In this document: positions 1 to 56,691 of the stretch, piece after piece | Layout: every line of letters starts with the position of its first letter | Numbering within the stretch: position 1 is the stretch's first letter | Source of the DNA: Bacteroidaceae bacterium | Lineage (GTDB): Bacteria; Bacteroidota; Bacteroidia; Bacteroidales; Bacteroidaceae | Direction of reading: 5' to 3' | DNA length: 56,691 bases | NCBI GenBank assembly: GCA_024683455.1 | Contig: JAIKYE010000046.1 | Coordinates: 1-56,691, forward strand | The notes under the pieces: generated by a model | What the model was told of the DNA's origin: nothing | The model's database searches: none | What the model saw: only the letters and a program-made list of their open reading frames with translations | Program-made: the position numbers and the translations under genes

Positions 1-1
1 C

Positions 2-3000
2 AATATTAAGACCGATGTGGGAGGAACAGGACTTTTTGGATCTGTAGTTGATGCAACTATCAAGAATCTTGTACTTGATGGTAGCGTTGAATCCTCTCAG
101 AAGTGGATTGGTGGTATTGCCGGTATTACACGTGGTAACAAAACCCTTATTGAGAATGTTCTTGTAAAATCTACTGTTAGATTCACAGGTACTGGCGATT
201 CCACTGCTGGTGGTCTCTGCGGTGACATGGAACATGCATTTACCGTTAATAACTGTGCATTTGTCGGCTCGTTCGATATACCCAACGGTACAAATGTGGG
301 CGGTTTTGTAAGCTGGACAGGTGGCGGTAAGTTCAATAACTGTTACGTTGCTCCGGTAGAGGTTTCAGGTGAGTCTTACAAGGACTTTGTTCATGGCGGT
401 TCTGGTAGCTGCAATAATTGTTATGCAGTGGACAAAAACGACGAAAAGCTTAGCAACGGTGAACTCTGCTACTTGTTGAGCGATAAGAAGTTCCATAATC
501 CTGCATGGTATCAGCTCATCGGAGTGGATGAATATCCTAATCATGATTCTTCACGTGGTGCAGTTATTATGATTGGCCAGCAGTATTATTCATTAGCAGA
601 AAGTACTGTCTCTGGAGTAGTTGAGGCTCTTCAGTCTCACTATACTAATTTGTATGAAGATTCTATTGCCTATACAGGTGTTGTAGAGGATTTTTATAGC
701 AAGATGGAGAAGTTGGAAGACGTAACTACCGTTGCCCAGCTTGAAGATGCATTGGATACTCTTTATGCAGGCAAGGCTGTAGTAGAGGCAAGTATCGCAG
801 TCTATAAGAGGTATCAGGATAAGTGCGAGGAGATAAAGGTCTATCTAGATGAACATGATGATTTCTCTGGTCCTGCACGTGATGCCCTTGAGTCTTATCT
901 TGAGGATGACTACCCAGAGATTTGGGAGGCTCACGAACTTCCCGACTCAGTAATTGAGAAGGAGATCGTACATGTAGAAGAGATGTTAACTCTGGCTATT
1001 CAGAACGGAATCATTCCTGGTACTGAGGTGACCAACTTGTTTGTCAATACAGACTTCCAGAGCGGAATCCAGGACGGCTGGGCTTCCAGCATGAATAAGT
1101 ATGCCACTACACACAGCACCGTAACCATAGAAGAAAAGCCATACTATGGTTGTGAAGCTTGGAACACTAAGTTTGATATGCATCAGACTGCCAAAGGTCT
1201 GCAGCCTGGTTACTATTTGGTAAGCGTTCAGGGTGCATTCCGTCCCAGCAACGACCGCTATAGCTACAATTATGCTGCCCAGATTTATGCTAACGACAAT
1301 GTTAACTACCTGCAGACGGTAATAGAAGATTACGTAAATGCCGCTGCTGCTATGAACGGTCAGAATGTATATCTAAGCCAAATGGGTGGTGGTAATACTA
1401 CTTTCGACCTTCCTATCTACGAGGATTTGCTTAGCACTTCAGACGACACAGGAACTCTGGATATTCTTGGTTATGCTGTTCACGGTCCTTCAGGTATGGC
1501 TGTTGCCGGCTATGCTGGTCGTTATGTCAACTACATCATAGCTAAGGTTGAGGCTGACAGCCTGACTATTGGTATTACCAATCCTGGCACCAACTATGGC
1601 AGTGACTGGACAGGCTTCTCTTCATTCAAGGTTGTTTACGCCGGTGACGATAATACTGCCGAGGAGTATATCGATCAGGCTCTTGAGAGCATGGTTGCTC
1701 GTGCAATAGCTATTCTTGAGCAATACAGAAGCGAAAGAGTGCTGAAATTCCTGCTTGATGAGGGCCAGTGTCCCAGTTATCCTGCGGATCTGAAGACCGC
1801 ATTTGAGGAAGCTGTTGCCGCTGCAGATGCAGCAAAAGGCGTAGAAGCTAAGATGGCTGTTGTCAAGACCTTGAGTCAGTTGTTCAAGGACTTCTACGAG
1901 GCTCGTCAGGCTTATCTGGAAGTTTACAAGGCTGGTATAGATGCAGAAGTTGCCATTGGAGAAATTGTTAACTATCTGGGTGACGATGTCGATGCTGTTT
2001 ACAATCAGGTTGCAGGAATTCTTGACGGTTATGCCAGCGGAACCTATTCAATAGAGGAGGCTAAGAATATGACGATGTTCAAGGAGAAGCCTCTTGCTGA
2101 TGTTCTTCCTTCTCTGGTGGATGGTTATTACGAGATTGGCTCTCCTATGCATTTTATGTATTTCCATGCGGTTGCAAGTAAATCAAACAATAAGGCAAAT
2201 GCCAAATTGATAAACGATGTTGATATGGCATCTGTTGTTGATTTACACCCCATTTCAGGAACCTATAGCGGCACCTTCGATGGCCAGGGTTTTGCTCTTA
2301 GCAATGTTGATATTGCTTGCGATCCCCAAATCACCACTCAGTGTACTGCTCTCTTTAATACTATTAATGGTGCTACCATTAAGAACCTGAAGCTAACGGG
2401 TAAGATTGTGGCTACTGATAAGTTTATGGGAACCCTTGCTGGTTGGTGCTCTAAATCTACTATCGAGAACTGCGAGATTGCCATTCATATGGTATCCGCC
2501 ATGGGAACAGAAGGTAACACTGTCGATGGTACTCATGGTGGTTTGTTTGGTAACCATGCAAAAGGTGGAGCAGGAACTACGATAACGAATTGTCTTATCC
2601 ATAATAAATTTGATGGTCCCAACACTAAGTGCTGGGCAGGTATCAGTGGTTGGGCAGATTCTAATTATTCTGTAAACAACTGTCTGGTCATCAATGATGT
2701 TGCTGATATTAGCAAAGAAAGCGGTAGTGCTGCTATTGGTCGTGGTACGGCGCCTACGCTTAACGGTGCCTACAACTTACAGAATCTCGGTGATAAACAA
2801 GGTACAAAGATTACAGAAGATCAGCTGGCAAGCGGTGAGATTTGCTTCAAACTCAACGGCGGTGCTGAGATTCCTGTCTGGTATCAGACCTTAGGTGAGG
2901 ATGCATATCCTGTTTTGGATAAGACTCATTTGGAAGTTCTGTATGACGAGAACAAGGGCTACTATAATTGGTCAGATGATCCTAATGGTATAGAAAACGT

Positions 3001-3112
3001 TAACGTTAATGATAACGTCAACAAGGAAGGTATCTACAACTTGGCTGGTCAGCGATTGAGCAGGATGCAGAAGGGCATCAACATCGTTGGTGGTAAGAAA
3101 ATCTTGTATTAA
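2..3112 (+). CDS. Giant GLUG/beta-helix surface protein, 5'-truncated by window edge
   Basis: The frame is open from base 2, so the gene starts upstream of the window; about 1036 residues are visible. Order from the visible N-terminus: a GLUG-type beta-helix block with NCY/NC turn repeats (about 1-180), a helical spacer (190-330), a jelly-roll-like block with GCEAWN, DMHQT, GYYLVSVQGAFRPSN and GSDWTGF motifs (340-560), a second helical spacer (560-690), a second GLUG block with TFDGQGFALSNV (700-960), and a C-terminal tail with YNLAGQRLSRMQKGINIVGG. This tail type is common on exported Bacteroidales proteins and may act as a sorting signal; that is inference. It is a shorter paralogue of the next two genes and lacks their propeller-like region. 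Probably a cell-surface or secreted adhesin or glycan-binding protein; no catalytic motif seen. Confidence 0.85.
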   Translation, partial: NIKTDVGGTGLFGSVVDATIKNLVLDGSVESSQKWIGGIAGITRGNKTLIENVLVKSTVRFTGTGDSTAGGLCGDMEHAFTVNNCAFVGSFDIPNGTNVGGFVSWTGGGKFNNCYVAPVEVSGESYKDFVHGGSGSCNNCYAVDKNDEKLSNGELCYLLSDKKFHNPAWYQLIGVDEYPNHDSSRGAVIMIGQQYYSLAESTVSGVVEALQSHYTNLYEDSIAYTGVVEDFYSKMEKLEDVTTVAQLEDALDTLYAGKAVVEASIAVYKRYQDKCEEIKVYLDEHDDFSGPARDALESYLEDDYPEIWEAHELPDSVIEKEIVHVEEMLTLAIQNGIIPGTEVTNLFVNTDFQSGIQDGWASSMNKYATTHSTVTIEEKPYYGCEAWNTKFDMHQTAKGLQPGYYLVSVQGAFRPSNDRYSYNYAAQIYANDNVNYLQTVIEDYVNAAAAMNGQNVYLSQMGGGNTTFDLPIYEDLLSTSDDTGTLDILGYAVHGPSGMAVAGYAGRYVNYIIAKVEADSLTIGITNPGTNYGSDWTGFSSFKVVYAGDDNTAEEYIDQALESMVARAIAILEQYRSERVLKFLLDEGQCPSYPADLKTAFEEAVAAADAAKGVEAKMAVVKTLSQLFKDFYEARQAYLEVYKAGIDAEVAIGEIVNYLGDDVDAVYNQVAGILDGYASGTYSIEEAKNMTMFKEKPLADVLPSLVDGYYEIGSPMHFMYFHAVASKSNNKANAKLINDVDMASVVDLHPISGTYSGTFDGQGFALSNVDIACDPQITTQCTALFNTINGATIKNLKLTGKIVATDKFMGTLAGWCSKSTIENCEIAIHMVSAMGTEGNTVDGTHGGLFGNHAKGGAGTTITNCLIHNKFDGPNTKCWAGISGWADSNYSVNNCLVINDVADISKESGSAAIGRGTAPTLNGAYNLQNLGDKQGTKITEDQLASGEICFKLNGGAEIPVWYQTLGEDAYPVLDKTHLEVLYDENKGYYNWSDDPNGIENVNVNDNVNKEGIYNLAGQRLSRMQKGINIVGGKKILY

Positions 3113-3137
3113 TAGACATTGTCTATATATAATCCCA

Positions 3138-3179
3138 AGAGGGGGCGTAGCACGACAGGAGGCTACGCCCCCTTTTTTG
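3138..3179 (+). terminator. Rho-independent terminator after first giant gene
   Basis: An 11-bp GC-rich stem (GGGGGCGTAGC at 3141-3151 with GCTACGCCCCC at 3162-3172) is followed by six T residues, 26 bases past the stop codon. Confidence 0.9.
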
Positions 3180-3297
3180 GTATATATACTCCAAACCCAT
3201 CCTAATCAGCATCTATTGTGAATAGCAATGTGATGAGACAAATTACAATTCCGATTTTACACCATATGGCTGTTTCGTAAAATTTTCTGTTAAAAAG

Positions 3298-3328
3298 TTT
3301 GTTATATAGTTAATTGTTGTTATCTTTG
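3298..3328 (+). promoter_or_regulatory. Bacteroidetes-type promoter of the 2375-residue gene
   Basis: TTTG at 3298-3301 and TATCTTTG at 3321-3328 are separated by 19 bases, the canonical -33/-7 arrangement for the primary sigma factor of Bacteroidetes. The predicted 5' leader is about 70 bases. Confidence 0.8.
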
Positions 3329-3405
3329 TGAAACTATACGACCTAAAAAACGACTTTTTTAAACTTACTTTATTGTTAACTTTATAAACTTAAACTAATC
3401 ATTCT

Positions 3406-6400
3406 ATGGGTAGAAAACTACTTCATTTGTGTTTGATGACCATCATGATGGTCTTAAGCACAGTTGCGTATGCGCTGGATAAGACAGACGGCGTATATCA
3501 GATTGGTACAGCGGAGGACTTTAACGAGTTCGCCGCACTCGTCAATGATGGTAATGTCACAGCCAATGCCGCGCTGACAGCCGACATTGACCTGGGCATG
3601 ACGTTCACCATGGTCGGTGTTAATGATGGTAATGGTGCCTATCATGGCACCTTCGACGGCAAGGGCCACACCATCAAGTTTAACATGTTTTCCAAGGAGA
3701 ACTATGCGGCAGTCTTCCGCTACGTTGGTTGGCGTGCTGTTATTCAGAACCTAAAGGTTGAGGGTACTATCGACACCAACAGCAAGTTTGCTGCAGGTCT
3801 TGCCGGACGTAACCGCGGCACCATCCGCAACTGCTGGACCGACATTACCATTAACAGTACTGTGGCGGGTGATGCTACCCACGGTGGCCTTGCTGGAACA
3901 GCAACGAATGGTGCCATCATTGAGAACTGTTTGGTGAAAGTTGCCATTTTGGGTAATGCTACTCAGAACTGTGGCGGTGTCGTTGGTTGGGCAGATTCTA
4001 AGGTGAATATCGTGAACTGTCTGCTTCTCAACGACGAGAGTTCCTTTGACATCTCTAACGGCAATAGCCGTAACCTTAGCCGTAACGATGGCAATGTTCT
4101 TGGCGTTGTTAATCTTGCGGCTTACAAAGCGGATTCCTACACTACTCGTCCTACTCCTTTTTGCTACAACAACTATGTTACAACCAATTGGGATCTTAAT
4201 AACAAAAACTCTAAGGGTTTTACCCTTGTTCCTTACGCAGACCTTGCTGACGGTAAGATTTGCTATCAGTTGAATAACGATCAGAGCAGAATTGCTTGGG
4301 TTCAGCGGATTGGAACAGATCCCTTCCCTGTTCCTGCGCCATTTGGCAGTGGGCAGGTTTATGCTTCCGGTCCTACTGATTGTAAGGGTACCTCTGATGC
4401 TACTCTTACTTATAGCAATACAGCCAGCAATGCTGTTGCTACAACTCACCAGTTCGATAAATATGGTATCTGTACCGAGTGCGGTTTGTACAACTTCCAT
4501 ATCTTCGACCTCGACGACGCCACTAAGTGTGACAAGGATACTCGTACCGTGTTCCTCGGCTCGAAGGATGATTTCGTTGCAGCTGAAGGTCTGAACCGCG
4601 TTGTCAACGGCTTTAAGCTCCACATGAAGATGACGGCCGACGTCGAGTATATCTGCGAGCCTGGTCGCACCATTTTCAACAACAACGACTGGATAGAAGG
4701 TAACTTTGATGGTGACGGTCATGCACTTACCATTGAGATGACCGATATGGGTGACGAAGCAGCTCTTTTTCCTGTACGTCACTATGGTTCTGTGGAGAAC
4801 CTCATCATGCATGGTAAGATTGAGACAAGTGGTATGCACTGGGGCTCTATCTCCAACGATAGTTATGAGTCAGCAGTTCGCAACGTCTATTCAGATATCA
4901 ACATCACCTCTTCCCACGAAGGTGACAATACCGGAGGTGGTTTATTCGGTATGATACGTACTGGCAAGAACATAGACAATTGTATCTATGCAGGTACCAT
5001 CACCTTGCCAGGTGAAGGTTCGCCTTGTGCATGCGTCGGCGGCTTGGCCGGTTGGACACACGCCATGACCTCTATTACTAACTGTGCTATCCTTGGCCAT
5101 ATCTATGGTGCTGGTGATCAGTGTGCACAAAGCAAAACAGAAAATTCTAGCAATGTGGCTCGTAATTGGGGCAATATCGAATGTAAAAATGTATATGTTG
5201 CAAATCCCATTCAGGGTAAGGACATTAAAGACCAAGACAAATACATCCACTACGAGAATACCGACGGTATTGCTAACGGAGAGCTTGCATTCTTGTTGAA
5301 TGGCAAGCAGCAGGGTCTTGAGCGCTTCTGGCAGAGGATTGGTACAGACGCAATGCCTTTGCCCATACCAAAAGAAGGCGGACTCATCTATTCTGCTGCA
5401 TCACGCTATACCTGCGACGGAACGCCCGTGGGGGCAATATATCAGAATACGCCTGCAGGCGAGCCTAATCTTGATCCTCATGAATTCGACAAATTGGGCC
5501 TCTGTACTAAGTGTGGAGCTATCCAGGAAGATTTTATGACTCCCGTCGATGGATGGTACGAGATTGGCACTCCTGAGCAGTTCCTGTGGTGGAGCAACTA
5601 TGCTTCCAAGCATCTGGATGCCAGTGCCAAGCTGGTTGCTGATATAGATTTGGATGATTACAACGAGACCATTGAAAGGGATGGTAATGTTTACACCGTT
5701 ACCCCGAAATTTGCTCAGGTAGGTAGCGAGTATGCTCCTTTCTATGGTAATTTTGACGGTCAGTCTCATACTATCAGCAACCTTAATATTTATTTGCTTG
5801 GCAAGAGAGGTTGCGGTCTTATCAGTGTGATGAACAGCCAGCCCGATGATAAGTTGAGCGAACGCGGTCTCACTGCCGATCAGGCACGTGCAGAGGAAGG
5901 TGTATATGTCAAGGACGTCATCCTCGACGAGACCTGTTCTATCACTGGCGGTGGCTATACTGGTATCGTAGGTATGGGAGCTCCATGGGCAGGTCATGTC
6001 ACCATCACTGGTTGTATGAACCTTGGTGATGTTTATGTTGTTGACGGTACAAACGGTGCTGGTATCTATGGTTGCTCCATGGGCTCTGCCTGCCGTGTCA
6101 CTATCAATGCCTGCGGTATGATTGGTGATATCCATGTAACTGATAATAATAATAGCTCAGGTAAGCCGCGCACGGAGAACGGTTCATTCTCAGGATGGCT
6201 TGGCAGCTATGCGGAGGTAACCAATTGCTTTGCCTTGGGTGAGGTAGAACTTATCGACCCCAACCGTGGTTTCGCCCGTCACTCGGCTGGTGCATACAAC
6301 AGTGGAGCTGTCATTGTCAAGAACTGTTATGCACTCGATGGTATTGGTATCAAGCAGGTGGATAATGATGACAAGAAGGAGGATGTATCCTTCGTAAGTA

Positions 6401-9400
6401 TGGATGATTTGGAAACAGGTTCCATCACATGGAAGGCAAACGGAAGTCAGTTCCGTAATCCCGTATGGTATCAGACGTTGGAAAAAGACCAATATCCTTA
6501 TCCTGTTCCCACTCACGGCGTAGTTATCTATGCAACGGGTAAGTACTTCTCTATGCTTACCAAGGAAGACATTACTGATGTGGCTACTGCTATTCAGGCA
6601 GATGAGGACGCTACCTTGGGTGAGGATCCCATTGCTACCCAGGCTGTAATTGATAAACTTACAGCTACAATCGATGCTTTGTCTGATGTGAATACTATTG
6701 ACGGACTTGCAGATGCTTTGGATTCTCTTTCTGTAGCAAAGAAAGCTTTCACAGAGAATGCTGCAGTCTATAAGGCTTACATGGATAAGTGTAAGGAGAT
6801 TAAGGACTATTTGGACGAGAAAAAAGACTTTTCCGGTGAACTTCGTGATGAGCTTGAGTACTATCTTGCCGAGACTGACGATCCCAGCGAGACCAATCCT
6901 CTCGGTACCTACCAGTACATTATTGAAGAACATACTGCTACTGTCGAGGAGATCAAGGCAGAGACGGAGCGCGTAGCTAAGTGGCTCCAGGAGGCTATAG
7001 AAAGTGGTTATATTCCTGGAACAGACATTAGTGGCTTGATTCCCAACAGTGATTTCAGTAAGGAAAGAAATAATTGGACGAATGGTTGGTGCAACGGTTA
7101 CGGCCAGTGTAAGGATACTGCCGAAAAGACCTACTATGGTGTAGAGGCTTGGAACGCAACAGGTGATATGCATCAGTCAGTCGAAGGCATGAAGCCCGGC
7201 TACTATTTGGTAGGTATCAACGGTGCTTTCCGTCCCAGCAATAACCGTTACAGCACAAACTATGCTGCCGGTATCTATGCAAATGGTATCTTTAACTATT
7301 TCCCAGCTGTTAACGAGGATATCGTACTCGTAAATGATACTGTAGATCAGGGGAACTGTAACCTGCATGGCGCAGGTGCCTTGGATCTTGCCATTTATGA
7401 TGACGGTTACTCTACCGATGACAGTAATGGAGCAGAACTTCTCGGATATGCTGTTCATGGTGAGACAGGTATGGCTATCGCAGCTATGGCTAACCGCTAT
7501 CAGGCTTATACCATTGCTAACGTAGGCGAGGACGGTAAGCTCACCATCGGTATCAAGAACCCTGGTACCAAGTATGGCAACGACTGGACAGGATGGGGTG
7601 CATTGAAGGTTGTTTACTGCGGTGATGATGAAACCGTATGCAATGAAGCTCTTGACAAGGTTATTGAGAATATGAAAGAGCGTGCTCTGACAATTCTTGC
7701 TTATAAGCCAGATCAAGACGCGGAAGATCCTGCAGCAGGTCCCAACTTCCCCGCAGCCCTGAAGGAAGACTTGGAAGCCCTTGTTGCTCAGGCTGATGGA
7801 GCTGAAGATGTTGCAGCCAAGGCTGAACTTGCTGCAAAGTTCTCTGACATCTTCCAGCAAATCTACGAAGGCAAGCAGGCTTACCTCCAGCTCGCCAAGA
7901 CTGCAAAAATACTTGAATATATTGATCGTGGTAACCTAAACATCGTTCAGAAGAATCCTGAAACAGGAGAATGGCAGGAAACTGAGAATCTTCTGTACAG
8001 TATGGATGAGTCTGATGCTCTCTATGCTGCAGCTCAAAATTTGTTAATTGCCTATGCGGATGGTTCATACAGCATAGAAGAAGCACTGAACCCATCGGTA
8101 TTGAAAGACCCTATAATAGCCAGTATTATCCCTGCTCTGGCAGAGGATGGATATTATATGATTTCTACTCCCAAGCATTTTGCCTCTTATCGTACAATTG
8201 CCAGCGAGGTGGATGCTACCGCCAAGGCTAAGCTTGTAAATGATGTAGATATGACGGGCATAGCTATGCAGCCCATCGGTCATAACAGATCTGGTGAAGG
8301 TGGCATTCATATCTACCGTGGTACATTAGATGGTCAAGGACATGCACTTACTAATGTATATATCAGCGAGGACTATATGGTGGATGGTGAGCCCGCAACA
8401 CTGTTCTACGAACTGAAGGGTTCTACCGTTAAGAACTTTAAGCTGACCGGTGAATACTACAACACTCAGAACAATAAGTTCATGGGTGGTCTTACACGTT
8501 GGACATCTGAAAACTCTACCATCGATAACTGCGAGATTGAAGTTGTTATGCACTCCTTTATCGAGGGTGACGGTACTCATGGTGGTGTAGTAGGTGTTAG
8601 CGCTGCTGGTACGGTTATCAAGAATTGTCTTGTAAATGTAACGATGATTGGCGAAGGAAAAGAGCCTACATATAACTGTGGCGGTGTAGTAGGATGGGCA
8701 AATAGTACTCCTACCATTTCTAATACATTGATTCTTTCTCAGTATCAGAATATTACAAAGGGAGACAACTCCAACACCATTGGCCGTAACGGATATACAG
8801 CAAACAACGTTTATTATATAGAACGAAGCATGATTGGTAACACAGATGGTGGTACTAAGGCTACTGATGAGGCATTGGCAAGCGGTGAGATCTGTTGGGC
8901 ACTGAATGGCAACTCTGCCGAGAATCCTTACTGGTTCCAGAGATTAGGAACGGATGCTATGCCTCATCTGTTTGGTGGTGGTATAGTCTGGAAGGTTGAC
9001 GACGAGTATCAGAATACCCGTCCTAACCCACAGCTCAATGCCTTTGCATCTAATTTGAGCACAGCTACCAATGCCAGTCAGGTTGCCGTAGCTTATACCC
9101 TGAATGCTCAGGCTAAGAGTGCAGCCATCAACTTCTATGTCGGTGACGAACTCAGGTACTCTCACGTACTGAAGGATGGAGAACTTATGGCAGGTGGCCA
9201 TGAGGTGGTTGTCGATAACAGCCTCTTAGGTGTTGCTGCCGGCACTAAGATGACATATGAACTGGATGTTACGAGTGTTGGTGTTAAGACTCCGACAAAG
9301 GTTGGTGAGAGTTACAAGGTATGGGGTCCTTACGGAATGGCCATCAATAACAATCCAGCCAGCAAGGGCTTTGGCCAGATACTCTTGGCAGAGTCTTATC

Positions 9401-10533
9401 CTGAGGAGATTGATAATATCTATATCTCTCATAACAAGCCTGGTGCTCTGTATGCATTCGATGCTAACTTCCAGCCCATCAATGCAGCAGACGGTACTCC
9501 TGGCTTCTATGGCGGACTTTCCATCAAGGGAGAGACTCCTCTTGCTATCGTAGGTAATTACAAATTCGACCTCAAGGATCTTCGCTTCACAGAGGACGGA
9601 CGTCTCTTCGTGGCTCGTGCTTCAGGTACCAACAGCAGCTCTGTATATGAGATCAACCCAGAGAACCTTGATGAGCCTTGGAAGCCCGTCTTCAAGGGTG
9701 GTACGCTGGATGAGGCTACTGGTATAACCTATGTAGGCGAACAGGAGCAGAACCGTATGGCACTTAGCTTGGCATTCGAAGGCAAGGGCGAAAACCTGAA
9801 GATGTATGTCTTGGGCGCTCAGCGCAGCGACGGTGAACACAACGCTACCGACTATAACTGCTCTGTCTATAACCTTGGTACAGCTACAGAATGGACAGGT
9901 GCTCCTTCTGCCAGCTTCGATCCTCTCAATGGTAAATATACCTACTCATCCTATTCTGTAGGTATCCACGAGGATGGTCTGGGTGGTCTTTGGTTCGTTC
10001 AGAACCAGCACTCTGAAGAGTATCCCGCCCTCAAGCATTTCAACGCAGCAGAAGGCAAGGAGGACTATAGTGATATCACAACCTCTACCAATGGAGGAAG
10101 GATTGCCGTTACTACCGATGGTAAATACCTGGCCATCCCCATGGGCAGCGGTAAGATTGTTCTCTACGAGAGCACTTATGAGCCTAATGCCATTGGTGAG
10201 ATTACCATCAAGCCATTCAAGATAATCAACGTATCTGAGTCATCTATTGCAAGCTTGGCATTCGACTATGCAAACAACCTGTATGTAGCTTCCGGAGGCA
10301 CAGAGACATTCAGCCGCTATGCTATCCCCAGTTGGAACGACAACAAGGCTGTAACTCCTTGCGCCGAAGGCTTCACAGTAGGTACCGATAGTGGTGATCC
10401 TGATGCAATAAAGAGCCTCACCCCAGCCCTCTCCGAAGGCGAGGGAGCTATATACAATATGGCTGGCTTGCGTGTAAGCAAGGCTCAGAAGGGTATCTAC
10501 ATTCAGGATGGCCGTAAGGTTGCGAATAAGTAA
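3406..10533 (+). CDS. Giant secreted GLUG/beta-helix, jelly-roll and propeller-like protein (2375 aa)
   Basis: The N-terminus MGRKLLHLCLMTIMMVLSTVAYA is a signal peptide. Approximate order: GLUG-type beta-helix block (27-310); an H-FDK-GICTECG Cys-pair motif (about 350-362); second GLUG block (365-660); a second Cys-pair motif HEFDKLGLCTKCG (about 691-703); third GLUG block (710-1040); helical spacer (1040-1200); jelly-roll-like block (1205-1410) with GVEAWN, DMHQS and GYYLVGINGAFRPSN; helical spacer (1410-1570); fourth GLUG block (1575-1860); a region with repeated FTEDGRLFVARASGT-like strands resembling a beta-propeller (about 1965-2330); and a tail YNMAGLRVSKAQKGIYIQDG. Likely a surface adhesin or polysaccharide-binding protein, with no enzyme motif recognised. 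It is the tandem paralogue of the gene at 10928. Just before the tail, SLTPALSEGEGA is encoded by a REP-like palindrome. Confidence 0.9.
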   Translation: MGRKLLHLCLMTIMMVLSTVAYALDKTDGVYQIGTAEDFNEFAALVNDGNVTANAALTADIDLGMTFTMVGVNDGNGAYHGTFDGKGHTIKFNMFSKENYAAVFRYVGWRAVIQNLKVEGTIDTNSKFAAGLAGRNRGTIRNCWTDITINSTVAGDATHGGLAGTATNGAIIENCLVKVAILGNATQNCGGVVGWADSKVNIVNCLLLNDESSFDISNGNSRNLSRNDGNVLGVVNLAAYKADSYTTRPTPFCYNNYVTTNWDLNNKNSKGFTLVPYADLADGKICYQLNNDQSRIAWVQRIGTDPFPVPAPFGSGQVYASGPTDCKGTSDATLTYSNTASNAVATTHQFDKYGICTECGLYNFHIFDLDDATKCDKDTRTVFLGSKDDFVAAEGLNRVVNGFKLHMKMTADVEYICEPGRTIFNNNDWIEGNFDGDGHALTIEMTDMGDEAALFPVRHYGSVENLIMHGKIETSGMHWGSISNDSYESAVRNVYSDINITSSHEGDNTGGGLFGMIRTGKNIDNCIYAGTITLPGEGSPCACVGGLAGWTHAMTSITNCAILGHIYGAGDQCAQSKTENSSNVARNWGNIECKNVYVANPIQGKDIKDQDKYIHYENTDGIANGELAFLLNGKQQGLERFWQRIGTDAMPLPIPKEGGLIYSAASRYTCDGTPVGAIYQNTPAGEPNLDPHEFDKLGLCTKCGAIQEDFMTPVDGWYEIGTPEQFLWWSNYASKHLDASAKLVADIDLDDYNETIERDGNVYTVTPKFAQVGSEYAPFYGNFDGQSHTISNLNIYLLGKRGCGLISVMNSQPDDKLSERGLTADQARAEEGVYVKDVILDETCSITGGGYTGIVGMGAPWAGHVTITGCMNLGDVYVVDGTNGAGIYGCSMGSACRVTINACGMIGDIHVTDNNNSSGKPRTENGSFSGWLGSYAEVTNCFALGEVELIDPNRGFARHSAGAYNSGAVIVKNCYALDGIGIKQVDNDDKKEDVSFVSMDDLETGSITWKANGSQFRNPVWYQTLEKDQYPYPVPTHGVVIYATGKYFSMLTKEDITDVATAIQADEDATLGEDPIATQAVIDKLTATIDALSDVNTIDGLADALDSLSVAKKAFTENAAVYKAYMDKCKEIKDYLDEKKDFSGELRDELEYYLAETDDPSETNPLGTYQYIIEEHTATVEEIKAETERVAKWLQEAIESGYIPGTDISGLIPNSDFSKERNNWTNGWCNGYGQCKDTAEKTYYGVEAWNATGDMHQSVEGMKPGYYLVGINGAFRPSNNRYSTNYAAGIYANGIFNYFPAVNEDIVLVNDTVDQGNCNLHGAGALDLAIYDDGYSTDDSNGAELLGYAVHGETGMAIAAMANRYQAYTIANVGEDGKLTIGIKNPGTKYGNDWTGWGALKVVYCGDDETVCNEALDKVIENMKERALTILAYKPDQDAEDPAAGPNFPAALKEDLEALVAQADGAEDVAAKAELAAKFSDIFQQIYEGKQAYLQLAKTAKILEYIDRGNLNIVQKNPETGEWQETENLLYSMDESDALYAAAQNLLIAYADGSYSIEEALNPSVLKDPIIASIIPALAEDGYYMISTPKHFASYRTIASEVDATAKAKLVNDVDMTGIAMQPIGHNRSGEGGIHIYRGTLDGQGHALTNVYISEDYMVDGEPATLFYELKGSTVKNFKLTGEYYNTQNNKFMGGLTRWTSENSTIDNCEIEVVMHSFIEGDGTHGGVVGVSAAGTVIKNCLVNVTMIGEGKEPTYNCGGVVGWANSTPTISNTLILSQYQNITKGDNSNTIGRNGYTANNVYYIERSMIGNTDGGTKATDEALASGEICWALNGNSAENPYWFQRLGTDAMPHLFGGGIVWKVDDEYQNTRPNPQLNAFASNLSTATNASQVAVAYTLNAQAKSAAINFYVGDELRYSHVLKDGELMAGGHEVVVDNSLLGVAAGTKMTYELDVTSVGVKTPTKVGESYKVWGPYGMAINNNPASKGFGQILLAESYPEEIDNIYISHNKPGALYAFDANFQPINAADGTPGFYGGLSIKGETPLAIVGNYKFDLKDLRFTEDGRLFVARASGTNSSSVYEINPENLDEPWKPVFKGGTLDEATGITYVGEQEQNRMALSLAFEGKGENLKMYVLGAQRSDGEHNATDYNCSVYNLGTATEWTGAPSASFDPLNGKYTYSSYSVGIHEDGLGGLWFVQNQHSEEYPALKHFNAAEGKEDYSDITTSTNGGRIAVTTDGKYLAIPMGSGKIVLYESTYEPNAIGEITIKPFKIINVSESSIASLAFDYANNLYVASGGTETFSRYAIPSWNDNKAVTPCAEGFTVGTDSGDPDAIKSLTPALSEGEGAIYNMAGLRVSKAQKGIYIQDGRKVANK

Positions 10534-10579
10534 CAGGAGAGTCTGGCTCAACGAAGTTAAGTAAATTCATTCTATATGC

Positions 10580-10618
10580 AAGAAGAGGGAGGCATCGGCT
10601 TCCCTCTTCTTTGTTTTT
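10580..10618 (+). terminator. Terminator after the 2375-residue gene
   Basis: A purine/pyrimidine stem (AAGAAGAGGGAGGC with GCTTCCCTCTTCTT, one G-T wobble) with an ATCG loop is followed by a T-rich tract TTGTTTTTA. Confidence 0.8.
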
Positions 10619-10644
10619 ATTGGAACAAAACTCAGCAAGCCGCT

Positions 10645-10712
10645 TTTACTGGTACGTGAAGCAGTATTTTTTTCTACGTGTGGCAGTAATTCTTTTCACG
10701 TGTACCAGTAAA
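10645..10712. repeat. Imperfect inverted repeat with a third related copy
   Basis: TTTACTGGTACGTGAA (10645-10660) is the reverse complement of TTCACGTGTACCAGTAAA (10695-10712) apart from a 2-base insertion. A third related copy, TACGTGTGGCAGTAAT, lies between them near 10675-10690. Function unknown: it may be an operator or a short dispersed intergenic repeat. Confidence 0.6.
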
Positions 10713-10831
10713 AAGACCCTGACAGAAGAAATCTTTCTGCAAGGTAAACGGGATAATATTACTTTTTTATCCATCTTTTCTTTCTCACTTTGCACAAATG
10801 TACATTAGGCTAAAAATCTATCAGAAAAAAA

Positions 10832-10862
10832 TTTGTGGCAATATGAATAATCATTATCTTTG
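10832..10862 (+). promoter_or_regulatory. Bacteroidetes-type promoter of the 2299-residue gene
   Basis: TTTG at 10832-10835 and TATCTTTG at 10855-10862, spaced by 19 bases. The same boxes and spacing are found before the upstream paralogue, so the two genes probably share expression from the primary sigma factor. Confidence 0.8.
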
Positions 10863-10927
10863 TGTGCCTAATGAACTGAAACAAGACTTTATTATTATAT
10901 TTATTAACCAAATTAACTTTTCTTTTA

Positions 10928-13900
10928 ATGGGTAAAAAGCTACATTATCTATGCATGATGGCCATCATGATGGTCTTCGGCATGTCTGCGTATGCGCTGG
11001 ACAAGAAGGACGGCGTGTACCAGATTGGTACGGCGGAGGATTTGATTGCTTTCGCTGAACTTGTGAATGGTGGTGAGGCTTATGCCAATGCTGTCTTGAC
11101 GGCAGACATTGACAAAGGCACAGAAGGAACGATGATTGGTAAAGACGGTGTCGATTACCAAGGTGTCTTCGATGGCGCAGGCCATACCATCAAAATTAAC
11201 CTGTTTGACAAAGGTGTAGAAGGAACGGCAATCTTCCGTAATGTGGGTGTGAATGCCATTGTTCAGAACCTGAGAGTAGAGGGCTCCATTGTCACAAACT
11301 GTAAACTTGCTGCAGGTATTGCCGCATGGAACAGTGGTATCATCAGAGGCTGCTATGCTGACATTAATGTAACAAGCTCTGTGGCAGGTGACGCTACTCA
11401 TGGTGGTATTGCTGCAGTATCCTACAATTGTTCCGTGATAGAGAACTGCTTGGCAAAGATTGTTATCACGGGTTCTGCAACCCAGAACTGTGGTGGTATC
11501 GTAGGTTGGGCGAGCGGCAGGACAAACATCGTAAATTGTCTTGTTGTCAGTGACGGTAGCAGTTTCGACACCAAGAACGGAGGAAGTAACAATATTTCAC
11601 GCAACGATGGAAACCTGAATGTGGTGAACCTGAGTTCTTACAATCAGAACATCTATACAAATCGTCCTGCTGGTGCCAGTTACAATAACTATGTTACCAA
11701 TAAATGGGGAGATAACAAGTCAACAACCGTTGTACCTCTCGCAGACCTTGCAGACGGTAAGATTTGCTACCAGCTGAATAATGACCAGAGCAATATCGCT
11801 TGGGTACAGCGGATTGGTACGGATCCTTTCCCTGTTCCTGCGGCATTTGGCAGCGGACAGGTTTATGCTTCTGGTGCAACAGATTGTAAGGGCACCTCTA
11901 CTGATGCTCTTACCTATAGCAACACTCCTAGTAATGCTATAACTACAGCTCACCAGTTTGATAAGTTCGGTATTTGCTCTGTTTGCGGATGCTTCAACTT
12001 CCATGGTCTTGAACGTGATATGACAGACGGTGCTCTTCTCCTCAAGAGTGCAGAGGATATAGACTTGGCAGAAACCTTGAACCGTTTCCAGGAAGGTTTT
12101 AGACTCAATCTGAAGATGGTAAATGACATAGAGTACACGGCAGAGCCTGGACGTTACATCTTCAATACTGACAATTGGTTCCATGGAAACTTTGACGGAC
12201 AAGGTCATGAACTTACCATCAATATGACGGAAATGGGCGGTAACGCGTCCTTTATCCCTCAACTGGCTGGTAAATTCGAGAATGTCATCATGCATGGAAC
12301 AATCAGTACGACGGGACAATTTGCCGGTTCCGTTACTGCACATACCCGTAATGACAGGGCGGTGCTTCGCAACGTATTCTCTGACATCGAGATTAATGCA
12401 TCCCATGGCGGAGACAACACCTCTGCCGGTCTTATTGGCGTGAACGAGACGAAGACCTACGTTGATAACTGTATCTATGCAGGTGATATCAATGGCATCG
12501 AGACTTCCACGTGTCTTGCCGGTATCTGTGGTTGGTCTACAGGACAGCTTCTCCTGACCAACTGTGCTTTCCTTGGTACGCTTAATAACGCACTTGGCGA
12601 CTCTAAAAACATCTCACGTAATCCGAGCAACGTCACAAGCGACAATGTCTATGTGCTCGAGGAACAGAGTTTTGAGGGTGATTCAGAGGATGGAAAGTTT
12701 ATCGTTTTCGAAAGTGGTTCAGCTGGTGTTGAAAGTGGTGAGCTTGCATTCTTGTTGAATGGCAAACAGAATGGCATAGAACGTTTCTATCAGAAGATAG
12801 GTGAAGACGATTATCCAAAGCCAATCAAGAAGGAAGGTGCACTCGTCTATGCTTCTGCAGCAAGCTATCGATGCGATGGAGCTCCTGAAGGGGAGACTGT
12901 ATATAGTAATACACCTTCCAGTGCGGTACTGCCTGACCACCAGTATGAAGATGGTTTCTGTACCGTATGTGATGGTTTGCAGGAGGACTACTTGTCTCCT
13001 GTTGACGGTTGGTTCGAAATCAGCAACGGTAAAGAACTCGTATGGTGGACAAACTATGCAGCAAAGCATTTGGATGCCAGTGCCCGTTTGACGGATGATA
13101 TCGACATGGAGGGTCTTTGCGAACGCTGGGCCAATGTAGGAACGGAGGCTGCTCCTTTCTATGGCAATTTCGATGGTCAGTTCCATACTATCAGTAATTT
13201 GGTGGTAGAAAAGCCCGGAAGCAATGGTGTAGGTCTCATCGCTGTTATGAACAGTTTGCCAGAAAAAGGCTTTGGTGGCATCAAGGATGAGGATGCACGT
13301 GCTGCAGAAGGTGTGTATATTAAGAATGTAACGCTTGACGAAAGTTGTTCACTCCTTGGCCGAGGCTATGTCGCTTTGGTAGGTATGACAGCTCCTTGGG
13401 CTGGCCATGTTAATATCAAGGGTGTTATGATGTGTGGCGATGTAATGGCCAATGGAGGTCCTAACGCAGCAGGTGTGTTTGGTTGTGTTATGGGTTCTGC
13501 TTGCCATGTAACCATAGATAACTGTGGTATGATTGGTAATGTATCTGGCCCTAAGGAGAATGGTTCGTTCTCTGGTTGGCTCGGTGACTGGGCAGAGGTT
13601 ACCAACTGCTTTGCCGTTGGTGAAGTTACCGGAATTGATGGTGATGACCGATATTTCGCCCGTTATGGTAATGACAGAGTAAAGTTTACGAACTGTTATG
13701 CTCTCCATGGAACCCAGGTGCCTGTCGTTGAGATAGAAGATTTCGAAAGTGGTGCCTTAGCATGGAAGGCTAATGGTGAGCAATTCCGTACTTCTTACTG
13801 GTATCAGACCATTGGTGAGGATATGTATCCATTTGCTGATCCTTCTCACGGAACAGTGATTTATGCTGCGGAGAAGTATTTCTCTGTAGCTGACGAGGAA

Positions 13901-16900
13901 GATCTGTCTGTGGTGGCTACAGAGGTTGCACGTTACGAGGAAAACGCTGTAGAGGAGACCATCGCAACTCAGGCACTGTTGGACAAATACAAGGAACTTT
14001 TGGAGTCTTTGGATGAAACCACAACAATCCTTGAGCTTGCAGACGCTCTGGATACAATCAAAGTTGTAAAGGAAAAGATTACTGAGAACGCCGAGGTTTA
14101 TAAAGCCTTTATGGACAAATGTGCAGAGATAAAGGCTTTCCTTGATGCTGACAGGAGTTTCGAGGGTGAACTTCGTGATGAACTTGAATACTATCTTGAC
14201 GAGTCTGATGATCCCAGTGAGACCAATCCCCTCGGTACCTACAAGTACATTATTGAGGAACATACCGCTACAGCTGAGGAGATCAAGGCAGAAACAGAAC
14301 GTGTAGCCCAGTGGCTTCAGGATGCTATTGCTGCCGATTACAAGGAAGGCTCTGATGTCAGCAAGTTGATTCCCAACTACGACTTCAGCAACCAGAAAGA
14401 GAATTGGACCGATGGCTGGTGTACTGGCTATGGTCAGATTAAAGACGAGGAAGGCAATACCACGCGTGGCGTTGAAGCTTGGAATGTAACAGGTGATATG
14501 CATCAGACAGTTGAAGGTATGAAGCCTGGCTACTATCTGGTAGGTATCAACGGTGCTTTCCGTCCCAGCGATAACCGTTACAGCACAAACTATGCTGCTG
14601 GTATCTATGCCAATGGCGTATTCAATTATTTCCCAGTCGTAAACGAGGATATCGTACTTGTAAATGATACTGTTGATCAGGGGAACTGTAACCTGCATGG
14701 CGCCGGAGCTTTGGATCTTGCCATCTATGATGATGGTTACTCTACTAGTGGCGATAATGGAGCAGAACTTGTCGGATATGCTGTTCGAGGCGAGACAGGT
14801 ATGGCTATCGCAGCTATGGCTAACCGTTATCAGGCTTATACCATCGCAAGCGTAGGCGAGGATGGTAAACTCACCATCGGTATCAAGAACCCTGGTACCA
14901 AGTATGGCAACGACTGGACAGGATGGGGTGCATTGAAGGTCATTTACTGCGGTGATGATGAAACCGTATGCAATGAAGCTCTTGACAAGGTTATTGAGAA
15001 TATGAAAGAGCGTGCTCAGACAATTCTTGCTTATAAGCCAGACGAAGAAACTCCTGCAGCAGGTCCCAACTTCCCCGCAGCTTTGAAGGAAGACTTGGAA
15101 GCTGCGATTGCTCAGGCTGACGGTGCAGAATCCATTACAGCCAAGGCAAAACTTGCTGCAAGTTTCTCTGATATCTTCCAGCAAATCTACGAAGGTAAAC
15201 AGGCTTATCTCGTTCTATATAAGGTTGCTCGTGCTTTTGAAGCTGTCGAACGCGCAAATCTGCTTTTGGTAGAAAAAGATGATGAAAGTGGCGAGTGGAT
15301 TGGAACTGGAGAGTCCATCTTTACAGAACAGGAGGCTAGCGCAACTTATGAGGCTTCTATAGATTTGTTTGCTGCATATAGTGAAGGTATTTATAGTACA
15401 GAAGAAGCGCTGAATGCCGAATCTCTGGCTTCTGCTGCAGTCGCAGGTATCATACCTCAGAAGGATGAGGATGGCTACTACCTCATAGGTACTGCAAAGG
15501 AACTTGCCGCATTCCGTGTAATCTCTTCTTATTCCGATTACACTGTTAAGGCAAAGTTGACAGCAGATATTGATATGTCTGGTATCGCTATGTTGCCTAT
15601 TAATCTTGCTAACTATAGCTTCCATGGTGTATTCGATGGACAGGGGCACGCTCTTACCAATGTCTATATCAATAATAATGAGCAGCGAACAGGTCTGTTC
15701 AACACCCTTGACGGTGCCACTATCAAGAACCTGAAATTGACGGGCGAGTACTATAGTGACCAAAAGTTCATTGGTGGTATTACAGGTTACAGCTACAACA
15801 ATACGCTCATTGAGAATTGTGATGTAGCTGTGAAGATAAATTCCTTAATATCCGCAGACTCTGATGGTAATGCTCAGGATGGTACTCACGGTGGTCTTAT
15901 TGGCGTAAACGAGACTGCAGGTACTGTCGTCAGGAACTGTATCGTTAACTGCCCCATGTATGGCGAAACAACCAACTCTTGTGGTGGTGTCGTAGGTTGG
16001 GCTACAGAATCTCTTTCTATTACGAACACCTTGGTTCTTACTCAGGGTAGCACAGTAAGTACGAGCGGTTCAAACACCATAAGCCGTAATCCCGACAACT
16101 GTTCTGTAAGTAACGTCTTCTATGTAGAGCAGTTCGGTGATGCTAAGGGTACAAAGGCTACGGAAGAGCAGTTGGCAAGCGGTGAGATTACTTTCAAACT
16201 CAATGGAAGTAAGAGTGAAGGTGACTTGGCATGGTTCCAGACTATCGGTAGCGATGCTACACCTCGTCTGTACGATGGTGCTATCGTTTACTTCTATGGT
16301 AACAAGTACATCAACGAGAAGCCTAATCCTCAACTTAATGCATTTGCCTATAACGTCAGTGCAGCTTCTAATTCTGATGTGGTTGCTGTAAATTACGCCC
16401 TGAACGCTCAGGCTGAAAGCGGTGCCATCAACTTCTATGTTGGCAGCGAACTGAAATACGCTTACGTATTGAAGGGTGACGAACTTATGGAAGGCGGTCA
16501 TGAGGTTGTTGTTGAAAATGCCTTGTTGGGTGTTCCCGTTGGTACCCAGATGACATACGAAGTAGATATCACTGGTATGGGTTCTCTGGATGTTCTCAAG
16601 ATTGGTGAGAGCTATAAGGTATATGCTCCTCACGGAATGGCTATCAACAATAATCCTAAGAGCAAAGGCTTCGGTCAGGTTCTTTTGGCAGAGTCTTTGG
16701 TAGATGACTACGGACAGGGTTATATCTCAAGCAGCAAGCCCGGTGCTCTCTATGCGTTCGATGCAGGTTTCCTGCCTGTTAACTCTACTGATGGCACTCC
16801 CGGGTTCTATGGTGGCCTTGATATTACTGACGAGACTCCTCTTGTAATTTCCGGAGATGAAAAGTTTGACCTTATGGATCTTCGCTTCACAGAAGACGGA

Positions 16901-17827
16901 CGTCTCTTCGTAGCTCGTGCTTCAGGTACCAGCAACAGCTCTGTTTATGAGATTAACCCTGACAACCTCAATGAGCCTTGGAAACCTATCTTCAAGGGTG
17001 GAACGTTGGATGAGGCTACAGGTATTACCTACACAGGTGGTCAGGAGCAGAACCGTATGGCTGTTGGCTTTGCATTCGAAGGCAAGGGCGAAGACCTGAA
17101 GATGTATATCTTGGGTGGACAGCGCAGCGATGGTAAGTCTAATACTACAGACTTTAACTGCTCTGTATATAATCTTGGTACAGCTACAGAATGGACAGGC
17201 GCTCCTTCTGCAAGCTTCGAGCCTCTGAACGGTGTATATACCTTTACACCAAGTCACGCGGGAATCCGTGAGGACGGTTTGGGCGGTCTCTGGTTTATCC
17301 AGAATCAGAATACTGCCGAGCATCCTGCTCTCAAGCACTTCGATGCAGCAGAAGGCAAGGAGGATTATAGTAGTCTCACATTTACTTCAAGCGGTAGAAT
17401 GGCTGTTACAACGGATGGTAAGTATCTTGCTATCCCACAAGGTAATGGTAAGATTGTTCTCTATGAGACCACCTACGTGCCAATGGCTAATGAAATGATT
17501 TACCTTGATTCAAGGCTGACTATTAATGTTTCTGAATCCGAAATTACAAGTTTGGCATTTGACTATGCAAACAACCTGTATGTGGCTTCTGCTGGATCAA
17601 AAACGTTCAGTCGTTATGCCATTCCCACCGAGAACAAGAAAGTTGTAACTCCTGCCATTTACGGCTTCACGGTAGGTACCGATAGTGGTGATCCCGATGC
17701 AACTAAGAGCCTCATCCCAGCCCTCTCCGAAGGCGAGGGAGCTATATATAATATGGCAGGCTTGCGTGTAAGCAAGGCTCAGAAGGGAATCTACATCCAG
17801 GATGGTCGTAAGGTTGCGACCAAGTAA
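10928..17827 (+). CDS. Giant secreted GLUG/beta-helix, jelly-roll and propeller-like protein, paralogue (2299 aa)
   Basis: The signal peptide (MGKKLHYLCMMAIMMVFGMSAYA) and domain order match the preceding gene: GLUG blocks, Cys-pair motifs at about 341-353 (HQFDKFGICSVCG) and 671 (HQYEDGFCTVC), helical spacers, a jelly-roll-like block (DMHQT, GYYLVGINGAFRPSD), a fourth GLUG block, a propeller-like C-terminal region and the tail YNMAGLRVSKAQKGIYIQDG. The jelly-roll segment is nearly identical in DNA to its paralogue (7541-7712 versus 14871-15042, three differences by eye), while the GLUG blocks have diverged much more, which suggests gene conversion or selection on that block. Probably extracellular; the ligand is unknown. 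Confidence 0.9.
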   Translation: MGKKLHYLCMMAIMMVFGMSAYALDKKDGVYQIGTAEDLIAFAELVNGGEAYANAVLTADIDKGTEGTMIGKDGVDYQGVFDGAGHTIKINLFDKGVEGTAIFRNVGVNAIVQNLRVEGSIVTNCKLAAGIAAWNSGIIRGCYADINVTSSVAGDATHGGIAAVSYNCSVIENCLAKIVITGSATQNCGGIVGWASGRTNIVNCLVVSDGSSFDTKNGGSNNISRNDGNLNVVNLSSYNQNIYTNRPAGASYNNYVTNKWGDNKSTTVVPLADLADGKICYQLNNDQSNIAWVQRIGTDPFPVPAAFGSGQVYASGATDCKGTSTDALTYSNTPSNAITTAHQFDKFGICSVCGCFNFHGLERDMTDGALLLKSAEDIDLAETLNRFQEGFRLNLKMVNDIEYTAEPGRYIFNTDNWFHGNFDGQGHELTINMTEMGGNASFIPQLAGKFENVIMHGTISTTGQFAGSVTAHTRNDRAVLRNVFSDIEINASHGGDNTSAGLIGVNETKTYVDNCIYAGDINGIETSTCLAGICGWSTGQLLLTNCAFLGTLNNALGDSKNISRNPSNVTSDNVYVLEEQSFEGDSEDGKFIVFESGSAGVESGELAFLLNGKQNGIERFYQKIGEDDYPKPIKKEGALVYASAASYRCDGAPEGETVYSNTPSSAVLPDHQYEDGFCTVCDGLQEDYLSPVDGWFEISNGKELVWWTNYAAKHLDASARLTDDIDMEGLCERWANVGTEAAPFYGNFDGQFHTISNLVVEKPGSNGVGLIAVMNSLPEKGFGGIKDEDARAAEGVYIKNVTLDESCSLLGRGYVALVGMTAPWAGHVNIKGVMMCGDVMANGGPNAAGVFGCVMGSACHVTIDNCGMIGNVSGPKENGSFSGWLGDWAEVTNCFAVGEVTGIDGDDRYFARYGNDRVKFTNCYALHGTQVPVVEIEDFESGALAWKANGEQFRTSYWYQTIGEDMYPFADPSHGTVIYAAEKYFSVADEEDLSVVATEVARYEENAVEETIATQALLDKYKELLESLDETTTILELADALDTIKVVKEKITENAEVYKAFMDKCAEIKAFLDADRSFEGELRDELEYYLDESDDPSETNPLGTYKYIIEEHTATAEEIKAETERVAQWLQDAIAADYKEGSDVSKLIPNYDFSNQKENWTDGWCTGYGQIKDEEGNTTRGVEAWNVTGDMHQTVEGMKPGYYLVGINGAFRPSDNRYSTNYAAGIYANGVFNYFPVVNEDIVLVNDTVDQGNCNLHGAGALDLAIYDDGYSTSGDNGAELVGYAVRGETGMAIAAMANRYQAYTIASVGEDGKLTIGIKNPGTKYGNDWTGWGALKVIYCGDDETVCNEALDKVIENMKERAQTILAYKPDEETPAAGPNFPAALKEDLEAAIAQADGAESITAKAKLAASFSDIFQQIYEGKQAYLVLYKVARAFEAVERANLLLVEKDDESGEWIGTGESIFTEQEASATYEASIDLFAAYSEGIYSTEEALNAESLASAAVAGIIPQKDEDGYYLIGTAKELAAFRVISSYSDYTVKAKLTADIDMSGIAMLPINLANYSFHGVFDGQGHALTNVYINNNEQRTGLFNTLDGATIKNLKLTGEYYSDQKFIGGITGYSYNNTLIENCDVAVKINSLISADSDGNAQDGTHGGLIGVNETAGTVVRNCIVNCPMYGETTNSCGGVVGWATESLSITNTLVLTQGSTVSTSGSNTISRNPDNCSVSNVFYVEQFGDAKGTKATEEQLASGEITFKLNGSKSEGDLAWFQTIGSDATPRLYDGAIVYFYGNKYINEKPNPQLNAFAYNVSAASNSDVVAVNYALNAQAESGAINFYVGSELKYAYVLKGDELMEGGHEVVVENALLGVPVGTQMTYEVDITGMGSLDVLKIGESYKVYAPHGMAINNNPKSKGFGQVLLAESLVDDYGQGYISSSKPGALYAFDAGFLPVNSTDGTPGFYGGLDITDETPLVISGDEKFDLMDLRFTEDGRLFVARASGTSNSSVYEINPDNLNEPWKPIFKGGTLDEATGITYTGGQEQNRMAVGFAFEGKGEDLKMYILGGQRSDGKSNTTDFNCSVYNLGTATEWTGAPSASFEPLNGVYTFTPSHAGIREDGLGGLWFIQNQNTAEHPALKHFDAAEGKEDYSSLTFTSSGRMAVTTDGKYLAIPQGNGKIVLYETTYVPMANEMIYLDSRLTINVSESEITSLAFDYANNLYVASAGSKTFSRYAIPTENKKVVTPAIYGFTVGTDSGDPDATKSLIPALSEGEGAIYNMAGLRVSKAQKGIYIQDGRKVATK

Positions 17828-17861
17828 AAGGTATATCTGCTAATTTTGTTAATTGTTAATT

Positions 17862-17897
17862 GTGGGGCATTCGCGTGAGCGAGTGCCTCACTTTTTT
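17862..17897 (+). terminator. Terminator after the 2299-residue gene
   Basis: A 13-bp stem with G-T wobbles (GTGGGGCATTCGC with GCGAGTGCCTCAC) and a GTGA loop is followed by TTTTTT. Confidence 0.85.
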
Positions 17898-17985
17898 GTC
17901 ATACCTCTGTCACCTGTAATGTCAAAAAAGTATAAACAAACGAAAGATTCTTGTTAAATTTGGTGCTGTTATGAAAATAAATCAA

Positions 17986-17993
17986 TATCTTTG
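17986..17993 (+). promoter_or_regulatory. -7 box of the arabinose operon promoter
   Basis: TATCTTTG lies 28 bases before the araD start. The nearest upstream TTTG (17959-17962) is spaced by 23 bases, longer than usual, which may mean that the promoter depends on an activator. No arabinose regulator gene lies in the window. Confidence 0.6.
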
Positions 17994-18020
17994 CAATCTG
18001 ATAATTGATACTTTGAAAAC

Positions 18021-18722
18021 ATGTTAGAGGAACTTAAGACAAAAGTATTCAAGGCCAACTTAGATCTGGTGAAGCATAACCTGGTGATATTCACGTGGGG
18101 AAATGTTTCTGGCATCGACCGCGAAAAGGGGTTGGTTGTTATTAAGCCGTCGGGCGTGAGTTATGACGATATGAAAGCAACCGATATGGTTGTGGTGGAT
18201 TTACAGACGGGCAAGGTGGTAGAGGGAGATTTGAATCCTTCGTCCGATACGCCTACACACCTCATATTATATAGGGCTTTCCCTGAGATTGGCGGCATCG
18301 TTCACACCCACAGCACCTATGCTACTGCATGGGCGCAGGCTGGAAAGGATATTCCCAATATAGGTACTACACATGCTGATTATTTCCATGATGCCATTCC
18401 ATGTACGCGAGATATGACGGAAGCAGAAGTGAAGGGTGAGTATGAGCTGGAAACAGGAAACGTAATTGTGGAACGCTTCAGGCAAGGAAATATCAATGTG
18501 GTACACACCCCTGGTGTTTTGGTTAAGAATCACGGGCCTTTCTCTTGGGGCAAGGATGCAGACAATGCTGTTTATAATGCAGTGGTTATGGAGCAGGTGG
18601 CTAAAATGGCTTCCATCTCGTTCAGCATTAATCCTAATCTGACTATGAATCCTCTGCTGGTAGAGAAGCATTTCTCACGCAAGCATGGACCCAATGCTTA
18701 TTACGGACAAAAGAAGAAGTGA
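18021..18722 (+). CDS. araD: L-ribulose-5-phosphate 4-epimerase
   Basis: The 233-residue class II aldolase-like protein interconverts L-ribulose-5-phosphate and D-xylulose-5-phosphate, the last step of L-arabinose catabolism, in the cytoplasm. Seen motifs are [11 protein letters not shown] (near residue 25-35), KPSGV (about 48), PSSDTPTHL (about 75), the metal-ligand pair in [11 protein letters not shown] (about 91-101), GTTHADYF (about 115) and the late [11 protein letters not shown] (about 170). The length fits the family (about 230). It is the first gene of araD-araA-araB. Confidence 0.93.
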
Positions 18723-18845
18723 AAAAGCCTCCTTCTCAAAAGGGCGAGAGGGAGAAATAAAATGATAAACTAATACTAACATAGACCCATTGTCCCTGTA
18801 GTGGTCTTCCTCCTTTTTGGGGGGATAAGAGGGGGGCTTAACATT
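18723..18845. other. araD-araA spacer with REP-like sequence
   Basis: The 123-base spacer holds an imperfect palindrome CCTTCTCAAAAGGGCGAGAGG just after araD and a G-rich stretch (18818-18840) resembling degenerate REP-type repeats. No gene was seen. Confidence 0.4.
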
Positions 18846-20378
18846 ATGTTCAATAATTCAGAAATTTGGTGGGTAACCGGTGCTCAGCTCTTGTACGGAG
18901 GTGATGCCGTAGTTGCCGTTGACGGACATTCGAAAGAGATGGTTGATGGACTCAATAAGTCTGGCAACATTCCTGTAAAGATAGTTTATAAAGGTACGGC
19001 TAACAGCTCCAAGGAGGTGGAGCAGGTTATGCTCGCTGCCAATAACGACGAGAAGTGCGTAGGTATCATTACTTGGATGCATACTTTCTCTCCCGCAAAG
19101 ATGTGGATAAAGGGCTTGCAGCAGTTGCAGAAGCCTCTGCTACATTTCCATACCCAGTATAATGCCGAGATTCCTTGGAGCGAGATAGATATGGACTTTA
19201 TGAACCTGAATCAGAGTGCTCATGGTGATATAGAGTTCGGACATATCTGCACCCGTATGCGTGTGGCCCGTAAGGTGGTTTGCGGTTATTGGAAAAACGA
19301 GAAGGCTCAGAAGCAGATTGCCGTCTGGGCCCGCGTAGCTGCAGGTGTGGCTGATGCCAAGAATGTTCGCTGTCTGATGTTCGGTATGAATATGAACAAC
19401 GTAGCCGTTACCGATGGCGACCGCGTAGAGTTTGAACAGCGTTTGGGTTACCATGTAGATTACTATCCTGTATCATCTCTGATGGAGTATTACAAGAAGG
19501 TGACAGATGCTGAGGCAGATGCTTTGGTAGAGGAATACAAGAAGCTTTATACCATCAAGATTGACGAGAGTGGCGAGGCTGTCTATTGGGAGAAAGTGAA
19601 GAACTCAGCCAAGGCTGAGATTGCACTGCGTCGCGTACTGAAGGACGAGGGCGCTACTGCTTTCACCACTAACTTCGACGACTTGGGTGATGCCAATATA
19701 AATGCTCCAGACTTCTGCGGATTCGACCAGATCCCAGGCTTGGCCAGTCAGCGTCTGATGCAGGAGGGCTACGGCTTTGGTGCCGAGGGAGACTGGAAGA
19801 CTGCTTGTCTCTATCGTAACCTTTGGGTTATCCAGCAGGGCATGCCTACCGGCTGCTCATTCCTGGAGGACTATACGCTCAACTTCGCTGGCGACCGCAG
19901 TTCTTGCTTGCAGAGCCACATGTTGGAGATTTGTCCGCTGATTGCCAGCGACAAGCCAAAGCTGGAGGTTCACTTCCTGGGTATCGGTATCCGCAAGCAG
20001 CAGACTGCCCGCTTGGTATTTACCTCAAAGACTGGCAAGGGCATCAAGGCTACTGTTGTAGATTTGGGCAACCGCTTCCGTCTGATTTCTCAGGAGGTGG
20101 AATGTATCGAACCCAAGCCTATGCCTAAGCTGCCCGTAGCAAGTGCTCTGTGGATTCCTCAGCCTACATTCGAGATTGGAGCCGCAGCCTGGATTCTGGC
20201 AGGCGGAACACACCATAGCGCTTTCTCCTACGACATCAACGAGGAGTATTGGGAGGACTTTGCAGAAATGACAGGCATTGAGTATGTGAAGATAAATAAG
20301 CAGACCAACATTGCCGACTTTAAGCAGACGCTCCGCAACAATGAGGTGTATTTCATGCTGAATAAAGCGCTTCGATAA
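18846..20378 (+). CDS. araA: L-arabinose isomerase
   Basis: Converts L-arabinose to L-ribulose in the cytoplasm using Mn2+. I place the start at the ATG at 18846, giving MFNNSEIWWVTGAQLLYGG, the usual beginning of AraA (510 residues; family about 500). The upstream in-frame GTG at 18801 would add 15 residues translated from a G-rich spacer. Characteristic stretches include WMHTFSPAKMWIKGL, HFHTQYNAEIPW, DFMNLNQSAHGDIEFG and the late THHSAFSYDI. It lies between araD and araB in one operon. Confidence 0.95.
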   Translation: MFNNSEIWWVTGAQLLYGGDAVVAVDGHSKEMVDGLNKSGNIPVKIVYKGTANSSKEVEQVMLAANNDEKCVGIITWMHTFSPAKMWIKGLQQLQKPLLHFHTQYNAEIPWSEIDMDFMNLNQSAHGDIEFGHICTRMRVARKVVCGYWKNEKAQKQIAVWARVAAGVADAKNVRCLMFGMNMNNVAVTDGDRVEFEQRLGYHVDYYPVSSLMEYYKKVTDAEADALVEEYKKLYTIKIDESGEAVYWEKVKNSAKAEIALRRVLKDEGATAFTTNFDDLGDANINAPDFCGFDQIPGLASQRLMQEGYGFGAEGDWKTACLYRNLWVIQQGMPTGCSFLEDYTLNFAGDRSSCLQSHMLEICPLIASDKPKLEVHFLGIGIRKQQTARLVFTSKTGKGIKATVVDLGNRFRLISQEVECIEPKPMPKLPVASALWIPQPTFEIGAAAWILAGGTHHSAFSYDINEEYWEDFAEMTGIEYVKINKQTNIADFKQTLRNNEVYFMLNKALR

Positions 20379-20394
20379 TTGAACATTGAACATT

Positions 20395-21984
20395 ATGACA
20401 GCAAAACAAACAATCGAAGCAGGCAAGGCCATTCTCGGTATTGAGTTTGGATCTACCCGCATTAAGGCAGTTCTCATTGACGGGGACAATACCCCCATTG
20501 CACAAGGTGCTTTCGAATGGGAGAACCAGTTGGTGGATGGCCTGTGGACCTACAGCATAGAACTCATCTGGAAGGGACTGCAGGAGTGTTATGCCGATTT
20601 ACGCAAAGATGTTCAGCAGCAGTATGGCTGTGAGATTGAGTCGCTGGCAGCCATCGGTTTCTCTGCTATGATGCACGGCTATATGGCTTTCAACGAGAAG
20701 CAGGAAATCTTGGTGCCTTTCCGCACTTGGCGCAACACCAATACAGGTAAGGCGGCTGCAGAGTTGAGCAAGCTCTTCAACTACAACATCCCATTGCGTT
20801 GGAGTATCAGCCACCTGTACGAGTGCATCCTAGAGAATAATGAGCACGTTAAGGACATCAGATACCTGACGACCCTTGCCGGTTATGTTCATTGGCAGGT
20901 GACAGGTGAGTTCGTACTTGGTGTGGGTGATGCCTCAGGTATGATTCCCGTTGACCCTGCCACCAAGACATACGATGCCGCAATGGTCAAGAAGTTCAAT
21001 GAACTGATTGCTCCCAAGGGTTACTCATGGACGTTGTTGGACATACTTCCCAAGTCACTTGTTGCTGGACAGAAGGCTGGTGCCCTGACTGCAGAAGGTG
21101 CCAGACTACTGGATGTATCCGGTCATCTGAAGGCAGGTATTCCTGTTTGTCCGCCCGAAGGAGATGCCGGAACAGGTATGGTGGCTACCAATGCTGTTAA
21201 GCAGCGTACAGGTAATGTCAGCGCGGGAACCTCCAGTTTCTCTATGATTGTATTGGAGAAACCATTGAGCAAGCCCTACGAGGCTATCGACCTTGTTACT
21301 ACGCCAGACGGTTCGCTGGTAGCTATGGTGCATTGCAACAACTGTACCAGCGATATCAATGCTTGGGTGGGGCTCTTTAAGGAGTATCAGCAGATGCTAG
21401 GTGTACCCATAGATATGAATGAACTCTATGGCAAACTCTTTAATAAAGCACTTGAAGGTGATGCCGACTGCGGTGGCCTGATGTCCTACAACTATGTCAG
21501 TGGAGAGCCTGTAACTGGTCTTGGTGAAGGTCGTCCTATGTTCGTTCGCTCTGCTACCGACAAGTTCAATCTGGCAAACTTTATGCGTGCCCAACTCTAC
21601 GGAGCCATTGGTGTGCTGAAGATAGGTAACGACATTCTTTTCAAGGAAGAGAAGATAAAGGTGGACCGCATCACAGGTCATGGAGGTTACTTTAAGACGC
21701 CTGGTGTGGGGCAGCATATGTTGGCTGCTGCTCTTAATTCGCCTATCTCTGTCATGGAGACTGCAGGCGAGGGTGGTGCCTGGGGTATAGCTCTGTTGGC
21801 TGGATACCTTATTAATAATAAGGGTAAGAATTTGGCTGATTACCTCGAGGATGTTGTCTTTGCAGGAAACACGGGTGTTTCTGTTAGTCCAACGCCAGAG
21901 GATGTGGCTGGCTTCGAAAAGTATATCGAGAATTACAAAACGTGTTTGCCCATCGAGCAAAGCGCAGTTAATAATAAAGTATAG
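20395..21984 (+). CDS. araB: L-ribulokinase, FGGY family
   Basis: FGGY-family carbohydrate kinase of about 529 residues. The N-terminal ATP-binding lobe begins LGIEFGSTRIKAVLIDG and the C-terminal lobe holds GHGGYFKTPGVGQHMLAAAL and AGEGGAWGIALLAGY. By sequence alone it resembles xylulokinases as much as ribulokinases; its place behind araD and araA makes L-ribulose phosphorylation the best assignment, as in Bacteroides arabinose operons. The ATG at 20395 follows araA by 16 bases; an in-frame TTG at 20386 is a less likely start. The stop is TAG. Confidence 0.85.
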   Translation: MTAKQTIEAGKAILGIEFGSTRIKAVLIDGDNTPIAQGAFEWENQLVDGLWTYSIELIWKGLQECYADLRKDVQQQYGCEIESLAAIGFSAMMHGYMAFNEKQEILVPFRTWRNTNTGKAAAELSKLFNYNIPLRWSISHLYECILENNEHVKDIRYLTTLAGYVHWQVTGEFVLGVGDASGMIPVDPATKTYDAAMVKKFNELIAPKGYSWTLLDILPKSLVAGQKAGALTAEGARLLDVSGHLKAGIPVCPPEGDAGTGMVATNAVKQRTGNVSAGTSSFSMIVLEKPLSKPYEAIDLVTTPDGSLVAMVHCNNCTSDINAWVGLFKEYQQMLGVPIDMNELYGKLFNKALEGDADCGGLMSYNYVSGEPVTGLGEGRPMFVRSATDKFNLANFMRAQLYGAIGVLKIGNDILFKEEKIKVDRITGHGGYFKTPGVGQHMLAAALNSPISVMETAGEGGAWGIALLAGYLINNKGKNLADYLEDVVFAGNTGVSVSPTPEDVAGFEKYIENYKTCLPIEQSAVNNKV

Positions 21985-21985
21985 A

Positions 21986-22023
21986 AAGAAAAAAGCCTCT
22001 CAGGAAATGTGAGAGGCTTTTTT
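21986..22023. terminator. Bidirectional terminator between araB and cysS
   Basis: AAAAGCCTCTC (21991-22001) pairs with GAGAGGCTTTT (22011-22021) with A and T tracts on either side, serving the convergent araB and cysS genes. Confidence 0.9.
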
Positions 22024-22027
22024 CTTG

Positions 22028-23527
22028 TTATTTATTCAGGCTCCAACTGAAGCCGTCCTTGGTATCTTTTACCTCGAAGCCTAAAGCTGCCAGGTCATCG
22101 CGAATCTTATCGCTTAGTGCCCAGTTCTTTTCGGCCTTAGCCTGCTGGCGCTGCTCCAAGAGCATATTCACAACGGCACCGAAGGCATCTTCGCGAGCTT
22201 TGTTGCTGTTGCCCGTATCTTCCTTCAGACCTAAGATGTCGAAGGTGAAGGTGCTGAAGAGTTGCAGCAGTGCCTCTGCTACCTCGGGCTTGATGCTGGC
22301 TTTCTTGTCGATAAGAGTATTGATAACACGGCAAGCATCGAACAGGTTACTGATAACGATGGGCGTGTTCAGGTCATCGTTCATTGCCTCATAAAGCTTC
22401 TCGCGCAACTCATCCACATACTGCTGCTCAATCCAAGGCATACCTTTCACCTTCTGACCTTCCTGAAGGCGTTTCAGGTTCTTGTAGCCTTCCATCAAAC
22501 GGACAAAGCCTTTCTCGGAAGCCTGCAAAGCCTCGTTTCCGAAGTCCACCGTACTGCGGTAGTGAGCCTGCAAAATAAAGAAACGGATGGTCATGGGGCT
22601 ATAAGCCTGCTGTAACAGCGGATGACTGCCGTCGAAGAACTGTGGCAGGGTAATGAAGTTGTTGTACGACTTGCCCATCTTCTTTCCATCGATGGTAATC
22701 ATATTGTTGTGCATCCAGTAGTGTACCATCTGATCGCCCTGACTGGCTACAGCCTGTGCAATCTCACATTCGTGATGAGGGAAAATGAGGTCCATGCCGC
22801 CACCGTGAATATCAAAGTGGTTGCCTAAGTATTTGCGGCCCATAGCCGTGCACTCGCAGTGCCAACCTGGGAAACCGTCGCTCCACTGGCTCTTCCAACG
22901 CATGATATGTTCGGGCTGGGCAGCCTTCCACAGGGCAAAGTCGGCCTGATTCTTTTTCTCACCTACACCAGCCAACTCACGACTGGCATCCTTGATATTC
23001 TCCAGGTCGCGACCAGAGAGTATGCCGTACTTGTGATCCTTGTTGTACTTCTCAACATCGAAATAGACGCTTCCATTACTCTCGTAGGCATAGCCGTTCT
23101 TCAGAATCTGTTCCACCAACTCCTGCTGCTCCATAATATGGCCTGTAGCATGTGGCTCAATGCTGGGAGGCAGACAGTTCAGCGCTGTCATGGCATCATG
23201 GAAACGGTTTGTATAGTACTGAGCCACTTCCATAGGCTCCAGTTGTTCCAAACGTGCCTTCTTGGCAATCTTATCCTCGCCCTCGTCGGCATCATGCTCC
23301 AAGTGACCTACGTCCGTAATGTTTCGCACGTAACGCACCTTGTAGCCGATGTGCTGCAGGTAACGGAAAAGAATATCAAATGTGATGGCAGGACGAGCGT
23401 GACCCAAGTGTGCATCGCCATAAACCGTAGGTCCGCACACGTACATACCCACTCTGCCGGGGGTAAGCGGACGGAAGAGTTCCTTCTGTCTGCTCAGCGT
23501 GTTATAGATAAATAATGCTTGTTCCAT
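22028..23527 (-). CDS. cysS: Cysteinyl-tRNA synthetase
   Basis: A 499-residue class I aminoacyl-tRNA synthetase that charges tRNA-Cys. The N-terminus has the Cys zinc-ligand motif [18 protein letters not shown], including the HIGH-like HLGH. Further marks are [25 protein letters not shown], the KMSKS-like KMGKS (about residue 273) and the C-terminal anticodon-binding helical region. Length is normal. It follows the TSCPD gene by 23 bases and is probably transcribed with it. Confidence 0.97.
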
Positions 23528-23550
23528 ACCGTATATGTAAATTCAATTCT

Positions 23551-23799
23551 TTATTTCAACTGTTCGAGTGCTCTGCAAAGCTGGTCAGGACAGGATGTAC
23601 CTTTCGTACCGCAGCGTATGCCATCAAGGAGCTCTATCACTTCGTCAATCTTCTTTCCTTTTACCAACTGGCAAATGCCCTGCAAATTACCATTACATCC
23701 ACCCAGAAAATAAACCTGCTGGATGATATCATTATCGTCGGCTGTTACGTCTATCAGCTGCGAGCAAGTGCCTTGTGTCTTGTATTGGATATGCTTCAT
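23551..23799 (-). CDS. TSCPD-domain protein (TIGR03905-like)
   Basis: An 82-residue protein ending in the TSCPDQL motif, preceded by GGCNGNLQGI; these conserved Cys motifs define the TSCPD family. Related TSCPD domains occur at the C-terminus of some ribonucleotide reductases, but the role of the stand-alone form is unknown. First gene of the pair with cysS, behind a good promoter at 23837-23868. Confidence 0.85.
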   Translation of the reverse strand: MKHIQYKTQGTCSQLIDVTADDNDIIQQVYFLGGCNGNLQGICQLVKGKKIDEVIELLDGIRCGTKGTSCPDQLCRALEQLK

Positions 23800-23836
23800 A
23801 ATTTCTCTTTTGCCTCTATATTAAGACATAATGGGG

Positions 23837-23868
23837 CAAAGTTACGACATAATTTTGGTGTTGACAAA
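23837..23868 (-). promoter_or_regulatory. Promoter of TSCPD-cysS
   Basis: On the minus strand TTTG (23868-23865), a 20-base spacer, then TAACTTTG (23844-23837), ending 37 bases before the TSCPD start codon. Confidence 0.75.
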
Positions 23869-23944
23869 TTTTAAGGCGAAGAATATGGTGGAATGTATGA
23901 AACAGGTTCTGAGTCCGTTGCGTGCGGACTTTATTTTTCTGGCG

Positions 23945-23979
23945 AAAAAAAAGAGGGCACGTATAATAACATGCCCTCT
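23945..23979 (-). terminator. Terminator of the Cys-rich lipoprotein gene
   Basis: Reading leftward, the stem AGAGGGCA/TGCCCTCT is followed by eight T residues (A tract at 23945-23952 on the plus strand), about 22 bases past the TAA at 24002. Confidence 0.8.
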
Positions 23980-24001
23980 AAGGTATAATTGGAAATAGAG
24001 A

Positions 24002-24391
24002 TTAAAGACCTAATTTCTTTTTAGCTTCCTCTGCGCTCTTGTCTATAGCCTTGTTTGCTTCAGCCTTACCTGCCTCAACAGCCTCGTTAGCTGTAGCCTT
24101 AGCCTTTTCCTTAGCAGCGCCGGCAACCTCGTTGGCAGCGTCCTTTACAGTCTGCTCCAGACTCTTCTCTTCTTCTGCAGCAGCCTCGCAAGCCTTGTCG
24201 CATTCCTTTTCACAAGCCTTCTAGCACTCTTTCTCACAAGCTTCGGTAGCACAGGTGTCCTTTTGACCACACTCACAGGGCTCGCATTTGCAAGTGTCGC
24301 AAGTACAACCCTCGTTCTTTTCACACTTGTTGCAGCAAGATGCAAACGAAATGGCAGCAAAAGCCATTACTACAAAAAATAACTTTTTCAT
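24002..24391 (-). pseudogene. Cys-rich lipoprotein gene interrupted by an in-frame amber codon
   Basis: From ATG at 24391 the frame reads MKKLFFVVMAFAAISFASCC (lipoprotein signal peptide, lipobox FAS|C), then a region with about 14 Cys (CTCDTCKCEPCECGQ, ACEKEC), a TAG at 24223-24221, and then in the same frame KACEKECDKACE and an Ala/Lys/Glu-rich helical tail ending AEEAKKKLGL before TAA at 24002. The Cys-repeat pattern (CEKEC-x-KACEKECDKACE) runs across the TAG, so one base change (from AAG or CAG) likely created it. The product would be a 56-residue Cys-rich lipoprotein unless the amber is read through. Promoter and terminator are intact. TAG ends araB, so it is a normal stop here. Full length would be 129 codons. 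Confidence 0.8.
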
Positions 24392-24440
24392 TGCTTTTTT
24401 TAATCAGTTAATTAGTTAAACTAAAGATGTCATTCGGATG

Positions 24441-24471
24441 CAAATATAAGAAAAGTCTTATGCGGAGCAAA
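24441..24471 (-). promoter_or_regulatory. Promoter of the Cys-rich lipoprotein gene
   Basis: On the minus strand TTTG (24471-24468), 19-base spacer, TATATTTG (24448-24441). This is a consensus arrangement, showing that the interrupted gene is probably still transcribed. Confidence 0.75.
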
Positions 24472-24493
24472 ACAAATTCAAGTTTTTTTTCTC

Positions 24494-25669
24494 CTAAACT
24501 GATTTGGCAGCTTCTACAATCTGGTCTATTGCCTGATTGACCACAGAACGGGGACAACCTACATTCATGCGCATATATCCCTGTCCGCCCGGGCCAAACA
24601 TGGCACCTGAGTTGAGTGCAATTTTGGCTTTTGCGGCAAAGAATTCATCCAGTTCCTCTTGTGTTCCGAAACCTAAGCCTCTGCAATCCAAAAAGACAAG
24701 GTAACTGGCTTGTGGACGGATGGGCACAATCTGCGGACATTCCTTTGCCAGGCGTTCACAGAGCAAATCTACGTTGCCTTGAACATACTCCAACATCTGC
24801 GTCTTCCACTCCAAGCCCTGTGGGCTGTAACAGGCCGCAGCACAATCGTAGGCAAAGATGTTTCCCAGATCGAAATCGTTTCCCTCGATATAAGTAAAGA
24901 ACTTACGACGTTTCTTGGGCTCATATACAATGGCTTGCGAAACCACTATGCCGGGCATGTTAAAGGTCTTACTGGGTGCCTGAAGGGTTATGCTGTTAAG
25001 GCGGGCCTCTTCGCTTACACTGGCAAAGGGAACATGTTTCCTGCCGCCCAGAAGCATGTCGCAATGAATCTCATCACTTACCACCAAGACGCCTTCTTCC
25101 GCACAGATATGAGCCACCTCCTGTAATTGTTCACGTGTCCAGCAGATGCCGGCGGGGTTGTGTGGGTTACAAAGAATCATCATACGGCAGCCTTTTATAT
25201 CATGGCGCAGACTGTCCATGTCCATTGTGAAGCTGTCTTTAGTACGTACCAATGAGTTGAAGACAATCTCTCTGCCACTATGTTCTGGAACAATGCGGAA
25301 GGGATGGTAAACGGGCTCTTGGATAAGAATCTTATCGCCCTCGTTGGTAAAGCATTGTACGCATAGGTAGATACCACAGACCACACCGGGAATGTAGGTG
25401 ACTTCCTCGCGCTTTACGTCCATACCAAACTGCTCTTTGTTCCAGCGGCAGATGTTGTTCCAATAGGTATCGTGACTGCAGGTATAGCCCAGAATGCCTT
25501 GCTGCATGCGTTTCTGCATGGCTTCCAATACAAAGGGTGGGGTGCGGAAGTCCATGTCGGCTACCCACATGGGGATGACATCCTTGTGGCCGCAACACCA
25601 GTCAACCTTGTCGTACTTCATGCAATCAGTACCAAGGCGGGGAACAATCTCAGAGAAATCGTAGGTCAT
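24494..25669 (-). CDS. MalY/PatB-type PLP C-S lyase/aminotransferase
   Basis: A 391-residue fold-type I PLP enzyme. It starts MTYDFSEIVPRLGTDCMKYD and has MWVADMDF (substrate-binding, about 34-41), CNPHNP (about 167-172), the PLP-ring Asp in SDEIHCDML (D199), and the Schiff-base Lys in APSKTFNMPG (K234). The MWVADMDF and SDEIH signatures fit the MalY/PatB branch, whose members act as cystathionine beta-lyases. Precise substrate cannot be read from the sequence. It lies 43 bases downstream of the FMN-binding protein gene and may be cotranscribed. Confidence 0.85.
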   Translation of the reverse strand: MTYDFSEIVPRLGTDCMKYDKVDWCCGHKDVIPMWVADMDFRTPPFVLEAMQKRMQQGILGYTCSHDTYWNNICRWNKEQFGMDVKREEVTYIPGVVCGIYLCVQCFTNEGDKILIQEPVYHPFRIVPEHSGREIVFNSLVRTKDSFTMDMDSLRHDIKGCRMMILCNPHNPAGICWTREQLQEVAHICAEEGVLVVSDEIHCDMLLGGRKHVPFASVSEEARLNSITLQAPSKTFNMPGIVVSQAIVYEPKKRRKFFTYIEGNDFDLGNIFAYDCAAACYSPQGLEWKTQMLEYVQGNVDLLCERLAKECPQIVPIRPQASYLVFLDCRGLGFGTQEELDEFFAAKAKIALNSGAMFGPGGQGYMRMNVGCPRSVVNQAIDQIVEAAKSV

Positions 25670-25712
25670 ATATTTTTATTTCAAAATTCAGGATTCAGGA
25701 TTTTTCACTCTT

Positions 25713-26099
25713 TCACTTTTCACTTTTCAAGTAGTAATCGCAGCCAGTCTGAACGTTCTTGAGGAGAGCTTTGCTGGAGAAGGTGGCACCAGTAACGGCA
25801 TCAACCTTGGTTTTGGCTGCCTTCTTGACATCCATGCCTTCCCATTTGGGCAACATCTCCTTCTTTATCAATGCCCAGAATTTAGGTGTCTCGGCATTAT
25901 GCAAAGGCTTAATTTTCTCTATCTTACCACCTTTGATGTATATTTTAACGGGTACTGCATCTGCGTAACCTTTTACATCGGGACAAAGGGTTGTGGTATT
26001 GACAACTACCATGCCCTGCTCTTCTGAAATGGGTGAGTCCAGCACGAAGCTCATTGTCGTGAGCGCCAGAACGGATACAATAAACAATCTTTTTTTCAT
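25713..26099 (-). CDS. Exported FMN-binding-domain protein
   Basis: A 128-residue protein with an N-terminal signal sequence (MKKRLFIVSVLALTTMSF) and a single FMN_bind-type domain ending in DAVTGATFSSKAL (100-112). This motif resembles the flavinylation site recognised by the transferase ApbE, in which FMN is attached to a Thr/Ser; here the acceptor position appears to be Ser108. Such domains carry electrons at the outer face of the membrane. No ApbE gene is in the window. Six bases separate it from the dus gene upstream. Confidence 0.75.
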   Translation of the reverse strand: MKKRLFIVSVLALTTMSFVLDSPISEEQGMVVVNTTTLCPDVKGYADAVPVKIYIKGGKIEKIKPLHNAETPKFWALIKKEMLPKWEGMDVKKAAKTKVDAVTGATFSSKALLKNVQTGCDYYLKSEK

Positions 26100-26105
26100 A
26101 ACCTT

Positions 26106-27101
26106 TTATGCTTCTTTAAGAAGTTTTCTGATGTCTTCAATAATGGCAAAAAGCTCTTCCACGGTCTCTGCTCTAAGCATACGTATGCGAGTTTCGCGGA
26201 AATTGGGAATGCCCTTGAAGATAGGTGTCGCTGCCAGGTGCCGACGAATATGCAGGATGCCCCTGTACTCGTCTATGCGTTCTACGGAGGTGAGAACCTG
26301 CTGTTTGAGGATATCTATTTTCTCGTCCACGGAGAGCGGAGCCTCTGGGTGAGAAATCTCATGGAATATCCAGGGACGACCGAAGGTTGCCCTACCTATC
26401 ATTACTGCATCAACACCGTAACGGTCAAAGCATTCTTGAGCGCGCTCTGCGGTGGTGATGTCCCCATTTCCTATGATAGGTATGCGCATACGGGGATTTG
26501 ACTTTACTGCACCAATAAGTGTCCAGTCGGCTTCGCCTGTGTACATCTGGGCACGAGTTCTGCCGTGTAAGGTAAGCGCTTGGATTCCGCAGTCTTGGAG
26601 CCGTTCGGCCAAATCTACAATAAATGGGGTACCTGATGGCAGGTATAATGATTTCTCATCCCATGCCAATCGGGTCTTTACCGTAACAGGGGTGTTGGGG
26701 ACAGCCTCTACTACGGCACGTGTGATATCTAAGAGCAAAGGTACATTCTGCAACATGCCGCTTCCTGCTCCCTTGCCTGCCACTTTCTTGACGGGGCAAC
26801 CAAAATTCAGATCCAACACATCGGGATGTGCCTGCTCAACCACAATCTTGGCAGCTTCACGCACAGAATCCACATCGCGTCCGTATATCTGAATGGCTAC
26901 AGGTCTTTCGTCCGGGCAAACCTGCAGTTTCTCTAAGCTCTTATTGACAAGGCGGATGAGTGCATCGCTGGAGACGAACTCTGAATAGACCATAGCAGCT
27001 CCCATCTGCCGACAGAGCAGACGGAACCCGATGTCTGTGACATCCTCCATGGGAGCCAGCAGGACAGGGCGTTCGCCAAGATTAACGTTTCCTATTTTCA
27101 A
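26106..27101 (-). CDS. dusB: tRNA-dihydrouridine synthase (DusB-like)
   Basis: A 331-residue flavoenzyme that reduces uridine to dihydrouridine in tRNA. Marks are the opening RPVLLAPMEDVTDIGFR, the catalytic-Cys loop LDLNFGCPVKKVAGKGAGSG (Cys about residue 99), VKTRLAWDE, LTLHGRTRAQMYTG and IGNGDI, and GVDAVMIGRATFGRPWIF. Length is normal for Dus. Its start overlaps the end of sufE by 4 bases (ATGA), so the two are translationally coupled. The subgroup B call is by general similarity. Confidence 0.9.
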   Translation of the reverse strand: MKIGNVNLGERPVLLAPMEDVTDIGFRLLCRQMGAAMVYSEFVSSDALIRLVNKSLEKLQVCPDERPVAIQIYGRDVDSVREAAKIVVEQAHPDVLDLNFGCPVKKVAGKGAGSGMLQNVPLLLDITRAVVEAVPNTPVTVKTRLAWDEKSLYLPSGTPFIVDLAERLQDCGIQALTLHGRTRAQMYTGEADWTLIGAVKSNPRMRIPIIGNGDITTAERAQECFDRYGVDAVMIGRATFGRPWIFHEISHPEAPLSVDEKIDILKQQVLTSVERIDEYRGILHIRRHLAATPIFKGIPNFRETRIRMLRAETVEELFAIIEDIRKLLKEA

Positions 27102-27520
27102 TGTTCAAGGGACTTAAATGCCAAGGCGTAAAGCTTCATCTGCTTAAGCATAGCCAACAGACCGTTGCTGCGTGTGGGAGAAAGATGCTCGCGCAGACCT
27201 ATCTTCTCGATGAAGTAAAGGTCAGCGTCTAAAATCTCCTGTGGAGTGTGATCGCTCAGCACACGAATAAGAAGGGCTACGATACCTTTTACTATAAGTG
27301 CATCGCTCTCGGCCTGAAAGTGGAGTAGGCCGTCTTGCATGTCGGCCTGCAACCATACACGACTCTGACAACCGTCTATCAGGTTCTGTTCTGTTTTGTA
27401 TTTGTTATCCAAGGGAGGTTGCTCGCTGCCTAAGTCAATGAGCAGCTGGTAGCGATCCATCCAATCATCAAAATCGGCAAACTCCTCTATTATTTCGTCT
27501 TGTATCTCGTTTATCGTCAT
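27098..27520 (-). CDS. sufE: SufE-family sulfur acceptor
   Basis: A 140-residue SufE-like protein. The key motif NLIDGCQSRVW places the sulfur-accepting Cys at residue 51. SufE takes persulfide from the cysteine desulfurase SufS and stimulates Fe-S cluster assembly. It overlaps by 4 bases both the glutaminyl-cyclase-like gene upstream and dus downstream, so the three form one operon. No sufS/sufBCD genes are in the window. Confidence 0.92.
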   Translation of the reverse strand: MTINEIQDEIIEEFADFDDWMDRYQLLIDLGSEQPPLDNKYKTEQNLIDGCQSRVWLQADMQDGLLHFQAESDALIVKGIVALLIRVLSDHTPQEILDADLYFIEKIGLREHLSPTRSNGLLAMLKQMKLYALAFKSLEH

Positions 27521-28509
27521 AGTTCCTCGTTATAAATAAGTTGTGTAAGCGTCTGTCCTACAGCCTCCAGCACGTTGGGGTCTATATTCTCAGGCGTATC
27601 GTTGACAGTGTGCCAGGTCGGTCCAAAATTACTGGGACCGTCTGTAAAGAAAGGCACAATATCAATGCAGGGAACGCGGGCATAGCGGTTCACGTTTACA
27701 TGGTCATCCATCAGATAGCTGCCTTCTTTGTTCAAGGGGAAGAACTGTCCGTAACCTATCTGGTTTGCTAAACGCCATATCAGGCTTACGATAGGTTGTG
27801 CATATTCCTGGCTCACCTTTTCTGCAGGGAATACGCTCCCTCTGCCGCCAACCATATCCAGTAAGACTCCGTAACGTGCATTATAGCCGTCTTCACGTGC
27901 TTTCTCTGCCCAATATTTGGAACCTAAGCACCAGGTGTGGGAGGTTGATTCTTCTGTCTCAGCCCACTGAGGCGTTCCCATATCTTCGGCATCAAAGCAG
28001 ACAAAGTCGATACCCACCTTAACAGGATTCTGTTGCAGGAGACGACAGAACTCCATCATCATAGCTACGCCGCTGGCACCATCGTTGGCTGCCAAAACAG
28101 GTTTTTTGTGATTCTTCTCATCCTCATCATTATCTGCCCAAGGACGACTGTCCCAGTGAGCACAGAAAAGGATTCGGTCCAGATTATCTGGATTTATTCT
28201 CGCAATGATATTGCAAGCGGCTCGCTCTGAGCCATCCCATAAGGTAACGTTGCAAGGCTGCTCCTCTACTGTGGCGCCCAGACGCTTAAACTGATTGATA
28301 AGGTACTGCTTGCATAGGGCCGATTCCTCGGAACCCGTTACGCGAGGGCCAAAATCGCACTGCTCCTGAATGTACTTCATACAGGAATCTGTGCTAAAAG
28401 TTGGGCAGGATGCCAAGGTGATGGTATCCGGTCCCCCAAGATTTCTATTGGTACTTCCGCCACAGGCAGAAAGTAAACATGCCAGAACGGCTAACAGAAA
28501 ATATTTCAT
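27517..28509 (-). CDS. M28-family lipoprotein, likely glutaminyl-peptide cyclotransferase
   Basis: The start is set at the ATG at 28509, giving MKYFLLAVLACLLSACGGS, a lipoprotein signal peptide (lipid Cys at 16); an upstream in-frame start would place this signal internally. The 330-residue product has the M28 zinc ligands: H118 and D120 in FCAHWDSRPWADND, D143 in ANDGASG, the acidic pair in FDAEDMG (174-177) and a late His in TWHTVNDTPENID. HWDSRPW and the active-site layout resemble mammalian-type glutaminyl cyclases reported from Porphyromonas and other oral Bacteroidetes, which turn N-terminal Gln of exported proteins into pyroglutamate. A zinc aminopeptidase cannot be excluded. Confidence 0.75.
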   Translation of the reverse strand: MKYFLLAVLACLLSACGGSTNRNLGGPDTITLASCPTFSTDSCMKYIQEQCDFGPRVTGSEESALCKQYLINQFKRLGATVEEQPCNVTLWDGSERAACNIIARINPDNLDRILFCAHWDSRPWADNDEDEKNHKKPVLAANDGASGVAMMMEFCRLLQQNPVKVGIDFVCFDAEDMGTPQWAETEESTSHTWCLGSKYWAEKAREDGYNARYGVLLDMVGGRGSVFPAEKVSQEYAQPIVSLIWRLANQIGYGQFFPLNKEGSYLMDDHVNVNRYARVPCIDIVPFFTDGPSNFGPTWHTVNDTPENIDPNVLEAVGQTLTQLIYNEEL

Positions 28510-28523
28510 GATTATATATTGGC

Positions 28524-30239
28524 TTAAATATTCTTTATTTGTTCCATTACGCGTAGGAAGTTCCCACCCCAAATCATCTGAATTTGCTCCTCGGAATAGC
28601 GTTCCTGTAGAAGGCAACGGGTAAAGTTAATTACCTCAGAGGCGTTAGCCATGCCAGGTACACCGCCATCACCGTCAAAGTCCGTTCCTATTCCCACATG
28701 TTCAATGCCCATAACATTTACCATGTGGTTCAGATGTTCTACGGCATCAAGGATGGTTGCCTTCCCGTCGGTACGCAGGAATCCGTTGTACATGGTAACT
28801 TGTGCCACACCACCTTTCTGAGCTAAGGCTTTCATCTGCTCATCTGTCAGGTTGCGCGGATGATTGCATAGTGCTTGGGCACTGCTATGACTGCATACGA
28901 TGGGTTTCTTGCTTACCTCAAGGGCATCGTAGAAACTTGATTCTGCAGCATGGCTTAAATCCACCATAATGCCCAGCCTGTTCATCTCCTGAACAACCTT
29001 TTCTCCAAACGGGCTCAGCCCTCCGTGTTCTGCATTTCCCTTTGCCGAGTCACAGATATCGTTATCACCATTATGGCAAAGCGTCATATAGACAATGCCG
29101 CGCTTGGCGAAGTGCTCTAATTGACTAAGGTCTTTTCCTATGGCATATCCGTTCTCTATTCCCAGCATAATAGCTTTTTTACCTGTATGCTTTAGTCTGG
29201 CTATATCTGCAGGTGTATAGGCAATATCTACGGCAGTACAGTTGGCTGCCACCATTTCCTCTATCTGGGTTAGGATGCGATTGGCTTTTGCAGTAGCTGC
29301 CAAGAGTGATTCTTCGTCACGTTCGCCTTGCTTTAGGTATGCCACCATTATAGAGGCATCCAGAAATCCTTCTCTCATCTTAGGCAGGTCCACCAGCACC
29401 TTGTCTGTTCGCTGGGCAAACATATCAGCCGTGAAACCTTCCGAGAAGAACATGGGAGTATCGCAGTGGCTGTCGAGGGTAATGATTCTACGGTGAACGC
29501 GCTTGGCTTCCGCAAAAGATGAGGCTTCAGAGATGAGCCAGTTGAATATAGGCATCATACAGCGGTCACCCCTTGTGATAAAGCATTCAGGGTGCCACTG
29601 AACACCTATGATGCTCTTAAACTCATTGCTCTCTACGGCTTCTATCACGCCATCTGTAGCTTTTGCTGCTATGCGTAAGAGTGAGCCCGGGGTACGTACT
29701 GCCTGATGATGGAAGGAGTTCACGGGTAGCCCCTTTTCTTTTGCCTCGGGGAAGAGGCGGGCAAGTGTACTTCCTTCTTCCAGCTTGACAGAATGTGAAG
29801 CGTAGGCACGATCCAAGTCTTGGTCGTGTTTTACAAGCGGTGCCTCTGAATACTGTGTGTTGAGGTCTTGGTAAAGGGTACCACCTAACGCAGCAACGAG
29901 GGTCTGGATGCCTCGACAGATACCCAACATGGGAATCTGGCGGTTGTAGGCTTCACGAACCAACAGGAGTTCCATCTCGTCACGCTGCGGGCAGATGCTG
30001 TGCAGACCGGGAATTGGTTCTTCGCCCAACAGGAGAGGGTTGATGTCACCTCCTCCAGAGAGCAGGATGCCATCTACCTTGTCAAGTGTTTGGCAGAGTG
30101 CTTCGGCATCATTGTAGGGAGGAAGCACCATAGGAATACCGCCAGCCCGTAAGACTGATTCGTAATATCCCTGTGCCAACTCGCATCCCTTGGCGCCAAA
30201 GTTGCCAGTAATGCCTATTATAGGGCGTGCTGTTTGCAT
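28524..30239 (-). CDS. Fusion of class I amidotransferase (C26-like) and M19 membrane dipeptidase
   Basis: A 571-residue two-domain protein. Residues 1-240 are a gamma-glutamyl-GABA hydrolase/PuuD-like domain: IIGITGNFG, ILLSGGGDINP (about 58-68), nucleophile C108 in GICRGIQTL, and H216/E218 in QWHPE. Residues 250-571 are an M19 renal-dipeptidase-like domain: the first zinc motif LDSHCDTP (H258, D260), MLGIENGYAIG, YMTLCHNGDND, VDLSHA, CSHSSAQALCNHPRN and GIGTDFDG. Both active sites look complete. It lacks a signal peptide, so it is probably cytoplasmic and may act on gamma-glutamyl peptides and then the released dipeptide; that coupling is inference. The Lrp/AsnC gene lies 6 bases upstream and is probably cotranscribed. 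Confidence 0.88.
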   Translation of the reverse strand: MQTARPIIGITGNFGAKGCELAQGYYESVLRAGGIPMVLPPYNDAEALCQTLDKVDGILLSGGGDINPLLLGEEPIPGLHSICPQRDEMELLLVREAYNRQIPMLGICRGIQTLVAALGGTLYQDLNTQYSEAPLVKHDQDLDRAYASHSVKLEEGSTLARLFPEAKEKGLPVNSFHHQAVRTPGSLLRIAAKATDGVIEAVESNEFKSIIGVQWHPECFITRGDRCMMPIFNWLISEASSFAEAKRVHRRIITLDSHCDTPMFFSEGFTADMFAQRTDKVLVDLPKMREGFLDASIMVAYLKQGERDEESLLAATAKANRILTQIEEMVAANCTAVDIAYTPADIARLKHTGKKAIMLGIENGYAIGKDLSQLEHFAKRGIVYMTLCHNGDNDICDSAKGNAEHGGLSPFGEKVVQEMNRLGIMVDLSHAAESSFYDALEVSKKPIVCSHSSAQALCNHPRNLTDEQMKALAQKGGVAQVTMYNGFLRTDGKATILDAVEHLNHMVNVMGIEHVGIGTDFDGDGGVPGMANASEVINFTRCLLQERYSEEQIQMIWGGNFLRVMEQIKNI

Positions 30240-30245
30240 CTTGGG

Positions 30246-30743
30246 TTACTCCTCGTCTAATGAAATGGGTCTTGTCTCCTCACGCTGCAAGCCAATGGGA
30301 ACCTCTTTCTTGATGCTTTGTTTCAAGGAGATCAGGGTCTCGGTAGAAACAACGCCTGCGATTTCCTGAAGGCGGTTGTTCAACAACTCCATCAAGTGAG
30401 CGTTGTCACGAGCGTACAACTTGATAAGCATAGTGTAGGGACCTGTTGTAAAGTGACACTCTACAATCTCTGGAATCTTCAAGAATTCCTGAACAACCCC
30501 TTTGTACATGGAACCCTTCTCCAGTGTGATACCTACATACGTACAGGTGTTATAGCCTAAACTGGAGGGATTTACATGGTAGCCGGAGCCAACAATGACG
30601 CCCATATCGATAAGGCGCTGTACACGTTGGTGAACGGCTGCTCTGCTGACACCACATTCTGCGGCTACGTCTTTAAAGGGAATTCTGGCATTGTTAGAGA
30701 TAATCTCAAGAATTTTCTTGTCCAGGTTGTCAATCTTTTCCAT
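30246..30743 (-). CDS. Lrp/AsnC-family transcriptional regulator
   Basis: A 165-residue protein: N-terminal winged helix-turn-helix starting NLDKKILEIISNNARIPFKDVAAECGVSRAAVHQRVQRL (read in two parts) and a C-terminal RAM/AsnC ligand-binding domain with HFTTGPYTMLIKLYARDNAHL and ETLISLKQSIKKEVP. Family members sense amino acids. Being transcribed with the amidotransferase-dipeptidase fusion, it may control peptide or amino-acid use. A C-terminal tail after residue 148 is slightly longer than usual. Confidence 0.93.
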   Translation of the reverse strand: MEKIDNLDKKILEIISNNARIPFKDVAAECGVSRAAVHQRVQRLIDMGVIVGSGYHVNPSSLGYNTCTYVGITLEKGSMYKGVVQEFLKIPEIVECHFTTGPYTMLIKLYARDNAHLMELLNNRLQEIAGVVSTETLISLKQSIKKEVPIGLQREETRPISLDEE

Positions 30744-30776
30744 AATACATTATTATTTATTGTAATATTTTGATAG

Positions 30777-30784
30777 CAAAAGTA
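30777..30784 (-). promoter_or_regulatory. -7 box of the Lrp/AsnC operon
   Basis: TACTTTTG on the minus strand, 33 bases before the Lrp/AsnC start codon. No clear -33 box. Confidence 0.6.
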
Positions 30785-30816
30785 CGACTTTTATGCAATT
30801 GTTGAAAGAAAAGAGT

Positions 30817-30855
30817 CAAAAAAAAGACACCAAATGATGATTTTGGTGTCTTTTT
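30817..30855 (-). terminator. Terminator of the FKBP cluster
   Basis: AAAAAGACACCAAA pairs with TTTGGTGTCTTTTT around a short loop, with A/T tracts on both sides, 17 bases past the stop of the last FKBP gene. Confidence 0.85.
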
Positions 30856-30872
30856 GCTTGTTTTATGATGTT

Positions 30873-31766
30873 TTATTTCACAATCTCCAACAATTCCACG
30901 GTGAATATCAGTGTAGAGAAAGGTGTAATCTTACCCTGCTCTCTGTCTCCATAAGCTAACTCCTGGGGAATGTAAAGCATCCATCTGCTACCTACGGGCA
31001 TCATGGTAAGTGCCTCAGTCCATCCCTTGATAACCTGATTGGCAGCGAATGTAGCAGGCTGGTTGCGCTTGTAAGAGCTGTCGAACTCAGTGCCGTCAAT
31101 AAGGTGACCCTCATAGTGAACTTTTACCTTGTCGGTAGCTTGGGGAATCTCGCCGGTACCCTTGGTAATAATCTTGTACTGCAGACCGCTGGCAGTAGTT
31201 TGCACGCTATCAGCCTTGGCGTTCTTCTTCAGGAACTCCTCGCCTGCAATACGGTTGGCACCGTACTTCTTCTCCATTTTTACCTTATGATAGTAGTCCA
31301 TCTGCTTTCTAACCACAGTCTGCACGCTATCCATGCTGATGGTCATGTTAGACTGTGTGATACCATCCTGGAAGCCCTGAACAAAAAGAGCTTTGTTCAA
31401 GACATCTACACTGTCATTTATCTGCTTGTTGGCCTGTGCAATCACCTGATTCTCTACCTGAGAGCGAATCTCTACACCTGCCAGACGAGCCTTCTCTTTC
31501 TTGTCGGCTTCTGTGAGTTCTGTCTGCTGGAAGCCTTTCACAAAATCCTCAAGATAAGCTACGTCAACACCCATACGCTGTGTCAGATAGTTTGTCAATC
31601 CATTGGTATTGGCCTTACCAAACAGATAACTGAAGGTGTCAACAGAAACTGTGTCAACAACCTCAACGGGTGCTTTTGCCTTCTTCTTGTTTACCTTCTT
31701 TTTGCTTGCGGCAGAAGTGCCTAAAGCCAAAAGGGCGCAAAGAGAAAATAGAAAAATCTTTTTCAT
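30873..31766 (-). CDS. Exported FKBP-type peptidyl-prolyl isomerase (297 aa)
   Basis: Signal peptide MKKIFLFSLCALLALGTSA, a Lys-rich stretch, an N-terminal FKBP dimerisation-like helical domain (YLFGKANTNGLTNYL, FVKGFQ) and a C-terminal FKBP domain: VKVHYEGHLIDGTEFDSSY, VIKGWTEAL, GSRWMLYIPQELAYG and FSTLIFTVELL. It catalyses cis-trans prolyl isomerisation, helping extracytoplasmic proteins to fold. Third and last gene of a tandem FKBP set, 51 bases after its neighbour. Confidence 0.92.
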   Translation of the reverse strand: MKKIFLFSLCALLALGTSAASKKKVNKKKAKAPVEVVDTVSVDTFSYLFGKANTNGLTNYLTQRMGVDVAYLEDFVKGFQQTELTEADKKEKARLAGVEIRSQVENQVIAQANKQINDSVDVLNKALFVQGFQDGITQSNMTISMDSVQTVVRKQMDYYHKVKMEKKYGANRIAGEEFLKKNAKADSVQTTASGLQYKIITKGTGEIPQATDKVKVHYEGHLIDGTEFDSSYKRNQPATFAANQVIKGWTEALTMMPVGSRWMLYIPQELAYGDREQGKITPFSTLIFTVELLEIVK

Positions 31767-31817
31767 CGTTTTTTCTTTTCTTCTTCTGTTAACTCGTCAA
31801 TTCATTAACTCGTCAAC

Positions 31818-32687
31818 TTACTTCTCAATACCTACCAACTCAATCTTGAAGATCAAGCAAGAGAAAGGCTTAATCTTACCAGCATCGCGATCAGCATAAG
31901 CCTGCTCCTGAGGAATGTAAACCATCCATGTAGAACCTACAGGCATGTGAGTAAGAGCTGCTGTCCATCCGGGGATAACCTGGTTGCAACGGAAGGTTGT
32001 AGGTTCGCCACGCTGGTAGCTGCTGTCAAAGATAGTGTCGTTGATGAGCTTACCCTCATAGTTAACCTTTACACGGCTAGTATCAGCGGGAATGTCGCCA
32101 GTACCCTCGGTAAGAACCTCATAGTAAACGCCGTTGTCCAATTTCTTAATGCCAGCCTTCTTGGCAATCTTCTTCATGTATGCCTCGCACTCTGCTTTGT
32201 ACTCGCCATACTTCTTCTCTGTCTGTGCAGCCTTGATGCTCTGCATCAGGTTCTCGCGAGTAGCAGTAGCTTCGTCGATAGACATCAAACCGCCCTTGCC
32301 AAGAGTTCCGGCAACAAAACCTGCCAAAAGGTTGTTCAGGCTGATAGTCTGAGTGCTATCCTCGCCAAAGAGCTCGTAGTTGATACCCTTAACCCACTGC
32401 TGGCTGATCATCTGACCAATGCGCAGACCTGCATAGTAAGCGCTCTTCTTCTTGTCGTCACCAGCATTGGCTCCGTCGTTCAAACCTTTTACGAACTCAT
32501 CGATAAAGGTAGTGTCAACACCTTCGCGCTGAGCCAAGTAGTCTTTCAGGCCTTGAGTCTGAGACAGACCGAATGCGTAGCTCAAAGTATCTACGTCAGT
32601 TTTCAAATTAGCCTTAGGGGTACCATTACCACAAGAGGCCATAATGCCAGCCAAAACAACGGCTGCAATAATAGAAATCTTTTTCAT
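31818..32687 (-). CDS. FKBP-type peptidyl-prolyl isomerase lipoprotein (289 aa)
   Basis: Lipoprotein signal MKKISIIAAVVLAGIMASCGN (lipid Cys after MAS), N-terminal FKBP helical domain (YAFGLSQTQGLKDYL, FVKGLNDG) and C-terminal catalytic FKBP domain with VNYEGKLINDTIFDSSY, VIPGWTAALTHM, GSTWMVYIPQEQAYA and FSCLIFKIELV. In this copy the usual DG in the DGTVFD motif reads ND. Likely anchored to the periplasmic side of a membrane. Middle gene of the trio; the tandem arrangement suggests duplication. Confidence 0.92.
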   Translation of the reverse strand: MKKISIIAAVVLAGIMASCGNGTPKANLKTDVDTLSYAFGLSQTQGLKDYLAQREGVDTTFIDEFVKGLNDGANAGDDKKKSAYYAGLRIGQMISQQWVKGINYELFGEDSTQTISLNNLLAGFVAGTLGKGGLMSIDEATATRENLMQSIKAAQTEKKYGEYKAECEAYMKKIAKKAGIKKLDNGVYYEVLTEGTGDIPADTSRVKVNYEGKLINDTIFDSSYQRGEPTTFRCNQVIPGWTAALTHMPVGSTWMVYIPQEQAYADRDAGKIKPFSCLIFKIELVGIEK

Positions 32688-32742
32688 TTTTTTGTTTTTT
32701 TATAATTATATTCCTTTACTTTCAATTTTCAATTTTCAATGA

Positions 32743-33327
32743 TTAAAGCACCTTAATCAGTTCTACGTCAAAGATAAGCGTGCTATAGGGAGGAATCTGT
32801 GCTCCTGCGCCGCGCTCACCATAAGCCAGCAGATATGGGATATGGAAACGGAACTTGGAACCTTCCTTCATCAACTGAACGCCCTCGGTCCAACCGGGAA
32901 TAACCTGATTCAGTCCGAAGTCTGCGGGCTCACCACGTTTGTAGCTGCTGTCGAATACGGTACCGTCTAACAAACGGCCCTCGTAGTGGCAGCGTACGGT
33001 ATCTGTAGCCTTGGGACTTTTACCTGTACCTTCTGTGAGTACCTCGTACTGCAGGCCGCTCTTGGTCTGTGTTACGCCTTCACGTTTAGCATTCTGCTCC
33101 AGATATACCTTGCCTTCTGCAATGGCAGTCTGTGCCTGTTCTTTCTCTTTGTTCTGGAAATACTCGTTCAGCATTACCTGAGCCTCTCTGCTGCTGATAG
33201 CTGTCTCTTTGCCAGACATCACATCGCTGATGCTCTTTGTGAAATCTTCAATGCTGAAATCCTCAATGTTCATACTCTTGAGCTGTTGGCCAATACCAAG
33301 GCCCAAAGCGTAGCTAATTTTGTTCAT
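32743..33327 (-). CDS. FKBP-type peptidyl-prolyl isomerase, no signal peptide (194 aa)
   Basis: Begins MNKISYALGLGIGQQL with no export signal, so probably cytoplasmic. The short N-terminal helical domain is followed by the FKBP domain with VRCHYEGRLLDGTVFDSSY, VIPGWTEGVQLM, GSKFRFHIPYLLAYG and YSTLIFDVELIKV. First gene of the FKBP trio. Confidence 0.92.
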   Translation of the reverse strand: MNKISYALGLGIGQQLKSMNIEDFSIEDFTKSISDVMSGKETAISSREAQVMLNEYFQNKEKEQAQTAIAEGKVYLEQNAKREGVTQTKSGLQYEVLTEGTGKSPKATDTVRCHYEGRLLDGTVFDSSYKRGEPADFGLNQVIPGWTEGVQLMKEGSKFRFHIPYLLAYGERGAGAQIPPYSTLIFDVELIKVL

Positions 33328-33356
33328 TCTTAGAATACAATTACTATTATGCGGCG

Positions 33357-33364
33357 CAAAATTA
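33357..33364 (-). promoter_or_regulatory. -7 box upstream of the FKBP trio
   Basis: TAATTTTG on the minus strand, 29 bases before the first FKBP start codon. Confidence 0.55.
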
Positions 33365-33408
33365 ATACATTTTATTTATCTTAAAGTCAATCATTACATT
33401 TTTTTTGT

Positions 33409-33416
33409 TATTTTTG
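33409..33416 (+). promoter_or_regulatory. -7 box of the sirtuin gene
   Basis: TATTTTTG, 30 bases before the ATG at 33447. It supports that start over the upstream in-frame TTG-type start at 33405, which would lie ahead of the promoter. Confidence 0.55.
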
Positions 33417-33446
33417 CACATTATTATTATAAAAATCAAGGGTAAT

Positions 33447-34154
33447 ATGAAAGTTGTTGTGCTAACAGGTGCTGGTATGAGTGCTGAGAGTGGTGTGAGC
33501 ACGTTCCGTGACAGTGACGGATTGTGGGAGCAGTATAATGTGGAAGATGTGGCTACACCTGAAGGCTGGGCACGTGATCCCCAGTTGGTGACTGATTTTT
33601 ACAACAACTTACGTACACAGATTTTACAAAAGGAGCCAAACCTCGGACATAAGCTTGTGGCTGAATTGGAGAAACAATTTGACGTTACGGTGGTTACGCA
33701 GAATGTTGATGACCTTCATGAACGTGCAGGTAGCACCAACGTTATTCATCTGCACGGAGAATTGATGAAGGTTACCAGCAGCAGAAATCCTAACGATTCG
33801 CGTTGCATCCGCACGTTGGACAAGGAGCATCTTATCGTCAAAATGGGAGATTGTGCCGAGGACGGCAGCCAGCTACGTCCGTTCATCGTTTGGTTTGGTG
33901 AGCCTGTTCCTGAAATAGAGCGTGCTGCCACTGAATGTATGCAGGCAGACATTTTTATCATTATTGGCACCAGCCTGAATGTCTATCCGGCAGCCGGACT
34001 TACCCAATACGTGCCTCCAACGACACCTATCTATCTGATAGACCCCAAGCCTGTACAATGGAATGCTGCCCGTAATTTCCGTCATATCATGAAGGGCGCC
34101 AGTGAGGGCATGACCGAGCTGATGAAGGAGATTGGAAACGGAATGAAGAAATGA
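33447..34154 (+). CDS. cobB: Sir2-family NAD-dependent protein deacylase
   Basis: A 235-residue sirtuin that removes acyl groups from lysines using NAD+. Seen are GAGMSAESGVSTFRDSDGLW (7-26), TQNVDDLHERAG, catalytic His103 in HLHGEL, FIVWFGEPVPE and GTSLNVYPAAG. The zinc-binding Cys quartet of many sirtuins is not present (only scattered Cys in that region), as I recall for other Bacteroidetes class III proteins. The acyl-pocket motif YxxR that marks desuccinylases reads Y52-N-N-L55. The start at 33447 follows the promoter. The kinase gene begins 15 bases downstream. Confidence 0.9.
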   Translation: MKVVVLTGAGMSAESGVSTFRDSDGLWEQYNVEDVATPEGWARDPQLVTDFYNNLRTQILQKEPNLGHKLVAELEKQFDVTVVTQNVDDLHERAGSTNVIHLHGELMKVTSSRNPNDSRCIRTLDKEHLIVKMGDCAEDGSQLRPFIVWFGEPVPEIERAATECMQADIFIIIGTSLNVYPAAGLTQYVPPTTPIYLIDPKPVQWNAARNFRHIMKGASEGMTELMKEIGNGMKK

Positions 34155-34169
34155 TTACAGCAAAGATAC

Positions 34170-35870
34170 ATGACAGATAACAGTTCATCATATAGGGAAA
34201 GCGAAGAGCAAAAAAGCAGGATGGTTCGCATCCGATGCAAGAATATTGGCGAGACCATAACAGTTCCGTTTGGAAGCACGCTTTCTGAGGCGTTTCAGAC
34301 GGCAGCCTTCGAGATGTCCTATGGCCCCGTATGTGCCCATGTCAACAATAAGGCGCAGGGAATGAATTATCGCTTCTATAACAACAAGGATGTTTGCTTC
34401 TTAAGTCTGCATCATCCCAGCGGTATGCGTACTTATACCAGAACATTGTTTTTCGTGTTGGCAAAGGCAATCGAAGACCTTTACCCCGAAGGACAGTTGA
34501 TAATCGGAGCTCCTGTCAGTCGTGGTTACTACTGTGAGCTGCATATTGGTCGTGATGTTCAGGAAACGGATGTTGTACGTATCAGTGCTCGAATGCAAGA
34601 GATCATTGACGCCGACATGCCTATTCATCGAATTCAATGCCCCATAGAAGATGCTATTACGATGTTCCAGAAAAGGGGCATGACCAGTAAGGTACAGCTT
34701 CTGGAGAGCCAGGATGAACTATACACCTACTACTATAAGCTGGAGAATACGATTAATTATTTCTATGGTCCGTTGCTGACCCGCACGGGTATGTTGCATC
34801 TCTTTGCCTTAACACCCTATTACGACGGACTTCTCCTGCGCATCCCCAGCGAGAAGGATCCCTCAGTTTTAGAGGAATATGTAGAGCAAAAGAAAATGTT
34901 GGGTGTGATACGTGAGCACCAACAATGGCAGAACATCCTGCGGGTTCGTACAGTGGGCGAATTTAATAAAGCCATTTTAGCAGGTCGTGCCTCTGACCTG
35001 ATAAATGTAAGTGAGGCACTTCAGGCCAAGAAACTCTCGGACATAGCAGACGATATTGCTCAGCGTAAATCCCGTTTGGTGCTTATTGCCGGTCCCAGCA
35101 GTAGCGGAAAGACTACAACAGCAAAACGACTGGCCATCCTGATGATGGCATGTGGGTTGCGTCCATATACTTTGAGCACGGATGATTATTTCGTAAATCG
35201 TGTAGATACACCTAAGGACGAGAATGGCGAGTACGACTTCGAGTGTATCGGCGCCGTAGATGTCAAACTCTTCAACGAGCAGATGAATGCCATCTTGCGT
35301 GGTGAAGAGGTGGAATTGCCACGATATGACTTCCCTACAGGAAAACGTGTATTTGAAGGACGTAAACTGAAGATAGGACCGGAAGACGTTATCATTCTGG
35401 AAGGTAATCATGCTCTGAATCCCATTCTTACCCAACAGATTCCCGAGGAAAAGAAGTACCGTATGTATGTTTCGGCTCTTACTACCATACAGTTGGACGA
35501 CCATAACCACATCTCTACGGTAGATATCCGACTGGTGCGCCGTATCTTGCGCGATTACCGTTATCGTGGTTATTCCGCAGTAGAGACCATTAAGCGTCTT
35601 CCCAGCGTAAAGGCCGGTGAGGAGAAATGGATATTTCCTTATCAGGAGCTGGCAGACGCCACCTTCAATAGTGCCTTGCTATATGAGTTAGGTGTTATCA
35701 GAGACAGGGTAATGCCAATTCTCGAACAGGTTCCGGAACGTGCTCCTGAGTATGCCGAGGCAACCCGGTTGCGTAAGTTCCTGATGTATTTCCGTAGTGT
35801 TCCTGCCGATGAGGTTCCGCCAACATCATTGCTGCGTGAATTCGCCGGAGGCAGCTCGTTTAAGTATTAG
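34170..35870 (+). CDS. TGS-domain uridine/nucleoside kinase-like protein
   Basis: A 566-residue protein typical of Bacteroidales: an N-terminal TGS/ThrRS-like region (ITVPFGSTLSEAFQ, then a ThrRS second-additional-domain-like part with YYCELHIGRDVQETD), and a C-terminal phosphoribulokinase/uridine kinase P-loop domain from about residue 285: Walker A GPSSSGKTTTAKRL, STDDYFVNRVDTPKDENGEY, YDFPTGKR and ILEGNHALNP. It probably phosphorylates uridine or a similar nucleoside, with a possible tRNA-related sensing part. The real start may be ATG 34221 (MVRIRCKNIGE), since the first 17 residues do not look conserved. Confidence 0.8.
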   Translation: MTDNSSSYRESEEQKSRMVRIRCKNIGETITVPFGSTLSEAFQTAAFEMSYGPVCAHVNNKAQGMNYRFYNNKDVCFLSLHHPSGMRTYTRTLFFVLAKAIEDLYPEGQLIIGAPVSRGYYCELHIGRDVQETDVVRISARMQEIIDADMPIHRIQCPIEDAITMFQKRGMTSKVQLLESQDELYTYYYKLENTINYFYGPLLTRTGMLHLFALTPYYDGLLLRIPSEKDPSVLEEYVEQKKMLGVIREHQQWQNILRVRTVGEFNKAILAGRASDLINVSEALQAKKLSDIADDIAQRKSRLVLIAGPSSSGKTTTAKRLAILMMACGLRPYTLSTDDYFVNRVDTPKDENGEYDFECIGAVDVKLFNEQMNAILRGEEVELPRYDFPTGKRVFEGRKLKIGPEDVIILEGNHALNPILTQQIPEEKKYRMYVSALTTIQLDDHNHISTVDIRLVRRILRDYRYRGYSAVETIKRLPSVKAGEEKWIFPYQELADATFNSALLYELGVIRDRVMPILEQVPERAPEYAEATRLRKFLMYFRSVPADEVPPTSLLREFAGGSSFKY

Positions 35871-35900
35871 TAAACCATTAAAAAAATAACCATATCCATT

Positions 35901-38900
35901 ATGACAAAAAGAACAACAACGCTGATGACAGTGCTCGTCTTGTTGATGAGCACCATCGTGGCGCAAACAGAGGAAAGAGTCTTTTACATTGATTTCGGCC
36001 AGAACAATGTGGCCAATCAGGGATTCCTTACCAATAAGGATTCCAACGGCAACCAGTGGAACAATCTGCATGGCAAGGGAACAGGGGCGCCGGATAAAGC
36101 GTATGCGTTGACCAAGATAGACCTTGTTAGCGCCGATGGTGCAACGTCAGATATAAAATTGCAGATAGGAACCACCTTCTCTACCAACGGATATAGTAAC
36201 GGCGGACTTCAGTCCCCCAAGAAAGCATTGTTGGGCGACCTTGCTATACAGTCGGCTACGCAGGATTATATTTTTATGGAAAACTCACAGGACTATGGAG
36301 TGCTGCATTTTACTGGTTTGAATCCTGAGAAAGCCTATCGCTTCCATAGCTTTGGAAGTCGCACCTCGGACGATGCACGTGTAGCCTGGTTCACTTTCAC
36401 TGGCGAGAATGTTTGGGCGGGCGAGATGCAGATGGGCGGCTCCAAAATAGGTGATGGAGGCTATAACGGTAATAACAACAAGATACTTGTCTCTGACCCA
36501 GTATTCCCCGACCGTGACGGAAACATTGACCTGAATATCTGCAAGAAGACCAAGGGCGTAATGGTCTATCTGAATTGTATGAAGATAGAGGAGCTTTCCG
36601 GTTTGGATCGTCCCAATCAGGAACTTCAGTTGGCACAGAAGTTTTATATCGATTTCGGCGAGACCGGCAACTCTACACGCGGTCATCAGACTAGCTCCAA
36701 AGACAAGAATGGGAATTATTGGACCAACCTCTCATCTGGCGTCAGCACGAGCAACGCTATCTCCGCCAAGACATTAGCTCTGAAGAATTCGGCTGGTAGT
36801 ACGGCATCCAAATACCGTATTGTCACAACCTGCACCCAATATACCAATGGTATCAATGCAGGTGGAAACAACAGTCCGTCGGAGGAGATGTTGGGTGACC
36901 TTGCTATCCAAACGGCTACGGAGGACTATATGTTCATAGACAATGGCGACCTTCGTCCCTTTAAGTTCGCGAAACTGAATAAAGATAACTGTTACAAGCT
37001 GTACATATATGGTACCCGAAACCATAGCGACAATCGTATCACGCAGTACACCATAGAGGGCCAGCGTACGTGGAGCGGTGGTCAGGTTACCTCTGGTAAT
37101 AGTGTGGGAGGTGAAGGTAATAACGGAAATGTTCGCAATATCCTTGTTACAGATTATATCTATCCCAATCGCAATGGTGAGATTGTTGTCAACTTCCAGC
37201 GTGTGACGGGTATGGCACACATCAGTGCCATGAAGATAGAGGAATACACGGGTGGAACCCGTCCCGAAGATCCTTGGGAGTTTACAGAACTTACCCTCTC
37301 AGGAAATGCCGAGGAGGCAAAGTTTAAGCCTGTTGGTTCCAACCGTTACCAGGCATACGCTAAGCTGACGAAAGGAACTTTCCTCCTGACAGGAATAACT
37401 GCTGATGGAGAGGTGACGCTCGATGGCACTGCCGAAAACGATTGTGTGGCTCGTATAACGCTCGATGCAGGTACAAAGACCATTGACATATTGCCTGTAA
37501 CCATGAATGTGAGAGGTAATATGGGGGCAGGGAATCCCCAGATAGCCTATAAGGCAGGAGGCGTTTGGGAATCTGAGGTAACACTCAAGGAAACGTCATC
37601 ACAGCAGTGGGTGGATAAGACCATGTATTTCGCCCTGAACAATTCCGACGAGCTGGCTATAAAACGACTGAAGGGTGCTTCATCGCGCTATGCCTTGGGT
37701 ATGCCTGCAAACGGACAGGATACAGAAGATATTTATCAGAATGCAGGAACCTATACCATTACCGTGGATATGACAAACGGCGTTTATGATATCTCGGCAC
37801 CTATCGACGAAAACCGCATCTCTGTCTTTGGCTCCAGCGTGGCCAACGGACAGGGGGCAACCGATTATAAGGGCTACCGCTATCTCTACGGCCAACATCT
37901 GATCCAACGATATCAGAAAGGCTTGTCTGACACCCGCTTCTATACCTCGAATGTATCTATAGGCGGCAATACCACCAATAATCTGTTGAACCGATATGAC
38001 GATCTTATTCGTGATTTTGGTCGATATGTTATCTTTGGCCTTTCTTTGGGCAACGAGGGTATTCATGGTGCCAGCGATCAAAACGCTATCTATACCCAGT
38101 GGCGCGACAATATGCTTAAGCTCATCAAGAAGGTACGTGCTGACGGAAAGATACCTGTGGTGATGAACAACTATACCCGTGGCGACTACAATGCCAGCGA
38201 CTACAGTTACGTAAAGAAGCTGAACCTGCTTATTCATGAGTGGGACGTGCCCTCTTTCAACTGTCTGGGAGCGATAGATAAGGGCGATGGTACATGGGCA
38301 GATGGTTATGTGTCCGATACCTATCATCAGAATACAGAGGGACATTATGAATTCTTCTGTTCTATGGTCCCTTCCCTCTTTGATGCACTCAAGGCTGGCA
38401 AGCCTATGCCCAAGCGTAATACAACCAACAGTATGAAACTGTATGCTGGTAAGTCCATACACTTTACGCCCGAGGGAACTACGCATCCCTTTACTGTCAC
38501 AGCTCGCGTAAAGGGAGGCGAGGGTCAGGTGCTGCGTGTTCGTTGTTCAGGTGGTTATGCCACAGTAAGTGTGGATGCCGAGGGAAAGGTGGTACTTGCC
38601 ACGCCCACGGGTGAGACCCTTACCAGCACACGTGCCATAACAGATACCAACTGGCATGATATCACGCTTACCAGCTACTATGCACAGAAGCGTACCCTTC
38701 TCTATCTCGACCGTACAAGTGCCGGGGAGCTTAATGTTCGACTGGGAGAAATCAAGGAAGTGGAGCTTGGCGGCTCAGAACGAGAAGCATCTGAACTTGT
38801 TTTCTGGCGCTCCGCTATGACACCAGACGAGATAACGGCTCACTGCAATGGCAAGATGCTGAAGTCCAGCCTCGAGATATATGTACCTCTCAGCGATGAG

Positions 38901-39104
38901 TCTCCCTTGGAGAATCTTGCCCAAAGTACCAATACTGTCACCGTCAAAGAAGACGCTACGGGCATAAACATGACTCAACCTTCATCTAACGGCTCCAGGC
39001 TTTCTGCCCAGGACTCTCAGTTGGTTTATGGCCTGTCGGGTCAGAGTATGACCAGAACGCAGAAAGGCGTGAATATTATCGGGGGCAAAAAGGTACTTTT
39101 TTGA
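35901..39104 (+). CDS. Secreted multidomain SGNH/GDSL-type hydrolase with C-terminal tail
   Basis: Signal peptide MTKRTTTLMTVLVLLMSTIVAQ. Two similar N-terminal domains begin FYIDFGQNNVANQG (about 29) and FYIDFGETGNSTRG (about 249), each with LGDLAIQ-AT-DY and an FTGENVW/IEGQRTW strand; they look like tandem beta-sandwich binding domains. A linker domain (about 450-640) precedes an SGNH core: catalytic Ser646 in SVFGSSVANGQG, GLSLGNEG, and the Asp/His block DTYHQNTEGH (D806, H809). A LamG-like domain (about 850-1000) and the tail YGLSGQSMTRTQKGVNIIGG follow. SGNH enzymes in Bacteroidales are often glycan esterases; the substrate here is unknown. Confidence 0.8.
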   Translation: MTKRTTTLMTVLVLLMSTIVAQTEERVFYIDFGQNNVANQGFLTNKDSNGNQWNNLHGKGTGAPDKAYALTKIDLVSADGATSDIKLQIGTTFSTNGYSNGGLQSPKKALLGDLAIQSATQDYIFMENSQDYGVLHFTGLNPEKAYRFHSFGSRTSDDARVAWFTFTGENVWAGEMQMGGSKIGDGGYNGNNNKILVSDPVFPDRDGNIDLNICKKTKGVMVYLNCMKIEELSGLDRPNQELQLAQKFYIDFGETGNSTRGHQTSSKDKNGNYWTNLSSGVSTSNAISAKTLALKNSAGSTASKYRIVTTCTQYTNGINAGGNNSPSEEMLGDLAIQTATEDYMFIDNGDLRPFKFAKLNKDNCYKLYIYGTRNHSDNRITQYTIEGQRTWSGGQVTSGNSVGGEGNNGNVRNILVTDYIYPNRNGEIVVNFQRVTGMAHISAMKIEEYTGGTRPEDPWEFTELTLSGNAEEAKFKPVGSNRYQAYAKLTKGTFLLTGITADGEVTLDGTAENDCVARITLDAGTKTIDILPVTMNVRGNMGAGNPQIAYKAGGVWESEVTLKETSSQQWVDKTMYFALNNSDELAIKRLKGASSRYALGMPANGQDTEDIYQNAGTYTITVDMTNGVYDISAPIDENRISVFGSSVANGQGATDYKGYRYLYGQHLIQRYQKGLSDTRFYTSNVSIGGNTTNNLLNRYDDLIRDFGRYVIFGLSLGNEGIHGASDQNAIYTQWRDNMLKLIKKVRADGKIPVVMNNYTRGDYNASDYSYVKKLNLLIHEWDVPSFNCLGAIDKGDGTWADGYVSDTYHQNTEGHYEFFCSMVPSLFDALKAGKPMPKRNTTNSMKLYAGKSIHFTPEGTTHPFTVTARVKGGEGQVLRVRCSGGYATVSVDAEGKVVLATPTGETLTSTRAITDTNWHDITLTSYYAQKRTLLYLDRTSAGELNVRLGEIKEVELGGSEREASELVFWRSAMTPDEITAHCNGKMLKSSLEIYVPLSDESPLENLAQSTNTVTVKEDATGINMTQPSSNGSRLSAQDSQLVYGLSGQSMTRTQKGVNIIGGKKVLF

Positions 39105-39142
39105 TAGGATAGAGGCGAGAGCCAGATACCCCCTCAAAAACC

Positions 39143-39178
39143 ATGAGCTTACTCGATCAATCAATCGAGTAAGCTCAT
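39143..39178. terminator. Long perfect hairpin between convergent genes
   Basis: ATGAGCTTACTCGAT (39143-39157) and ATCGAGTAAGCTCAT (39164-39178) form a 15-bp perfect stem around CAATCA. A partial third copy (AATCGAGTAAACTCA, from 39185) is followed by a second hairpin, TAAACTCA/TGAGTTTA (39192-39217). The T tracts are weak, but the position between two convergent genes fits termination. Confidence 0.6.
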
Positions 39179-39242
39179 TCGTTTAATCGAGTAAACTCAA
39201 ACGTTTTTGTGAGTTTAGCTCAGGTATTTCATGCAAATTTGT

Positions 39243-40283
39243 TCATAACTTAATGATTTTTTTTGTTAGTAATTTGTTTTTATAGTTAATCTTTACAATA
39301 TATGCTGCATTAGGCAGGCAATTAATATCAATCTTTTTCTCTGCGATATTCTTGCGCACCAACTTCCCATCCGATGAATAAATTTCCATCACAATATCAT
39401 TGCTATTGCAGCCTTCCACGGATATCAGATTATTATGTATAACTATCTCGCATTCATCACCTGAAATGTCGTCGATAGCATCTACAAGAAAATCGAGAAC
39501 ATCACTATCTGTAATATAATCATTCGTGCAAATTGTGTCGCCATTAACGCTACCATACTTATTCCCAGCTATGATAGAGAAAAAATTGTCACAGTCTAAT
39601 CCATCATATTCTAGTTGATAATTATTATTGCTCTTTCTTTGCACATTCATGCGTTCTCTCACTACAGCCCAATCAGGAACATACTTTACGCCGTCCCATC
39701 CTACAGTGAAGTAAACAAATATACAATTTTCCATTCTGTTAGATGTGAATGATAATGTAAGATGACTCAATGGATAATACCCCCATGCTTCATAATCAAA
39801 AGCGCCAACAAGAGATCCTTCTGTAACCTTTGGCCGCGAAGGCAGCACATTCAGTAAGAGGGGCATTTCGTCAATTAACGTTCCATCCTTGTATAATTCA
39901 ATAGAAGCACAGATATAGACGTTAGAATCATTTGGGAACTCCATATGTTTTAAAAAAGATTTACGAGGAAATAAATCAGGAGTAATAGTAAAGGAAAAAC
40001 TGCTTTCGCTCGTAGAGGATTCTGCTGCAGGTAATTTCTCTCCTTTATTGCCTACAAGGCAAAGCACCCATTGCACATTGGCACTCGTGCCATTCTGCAA
40101 ACTAAACGTGGGCGTTTCTCCATCAAGGAACGCATGAGAGTTATCCACGACATTACCATCCTTTAATTGGATTGCGGGATTTATGTTTTGAGAGTGACAG
40201 ATAAGCGTCATCATCAACGCCATACAGGTTATCATCCCAGACTTAACAAGTGCAAACATTCGCGCATTAAATAGTTTCTTCAT
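39243..40283 (-). CDS. Secreted protein with T9SS type A sorting domain
   Basis: I choose the start at 40283 (MKKLFNARMFALVKSG), followed by a hydrophobic segment MITCMALMMTLICHSQ as signal peptide; an ATG five codons upstream is possible. The body (about 40-250) has beta-rich features (TPTFSLQNGTSANVQWVL) but matches no family I know. The C-terminal 70 residues are a canonical Por/T9SS type A domain: VMEIYSSDGKLVRK, then LPNAAYIVKINYKNKLLTKK and a basic end. It should be secreted through the type IX system. It is the last of three exported-protein genes following the peptide-export operon. Confidence 0.75.
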   Translation of the reverse strand: MKKLFNARMFALVKSGMITCMALMMTLICHSQNINPAIQLKDGNVVDNSHAFLDGETPTFSLQNGTSANVQWVLCLVGNKGEKLPAAESSTSESSFSFTITPDLFPRKSFLKHMEFPNDSNVYICASIELYKDGTLIDEMPLLLNVLPSRPKVTEGSLVGAFDYEAWGYYPLSHLTLSFTSNRMENCIFVYFTVGWDGVKYVPDWAVVRERMNVQRKSNNNYQLEYDGLDCDNFFSIIAGNKYGSVNGDTICTNDYITDSDVLDFLVDAIDDISGDECEIVIHNNLISVEGCNSNDIVMEIYSSDGKLVRKNIAEKKIDINCLPNAAYIVKINYKNKLLTKKIIKL

Positions 40284-40367
40284 TTCCTTTGTGTGCATTT
40301 TATACCTAAATTCATTTTCATCACAAAATTACAACATTCTTTTCATGTGATGAAGAAATATTTCCAG

Positions 40368-41285
40368 TTATTCGTAATATATTAAGTCATTCTTTTCGTC
40401 TATAAGAACACGGCCTCGGAACATTGAAGGTCCGACAAAACCCAGATACTCTGTAATATTAAAAGCGGTGGTTATGGCAATAGGGATATTTAACACCTTT
40501 TTTTCTCCGATTTTATAGTTGTTTGCATCTAGACAATAAATGCTGGCAGTTATTATATTCCCTTTTTTGTCATCGGCATAAATAATCTTGAATTCTTTCT
40601 CTGACAAGAATTTCTTTACCTCAGGATTTTTGTAAAAAAGATATAACGGCATAGGGTTGCCTAAGTCGAGGATAAACTTACCCGATAAGCGACCATAATG
40701 GCCAAACTTGTCTGACACGAACAATTCTGATTCGAATATCGGTTTGGGATAGTATCCTACAATCTTGAATGATTTCATTTTAGATTTATCTATAGAACTC
40801 TCCCTTACCATATCCAGCATATTCTTCTTGAAATCCAGCTGAATAACGTATGCCGTAGAATCCTTCTCATTTTTCAGACGATGAATAGGAATTGCTATAT
40901 CTGTTTCACTTAGTATTTTATGTTTACCAACTACCCAGATACTTCCTCTGTAGCTTAAATCGCCAATACGTATCTTACCTTTCAGAAGTTGTTTAACCTG
41001 GGTTGTACCTAATTGATTCACAATCTCAGCTGGCGCAGAATCAATCTTTTCAAACTGACATTCATTAAAAAGTCTTTCAAATTCTGATTCCGAGATTAGG
41101 ATTCCGGGGATTCCGGATTCAGCAAGCAATCTTATATTCTCGTGTCCATTTACAGTCGCATCAAAATAATAAAAGCCCTTCTCTTTTGATAATTTAAAAC
41201 TGGTCTGAGCACAAAAACTTGACGAATATAAATACATGCCAAGAAAAAGAAACATGTATTGGATTGTACATCTTTTATGAATCAT
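40368..41285 (-). CDS. Exported retropepsin-like protein with altered active site
   Basis: A 305-residue protein with a probable signal peptide (MFLFLGMYLYSSSFCAQ near residues 11-27). The pattern FYYFDATVNGHENIRLLAES (read in part) and GKFILDLGNPMPLYLF resembles a bacterial aspartyl-protease (retropepsin) duplicate in which DTG/DSG motifs follow a strand. Here the first motif is AESGIPG (Glu in place of Asp) and the second is LDLGNP, so catalysis is doubtful. The late LGFVGPSMFRGRVLID also fits this fold (LGxxF/M). The assignment is by pattern only. Gene spacing suggests cotranscription with its neighbours. Confidence 0.55.
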   Translation of the reverse strand: MIHKRCTIQYMFLFLGMYLYSSSFCAQTSFKLSKEKGFYYFDATVNGHENIRLLAESGIPGILISESEFERLFNECQFEKIDSAPAEIVNQLGTTQVKQLLKGKIRIGDLSYRGSIWVVGKHKILSETDIAIPIHRLKNEKDSTAYVIQLDFKKNMLDMVRESSIDKSKMKSFKIVGYYPKPIFESELFVSDKFGHYGRLSGKFILDLGNPMPLYLFYKNPEVKKFLSEKEFKIIYADDKKGNIITASIYCLDANNYKIGEKKVLNIPIAITTAFNITEYLGFVGPSMFRGRVLIDEKNDLIYYE

Positions 41286-41338
41286 AAATAATAATTTGGA
41301 GTATACTATTATTGGTTACATTAAAATAACAAAATCGC

Positions 41339-42217
41339 CTAATACCATATCTGACGACTATATTTGGATATATAGCTGAATTTTCTTTCAACTACTTTTT
41401 TTATGTGATGGTGATGACGATTCGCAAAAAACAATGTCATTTTAGATTTACCCAGGCCATGGAATTCTGCAAAAGCATAGTGCTCGATTGTAACAGAATC
41501 TGCATCGAAAGTAAATACGGGCTCCAATTTTTTGAATTTTAGGTTTTGTAGAGAGTCAACTACTGCAAAGGTCTCGGCAACATGTCTCTTATACCTTTCT
41601 CCCTTTGCATCTACGAAATTGGGATTAAAATTCTCCGAAAAAAGGTCGTCTTCCCACGATTTCTTTATAAGAGAAATAATTGAGTCCACATCCTCTACAG
41701 ATGTTATTAGGTACGTTTGATTATAATTTGCATCGTTTCTCATTCCAAAAAGAATCGAAGATTTTTCCAACAGATATGCCTGCCAAATACTCATTTTAGT
41801 TCCGGTCAGGGATATCTTACTAAATGGATCTGTAAATGCCACTTGTTCCTTATTGGTAATATAAGGCATATTATTTTTCTTGCATTTTAAATAACGATGA
41901 TACTCCTTGTCGAAATATTCCTCATCTGGGCGATCTTGTTTTTTCTTGCGTACATACAGACGTAAACAAGAACTATCTCTTACTTTTAATGTCCAATACC
42001 GTCTAAAATCCGATAAGATATATTTGTTATTCAGCTTTAACTCTGTTAGCGGAGTTAGCAAAAAAGACAAATCATCTTTCTTCTGCAAGTCCCTTGAATG
42101 CGACTCTGCATTTGCGCAAAAATTATTTTTGACCGCAGTGTATTCCGGCTGTGCAAGGCTGGAAAGATTGATCATTATGAGGCCCAAAAAAATTAATTTT
42201 AGTCTTGGATTCTTCAT
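41339..42217 (-). CDS. Exported protein of unknown function
   Basis: Start taken at 42217 (MKNPRLKLIFLGLIMINLSSLAQ, a signal peptide); an in-frame ATG six codons upstream is possible. The 292-residue mature region is rich in Lys, Tyr and Asp and contains a His run in FANRHHHHIKKVV near the C-terminus. A TonB-like or energy-coupling role cannot be read from it, and I recognise no family. It begins a three-gene group of exported proteins downstream of the terminator at 42261-42324. Confidence 0.6.
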   Translation of the reverse strand: MKNPRLKLIFLGLIMINLSSLAQPEYTAVKNNFCANAESHSRDLQKKDDLSFLLTPLTELKLNNKYILSDFRRYWTLKVRDSSCLRLYVRKKKQDRPDEEYFDKEYHRYLKCKKNNMPYITNKEQVAFTDPFSKISLTGTKMSIWQAYLLEKSSILFGMRNDANYNQTYLITSVEDVDSIISLIKKSWEDDLFSENFNPNFVDAKGERYKRHVAETFAVVDSLQNLKFKKLEPVFTFDADSVTIEHYAFAEFHGLGKSKMTLFFANRHHHHIKKVVERKFSYISKYSRQIWY

Positions 42218-42260
42218 ATAATTATAACGTTTCAATCTAAATATATATTGTATGCTCTCT

Positions 42261-42324
42261 CGAAAAAAAAATTATATTATAATCTCCGCAATAACAATCG
42301 TATAATGATTGCATGCGGAGATTA
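42261..42324 (-). terminator. Hairpin and T-tract ending the export operon
   Basis: On the minus strand an 11-bp stem (TAATCTCCGCA at 42280-42290 with TGCGGAGATTA at 42314-42324), with a small inner stem CAATC/GATTG, is followed about 10 bases on by a run of nine T residues. It lies 20 bases past the stop of the GG-leader gene. Confidence 0.7.
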
Positions 42325-42343
42325 TGAGAAACAACGTTACAGA

Positions 42344-43168
42344 TTATCTATGATATTGTATTCCATAGAAATCAAACATATCTTCCCAGTTCATGTCATC
42401 TATATCATTTTGATACTTATAATCTGGGTCATCGGAGTATGATTCTTTTATGCCTGCCCATCTATCAACGAAGTCATCATACCAGTCTCCAATGCCTTCT
42501 TCAAACTTGTTTAGGTCAATTCCATTTTCATCTTCTATAGAACTCAACCAATCCGTAAAATCTTTCATAGAATCTCCTAAGAAATCTGAGTTCTCATCAT
42601 TTCCTGAGATGAAGTCCAGACTGCAGGATTGAAACTCAAGTGGAGCTTGCAAATCAAATTTATCCATGAGGCCTAAATCATATTGATCCAAGTGTCCCAA
42701 TTCATGATTAAGAGATGCTCTGTAATACCATGGTTCCCCAGGATAGGCAGGGTCGTAAGTTAAATATATCTTTCCTTCTTTAGCATTTGTTCGTCCATTA
42801 GTATTGCCTTTACTTGTAAAGAAAATACTTACCTTCCCGCTAAGCTTTCTATATTCGTATAATTGTTGAGCCGTCCCATTCAATGTGTTAATGATGTCTT
42901 CGAGAGAAAAAGGAAATGCTGTATTATCCTGATTTCCTTCATTGTCATCATGATTAGAATCGTGGTCATCCAGATTATTATCATCTCTGTTATCCACATC
43001 TGGATCAAACCCTGGGTCGAAACCAGAGTCGTCGTCTGGTGTAACAATCAGTTCTGGTAAATCTGTGGGGATGCCGTCGTTATAATAACCATCCCCACCC
43101 ATAATGGCCTTACACTCCTTGCTGTCCAATGCAGGAATGGACAACTTTAGAATTTCTAATGTTTTCAT
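42344..43168 (-). CDS. Double-glycine-leader exported protein with HELGH zincin motif
   Basis: A 274-residue protein and likely cargo of the PCAT exporter. Residues 1-25 form a bacteriocin-type leader with hydrophobic spacing and a Gly-Gly cleavage site (KAIMGG, 24-25). The mature part has a PELIVTP motif (38-44), an Asp-rich low-complexity stretch (45-82), a helical segment, and a putative zinc-peptidase motif HELGH (155-159) preceded by ASLN, then an acidic C-terminal half. A third zinc ligand was not identified with confidence. The PCAT peptidase would cut after GG25, giving a product of about 249 residues, large for this route. It could be a secreted metallopeptidase toxin or processing enzyme. 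It is the last gene before the terminator, 52 bases after the TolC-like gene. Confidence 0.75.
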   Translation of the reverse strand: MKTLEILKLSIPALDSKECKAIMGGDGYYNDGIPTDLPELIVTPDDDSGFDPGFDPDVDNRDDNNLDDHDSNHDDNEGNQDNTAFPFSLEDIINTLNGTAQQLYEYRKLSGKVSIFFTSKGNTNGRTNAKEGKIYLTYDPAYPGEPWYYRASLNHELGHLDQYDLGLMDKFDLQAPLEFQSCSLDFISGNDENSDFLGDSMKDFTDWLSSIEDENGIDLNKFEEGIGDWYDDFVDRWAGIKESYSDDPDYKYQNDIDDMNWEDMFDFYGIQYHR

Positions 43169-43210
43169 TGTTAAATGATTTTTTTGTTAGTAAATAAATA
43201 ATAGCTATTG

Positions 43211-43223
43211 TGAGAGACTCTCA
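43211..43223. repeat. Short perfect palindrome upstream of the GG-leader gene
   Basis: TGAGAGACTCTCA, overlapping the stop codon of the TolC-like gene and 42 bases before the GG-leader start codon. It could be a processing or regulatory hairpin that sets apart expression of the cargo gene. Confidence 0.4.
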
Positions 43224-44687
43224 TTCGTGATATAATACGATATTCTGTTCTATGTCATATAGTGCGTAATAACGATATTTGTATACATATGTGTAATACG
43301 ATTTAATTAGAGATAAGTAACTTAGATATGTTTGGCTGTACTGTGATTTAATTCTTATATATTGTTCTACGTTTATTCTCCCCAAATCAACACGTGTCTT
43401 CATGTTTGACATCTGCTTTATCAGCAATTTAAGAGTATGCCTGTATGCATTTATTGATTCTATCATAACATTTACGTTTAACAAATCTCTCGATATGCTA
43501 TGTCGAGCAGAAGACTTATCTAGTTGGTTTTGCTCATATAATTTTTCTAGTTCTAATTGTGCTATTTTATGTTTATAGTTTGCTATATTCCCGTCATAAA
43601 TGGGAACTGAAATAGTAAGAGCGATGTTGCTACTTGATATTCTATCCTTGAAAGTTTCACAGAAATTCTGAAACTGGGTGTTGTATCCTCCGCCCATTTC
43701 AAGCATGAAACTTGGAGCCTTATTCGCTTTTGTTTTTTTTACTTCTATCGTCTGTTGCATTTCTTTAAGTGTGTGAAGCTCGTCATAATTATACTTCATG
43801 CAGTTAGCAACAACATCATTCATATTAAAATAGAGTTGATGAAATGACCGACAACTATCAACAAATTCCACATAAGGTGTGTCTTCTTCTGGAAGACGTA
43901 ACAATTCACTGAATTTTTTGCGTGCAGCGTCTATTTCCACATTATTGTTGTAAATGCTATCACGAATGTATTCAATCTCTGTGTCTCGATAGTCTGATTC
44001 GGATATTCTTCCATCTTTTAACATGTGCCCAGCTTTAATAAAAATATATCTTGATAGTTTTAGATTGTCTCTGGCAACCTCATAGCTTTGTTGTTGAATT
44101 AATAAATCGAAAAAAGCATTAACGACATCGTATTTAATTTTTTCTTGCTCCTGAATAAGTGTAATTCCTTCAACTTTCTTTTCTTGTACATCTTGTCGTT
44201 TTGCCCATTTATACGGATTGTAGCTAAACAGACTTTGGCTATAAGATAGTTTTCCCAAATTAAGGTAGTAGGTATGAGTGTTAAAATTGTTAGTAAAATT
44301 ATCTAAACGACTCAGTCCCATAGAATATTTAAGCGTCCCTCCTGTGAATGGTATCAATTGGCTCACATCAAGACTCAGTGAAGATGTAGCATAGGTTCTG
44401 CTTCTGTATTCATAGCTTCCGTCGTACTGTGAAACAAGACTTATTGACTTGTCATAACTAGGAAGTTTCCCATTTAGAACGATATTGGGTATAATACTAT
44501 GAGCAAAAATCTTATGTTTCATGTTATATATTAATGAATCCTTCTTTAATAACTTGAAAGCATATGTGTCTGAGACAAGATTCAACACTTTTTCTAATGT
44601 ATAGTTTTCTCCTTGTGCGCATAATCCAATCTTAAAAAAGAGTAAAACTAGGATGGTAAGTTTGAATTTACACATACAATAATTCAT
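43221..44687 (-). CDS. TolC-like outer membrane efflux protein
   Basis: The start at 44687 (MNYCMCKFKLTILVLLFFKIGLCAQG) gives a good signal peptide; an upstream in-frame ATG at 44708 is also possible and would overlap the Nudix-ligase gene by 41 bases. The rest is helical with TolC-type marks: YTLEKVLNLVSD at the start, SLSLDVSQLIPFTGG, LDNFTNNFNTHTYYLNLG, NIALTISVPIYDGN, and a C-terminal helix with RVDLGRINVEQYIRIKSQYSQ. As the outer-membrane channel it completes the tripartite export path with the PCAT and HlyD-type proteins of the same operon. Confidence 0.85.
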   Translation of the reverse strand: MNYCMCKFKLTILVLLFFKIGLCAQGENYTLEKVLNLVSDTYAFKLLKKDSLIYNMKHKIFAHSIIPNIVLNGKLPSYDKSISLVSQYDGSYEYRSRTYATSSLSLDVSQLIPFTGGTLKYSMGLSRLDNFTNNFNTHTYYLNLGKLSYSQSLFSYNPYKWAKRQDVQEKKVEGITLIQEQEKIKYDVVNAFFDLLIQQQSYEVARDNLKLSRYIFIKAGHMLKDGRISESDYRDTEIEYIRDSIYNNNVEIDAARKKFSELLRLPEEDTPYVEFVDSCRSFHQLYFNMNDVVANCMKYNYDELHTLKEMQQTIEVKKTKANKAPSFMLEMGGGYNTQFQNFCETFKDRISSSNIALTISVPIYDGNIANYKHKIAQLELEKLYEQNQLDKSSARHSISRDLLNVNVMIESINAYRHTLKLLIKQMSNMKTRVDLGRINVEQYIRIKSQYSQTYLSYLSLIKSYYTYVYKYRYYALYDIEQNIVLYHE

Positions 44688-45783
44688 ATTTTTTTTTATA
44701 GCTTGCAAACTTTATTTTAATTCTGGTTCCATCTTCAAAATATGCCACATATCCTTCTTCATTTTTTTTGTCAATAGAATAAAGCGCATTCCAATCGTTG
44801 AGATCTGAATAGCTACTTACTTTGGGGAAAGAAAGGCCCAATATCTCTTCTGGCAAAATATTTTTCTGTTTGATGTTGTCGTATGCTCCAATCAGAAAAA
44901 GATCCTCTGTACTTCCATAGTCTACGACATGTTTGTCCTTTGGATAAATTATTTCAAAAAAATAGGTGTAGCTCTTGTTCATTTTGCCAATAACATCGGC
45001 ATGTTTCGTGTATAAAATCCTTGTACCATTTAATGCTTGAAGAGTGTTAAATGATCCCCTGGTGGCAATAAATGGAGCGTCTTCAATCCAATATAATATA
45101 CCAAGGGCACCATCTTTTTTTTCGTAAATTCGAAATTTGCATTCTGCTTCAGGAAAGAAATGTTCAAACATTTGGTATTCCTCAAAGAATTTCTTTAATG
45201 GGCGATATTTAATATTATTTCTGTTATCAGTAATTAGTCCACGGCACCATAAAGTGATTTCATCCCACAACTGTGCCTTTTTGCATCGTGATGTATAGTT
45301 ATAGATATAAATATCTTTATCATGATGTTTTTCTTTTGTTACATAGTTATTATAACACAACCAGTTTATTGCTCTTGCAGGAAGTCTGGAAGGGTAAATG
45401 TGAAGTAATACAGACAACTGCGAAAGTTGAAGAAATCTTTCTGCCTCTTCATATTCAAGGAAACCTGCCCATGCAATTTCTTTAGTATCAATTGGACTAA
45501 TATCGGGCATTTTCTCAATTCTGGCTACAAAATATATGATACGTCTTTGAAATCCTGGCAAATTCACATTCATTAAATAGGGGGGGGGCTCAATAAGATG
45601 AGATGGAATTCTTATGCCAGTTTCTTCATAGGTTTCTCTAATTGCTGCATCAAAAGGCGACTCGTGTAGATTTATAAGCCCTTTGGGTATTGATAAATGG
45701 CATCCATCATGGTCTCCCGATTGCTTAACCAGCAATATCATATTCTTGCAAAGAACAACAAGCCCTGCGGAAACATGTTTCAT
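44668..45783 (-). CDS. Nudix hydrolase fused to Rnl1-like RNA ligase domain
   Basis: A 371-residue fusion. Residues 1-135 are a Nudix domain: SIPKG, G35, E41, and RETYEETGI (49-57) complete the Nudix box. Residues 150-371 resemble T4 RNA ligase 1: WCRGLITDNRNN (179-190), LKKFF, nucleotidyl-transfer motif I EKKDG with Lys222 as candidate nucleophile, motif III FFEIIYP and VDYG, motif IV EEGYVAYFEDG (342-352) and motif V IKIKF. Both active sites look intact. C9 at 45580-45588 encodes Pro66-68 within the Nudix domain and could slip. Proposed activity: hydrolysis of a nucleoside-diphosphate-linked group (such as an RNA 5' cap) plus RNA end joining; this is inference. It starts 6 bases after the previous ligase gene. 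Confidence 0.85.
   Translation of the reverse strand: MKHVSAGLVVLCKNMILLVKQSGDHDGCHLSIPKGLINLHESPFDAAIRETYEETGIRIPSHLIEPPPYLMNVNLPGFQRRIIYFVARIEKMPDISPIDTKEIAWAGFLEYEEAERFLQLSQLSVLLHIYPSRLPARAINWLCYNNYVTKEKHHDKDIYIYNYTSRCKKAQLWDEITLWCRGLITDNRNNIKYRPLKKFFEEYQMFEHFFPEAECKFRIYEKKDGALGILYWIEDAPFIATRGSFNTLQALNGTRILYTKHADVIGKMNKSYTYFFEIIYPKDKHVVDYGSTEDLFLIGAYDNIKQKNILPEEILGLSFPKVSSYSDLNDWNALYSIDKKNEEGYVAYFEDGTRIKIKFASYKKKYELLYV
45580..45588 (-). repeat. Homopolymeric C9 tract inside the Nudix-ligase gene
   Basis: Nine consecutive C on the coding strand (G on the plus strand) encode Pro66-Pro68. It is the longest G/C homopolymer I noticed in the window; a one-base slip would truncate the Nudix domain and remove the ligase domain. 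Confidence 0.85.
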
Positions 45784-45789
45784 CTTCTA

Positions 45790-46893
45790 TTATTTTAGAT
45801 AGCGATTCTTCCAATCAATTACTATTGATTCGTATATGTGCGGATGCTTGAACCTGTATTCGATATCAAAGACCTCTTTCGTTTTTGGTTTAAGCGCCCC
45901 CCAATCTCTTATTTCATTTACATCGTGGTTAGACAGGATGTCATTCTTGACTTTTCTTAGCCAACTTTCAAATCCCATCAAATAGAAATAGCTTGGAATA
46001 CTATTTCTTAATGAAAGAAGATTATGGTCACCAGAGGACATTTCACACCAAACATCGAAATTGGATACGATACGTTCTTTTATACCCATTTTATTTCTCA
46101 GTTCATGCTGTTTACAGTAGATCTTTTTTTCACAAGCAATTATAGAATCAAGTTGTGAATGTACCTCTTGATACCATGGGAATTTTAATTTGATCATTTC
46201 TCCATTTTCGAAATACAACACAAAACCCTCTTGATTTGGAAGATTAAGAGAAGCCAAATCGTTTAGATTAGTGATATGACCATATTGAGATGTATAATCA
46301 TATGCTTTCATGAATCCAATATCTGGAAGTTCCATCGGCTTGCATGTTTGTTTGTCAATCATCCCAATCAAGTACAAGTCGCGAGTGTCTCCATAATCAA
46401 TTAAGACATTTGATTCCGGATAAACCGCTTCAAAAATATACGTGTATCTTTTATCTAATTTGCGGATATCCTTTAAATGTTTTTCGTATAAAATTTTAGT
46501 TGCTTCCAATGCCTTGGGATTCGTAAATGAGCGCTGAGTGGCAAGATAGGGTTTGTCATTAAGCCAGTATAAGGTACACATGGTTCCGTCAACTTTCTCC
46601 AAGATTCTGAATTTGCCTTGCGGCATCCTCATAATCTGATTATCGTTTAGCAATATCATGTTTTTATTTAAATACTGTTTAAATGTCCAAAACTTTTTAA
46701 AGGGATGTTCTACGATATTGCCATCGCCATCCACAATCATTCCGCGACAATGTATGGATATATCATCCCAGATGCGTGGTTTGTCATTATCTTGAAAATA
46801 TCCATAGATGTATAGATTGGCATTAGGATGTTTCTCAACACAGACTATAGTCTTATCTACGTATTCGTTTAATGTTTCGATGTTAAATTTCAT
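45790..46893 (-). CDS. T4 Rnl1-like RNA ligase
   Basis: A 367-residue protein with the T4 RNA ligase 1 order of motifs: HCRGMIVDGDGN (48-59), HPFKKFW (63-69), motif I EKVDG with Lys100 as nucleophile (T4 Rnl1 uses Lys99), motif III YIFEAVYP and IDYGDTRDLYLIG, motif IV QEGFVLYFENG and motif V MIKLKFPWY, followed by a helical C-terminal region (about 250-367). Rnl1 enzymes join 5'-phosphate and 3'-OH RNA ends with ATP; in T4, Rnl1 repairs tRNA cut by PrrC. No nuclease partner was seen here. Its start overlaps the 413-residue gene by 11 bases, so expression is coupled to the export genes. Confidence 0.88.
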   Translation of the reverse strand: MKFNIETLNEYVDKTIVCVEKHPNANLYIYGYFQDNDKPRIWDDISIHCRGMIVDGDGNIVEHPFKKFWTFKQYLNKNMILLNDNQIMRMPQGKFRILEKVDGTMCTLYWLNDKPYLATQRSFTNPKALEATKILYEKHLKDIRKLDKRYTYIFEAVYPESNVLIDYGDTRDLYLIGMIDKQTCKPMELPDIGFMKAYDYTSQYGHITNLNDLASLNLPNQEGFVLYFENGEMIKLKFPWYQEVHSQLDSIIACEKKIYCKQHELRNKMGIKERIVSNFDVWCEMSSGDHNLLSLRNSIPSYFYLMGFESWLRKVKNDILSNHDVNEIRDWGALKPKTKEVFDIEYRFKHPHIYESIVIDWKNRYLK

Positions 46894-48124
46894 TGCTTAT
46901 AAACTTTACACAATAAGGAATGTATGATAAATAAAAGGCGGAAATATCAAAAGAATGAAACAAATGTTTTGTAATTTCTTCAAAGAGTAAATCACGATGA
47001 TCATTTTTCTTACAAATTATCTTGAGTTTCTCAAGCTTGTTGATATAATTAAGATAATCCGTTTTACAATTCTCAAACGAATCCCATTCAGAAATCATAT
47101 CGGTATAATTAGAAAAAAGCATTGAAGCATTTTCTAGACACAAAGAATGATATTCCTTTGCAATCTTGTTACCCAGAACTCCCATAATTCTATGACTAAT
47201 AAGATATCTGACATTGTCAGACATGGATATCCAAGAATATTTTTGGTATATTTTGTTGTTCGTAAGAGTGAAATCAGGGAAGTCGTGATATAATATCTTG
47301 CCATTTAGGATATATACATATATCATTTCTGTAATAATTTTATCAGAGGATGTTGATTCTGATGTTCCCGAAAGGACAATACTCTGAAAATCAGAGATCA
47401 TTTCTATTATGTCCATCTGCACCTGATGACTAAAAAAATCGGGAGTATAGTTGATCTCATAATATGGAATTCTTATGTTTTGACATAATAATTCAGTTGA
47501 ATGGCTATATAGCAATTTTTGCATTGCTATCAAAGCATCTCTACTTTCCTTGACATTGTTAAAATACAAAGAAAAAACGGCATCCTTTCTATACGTAGTA
47601 TTATAGAACTGGAGATCTGTTACTGCTTTATCGAGGAAATTTTTTGCATGACTTTGAATTGGTATTAGTACATTAAAAATAAAGTTCAGGTCGCTCGAAA
47701 TATTATAAAACCTAATAGAGAATTTATTGTCATTTAACTTCACTTTTTTTTCGCTGCTATCCCAAGCATATGATATTTGAGGGGCCTTTTCTAAATCATT
47801 ATGTAACAAAATTGGCTCTAGTGATTGAAAAATATCACGGCTTATATCTAAATCATCCTTCAGGCATAATGTAGATGTAAACAAGGAGGGAACAAGAATA
47901 TCCCGAGACAGAATTAAAGACATACATGTCTCAAGATTTAGTTCATATAAACAAATTATATATCCCTCTTCTTCCCATTGTTTTCTTCTCATGCGAACAT
48001 TATTGTCGTTTACTCCAACCAACGTCATTTCCTTATTTTCTTTGTTCTGCTTAAGAAACAATGACTGCTGAAGAAAGAATGATTTTTTTAAGCAGATGTC
48101 TATCTCCTGGCTGATTTTCTTCAT
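46883..48124 (-). CDS. Unassigned 413-residue protein, weak HopA1-like pattern
   Basis: No firm family. There is no signal peptide or membrane segment. The stretch SIRFYNISSDLNFIFNVLIP followed about 40 residues later by YRKDAVFSLYFNN resembles, to my eye, the RFYW...Y-R-DAAVLY pattern of HopA1-like proteins, which accompany kinases in class V lanthipeptide pathways. If right, this would point to peptide modification, but the match is weak. It starts 4 bases after the HlyD-type gene and overlaps the RNA ligase gene by 11 bases, so it belongs to the operon. The C-terminal part (300-413) is mostly helical. Confidence 0.6.
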   Translation of the reverse strand: MKKISQEIDICLKKSFFLQQSLFLKQNKENKEMTLVGVNDNNVRMRRKQWEEEGYIICLYELNLETCMSLILSRDILVPSLFTSTLCLKDDLDISRDIFQSLEPILLHNDLEKAPQISYAWDSSEKKVKLNDNKFSIRFYNISSDLNFIFNVLIPIQSHAKNFLDKAVTDLQFYNTTYRKDAVFSLYFNNVKESRDALIAMQKLLYSHSTELLCQNIRIPYYEINYTPDFFSHQVQMDIIEMISDFQSIVLSGTSESTSSDKIITEMIYVYILNGKILYHDFPDFTLTNNKIYQKYSWISMSDNVRYLISHRIMGVLGNKIAKEYHSLCLENASMLFSNYTDMISEWDSFENCKTDYLNYINKLEKLKIICKKNDHRDLLFEEITKHLFHSFDISAFYLSYIPYCVKFISNEI

Positions 48125-48128
48125 TTAG

Positions 48129-49502
48129 TTATAATTTTACATTTCCTATATTTGGTGCGACTTCATTTCTCTGAGAATCTTCTTTTTCTCTAGTGACATT
48201 TCCCCCTTTTTTACTTGACGATGTGATTGCCTTAAGTTTATTAAAAAGCAAAAGAATGAGTTTCTTCTTGGCTGTTATTATTTCAGCCTGACCATACATT
48301 GATTCTGCGAAGGAGAGCATATGGTTATTGTCACTTTTTAGGCCGTTAGGCATATCAATATATATAAGATACCCTTTGTCAACCGTATTCATTGATATAC
48401 TTTTGACAAAACCTTGCAATGATCCATACTCCTGATAAGGGTATAACATCATGTCCAAATTTACAGGGTTACCAATGGATACATCCCCAGATCCTTCTGA
48501 GGATAAAAATGCAACTGCATAATATGAATTATTCTTATAAATGATATTATATATAGGTTCACCTAATGTTACGAAGGATCCTTCGGAAATAATGCTGGCA
48601 TACTCTGCTATACATTCATCAGGAGCAATAAAGACATATGCTTTTTCCCAGTTCTTAATTTGTATGACTAATCTATGGAAGGCATCGTTCAGAGAAACTC
48701 TGGCTTCTTCCATGGCGTTGTTAATTCCATCTATAATTTGGTTTCTCTTAATCAAATTCTGAACGGTCGAACTATGAGTCAGGTTTATCTCCTGTTCTAA
48801 AGTGAGAATCTTATTCCTTGCTTCCAAATATTGAATGTTCGATCTATCAAACTCATCTTTAGTAATGATTTCGTTATCATATAGAATGGAATCGGATTTT
48901 GTATAAAACTCTCGTATCTCTCTTTCGTTATTATAGGAGTTTAACAGTTCCTCGCGATTAGTTATAGATTTCATGTTTGCATCAATCTGTTTGTTAATCA
49001 AAGATAAAGTGTGTTCATAATCATTATGGCCTTCTAATAATTGGTGATATTTAATAAACGCCACCTTAAATGCAAAAAAATCAGTTTCAATGTCTCCCAA
49101 TAGATATGTACTTCGAAGCAACTCTTCTATATTTGCCCCCCTTTCCCATATTTTGGCATTACTAATCCAATGCTTTAGAGCCAAAACGTCTTTATAATCT
49201 GCGGGATTTTCAATTACTGCCAGATATTGTCCCTTATAACATTTTAGCGCGGATTTTTTCTCAATAATATGTATTTTGCCATTTGTCTGGGCATTAAGCG
49301 TTATAGGAGGATTGGTTGAGATAACTTTTGCCTCCGCATAAACTCTTTCTGGGATTTCAATTATAAATCCTAAAACAAAGATAGTCAACACAAATACAAC
49401 TAGTCCATATACAATATATGATGTATACCGATCAGGCATTCTTTGGGCTACATCATAAAACTCTTCTGTATGTTCTGTTTGTTTATTCATTTTCAGCATC
49501 AA
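48129..49502 (-). CDS. HlyD-type periplasmic adaptor of the exporter
   Basis: A 457-residue membrane fusion protein: cytoplasmic N-terminus, one membrane segment (YGLVVFVLTIFVLGFIIEI, about 33-51), a lipoyl-like half (PITLNAQTNGKIHIIEKKS, YLAVIENPADY), a long helical hairpin (about 120-290), the second lipoyl/beta part (ISEGSFVTLGEPIYNII) and a beta-barrel region (SIGNPVNLDMMLYPYQEYGS). It links the PCAT exporter to the TolC-like channel. Its start overlaps the end of the ABC gene by 20 bases, indicating coupled translation. Confidence 0.85.
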   Translation of the reverse strand: MMLKMNKQTEHTEEFYDVAQRMPDRYTSYIVYGLVVFVLTIFVLGFIIEIPERVYAEAKVISTNPPITLNAQTNGKIHIIEKKSALKCYKGQYLAVIENPADYKDVLALKHWISNAKIWERGANIEELLRSTYLLGDIETDFFAFKVAFIKYHQLLEGHNDYEHTLSLINKQIDANMKSITNREELLNSYNNEREIREFYTKSDSILYDNEIITKDEFDRSNIQYLEARNKILTLEQEINLTHSSTVQNLIKRNQIIDGINNAMEEARVSLNDAFHRLVIQIKNWEKAYVFIAPDECIAEYASIISEGSFVTLGEPIYNIIYKNNSYYAVAFLSSEGSGDVSIGNPVNLDMMLYPYQEYGSLQGFVKSISMNTVDKGYLIYIDMPNGLKSDNNHMLSFAESMYGQAEIITAKKKLILLLFNKLKAITSSSKKGGNVTREKEDSQRNEVAPNIGNVKL

Positions 49503-51744
49503 CTAATGAAACAAAACTATTTTCATTGATAGTGACTTCTTGGTTCTTGAATAGTTCGTAATACACGCCTTTCTTCTTGTATAATGTATTATGCGTACCC
49601 ACCTCTGCGATACTTCCATTTTTGAAAACAATTGTTAAATCTGAACGTTTTACAGATGACAATCGATGCGCAACAAGGATTGTCGTTGGATGATATGGGA
49701 GATTTTTAATAGCCTCAATGATTGAAAGTTCACAGTTTGAATCTAGAGAACTGGTAAGCTCATCCAGAAACAGATAGTCGGGATTATTATATATAGCTCT
49801 TGCAAAAAGAATCCTTTGTTTCTGACCCTCACTCACGCCTTTCCCGTTTTCTTGAATCCTTGTCTCGTATCCCATAGGCCTTCTTTCAATGTCAGATTTT
49901 ATGTTAGCTATATCCACGACTTGTTGCAAACGTTCTGCACTATATTCTCGACCGAATACAATATTATCTAAAATTGTTTCATTAAGTAACCCACTATCTT
50001 GGGAAAGCAAACCGATCTTATTTCTCCACTCCTCTATGGGGATAGAAGTGAGTTTTGTGTTTCCTATCAATATACTGCCAGAATTAGGTGCATATAATCC
50101 GGAAAGTAATTTAATTATAGTGGACTTCCCACAACCGCTGTCTCCAACTATTGCAATCATTTTACCCTTAGGGATAATGCATGATATGTTTTGCAAAACA
50201 TAATCATCATTGGCACTATATTTAAAAAAGATATTCTTAAGGATTAGAGGAGCAGAGTAATCAATGAGTTCCGCCTTGAAATTTCCTACACTATTATATT
50301 CAGCGGGTTTGCTGATGATTTCCTGTATACGTGCATAACTGATATTAGCCAATTGAACTGATACAATAAACTGAATGACTCCTTCCATAGGAGTTGACAA
50401 TTGACCTATTATGTACTGCACAGCTATTAGCATACCCATAGACATTTCTCCCCCAGTAACGGAAATTGCAGCTAAATAGATTAGAATCAGATCTTTAGAT
50501 GAATTAATTAGGGATGAACCGAAATTCTGCAACTGATCAACATTTAGTAGTTTAATTCTGGTCTTAAATAATTTAATCTGTACTTTTTCCCACTGCCAGC
50601 GTTTAAAAATACCATAATTGAAACTTTTTATGTCGCCCATATTGGAAAGCATTTCTATCCACTGACTTTGATTTTGGGCAAGAAAAGTAAAATACCTAAT
50701 GTCTATCTTTTTTCTAATATTCCAAAAGAACAGCACCCAGCCACAATATATTGCGCTCCCAATCAAGAAAGTCCATAAAATCAAAGTGTTGTAATAAAAT
50801 AGTATTATGGCAAATACGATAAGTTGTAATACAGATAGAATAAAGTTAAAACCGCTACTCATTATGAATGACTCCAAGCGGTCATAGTCATTGTTTCGTT
50901 GCATGATATCACCCATCAAGCGAGTCTCAAAAAAACTTAACGGAAGCCTGAACATCTTAGTGATAAAATCTGATTGCATGGAGAGTTTGGTCCGAACGGA
51001 GAAATGAGTCGTAAATAATTGTTGAAGCCAAGAACTCATGGACTTACTAACGGTAAGCGCGAGACTTGCTATTAGCATTATGGTGATAAAGTCATAATCC
51101 TTTGAAGGAATACCTATATCTATAATATTTTGCGTAATGATTGGGAACAACAAATTCAAAGCTGTTATCACCAATAAAAGAAGAAATATCTTTGTAATAG
51201 AACTAATTGATGATTTAGTGTAGTCCCAGATAAATTTCAGAACATCTAAGACGGATTGTTGCTGCCTTGGCACCGAAACTCTCGTGAAAAAATCGCCTGT
51301 TGGTTCAGAGATGATACAAACGCCCCTTTTCTTTATCTTGTTACCATCATCAAACTTGTAAGTTAGCCAACCTTCCGCAAATTCTTTTATTGAGTATTTG
51401 CAAAGACCACACTGTGGGTCTGAAACAAAGATTTTCTTACTTGTAATTTTATATACAACAATAAAATGATGATTTTTCCAATGAACAACGCAAGGCAAAG
51501 GTACTTCGTTTCTAAACTTCCAATACGAAAGTCTGTATGCTTGGCTTCTGAGTTTAACTTTCTCGGACGCTTTAATAAAGTCATAAACCGATATGCCCTC
51601 TTTTTTTATACCACATATCTCTCGTAGATATTCCATATCATAAAAAGATTTGTAATATTTGCATATTATTTGTAGACAAGCAGGACCACAGTCCTTGCTC
51701 TCTAGTTGGCGTACTGACGGGAATTTGGGTTTAAATAATGACAT
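49483..51744 (-). CDS. Peptidase-containing ABC transporter (PCAT, C39 family)
   Basis: A 753-residue exporter for GG-leader substrates. Residues 1-150 are a C39 protease: Q13 and catalytic C19 in QLESKDCGPACLQ, His in HHFIVVYK (92-93) and Asp in VSDP (D109), so leader cleavage should be active. Residues 165-470 carry the six-helix membrane domain. The ATPase domain has Walker A GDSGCGKST, signature GVSEGQKQR, Walker B YLFLDELTSSLD and the H-loop VAHRLSSVK. It cuts the leader after Gly-Gly and moves the cargo across the inner membrane with ATP. The start codon overlaps the NTase stop by one base (TAATG). Confidence 0.95.
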   Translation of the reverse strand: MSLFKPKFPSVRQLESKDCGPACLQIICKYYKSFYDMEYLREICGIKKEGISVYDFIKASEKVKLRSQAYRLSYWKFRNEVPLPCVVHWKNHHFIVVYKITSKKIFVSDPQCGLCKYSIKEFAEGWLTYKFDDGNKIKKRGVCIISEPTGDFFTRVSVPRQQQSVLDVLKFIWDYTKSSISSITKIFLLLLVITALNLLFPIITQNIIDIGIPSKDYDFITIMLIASLALTVSKSMSSWLQQLFTTHFSVRTKLSMQSDFITKMFRLPLSFFETRLMGDIMQRNNDYDRLESFIMSSGFNFILSVLQLIVFAIILFYYNTLILWTFLIGSAIYCGWVLFFWNIRKKIDIRYFTFLAQNQSQWIEMLSNMGDIKSFNYGIFKRWQWEKVQIKLFKTRIKLLNVDQLQNFGSSLINSSKDLILIYLAAISVTGGEMSMGMLIAVQYIIGQLSTPMEGVIQFIVSVQLANISYARIQEIISKPAEYNSVGNFKAELIDYSAPLILKNIFFKYSANDDYVLQNISCIIPKGKMIAIVGDSGCGKSTIIKLLSGLYAPNSGSILIGNTKLTSIPIEEWRNKIGLLSQDSGLLNETILDNIVFGREYSAERLQQVVDIANIKSDIERRPMGYETRIQENGKGVSEGQKQRILFARAIYNNPDYLFLDELTSSLDSNCELSIIEAIKNLPYHPTTILVAHRLSSVKRSDLTIVFKNGSIAEVGTHNTLYKKKGVYYELFKNQEVTINENSFVSLVDAENE

Positions 51745-53252
51745 TAAGATAAAAATTTCGAGCAGTTATAACAAATGATCAATTTCTGATAACTATCCAA
51801 CGAAAAAACAGATAATACATGATTGAAAATGTTATAAATAATGCTGTGAGAGTTCACTTTGAAAAGAGCAGCATTGTATGGCATTTTTTTACTGTTTGCT
51901 GAAACATGTACAATGCTATGACACATTCTGGTGATTTCTTTCGTATCAATAATCTCTGATTTAAACACCTTTTCTATAAAAAGGTGCATTTCATTTTTTG
52001 ATTTTGCATAAACCCCATCAAGGATGGGCATAATATTATTATGTCTTCCTGCTAGCATGGCATGAGATGCTCGACCGTTGATATTAATTGCATCAGGCAG
52101 ATATAGCATGATAATAGTATGCATAAAGACATCTAATTGCTGACCAAGAATTCGAAAAAGAGAAAAGCACATGATATAACCCAGTTCTACCCCTCTATTA
52201 GCACAATCTGATTCGAGCATGAGATTAAAACATTCTATAAATAATCCGTTTATTTCATCGCGATACTGTTTATCGCCAAAGATATTTAGATGAAAAAAAA
52301 TGGTATTGTATGGGAAAATGATTTTAGGCATAATATGGAACACATCCTTCGCAAGGAGATTATTTATATTGCTTAACAAGCAATTTCTCTTGTATTTGTC
52401 CCCAATGATAGCAATGTAAGTTCCTCTAGCATATATATTGCAATTACCAACATAAAATGCATAAACTTGAATTCCAGGTATATTATTATTCAGGCTGCAT
52501 AATATATTCTTTACAGTCTCTTCATAGATTCTTTCGTCTGGAACGAAAATCATAGAATCATTATCTGGAGATTTTTCAAGTAAGGTGTCCGAGGATGAAT
52601 AATTACAATGTAGCTCGCAAATACTATTAAGTACACTCTTTATATTGTTTGTGTATTTGTCCACGTCATGTGAAATAAGGAAATCATGTAAAGCCTCATT
52701 AAGAAATTGATATTGACTAGGATGAGATCTCATTATTTTGTCTAAAAATCTGCATTGAGGTGCTAATAGTCCCACGAGTATTTGTTGCGTAAGAATATGA
52801 ACATTTAAGGTGACTCCTAACGCATTCTCATTCTCACCTAAATATATTAGATCCTCAGATATGTCGTGCACCTTATTCATTAAAGTTCTTTCGGACAAAG
52901 AAGGCTCAATACCATTTAATAGTTCTTTTATTGATTGGAGTATACCCTCTTGATCTAACAAGATATGACCTTTCTTAAAAACAGAAAAGAACACGAACTC
53001 TTCTTTTATGAAATCATCGCATATTAGTTCGAACACCTTATTTATCGGGAATACTATAAGATGATATAATTCCTTATTCTTTTGGAATTTTGTCGTTGTC
53101 TGACGGTTGGCAAGTTTAGATATAACAACCAAATCCACATCAGAGTTTTTATTCTGTTTATTTTCCGCATAACTACCTGATAGCATTATGCCAACAACAT
53201 CTTCCTTGTTTATTGTATTATATACAATTTTTATTAAATAGTCATTATCCAC
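51744..53252 (-). CDS. MNT-like nucleotidyltransferase-domain protein (502 aa)
   Basis: First gene of the export operon. The N-terminal domain has the pol-beta superfamily motif GSYAENKQNKNSDVDLVV (26-43) with G26, S27 and the metal-binding pair D38/D40. A third carboxylate was not seen: the expected strand reads LYHLIVFP. The remaining 400 residues are helical and of unknown family. MNT-like enzymes can adenylylate proteins, RNA or small molecules; here the target could be the cargo, tRNA or another RNA, given the two RNA ligases. No HEPN partner gene was found next to it. Confidence 0.75.
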   Translation of the reverse strand: MDNDYLIKIVYNTINKEDVVGIMLSGSYAENKQNKNSDVDLVVISKLANRQTTTKFQKNKELYHLIVFPINKVFELICDDFIKEEFVFFSVFKKGHILLDQEGILQSIKELLNGIEPSLSERTLMNKVHDISEDLIYLGENENALGVTLNVHILTQQILVGLLAPQCRFLDKIMRSHPSQYQFLNEALHDFLISHDVDKYTNNIKSVLNSICELHCNYSSSDTLLEKSPDNDSMIFVPDERIYEETVKNILCSLNNNIPGIQVYAFYVGNCNIYARGTYIAIIGDKYKRNCLLSNINNLLAKDVFHIMPKIIFPYNTIFFHLNIFGDKQYRDEINGLFIECFNLMLESDCANRGVELGYIMCFSLFRILGQQLDVFMHTIIMLYLPDAININGRASHAMLAGRHNNIMPILDGVYAKSKNEMHLFIEKVFKSEIIDTKEITRMCHSIVHVSANSKKMPYNAALFKVNSHSIIYNIFNHVLSVFSLDSYQKLIICYNCSKFLS

Positions 53253-53282
53253 AGAATCGTATCATTCTATTTTATTTAATTG

Positions 53283-53314
53283 CTAAGGTAAAAGTTTATA
53301 CATATTGCTTCAAA
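53283..53314 (-). promoter_or_regulatory. Promoter of the export/RNA-ligase operon
   Basis: On the minus strand TTTG (53314-53311), a 20-base spacer and TACCTTAG (53290-53283), one base off TAnnTTTG. It lies 30 bases before the NTase start codon. The off-consensus -7 box suits a promoter needing an activator such as the divergent LuxR-type protein. Confidence 0.6.
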
Positions 53315-53366
53315 ATGTTTTTTTTGAATTTTAATGATGGTTTCTGAAAATATATACTTCAGAACA

Positions 53367-53380
53367 TGTACTTAAGTACA
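53367..53380. promoter_or_regulatory. Palindromic candidate operator in the divergent region
   Basis: TGTACTTAAGTACA is a perfect 14-bp palindrome located between the two divergent promoters. It is a plausible dimer binding site for the LuxR-type regulator encoded next to it. Confidence 0.5.
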
Positions 53381-53443
53381 CATTCAGGTGTTTTTTATCG
53401 AATTTTAACGCATAGAAACTAAGGAATTTTCTTCTGAATAATT

Positions 53444-53451
53444 AACTTTGC
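53444..53451 (+). promoter_or_regulatory. -7 box of the LuxR-type regulator gene
   Basis: TAACTTTG, 34 bases before the ATG at 53486. No clear -33 box at the usual spacing. Confidence 0.55.
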
Positions 53452-53485
53452 AATAAAAATTGAACGCATAATTCTGGTTTGCACA

Positions 53486-54232
53486 ATGAATGTACATAAT
53501 CTTCTTTCTAACAACTCTTCATGTAGAGAAAACATAACCACTTCTTGTAATATTAATACCCTGGTGGGGGGGGTAAGTTCTGCTGCTGCTCTGAGCAATA
53601 CTAGCAGCTTGATAGTAGACTTTGATAATCATCAAGTGCTCTATAGAACTCCGAAGTTAATATATCTGGACAGAGCAACCCCCAAGGACAAGTTAAGAGA
53701 TTGCCCCAATCCGTATTGGACATATATTCCTGAGGAAATACTGGAGTTTCTCCTTCAACTCAAACAAAGTAGTCTCCACCTTAGACATAATATGGCACCC
53801 GAAGAATACAAAACACATGTCTGCATAACAGATTTTCCTATCGTAATTAGGGGCAAGGAGTTTTATGTCAGTCAGAAATTTACACCGTTGGTTGTTGACA
53901 CCAAAGGAATTATTAGGATAGGGCTTTTTACCATCACTCCATCTATTCGTAAACATATAGAAAGCACTATTATTACGGAATCTGGGAAGTGCTTCTCGTA
54001 CAATACTGGAATGAAGAAATATGAGCAGGCAGATTTCTCAACGATTCTTACAGAAACGGAGAAGCGTATATTGAAATCTTCTGAGATGGGGATGAACAAT
54101 GAGGAGATTGCAGATTACCATAATGTAAGCATATCTGCTGTAAAAGCTAATATAACACGCATATTAAAGAAACTTGCAGTTAAGAAAGTTCAAGAGGCCG
54201 TGACCATTGCCAATAGTTATCGAATTATATAA
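53486..54232 (+). CDS. LuxR-type helix-turn-helix regulator with PAS-like sensor part
   Basis: A 248-residue regulator transcribed away from the export operon. The C-terminal GerE/LuxR HTH runs from TETEKRILKSSEMGMNNEEI to ISAVKANITRILKKL (about 185-235). The central region (about 110-165) with KFTPLVVDTKGIIRIGLFTI resembles the PAS-like sensor part of many Bacteroidales LuxR proteins. A G8 tract (53566-53573) encodes part of LVGGVSS near residue 28: losing one G gives an immediate TAA and gaining one gives a stop about 13 codons later, so slippage would turn the gene off. It likely controls the export operon. Confidence 0.8.
   Translation: MNVHNLLSNNSSCRENITTSCNINTLVGGVSSAAALSNTSSLIVDFDNHQVLYRTPKLIYLDRATPKDKLRDCPNPYWTYIPEEILEFLLQLKQSSLHLRHNMAPEEYKTHVCITDFPIVIRGKEFYVSQKFTPLVVDTKGIIRIGLFTITPSIRKHIESTIITESGKCFSYNTGMKKYEQADFSTILTETEKRILKSSEMGMNNEEIADYHNVSISAVKANITRILKKLAVKKVQEAVTIANSYRII
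53566..53573 (+). repeat. Homopolymeric G8 tract inside the regulator gene
   Basis: Eight G residues in GTGGGGGGGGTAAG near codon 28. The gene is in frame only at this length (or multiples of three away), so the tract is a candidate contingency locus. Confidence 0.8.
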
Positions 54233-54303
54233 AAAGTGTAGTTTCCTGATTTAGGTTGACTACCTTATTGCTTACCCCTGAAATTAGTAGACTCTGTTAA
54301 ACG

Positions 54304-54387
54304 TTAAAACTTTTTTATGTTGACTGTCATTCCTGAACCCTGCGGAAAGTTGACAGATGAAGTCTTAACCCTGATTTGAGTTGTCAT
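54304..54387 (-). CDS. Possible 27-residue leaderless ORF
   Basis: ATG at 54387 opens a 27-codon frame (MTTQIRVKTSSVNFPQGSGM, then seven residues) ending in TAA at 54304. A TACTTTTG box at 54399-54392 would start transcription close to the ATG. Coding is uncertain because the region is also a repeat array; it may be the broken start of an insertion-sequence gene. Confidence 0.25.
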   Translation of the reverse strand: MTTQIRVKTSSVNFPQGSGMTVNIKKF

Positions 54388-54391
54388 GGCG

Positions 54392-54399
54392 CAAAAGTA
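54392..54399 (-). promoter_or_regulatory. Orphan -7-like box
   Basis: TACTTTTG on the minus strand, directed into the 31-bp repeat array and away from the vapE-like gene. No -33 box was found. Confidence 0.35.
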
Positions 54400-54444
54400 A
54401 ACAATTTCCAGGGATTGAGTATAAAGAATTATATTGTTGAATTA

Positions 54445-54566
54445 CGCAAAACAAGCGGAGATATACATCGATTGGCAAAAAATACCGATGGTTATCGGTT
54501 TCTGGGTGTATGAGGTTTTTCTCCAAACCTCATACAAACCTCATGGAAACCTCATAAAAACCTCAT
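54445..54566. repeat. Left inverted-repeat arm with 11-bp iterons
   Basis: Order: CGCAAAA (54445), core GAGATATACATCGATTGGC (54458-54476), 33-base spacer, ATGAGGTTT (54510), then four AAACCTCAT copies at 54525, 54536, 54547 and 54558 (11-bp steps). The last copy overlaps the stop codon of the vapE-like gene. It mirrors the right arm. Confidence 0.9.
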
Positions 54567-55771
54567 GCAACCTTCAGGGGAACCACCTTGTAATAAGCAA
54601 CTCGACAACGATCAGTATGTTCATATCCCAATTCCTTCATGGCATGTCCTAAATGGATTCTTGCGCTATGGTCAATCTTCAAACTGGGATATTCACCTTG
54701 AATCATCTCAAGCATCTGCCTTCCGCTGATGGTCTTTGCATTGTCACCTTCTTTAGGCTTACGAAAGCAAACTGAAATCATATCCGCTAGATCCTTTTTC
54801 TCTGCAAATTCGATGTTCAGTTCCTGAATTCTGGCCACCTCCTCGTTGTTGAACCAGTAGGGTGCCTTCTGCTCTCGCAATTCATACAGCACCTGAGCAT
54901 ATAGCTGCTCGTAGTTGATTTCCCCTACATTATCTATATACTGGCCTTGGGGAATCTGGATGCAGATATAGCGTCTGCTACCTGTGGCATCCGTCAGCGG
55001 ATGAGGATTGTTGGTGGTCGCCACGAAAGAGGCAAACCGGGGCCTGTCTTCCTGCGCACATCCGAAGATGGGGCGGCCATTTACCTTACTCTTGGAGAGT
55101 GTCTGTTTCAGGGCAGCATGCTGGCTGGGGCGGATAGCATCCAATTCATCAAGGTTCACCAAGAGGTTATTGGTAAGAGCCATCTCCTTGTCAAACTTGT
55201 TGCTTAGGTTCAGATGATCCAGATAGTACTGGCGCAGATGCTGGGGAAGCATCCTGCGCAGGAAGGTCGTCTTACCACAGCCTTGCGAGCCAATCAGCGT
55301 GGGTACACATTCGTTTCCGTGAAGGGTATCCATCTGCAACCAATGGGCCACTGTGGATCTGAGCCAGACAGAAAGGAAAGACAATTGCTCCGAGCTGACT
55401 CCTGGCAAACGGCTGAACAGCTCAGCCACATGATTCTGTCCGTCCCAAGCAGGAAGACCGTTCAGGAACTCCTCGATGGGGTTGTAGTTGGGCACTTCCT
55501 CAGAATGGATGTGCTCCACAATGTCCGTCTTGGGATTACCCTCAGCAATCTCCAGACGTTTGGCCCTCAGGATGATGCTGTTCAGGGCTTCCTGGGTCAG
55601 CGTACGATAGTCGGATGTCTGACTCTCATCCTTCTTGGTGGCAAACTCAATCTTGCCGTTCAGCACGTTTCTGCGAAACAGATAGTTCGAAACAAGGAAC
55701 TCCTCAACAGCGAGTATTCCTTCCAGAGAAGCGTTCATAGCCTCTCCGTTAATAAGTAGTTCTTTACTCAT
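54563..55771 (-). CDS. VapE/VirE-like P-loop ATPase (DUF3874-type C-terminus)
   Basis: A 402-residue protein of the virulence-associated E family. Residues 1-95 form a regulatory helical part; the ATPase region begins NPIEEFLNGLPAWDGQNHV. Walker A is GSQGCGKTTF (161-170), Walker B NLLVNLDELDAI (about 206-217) and the sensor is ATTNNPHPLTDATGSRRYI. The C-terminus (about 330-402) resembles the small DUF3874 domain common in Bacteroidales. Family members relate to phage and satellite helicases that act in replication. The gene sits alone between long inverted repeats, suggesting that it serves replication or mobility of that unit. Base composition is higher in GC than in the adjoining export island. 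Confidence 0.88.
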   Translation of the reverse strand: MSKELLINGEAMNASLEGILAVEEFLVSNYLFRRNVLNGKIEFATKKDESQTSDYRTLTQEALNSIILRAKRLEIAEGNPKTDIVEHIHSEEVPNYNPIEEFLNGLPAWDGQNHVAELFSRLPGVSSEQLSFLSVWLRSTVAHWLQMDTLHGNECVPTLIGSQGCGKTTFLRRMLPQHLRQYYLDHLNLSNKFDKEMALTNNLLVNLDELDAIRPSQHAALKQTLSKSKVNGRPIFGCAQEDRPRFASFVATTNNPHPLTDATGSRRYICIQIPQGQYIDNVGEINYEQLYAQVLYELREQKAPYWFNNEEVARIQELNIEFAEKKDLADMISVCFRKPKEGDNAKTISGRQMLEMIQGEYPSLKIDHSARIHLGHAMKELGYEHTDRCRVAYYKVVPLKVA

Positions 55772-55855
55772 AACAGTTAGTTTTGTTGGTTAATAAATAA
55801 AAGATATTTCGTTCTCGTGTGCTCTTCTTTGAATGGTTATCTCTGAAAAAGCTCG

Positions 55856-55863
55856 CAAAAGTA
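55856..55863 (-). promoter_or_regulatory. -7 box of the vapE-like gene
   Basis: TACTTTTG on the minus strand, 84 bases before the start codon. No -33 box at the usual spacing. Confidence 0.5.
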
Positions 55864-56016
55864 ATAAATTATTTTCATATTCACGAATATTTGTCCCAAA
55901 TAAGCACGTTTTTTGCATTTTAGACATTATAAAACGATAACGTTAACGCTAACCTTAACCGATAATCGATTATTAGACAATAGACCTTTGCCGAAAACAA
56001 ATGGGTGAGTTTAAGT

Positions 56017-56138
56017 ATGAGGTTTACATGAGGTTTGCATGAGGTTTACATGAGGTTTGAGAGTTAAACCTCATACCCTTTCTGTCCGACAACAATCGAG
56101 GCTGAACGCCAATCGATGTATATCTCGGCCATTTTGCG
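56017..56138. repeat. Right inverted-repeat arm with 11-bp iterons
   Basis: Four ATGAGGTTT copies at 56017, 56028, 56039 and 56050 (11-bp steps), then inverted AAACCTCAT at 56066, a 33-base spacer, the core GCCAATCGATGTATATCTC (56108-56126) and TTTTGCG (56132-56138). Order, orientation and the 33-base spacer are the mirror image of the left arm. Confidence 0.9.
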
Positions 56139-56191
56139 AAAAAGAAGTATTGCTGCAAAAAGAGAAAATGGGAAGATTTTTGACAAGCACG

Positions 56192-56219
56192 AAGGCGACT
56201 TATAATGGTCGCCTTTTTT
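56192..56219 (+). terminator. Terminator-like hairpin
   Basis: AAGGCGAC (56192-56199) pairs with GTCGCCTT (56208-56215) followed by TTTT. It is just outside the right arm, with no identified gene ahead of it. Confidence 0.7.
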
Positions 56220-56255
56220 GTTTAACTAAGAAAAACTTGTTCCCTAGTTAGGGAA

Positions 56256-56283
56256 TTTTTTCCGCCTAACGTGGCGGAAAAAA
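56256..56283. terminator. Bidirectional terminator-like hairpin
   Basis: TTTTTTCCGCC (56256-56266) pairs perfectly with GGCGGAAAAAA (56273-56283) around TAACGT. Confidence 0.65.
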
Positions 56284-56409
56284 AGATTAGGGAGTAGAGA
56301 TTAGGGATTAGGGAATTTGTGTATGGAAAAATATTTACAAACAAAAAACGACAGGAATTGGTGATTTGTGAGGTATTAATAGAAAAAAGTGCTACTATTA
56401 ATAGAAATT

Positions 56410-56433
56410 TTTGCGGCCCTTAAGGGTCGCAAA
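56410..56433. repeat. Near-perfect 24-bp palindrome
   Basis: TTTGCGGCCCTTAAGGGTCGCAAA, with one mismatched pair. It may be an operator or a degenerate hairpin; no gene follows directly. Confidence 0.5.
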
Positions 56434-56491
56434 TTTTACCCTTAATACGCTTTATGAGGAGTAATAGGAAATATCTTGACGCCATAAAATA

Positions 56492-56525
56492 AATAAGAGA
56501 GGCATGAACCCATGCCTCTCTTATT
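56492..56525 (-). terminator. Terminator of the gene at the right edge
   Basis: A 15-bp perfect stem AATAAGAGAGGCATG (56492-56506) with CATGCCTCTCTTATT (56511-56525), loop AACC, 18 bases past the stop codon at 56544. Confidence 0.85.
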
Positions 56526-56543
56526 CTATATAAAAGTATAATC

Positions 56544-56691
56544 TTACTTTCCTTCGTTGGCTATCTGCTCATCAACAGCCTTGATCTTCTGGGCTAGGAG
56601 AGAGAGCTCGTCGCGGAGTTTGTCCACCTTCTTCTTCATGCTGTCAACCAGAGAGTTTCCTTTCTTGCTGTTGCTGCTGAGGAAACCTAAG
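56544..56691 (-). CDS. 3' end of a gene for a protein with a coiled-coil C-terminus (partial)
   Basis: The last 49 codons of a leftward gene whose start lies beyond the window. Read on the minus strand, the visible end includes LGFLSSNSKKGNSLVDSMKK, then a charged helix with DKLRDELSLLAQKIKAVDEQ and the end IANEGK before TAA. The heptad-like spacing of Leu, Ile and Val suggests a coiled coil. I do not recognise the family. A strong terminator follows. Confidence 0.7.
   Translation of the reverse strand, partial: LGFLSSNSKKGNSLVDSMKKKVDKLRDELSLLAQKIKAVDEQIANEGK

Follow-up and report, generated by a model that had tools for sequence, protein, structure and literature searches.

A Bacteroidaceae bacterium (assembly GCA_024683455.1) encodes an operon that combines a peptide exporter with two putative RNA ligases, a Nudix domain, and a nucleotidyltransferase (NTase). 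The operon lies in the window, by which we mean the whole stretch of DNA that was analyzed (56,691 nucleotides; contig JAIKYE010000046.1, or C46, of a 2.4 Mb assembly with 83% completeness). We tentatively propose, with somewhat less than even confidence, that this is a RiPP-like export operon: the NTase would nucleotidylate an exported precursor, the ligases and the Nudix enzyme would extend or trim the product, and PCAT (a C39 peptidase with an ABC exporter) would cut off the leader and export it. We consider the precursor to be the probable substrate because two of the cassette's proteins are predicted to have folds of peptide-modifying enzymes and because sister loci encode RiPP enzymes. 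The gene order, the intact motifs of the ligases, the Nudix box, and the NTase, the recurrence of the cassette with PCAT, and the presence of the ligase lig1 alongside RiPP enzymes can all be seen directly in the genomes.

The operon and its flanks

The operon consists of eight leftward ORFs (42344–53252, minus strand) with 502, 753, 457, 413, 367, 371, 495, and 274 amino acids. A sequence-only reading of this DNA had described eight packed genes whose last gap, of 52 bases, is the only wide one, and the ORF listing bears this out: neighbors overlap by 1, 11, 20, or 41 bases or are spaced by 4 or 6 bases, up to that final gap. Its list of parts (NTase, PCAT, HlyD, Rnl1-like ligase, Nudix-ligase, TolC, and GG-leader cargo) also held up against Pfam, NCBIfam, and motifs. 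The block is AT-rich, with a G+C content of 32 to 35%, versus 43 to 49% in its surroundings.

PCAT (49483–51744; 753 amino acids) matches Peptidase_C39 (1.3e-33), ABC_membrane, and ABC_tran from Pfam, and its C39 cysteine motif, DCGPAC, starts at residue 18. The HlyD-type adaptor (48129–49502; 457 amino acids) matches NCBIfam TIGR01843 at 4e-24, which is below that model's own cut-off, and has no Pfam match above cut-off. The TolC-type outer-membrane channel (43221–44708; Pfam OEP, 1e-21) has up to 495 amino acids; its ORF begins with TTG, and a later start is possible. With both the C39 cysteine motif and a GG-leader substrate (the 274-residue cargo, 42344–43168), the operon appears to be a PCAT-exported GG-leader system. 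In these features, and in its adaptor and channel, it resembles the PCAT/HlyD/TolC operons for bacteriocins, including the NHLM type, but it differs in its extra nucleotide enzymes and in the cargos of its clade (clade A, below), which are larger and combine an acidic linker with a C-terminal domain that varies.

The NTase (51744–53252; 502 amino acids; Pfam NTP_transf_2, 1.1e-7) has an N-terminal part (residues 1–225, 52578–53252) that is an ANT/MntA-type nucleotidyltransferase, both by fold and by the motif GSX10DXD, which starts at residue 26. (By eye, the spacing of this motif is off by one in the related loci L021–L023.) In our alignment, as judged by eye, the third acidic residue (D71 of MntA) has no clear counterpart on the strand after DXD in the window's protein and is an aspartate in L016 and L019; KNTase-type enzymes use a different base. 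Residues 230–502 (51747–52565) are predicted to have the LanB-elimination/pyridine-synthase fold, based on an AlphaFold2 model (pLDDT 82, pTM 0.80) and structure comparison by Foldseek and VIA-align. In LanB, this fold comes after a glutamylation domain, whereas here it is fused to a nucleotidyltransferase. The catalytic stretches also differ: the true LanB_C of L016 has FFxRY...HxRxR and YxxExxRYGG, but we did not see HxRxR or ExxRYGG in the aligned NTase by eye, and it had no match to Pfam Lant_dehydr_C. The match to NCBIfam's HalB model is weak (18.4 bits, versus a cut-off of 190).

The 413-residue protein (46883–48124), which had been left unassigned, indeed has no Pfam family above cut-off. 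Structure prediction, which had been suggested for this protein and for the NTase, gave the LanB-elimination/pyridine-synthase fold in both: residues 178–413 are predicted to be TbtD/PbtD-like. GSX10DXD is absent by eye, and we view the protein as a putative degenerate sibling of the NTase. The predicted folds of the two proteins recall LanB of class I lanthipeptides and TbtD/PbtD of thiopeptides, and the relative L016 encodes a true LanB and LanC. Unlike class I lanthipeptide clusters, the window's operon has no LanB_N or LanC that Pfam could find among the ten window proteins scanned; the same scan of ten proteins found no 5'-kinase or 3'-phosphatase partner.

The first ligase, lig1 (45790–46893; 367 amino acids), matches Pfam RNA_lig_T4_1 (1.3e-12). 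The second, lig2, is the C-terminal half of what we judge to be a natural gene fusion (44668–45783; 371 amino acids), whose residues 1 to about 135 form a Nudix domain (Pfam NUDIX, 3.8e-13; Nudix box from residue 35); this half matches NCBIfam's T4 RnlA-type ligase at 1.4e-8, under the model's own cut-off. Lys100 and Lys222, previously named as the ligase motif lysines, are found in KVDG of lig1 and KKDG of lig2, and we predict that they are catalytic. Motifs I (KxDG), IV (EGxV; EGFV in lig1 and EGYV in lig2), and V (KxK; KLKF and KIKF) are all kept, as is an upstream arginine. Furthermore, a profile of 38 lig1-type sequences (the window's lig1 and 37 of 118 homologous proteins) matches T4 Rnl1 (2c5u) at 5e-14 over the nucleotidyltransferase domain, and nine motif residues (R50, K100, D102, G103, E155, E222, G223, K235, and K237) are kept in 45 of 46 sampled ligases, the exception being the truncated ligase of L018. 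In a tree of ligases, lig1 (17), lig2 (12, with long branches), and stand-alone ligases (17 sampled) are each separated by a supported branch. These ligases differ from T4 Rnl1 in belonging to an export operon, in forming clades apart from the stand-alone type, and, for lig2, in being fused or adjacent to Nudix. Some phage homologues are annotated as "RNA ligase and tail fiber protein attachment catalyst", which hints at protein-linked roles in the Rnl1 family. Plasmids and phages yielded distant ligases only (under 60% identity); a ligase from Segatella bryantii is 62% identical to lig1, and an NTase homologue from Prevotella histicola is 46% identical.

Adjoining the cargo is a 298-residue protein (41339–42235, minus strand) with no convincing Pfam family; from its position, it is possibly an immunity protein. 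Next comes an exported-looking protein of 305 residues (40368–41285, minus strand), which has no Pfam family and has a homologue downstream of the L010 cargos (223 bits). By eye, it resembles a retropepsin-type protein. On the other side of the operon, a divergent LuxR-type regulator (53486–54232, plus strand; Pfam GerE, 5.4e-9) probably controls the operon; a homologue adjoins the second PCAT locus of the same genome (L102, 6014–6787). A VapE-like protein (PF05272) is encoded upstream of the NTase both in the window (54563–55771) and in L012 (123–1334). Together with the AT-rich block, this neighbor in both loci perhaps reflects a common insertion hot spot or a mobile element.

Recurrence of the cassette

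A genome-wide scan yielded 105 relatives, of which the best 80 were kept (L010–L089); against lig1, L010–L024 score at least 239 bits and L025–L089 at most 191 bits. We define the lig1 type as the 17 loci comprising the window, L010–L024, and L101 (genome G034). We counted the co-occurrence of ligase and exporter, as the sequence-only reading had suggested: an exporter (PCAT or its ABC half) is near the ligase in 15 of the 17. The other two are L018, with its truncated ligase, and L024, where the contig starts at the ligase. Among the 65 loci with stand-alone-type ligases (L025–L089, some short, from the best 80 of 105 relatives), only L070 has C39 nearby, and four more have weak generic ABC matches. 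None of 21 ligase-free PCAT loci (L102 and L133–L152; some are shortened by contig ends and some have a radical SAM enzyme) has an NTase, sibling, lig1, or lig2 at E 1e-5. A generic link between RNA ligases and PCATs is ruled out by these two comparisons, and chance or mis-annotation by the recurrence in other species. Operons otherwise identical to the window's and missing the ligases, which would have spoken against a functional link, were not seen; the nearest ligase-free loci, L102 and L144, lack the whole cassette.

L010–L014 share the window's order of NTase, PCAT, HlyD, 413-like protein, lig1, Nudix-lig2, and TolC, with varying placement of the cargo. The five belong to records of Alistipes, Bacteroidales, and Prevotellaceae, except for one that is labeled Lachnospiraceae. 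Variants of the cassette are found in Chryseobacterium, Flavobacterium, Tenacibaculum, and Phaeodactylibacter. (Ligases of the Bacteroidota-type family also lie on MAG contigs labeled Lachnospiraceae (L010), Limnohabitans (L028), and Klebsiella pneumoniae (L089); these are probably mis-binned contigs.) By rank, relatives of lig1 were found in 1 of 399 genomes from the family (its own), 4 of 173 from the genus of G655, 5 of 393 from the order (its own and G034 have the export type; G170, G242, and G263 show no PCAT), and 12 of 395 from the phylum (by score, the export type is that of its own genome and of G655). The export type is rare and patchy. Within its own 2.4 Mb assembly, lig1 matches only the operon's two ligases. 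We also searched with a profile of the NTase across 393 order-level genomes, the same number and kind as for lig1, with three candidates scored per genome. Only its own genome had a full-length match; 27 others match inside the first 106 model positions, as would be expected for small stand-alone NTases. No NTase fusion without lig1 was seen among the candidates scored in these 393 genomes, a search that also missed the sibling in L101.

Across the 17 lig1-type loci, the NTase is present in 12, the 413-like sibling in 10, and lig2 in 12, and Nudix is fused or adjacent to lig2 in all 12 lig2 loci. For divergent members, we relied on profile comparison and on the position of the gene. With each sequence left out of the profile, NTase probabilities were 99.4 for L016, 99.3 for L019, 98.9 for L020, and 98.8 for L021–L023 (the match is mainly to the N-terminal half in L019 and L021–L023). 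Siblings had probabilities of 93.7 (L014) and 81.7 (L021–L023) with the 413 profile and 83.8 (L101) with the NTase profile. The E-values from hhalign are for single comparisons and are lenient, and the cassette-search scores of divergent members are partly self-matches, because the query set included these very sequences. In L015 and L019, Nudix and lig2 are encoded by two neighboring genes; they are fused in the window, L010–L014, and L021–L024. Five loci lack lig2: L016, L017, L018, L020, and L101, of which L017 and L018 look decayed. A phosphoesterase or kinase is encoded in only three of the loci compared, none of which has Nudix-lig2: L016 and L020 have a calcineurin-like metallophosphoesterase and L101 has a P-loop kinase, as though one role could be taken by various end-processing enzymes.

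Four of the sister loci combine lig1 with known RiPP enzymes. L016 has LanB_N, LanB_C, LanC, and two cysteine-rich GG precursors; L015 has LanC, the separate Nudix and lig2 genes, and three cysteine-rich precursors; the precursors of both loci are small. L019 has a radical SAM/SPASM enzyme, and L020 has a homologue of it. The exporters of L019 (2669–4789) and L020 (7861–9963) lack the C39 DCG motif, and the precursors next to them have no plain GG site. The exporter of L017 is truncated at its N terminus.

In a tree of PCATs, the ligase-associated proteins fall into two supported clades: clade A (the window, L010–L014, L017, and L021–L023) and clade B (L015, L016, L019, L020, and L101). The ligase-free PCATs of L102 and L144 are sister to clade A, which implies either repeated gain of the cassette or at least one loss. 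L102 (G000:C70:12000-31000) encodes TolC, HlyD, PCAT, and a short LanC-like protein (PF05147), with no ligases and no LanB that we noticed, as well as a 419-residue protein resembling a glycosyltransferase by eye, and a 336-residue GG precursor with a GQDNY repeat.

The cargos

The window's cargo has a leader of residues 1–25 (43094–43168), with GG at 24–25, followed by DGYYNDG and an acidic linker. A zincin-like HELGH motif is at residue 155 (42692–42706). The cargo has no Pfam family above cut-off; similarity to the metallopeptidase family DUF6782 (0.056 in the window's cargo and 2.4e-4 in an L010 cargo) is below the cut-off in both. The cargos of clade A are larger and consist of a GG leader, an acidic linker (23 to 40% aspartate plus glutamate in the first 60 residues), and then variable domains, an architecture that seems to resemble that of polymorphic toxins. 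HExxH motifs occur in the window's cargo, one L010 cargo, and L021–L023, and the remaining L010 cargo contains a C39-like peptidase, with a weak match in L013. Of nine protein cargos that were scanned with Pfam, three are peptidase-like (one weakly), one has DUF6973, and five have nothing convincing. The leader and acidic linker are the same in the L014 cargo (690–1340), where they precede DUF6973 (4e-26); the cargos look polymorphic.

Two automatic rules for GG precursors missed most clade A cargos and admitted non-precursors, so we picked 18 case and 8 control precursors by hand. Among these related sequences, a tyrosine lies 1 to 4 residues past GG in 14 of the 18 cases (the exceptions are in L016 and L024) versus 0 of the 8 controls, from which we left out rows resembling parts of other proteins or signal peptides, including two L144 rows with tyrosine at +3. 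We did not count among the cases the L019 and L020 precursors, which have no GG, an incomplete second copy in L022, a second L011 ORF that has no leader, or an L021 ORF (12595–12795) with a GG leader but no such tyrosine. (The L020 precursor has a tyrosine two residues after GC or AC; the L019 precursor has none close.) As a lead rather than a test, this makes the first core tyrosine after GG a candidate nucleotidylation target in clade A. The precursor of L102, from the same genome, is also tyrosine-rich farther in, which weakens the tyrosine content of the linker as a sign.

Possible roles of the operon

We infer the chemistry of our proposal throughout. The NTase would put an NMP or oligo-NMP onto a hydroxyl group in a precursor side chain, much as MntA modifies a tyrosine of HepT, and the 413-residue sibling may aid in binding the leader or core. 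Rnl1 requires a nucleotide acceptor with a 3'-OH and a donor with a 5'-phosphate, so the nucleotides on the cargo could serve as the acceptor for lig1, and Nudix could supply the 5'-phosphate ends. With ATP, lig1 would seal a 5'-phosphate nucleotide onto the newly made 3'-OH, and Nudix would yield 5'-monophosphate ends or strip abortive adenylates. PCAT would be expected to remove the leader and export the product. PsmN, from the pseudomycoidin cluster, is a nucleotidyltransferase of a lasso-peptide cluster. According to passages in PMC7641770, MntA adds three AMPs to the tyrosine of HepT, and NTases with such motifs place AMP on protein hydroxyls; passages in PMC13275509 describe poly-dA adducts on HalB. 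MntA/HepT and Hailong HalB serve in toxin neutralization or phage defense, whereas the window's NTase belongs to an export operon and carries an additional domain. A nucleotidyltransferase within a RiPP cluster is also described for lasso peptides (PMC13289728), whose clusters we set apart by their other precursors and partners.

The sequence-only reading had offered two explanations, modification of the exported protein and RNA repair. We favor the former because of the LanB-type fold in the NTase and the 413-residue protein and because of LanB, LanC, and radical SAM enzymes in related loci; the latter is weakened, and neither is proved. For the NTase, Nudix, and ligases to mend cellular RNA that was damaged by a cargo toxin or by rivals seems unlikely to us. 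These ligases retain the Rnl1 motifs; together with Nudix and the relatives' metallophosphoesterase and P-loop kinase, they are usual parts of an end-healing kit; and ligases are named together with nucleotidyltransferases for phage tRNA repair (in passages of PMC9503650). However, none of the nine cargos matched a nuclease family, which is modest evidence given that five of the nine have no convincing family. The RiPP-enzyme folds that are predicted for two of the proteins, the small cysteine-rich precursors of L015 and L016, and the separate clade of the stand-alone ligases also argue against repair. RNA might instead be a cofactor, with the ligases and NTase making or mending a tRNA or small RNA for a LanB- or PEARL-like reaction, so that the peptide would gain an amino acid rather than a nucleotide. 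LanB-family enzymes do depend on aminoacyl-tRNA, and the PDB titles of the fold matches NisB and MibB say tRNA-dependent. But tRNA use in LanB resides outside the elimination half, which is the half predicted here, and LanB_N is absent among the window proteins scanned, so we find this explanation highly doubtful.

We also considered that the ligase-fold enzymes could act on the precursor as AMP transferases or peptide ligases, with no RNA and with Nudix as an eraser. MccB adenylates microcin C, and lig2 looks like a minimal catalytic domain (motif V, KIKF, is at 356 of 371, so the protein ends within 16 residues of its start) with writer and eraser fused. But we know of no member of the ligase superfamily with a carboxylate or amine acceptor, and the NTase would be left unexplained, so this seems distinctly unlikely. 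Alternatively, the NTase might nucleotidylate serine or threonine and its LanB_C-like half might remove the NMP by elimination; dehydroamino acids would then arise by a route additional to those that use Glu-tRNA or kinases. This would explain why an activation domain is fused to the fold of an elimination domain, and LanC is found beside lig1 in L015 and L016. However, L016 already has LanB, the catalytic stretches of LanB_C are not kept, serine and threonine account for just 2 to 8% of the core's first 60 residues in clade A, and the ligases would have no task. We consider dehydration very improbable.

A bolder version of our proposal is that the operon makes and exports protein-RNA conjugates, that is, an RNA-tagged peptidase-like protein that leaves via PCAT/HlyD/TolC. 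The NTase would prime the tyrosine at the cargo's new N terminus with one or a few NMPs; lig1 would join RNA with a 5'-phosphate, which Nudix would make from RNA that is capped or bears a triphosphate, to the free 3'-OH; and lig2 and Nudix would proofread the junction. Every enzyme would then act just as its family is known to. We think that this version is quite improbable, and it would be categorically new.

RNA ligases in a PCAT operon had been thought to be undescribed, and we found no earlier description either. The literature that we searched on RNA ligases with RiPPs, bacteriocins, or PCATs and on Bacteroid PCAT RiPPs does not describe the cassette (the RNA-repair survey of Burroughs and Aravind 2016 could mention such ligases), and we found no report of nucleotide decoration of exported proteins in bacterial secretion. 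The parts belong to known families; their combination, the predicted fusion of NTase and LanB_C-like domains, and the exporter-bound clades of ligases are new to this literature.

If the cargo is nucleotidylated, then exported peptides and proteins would undergo a new class of post-translational modification. Rnl1-type ligases would gain a protein substrate, the toolkit of the LanB fold would gain nucleotide donors, and the operon would provide enzymes for joining nucleic acid to protein. If protein-RNA conjugates are exported, the operon would encode the first system for secreting covalent protein-RNA hybrids. As the cassette is present in the culturable genera Chryseobacterium and Flavobacterium, these ideas are directly testable.
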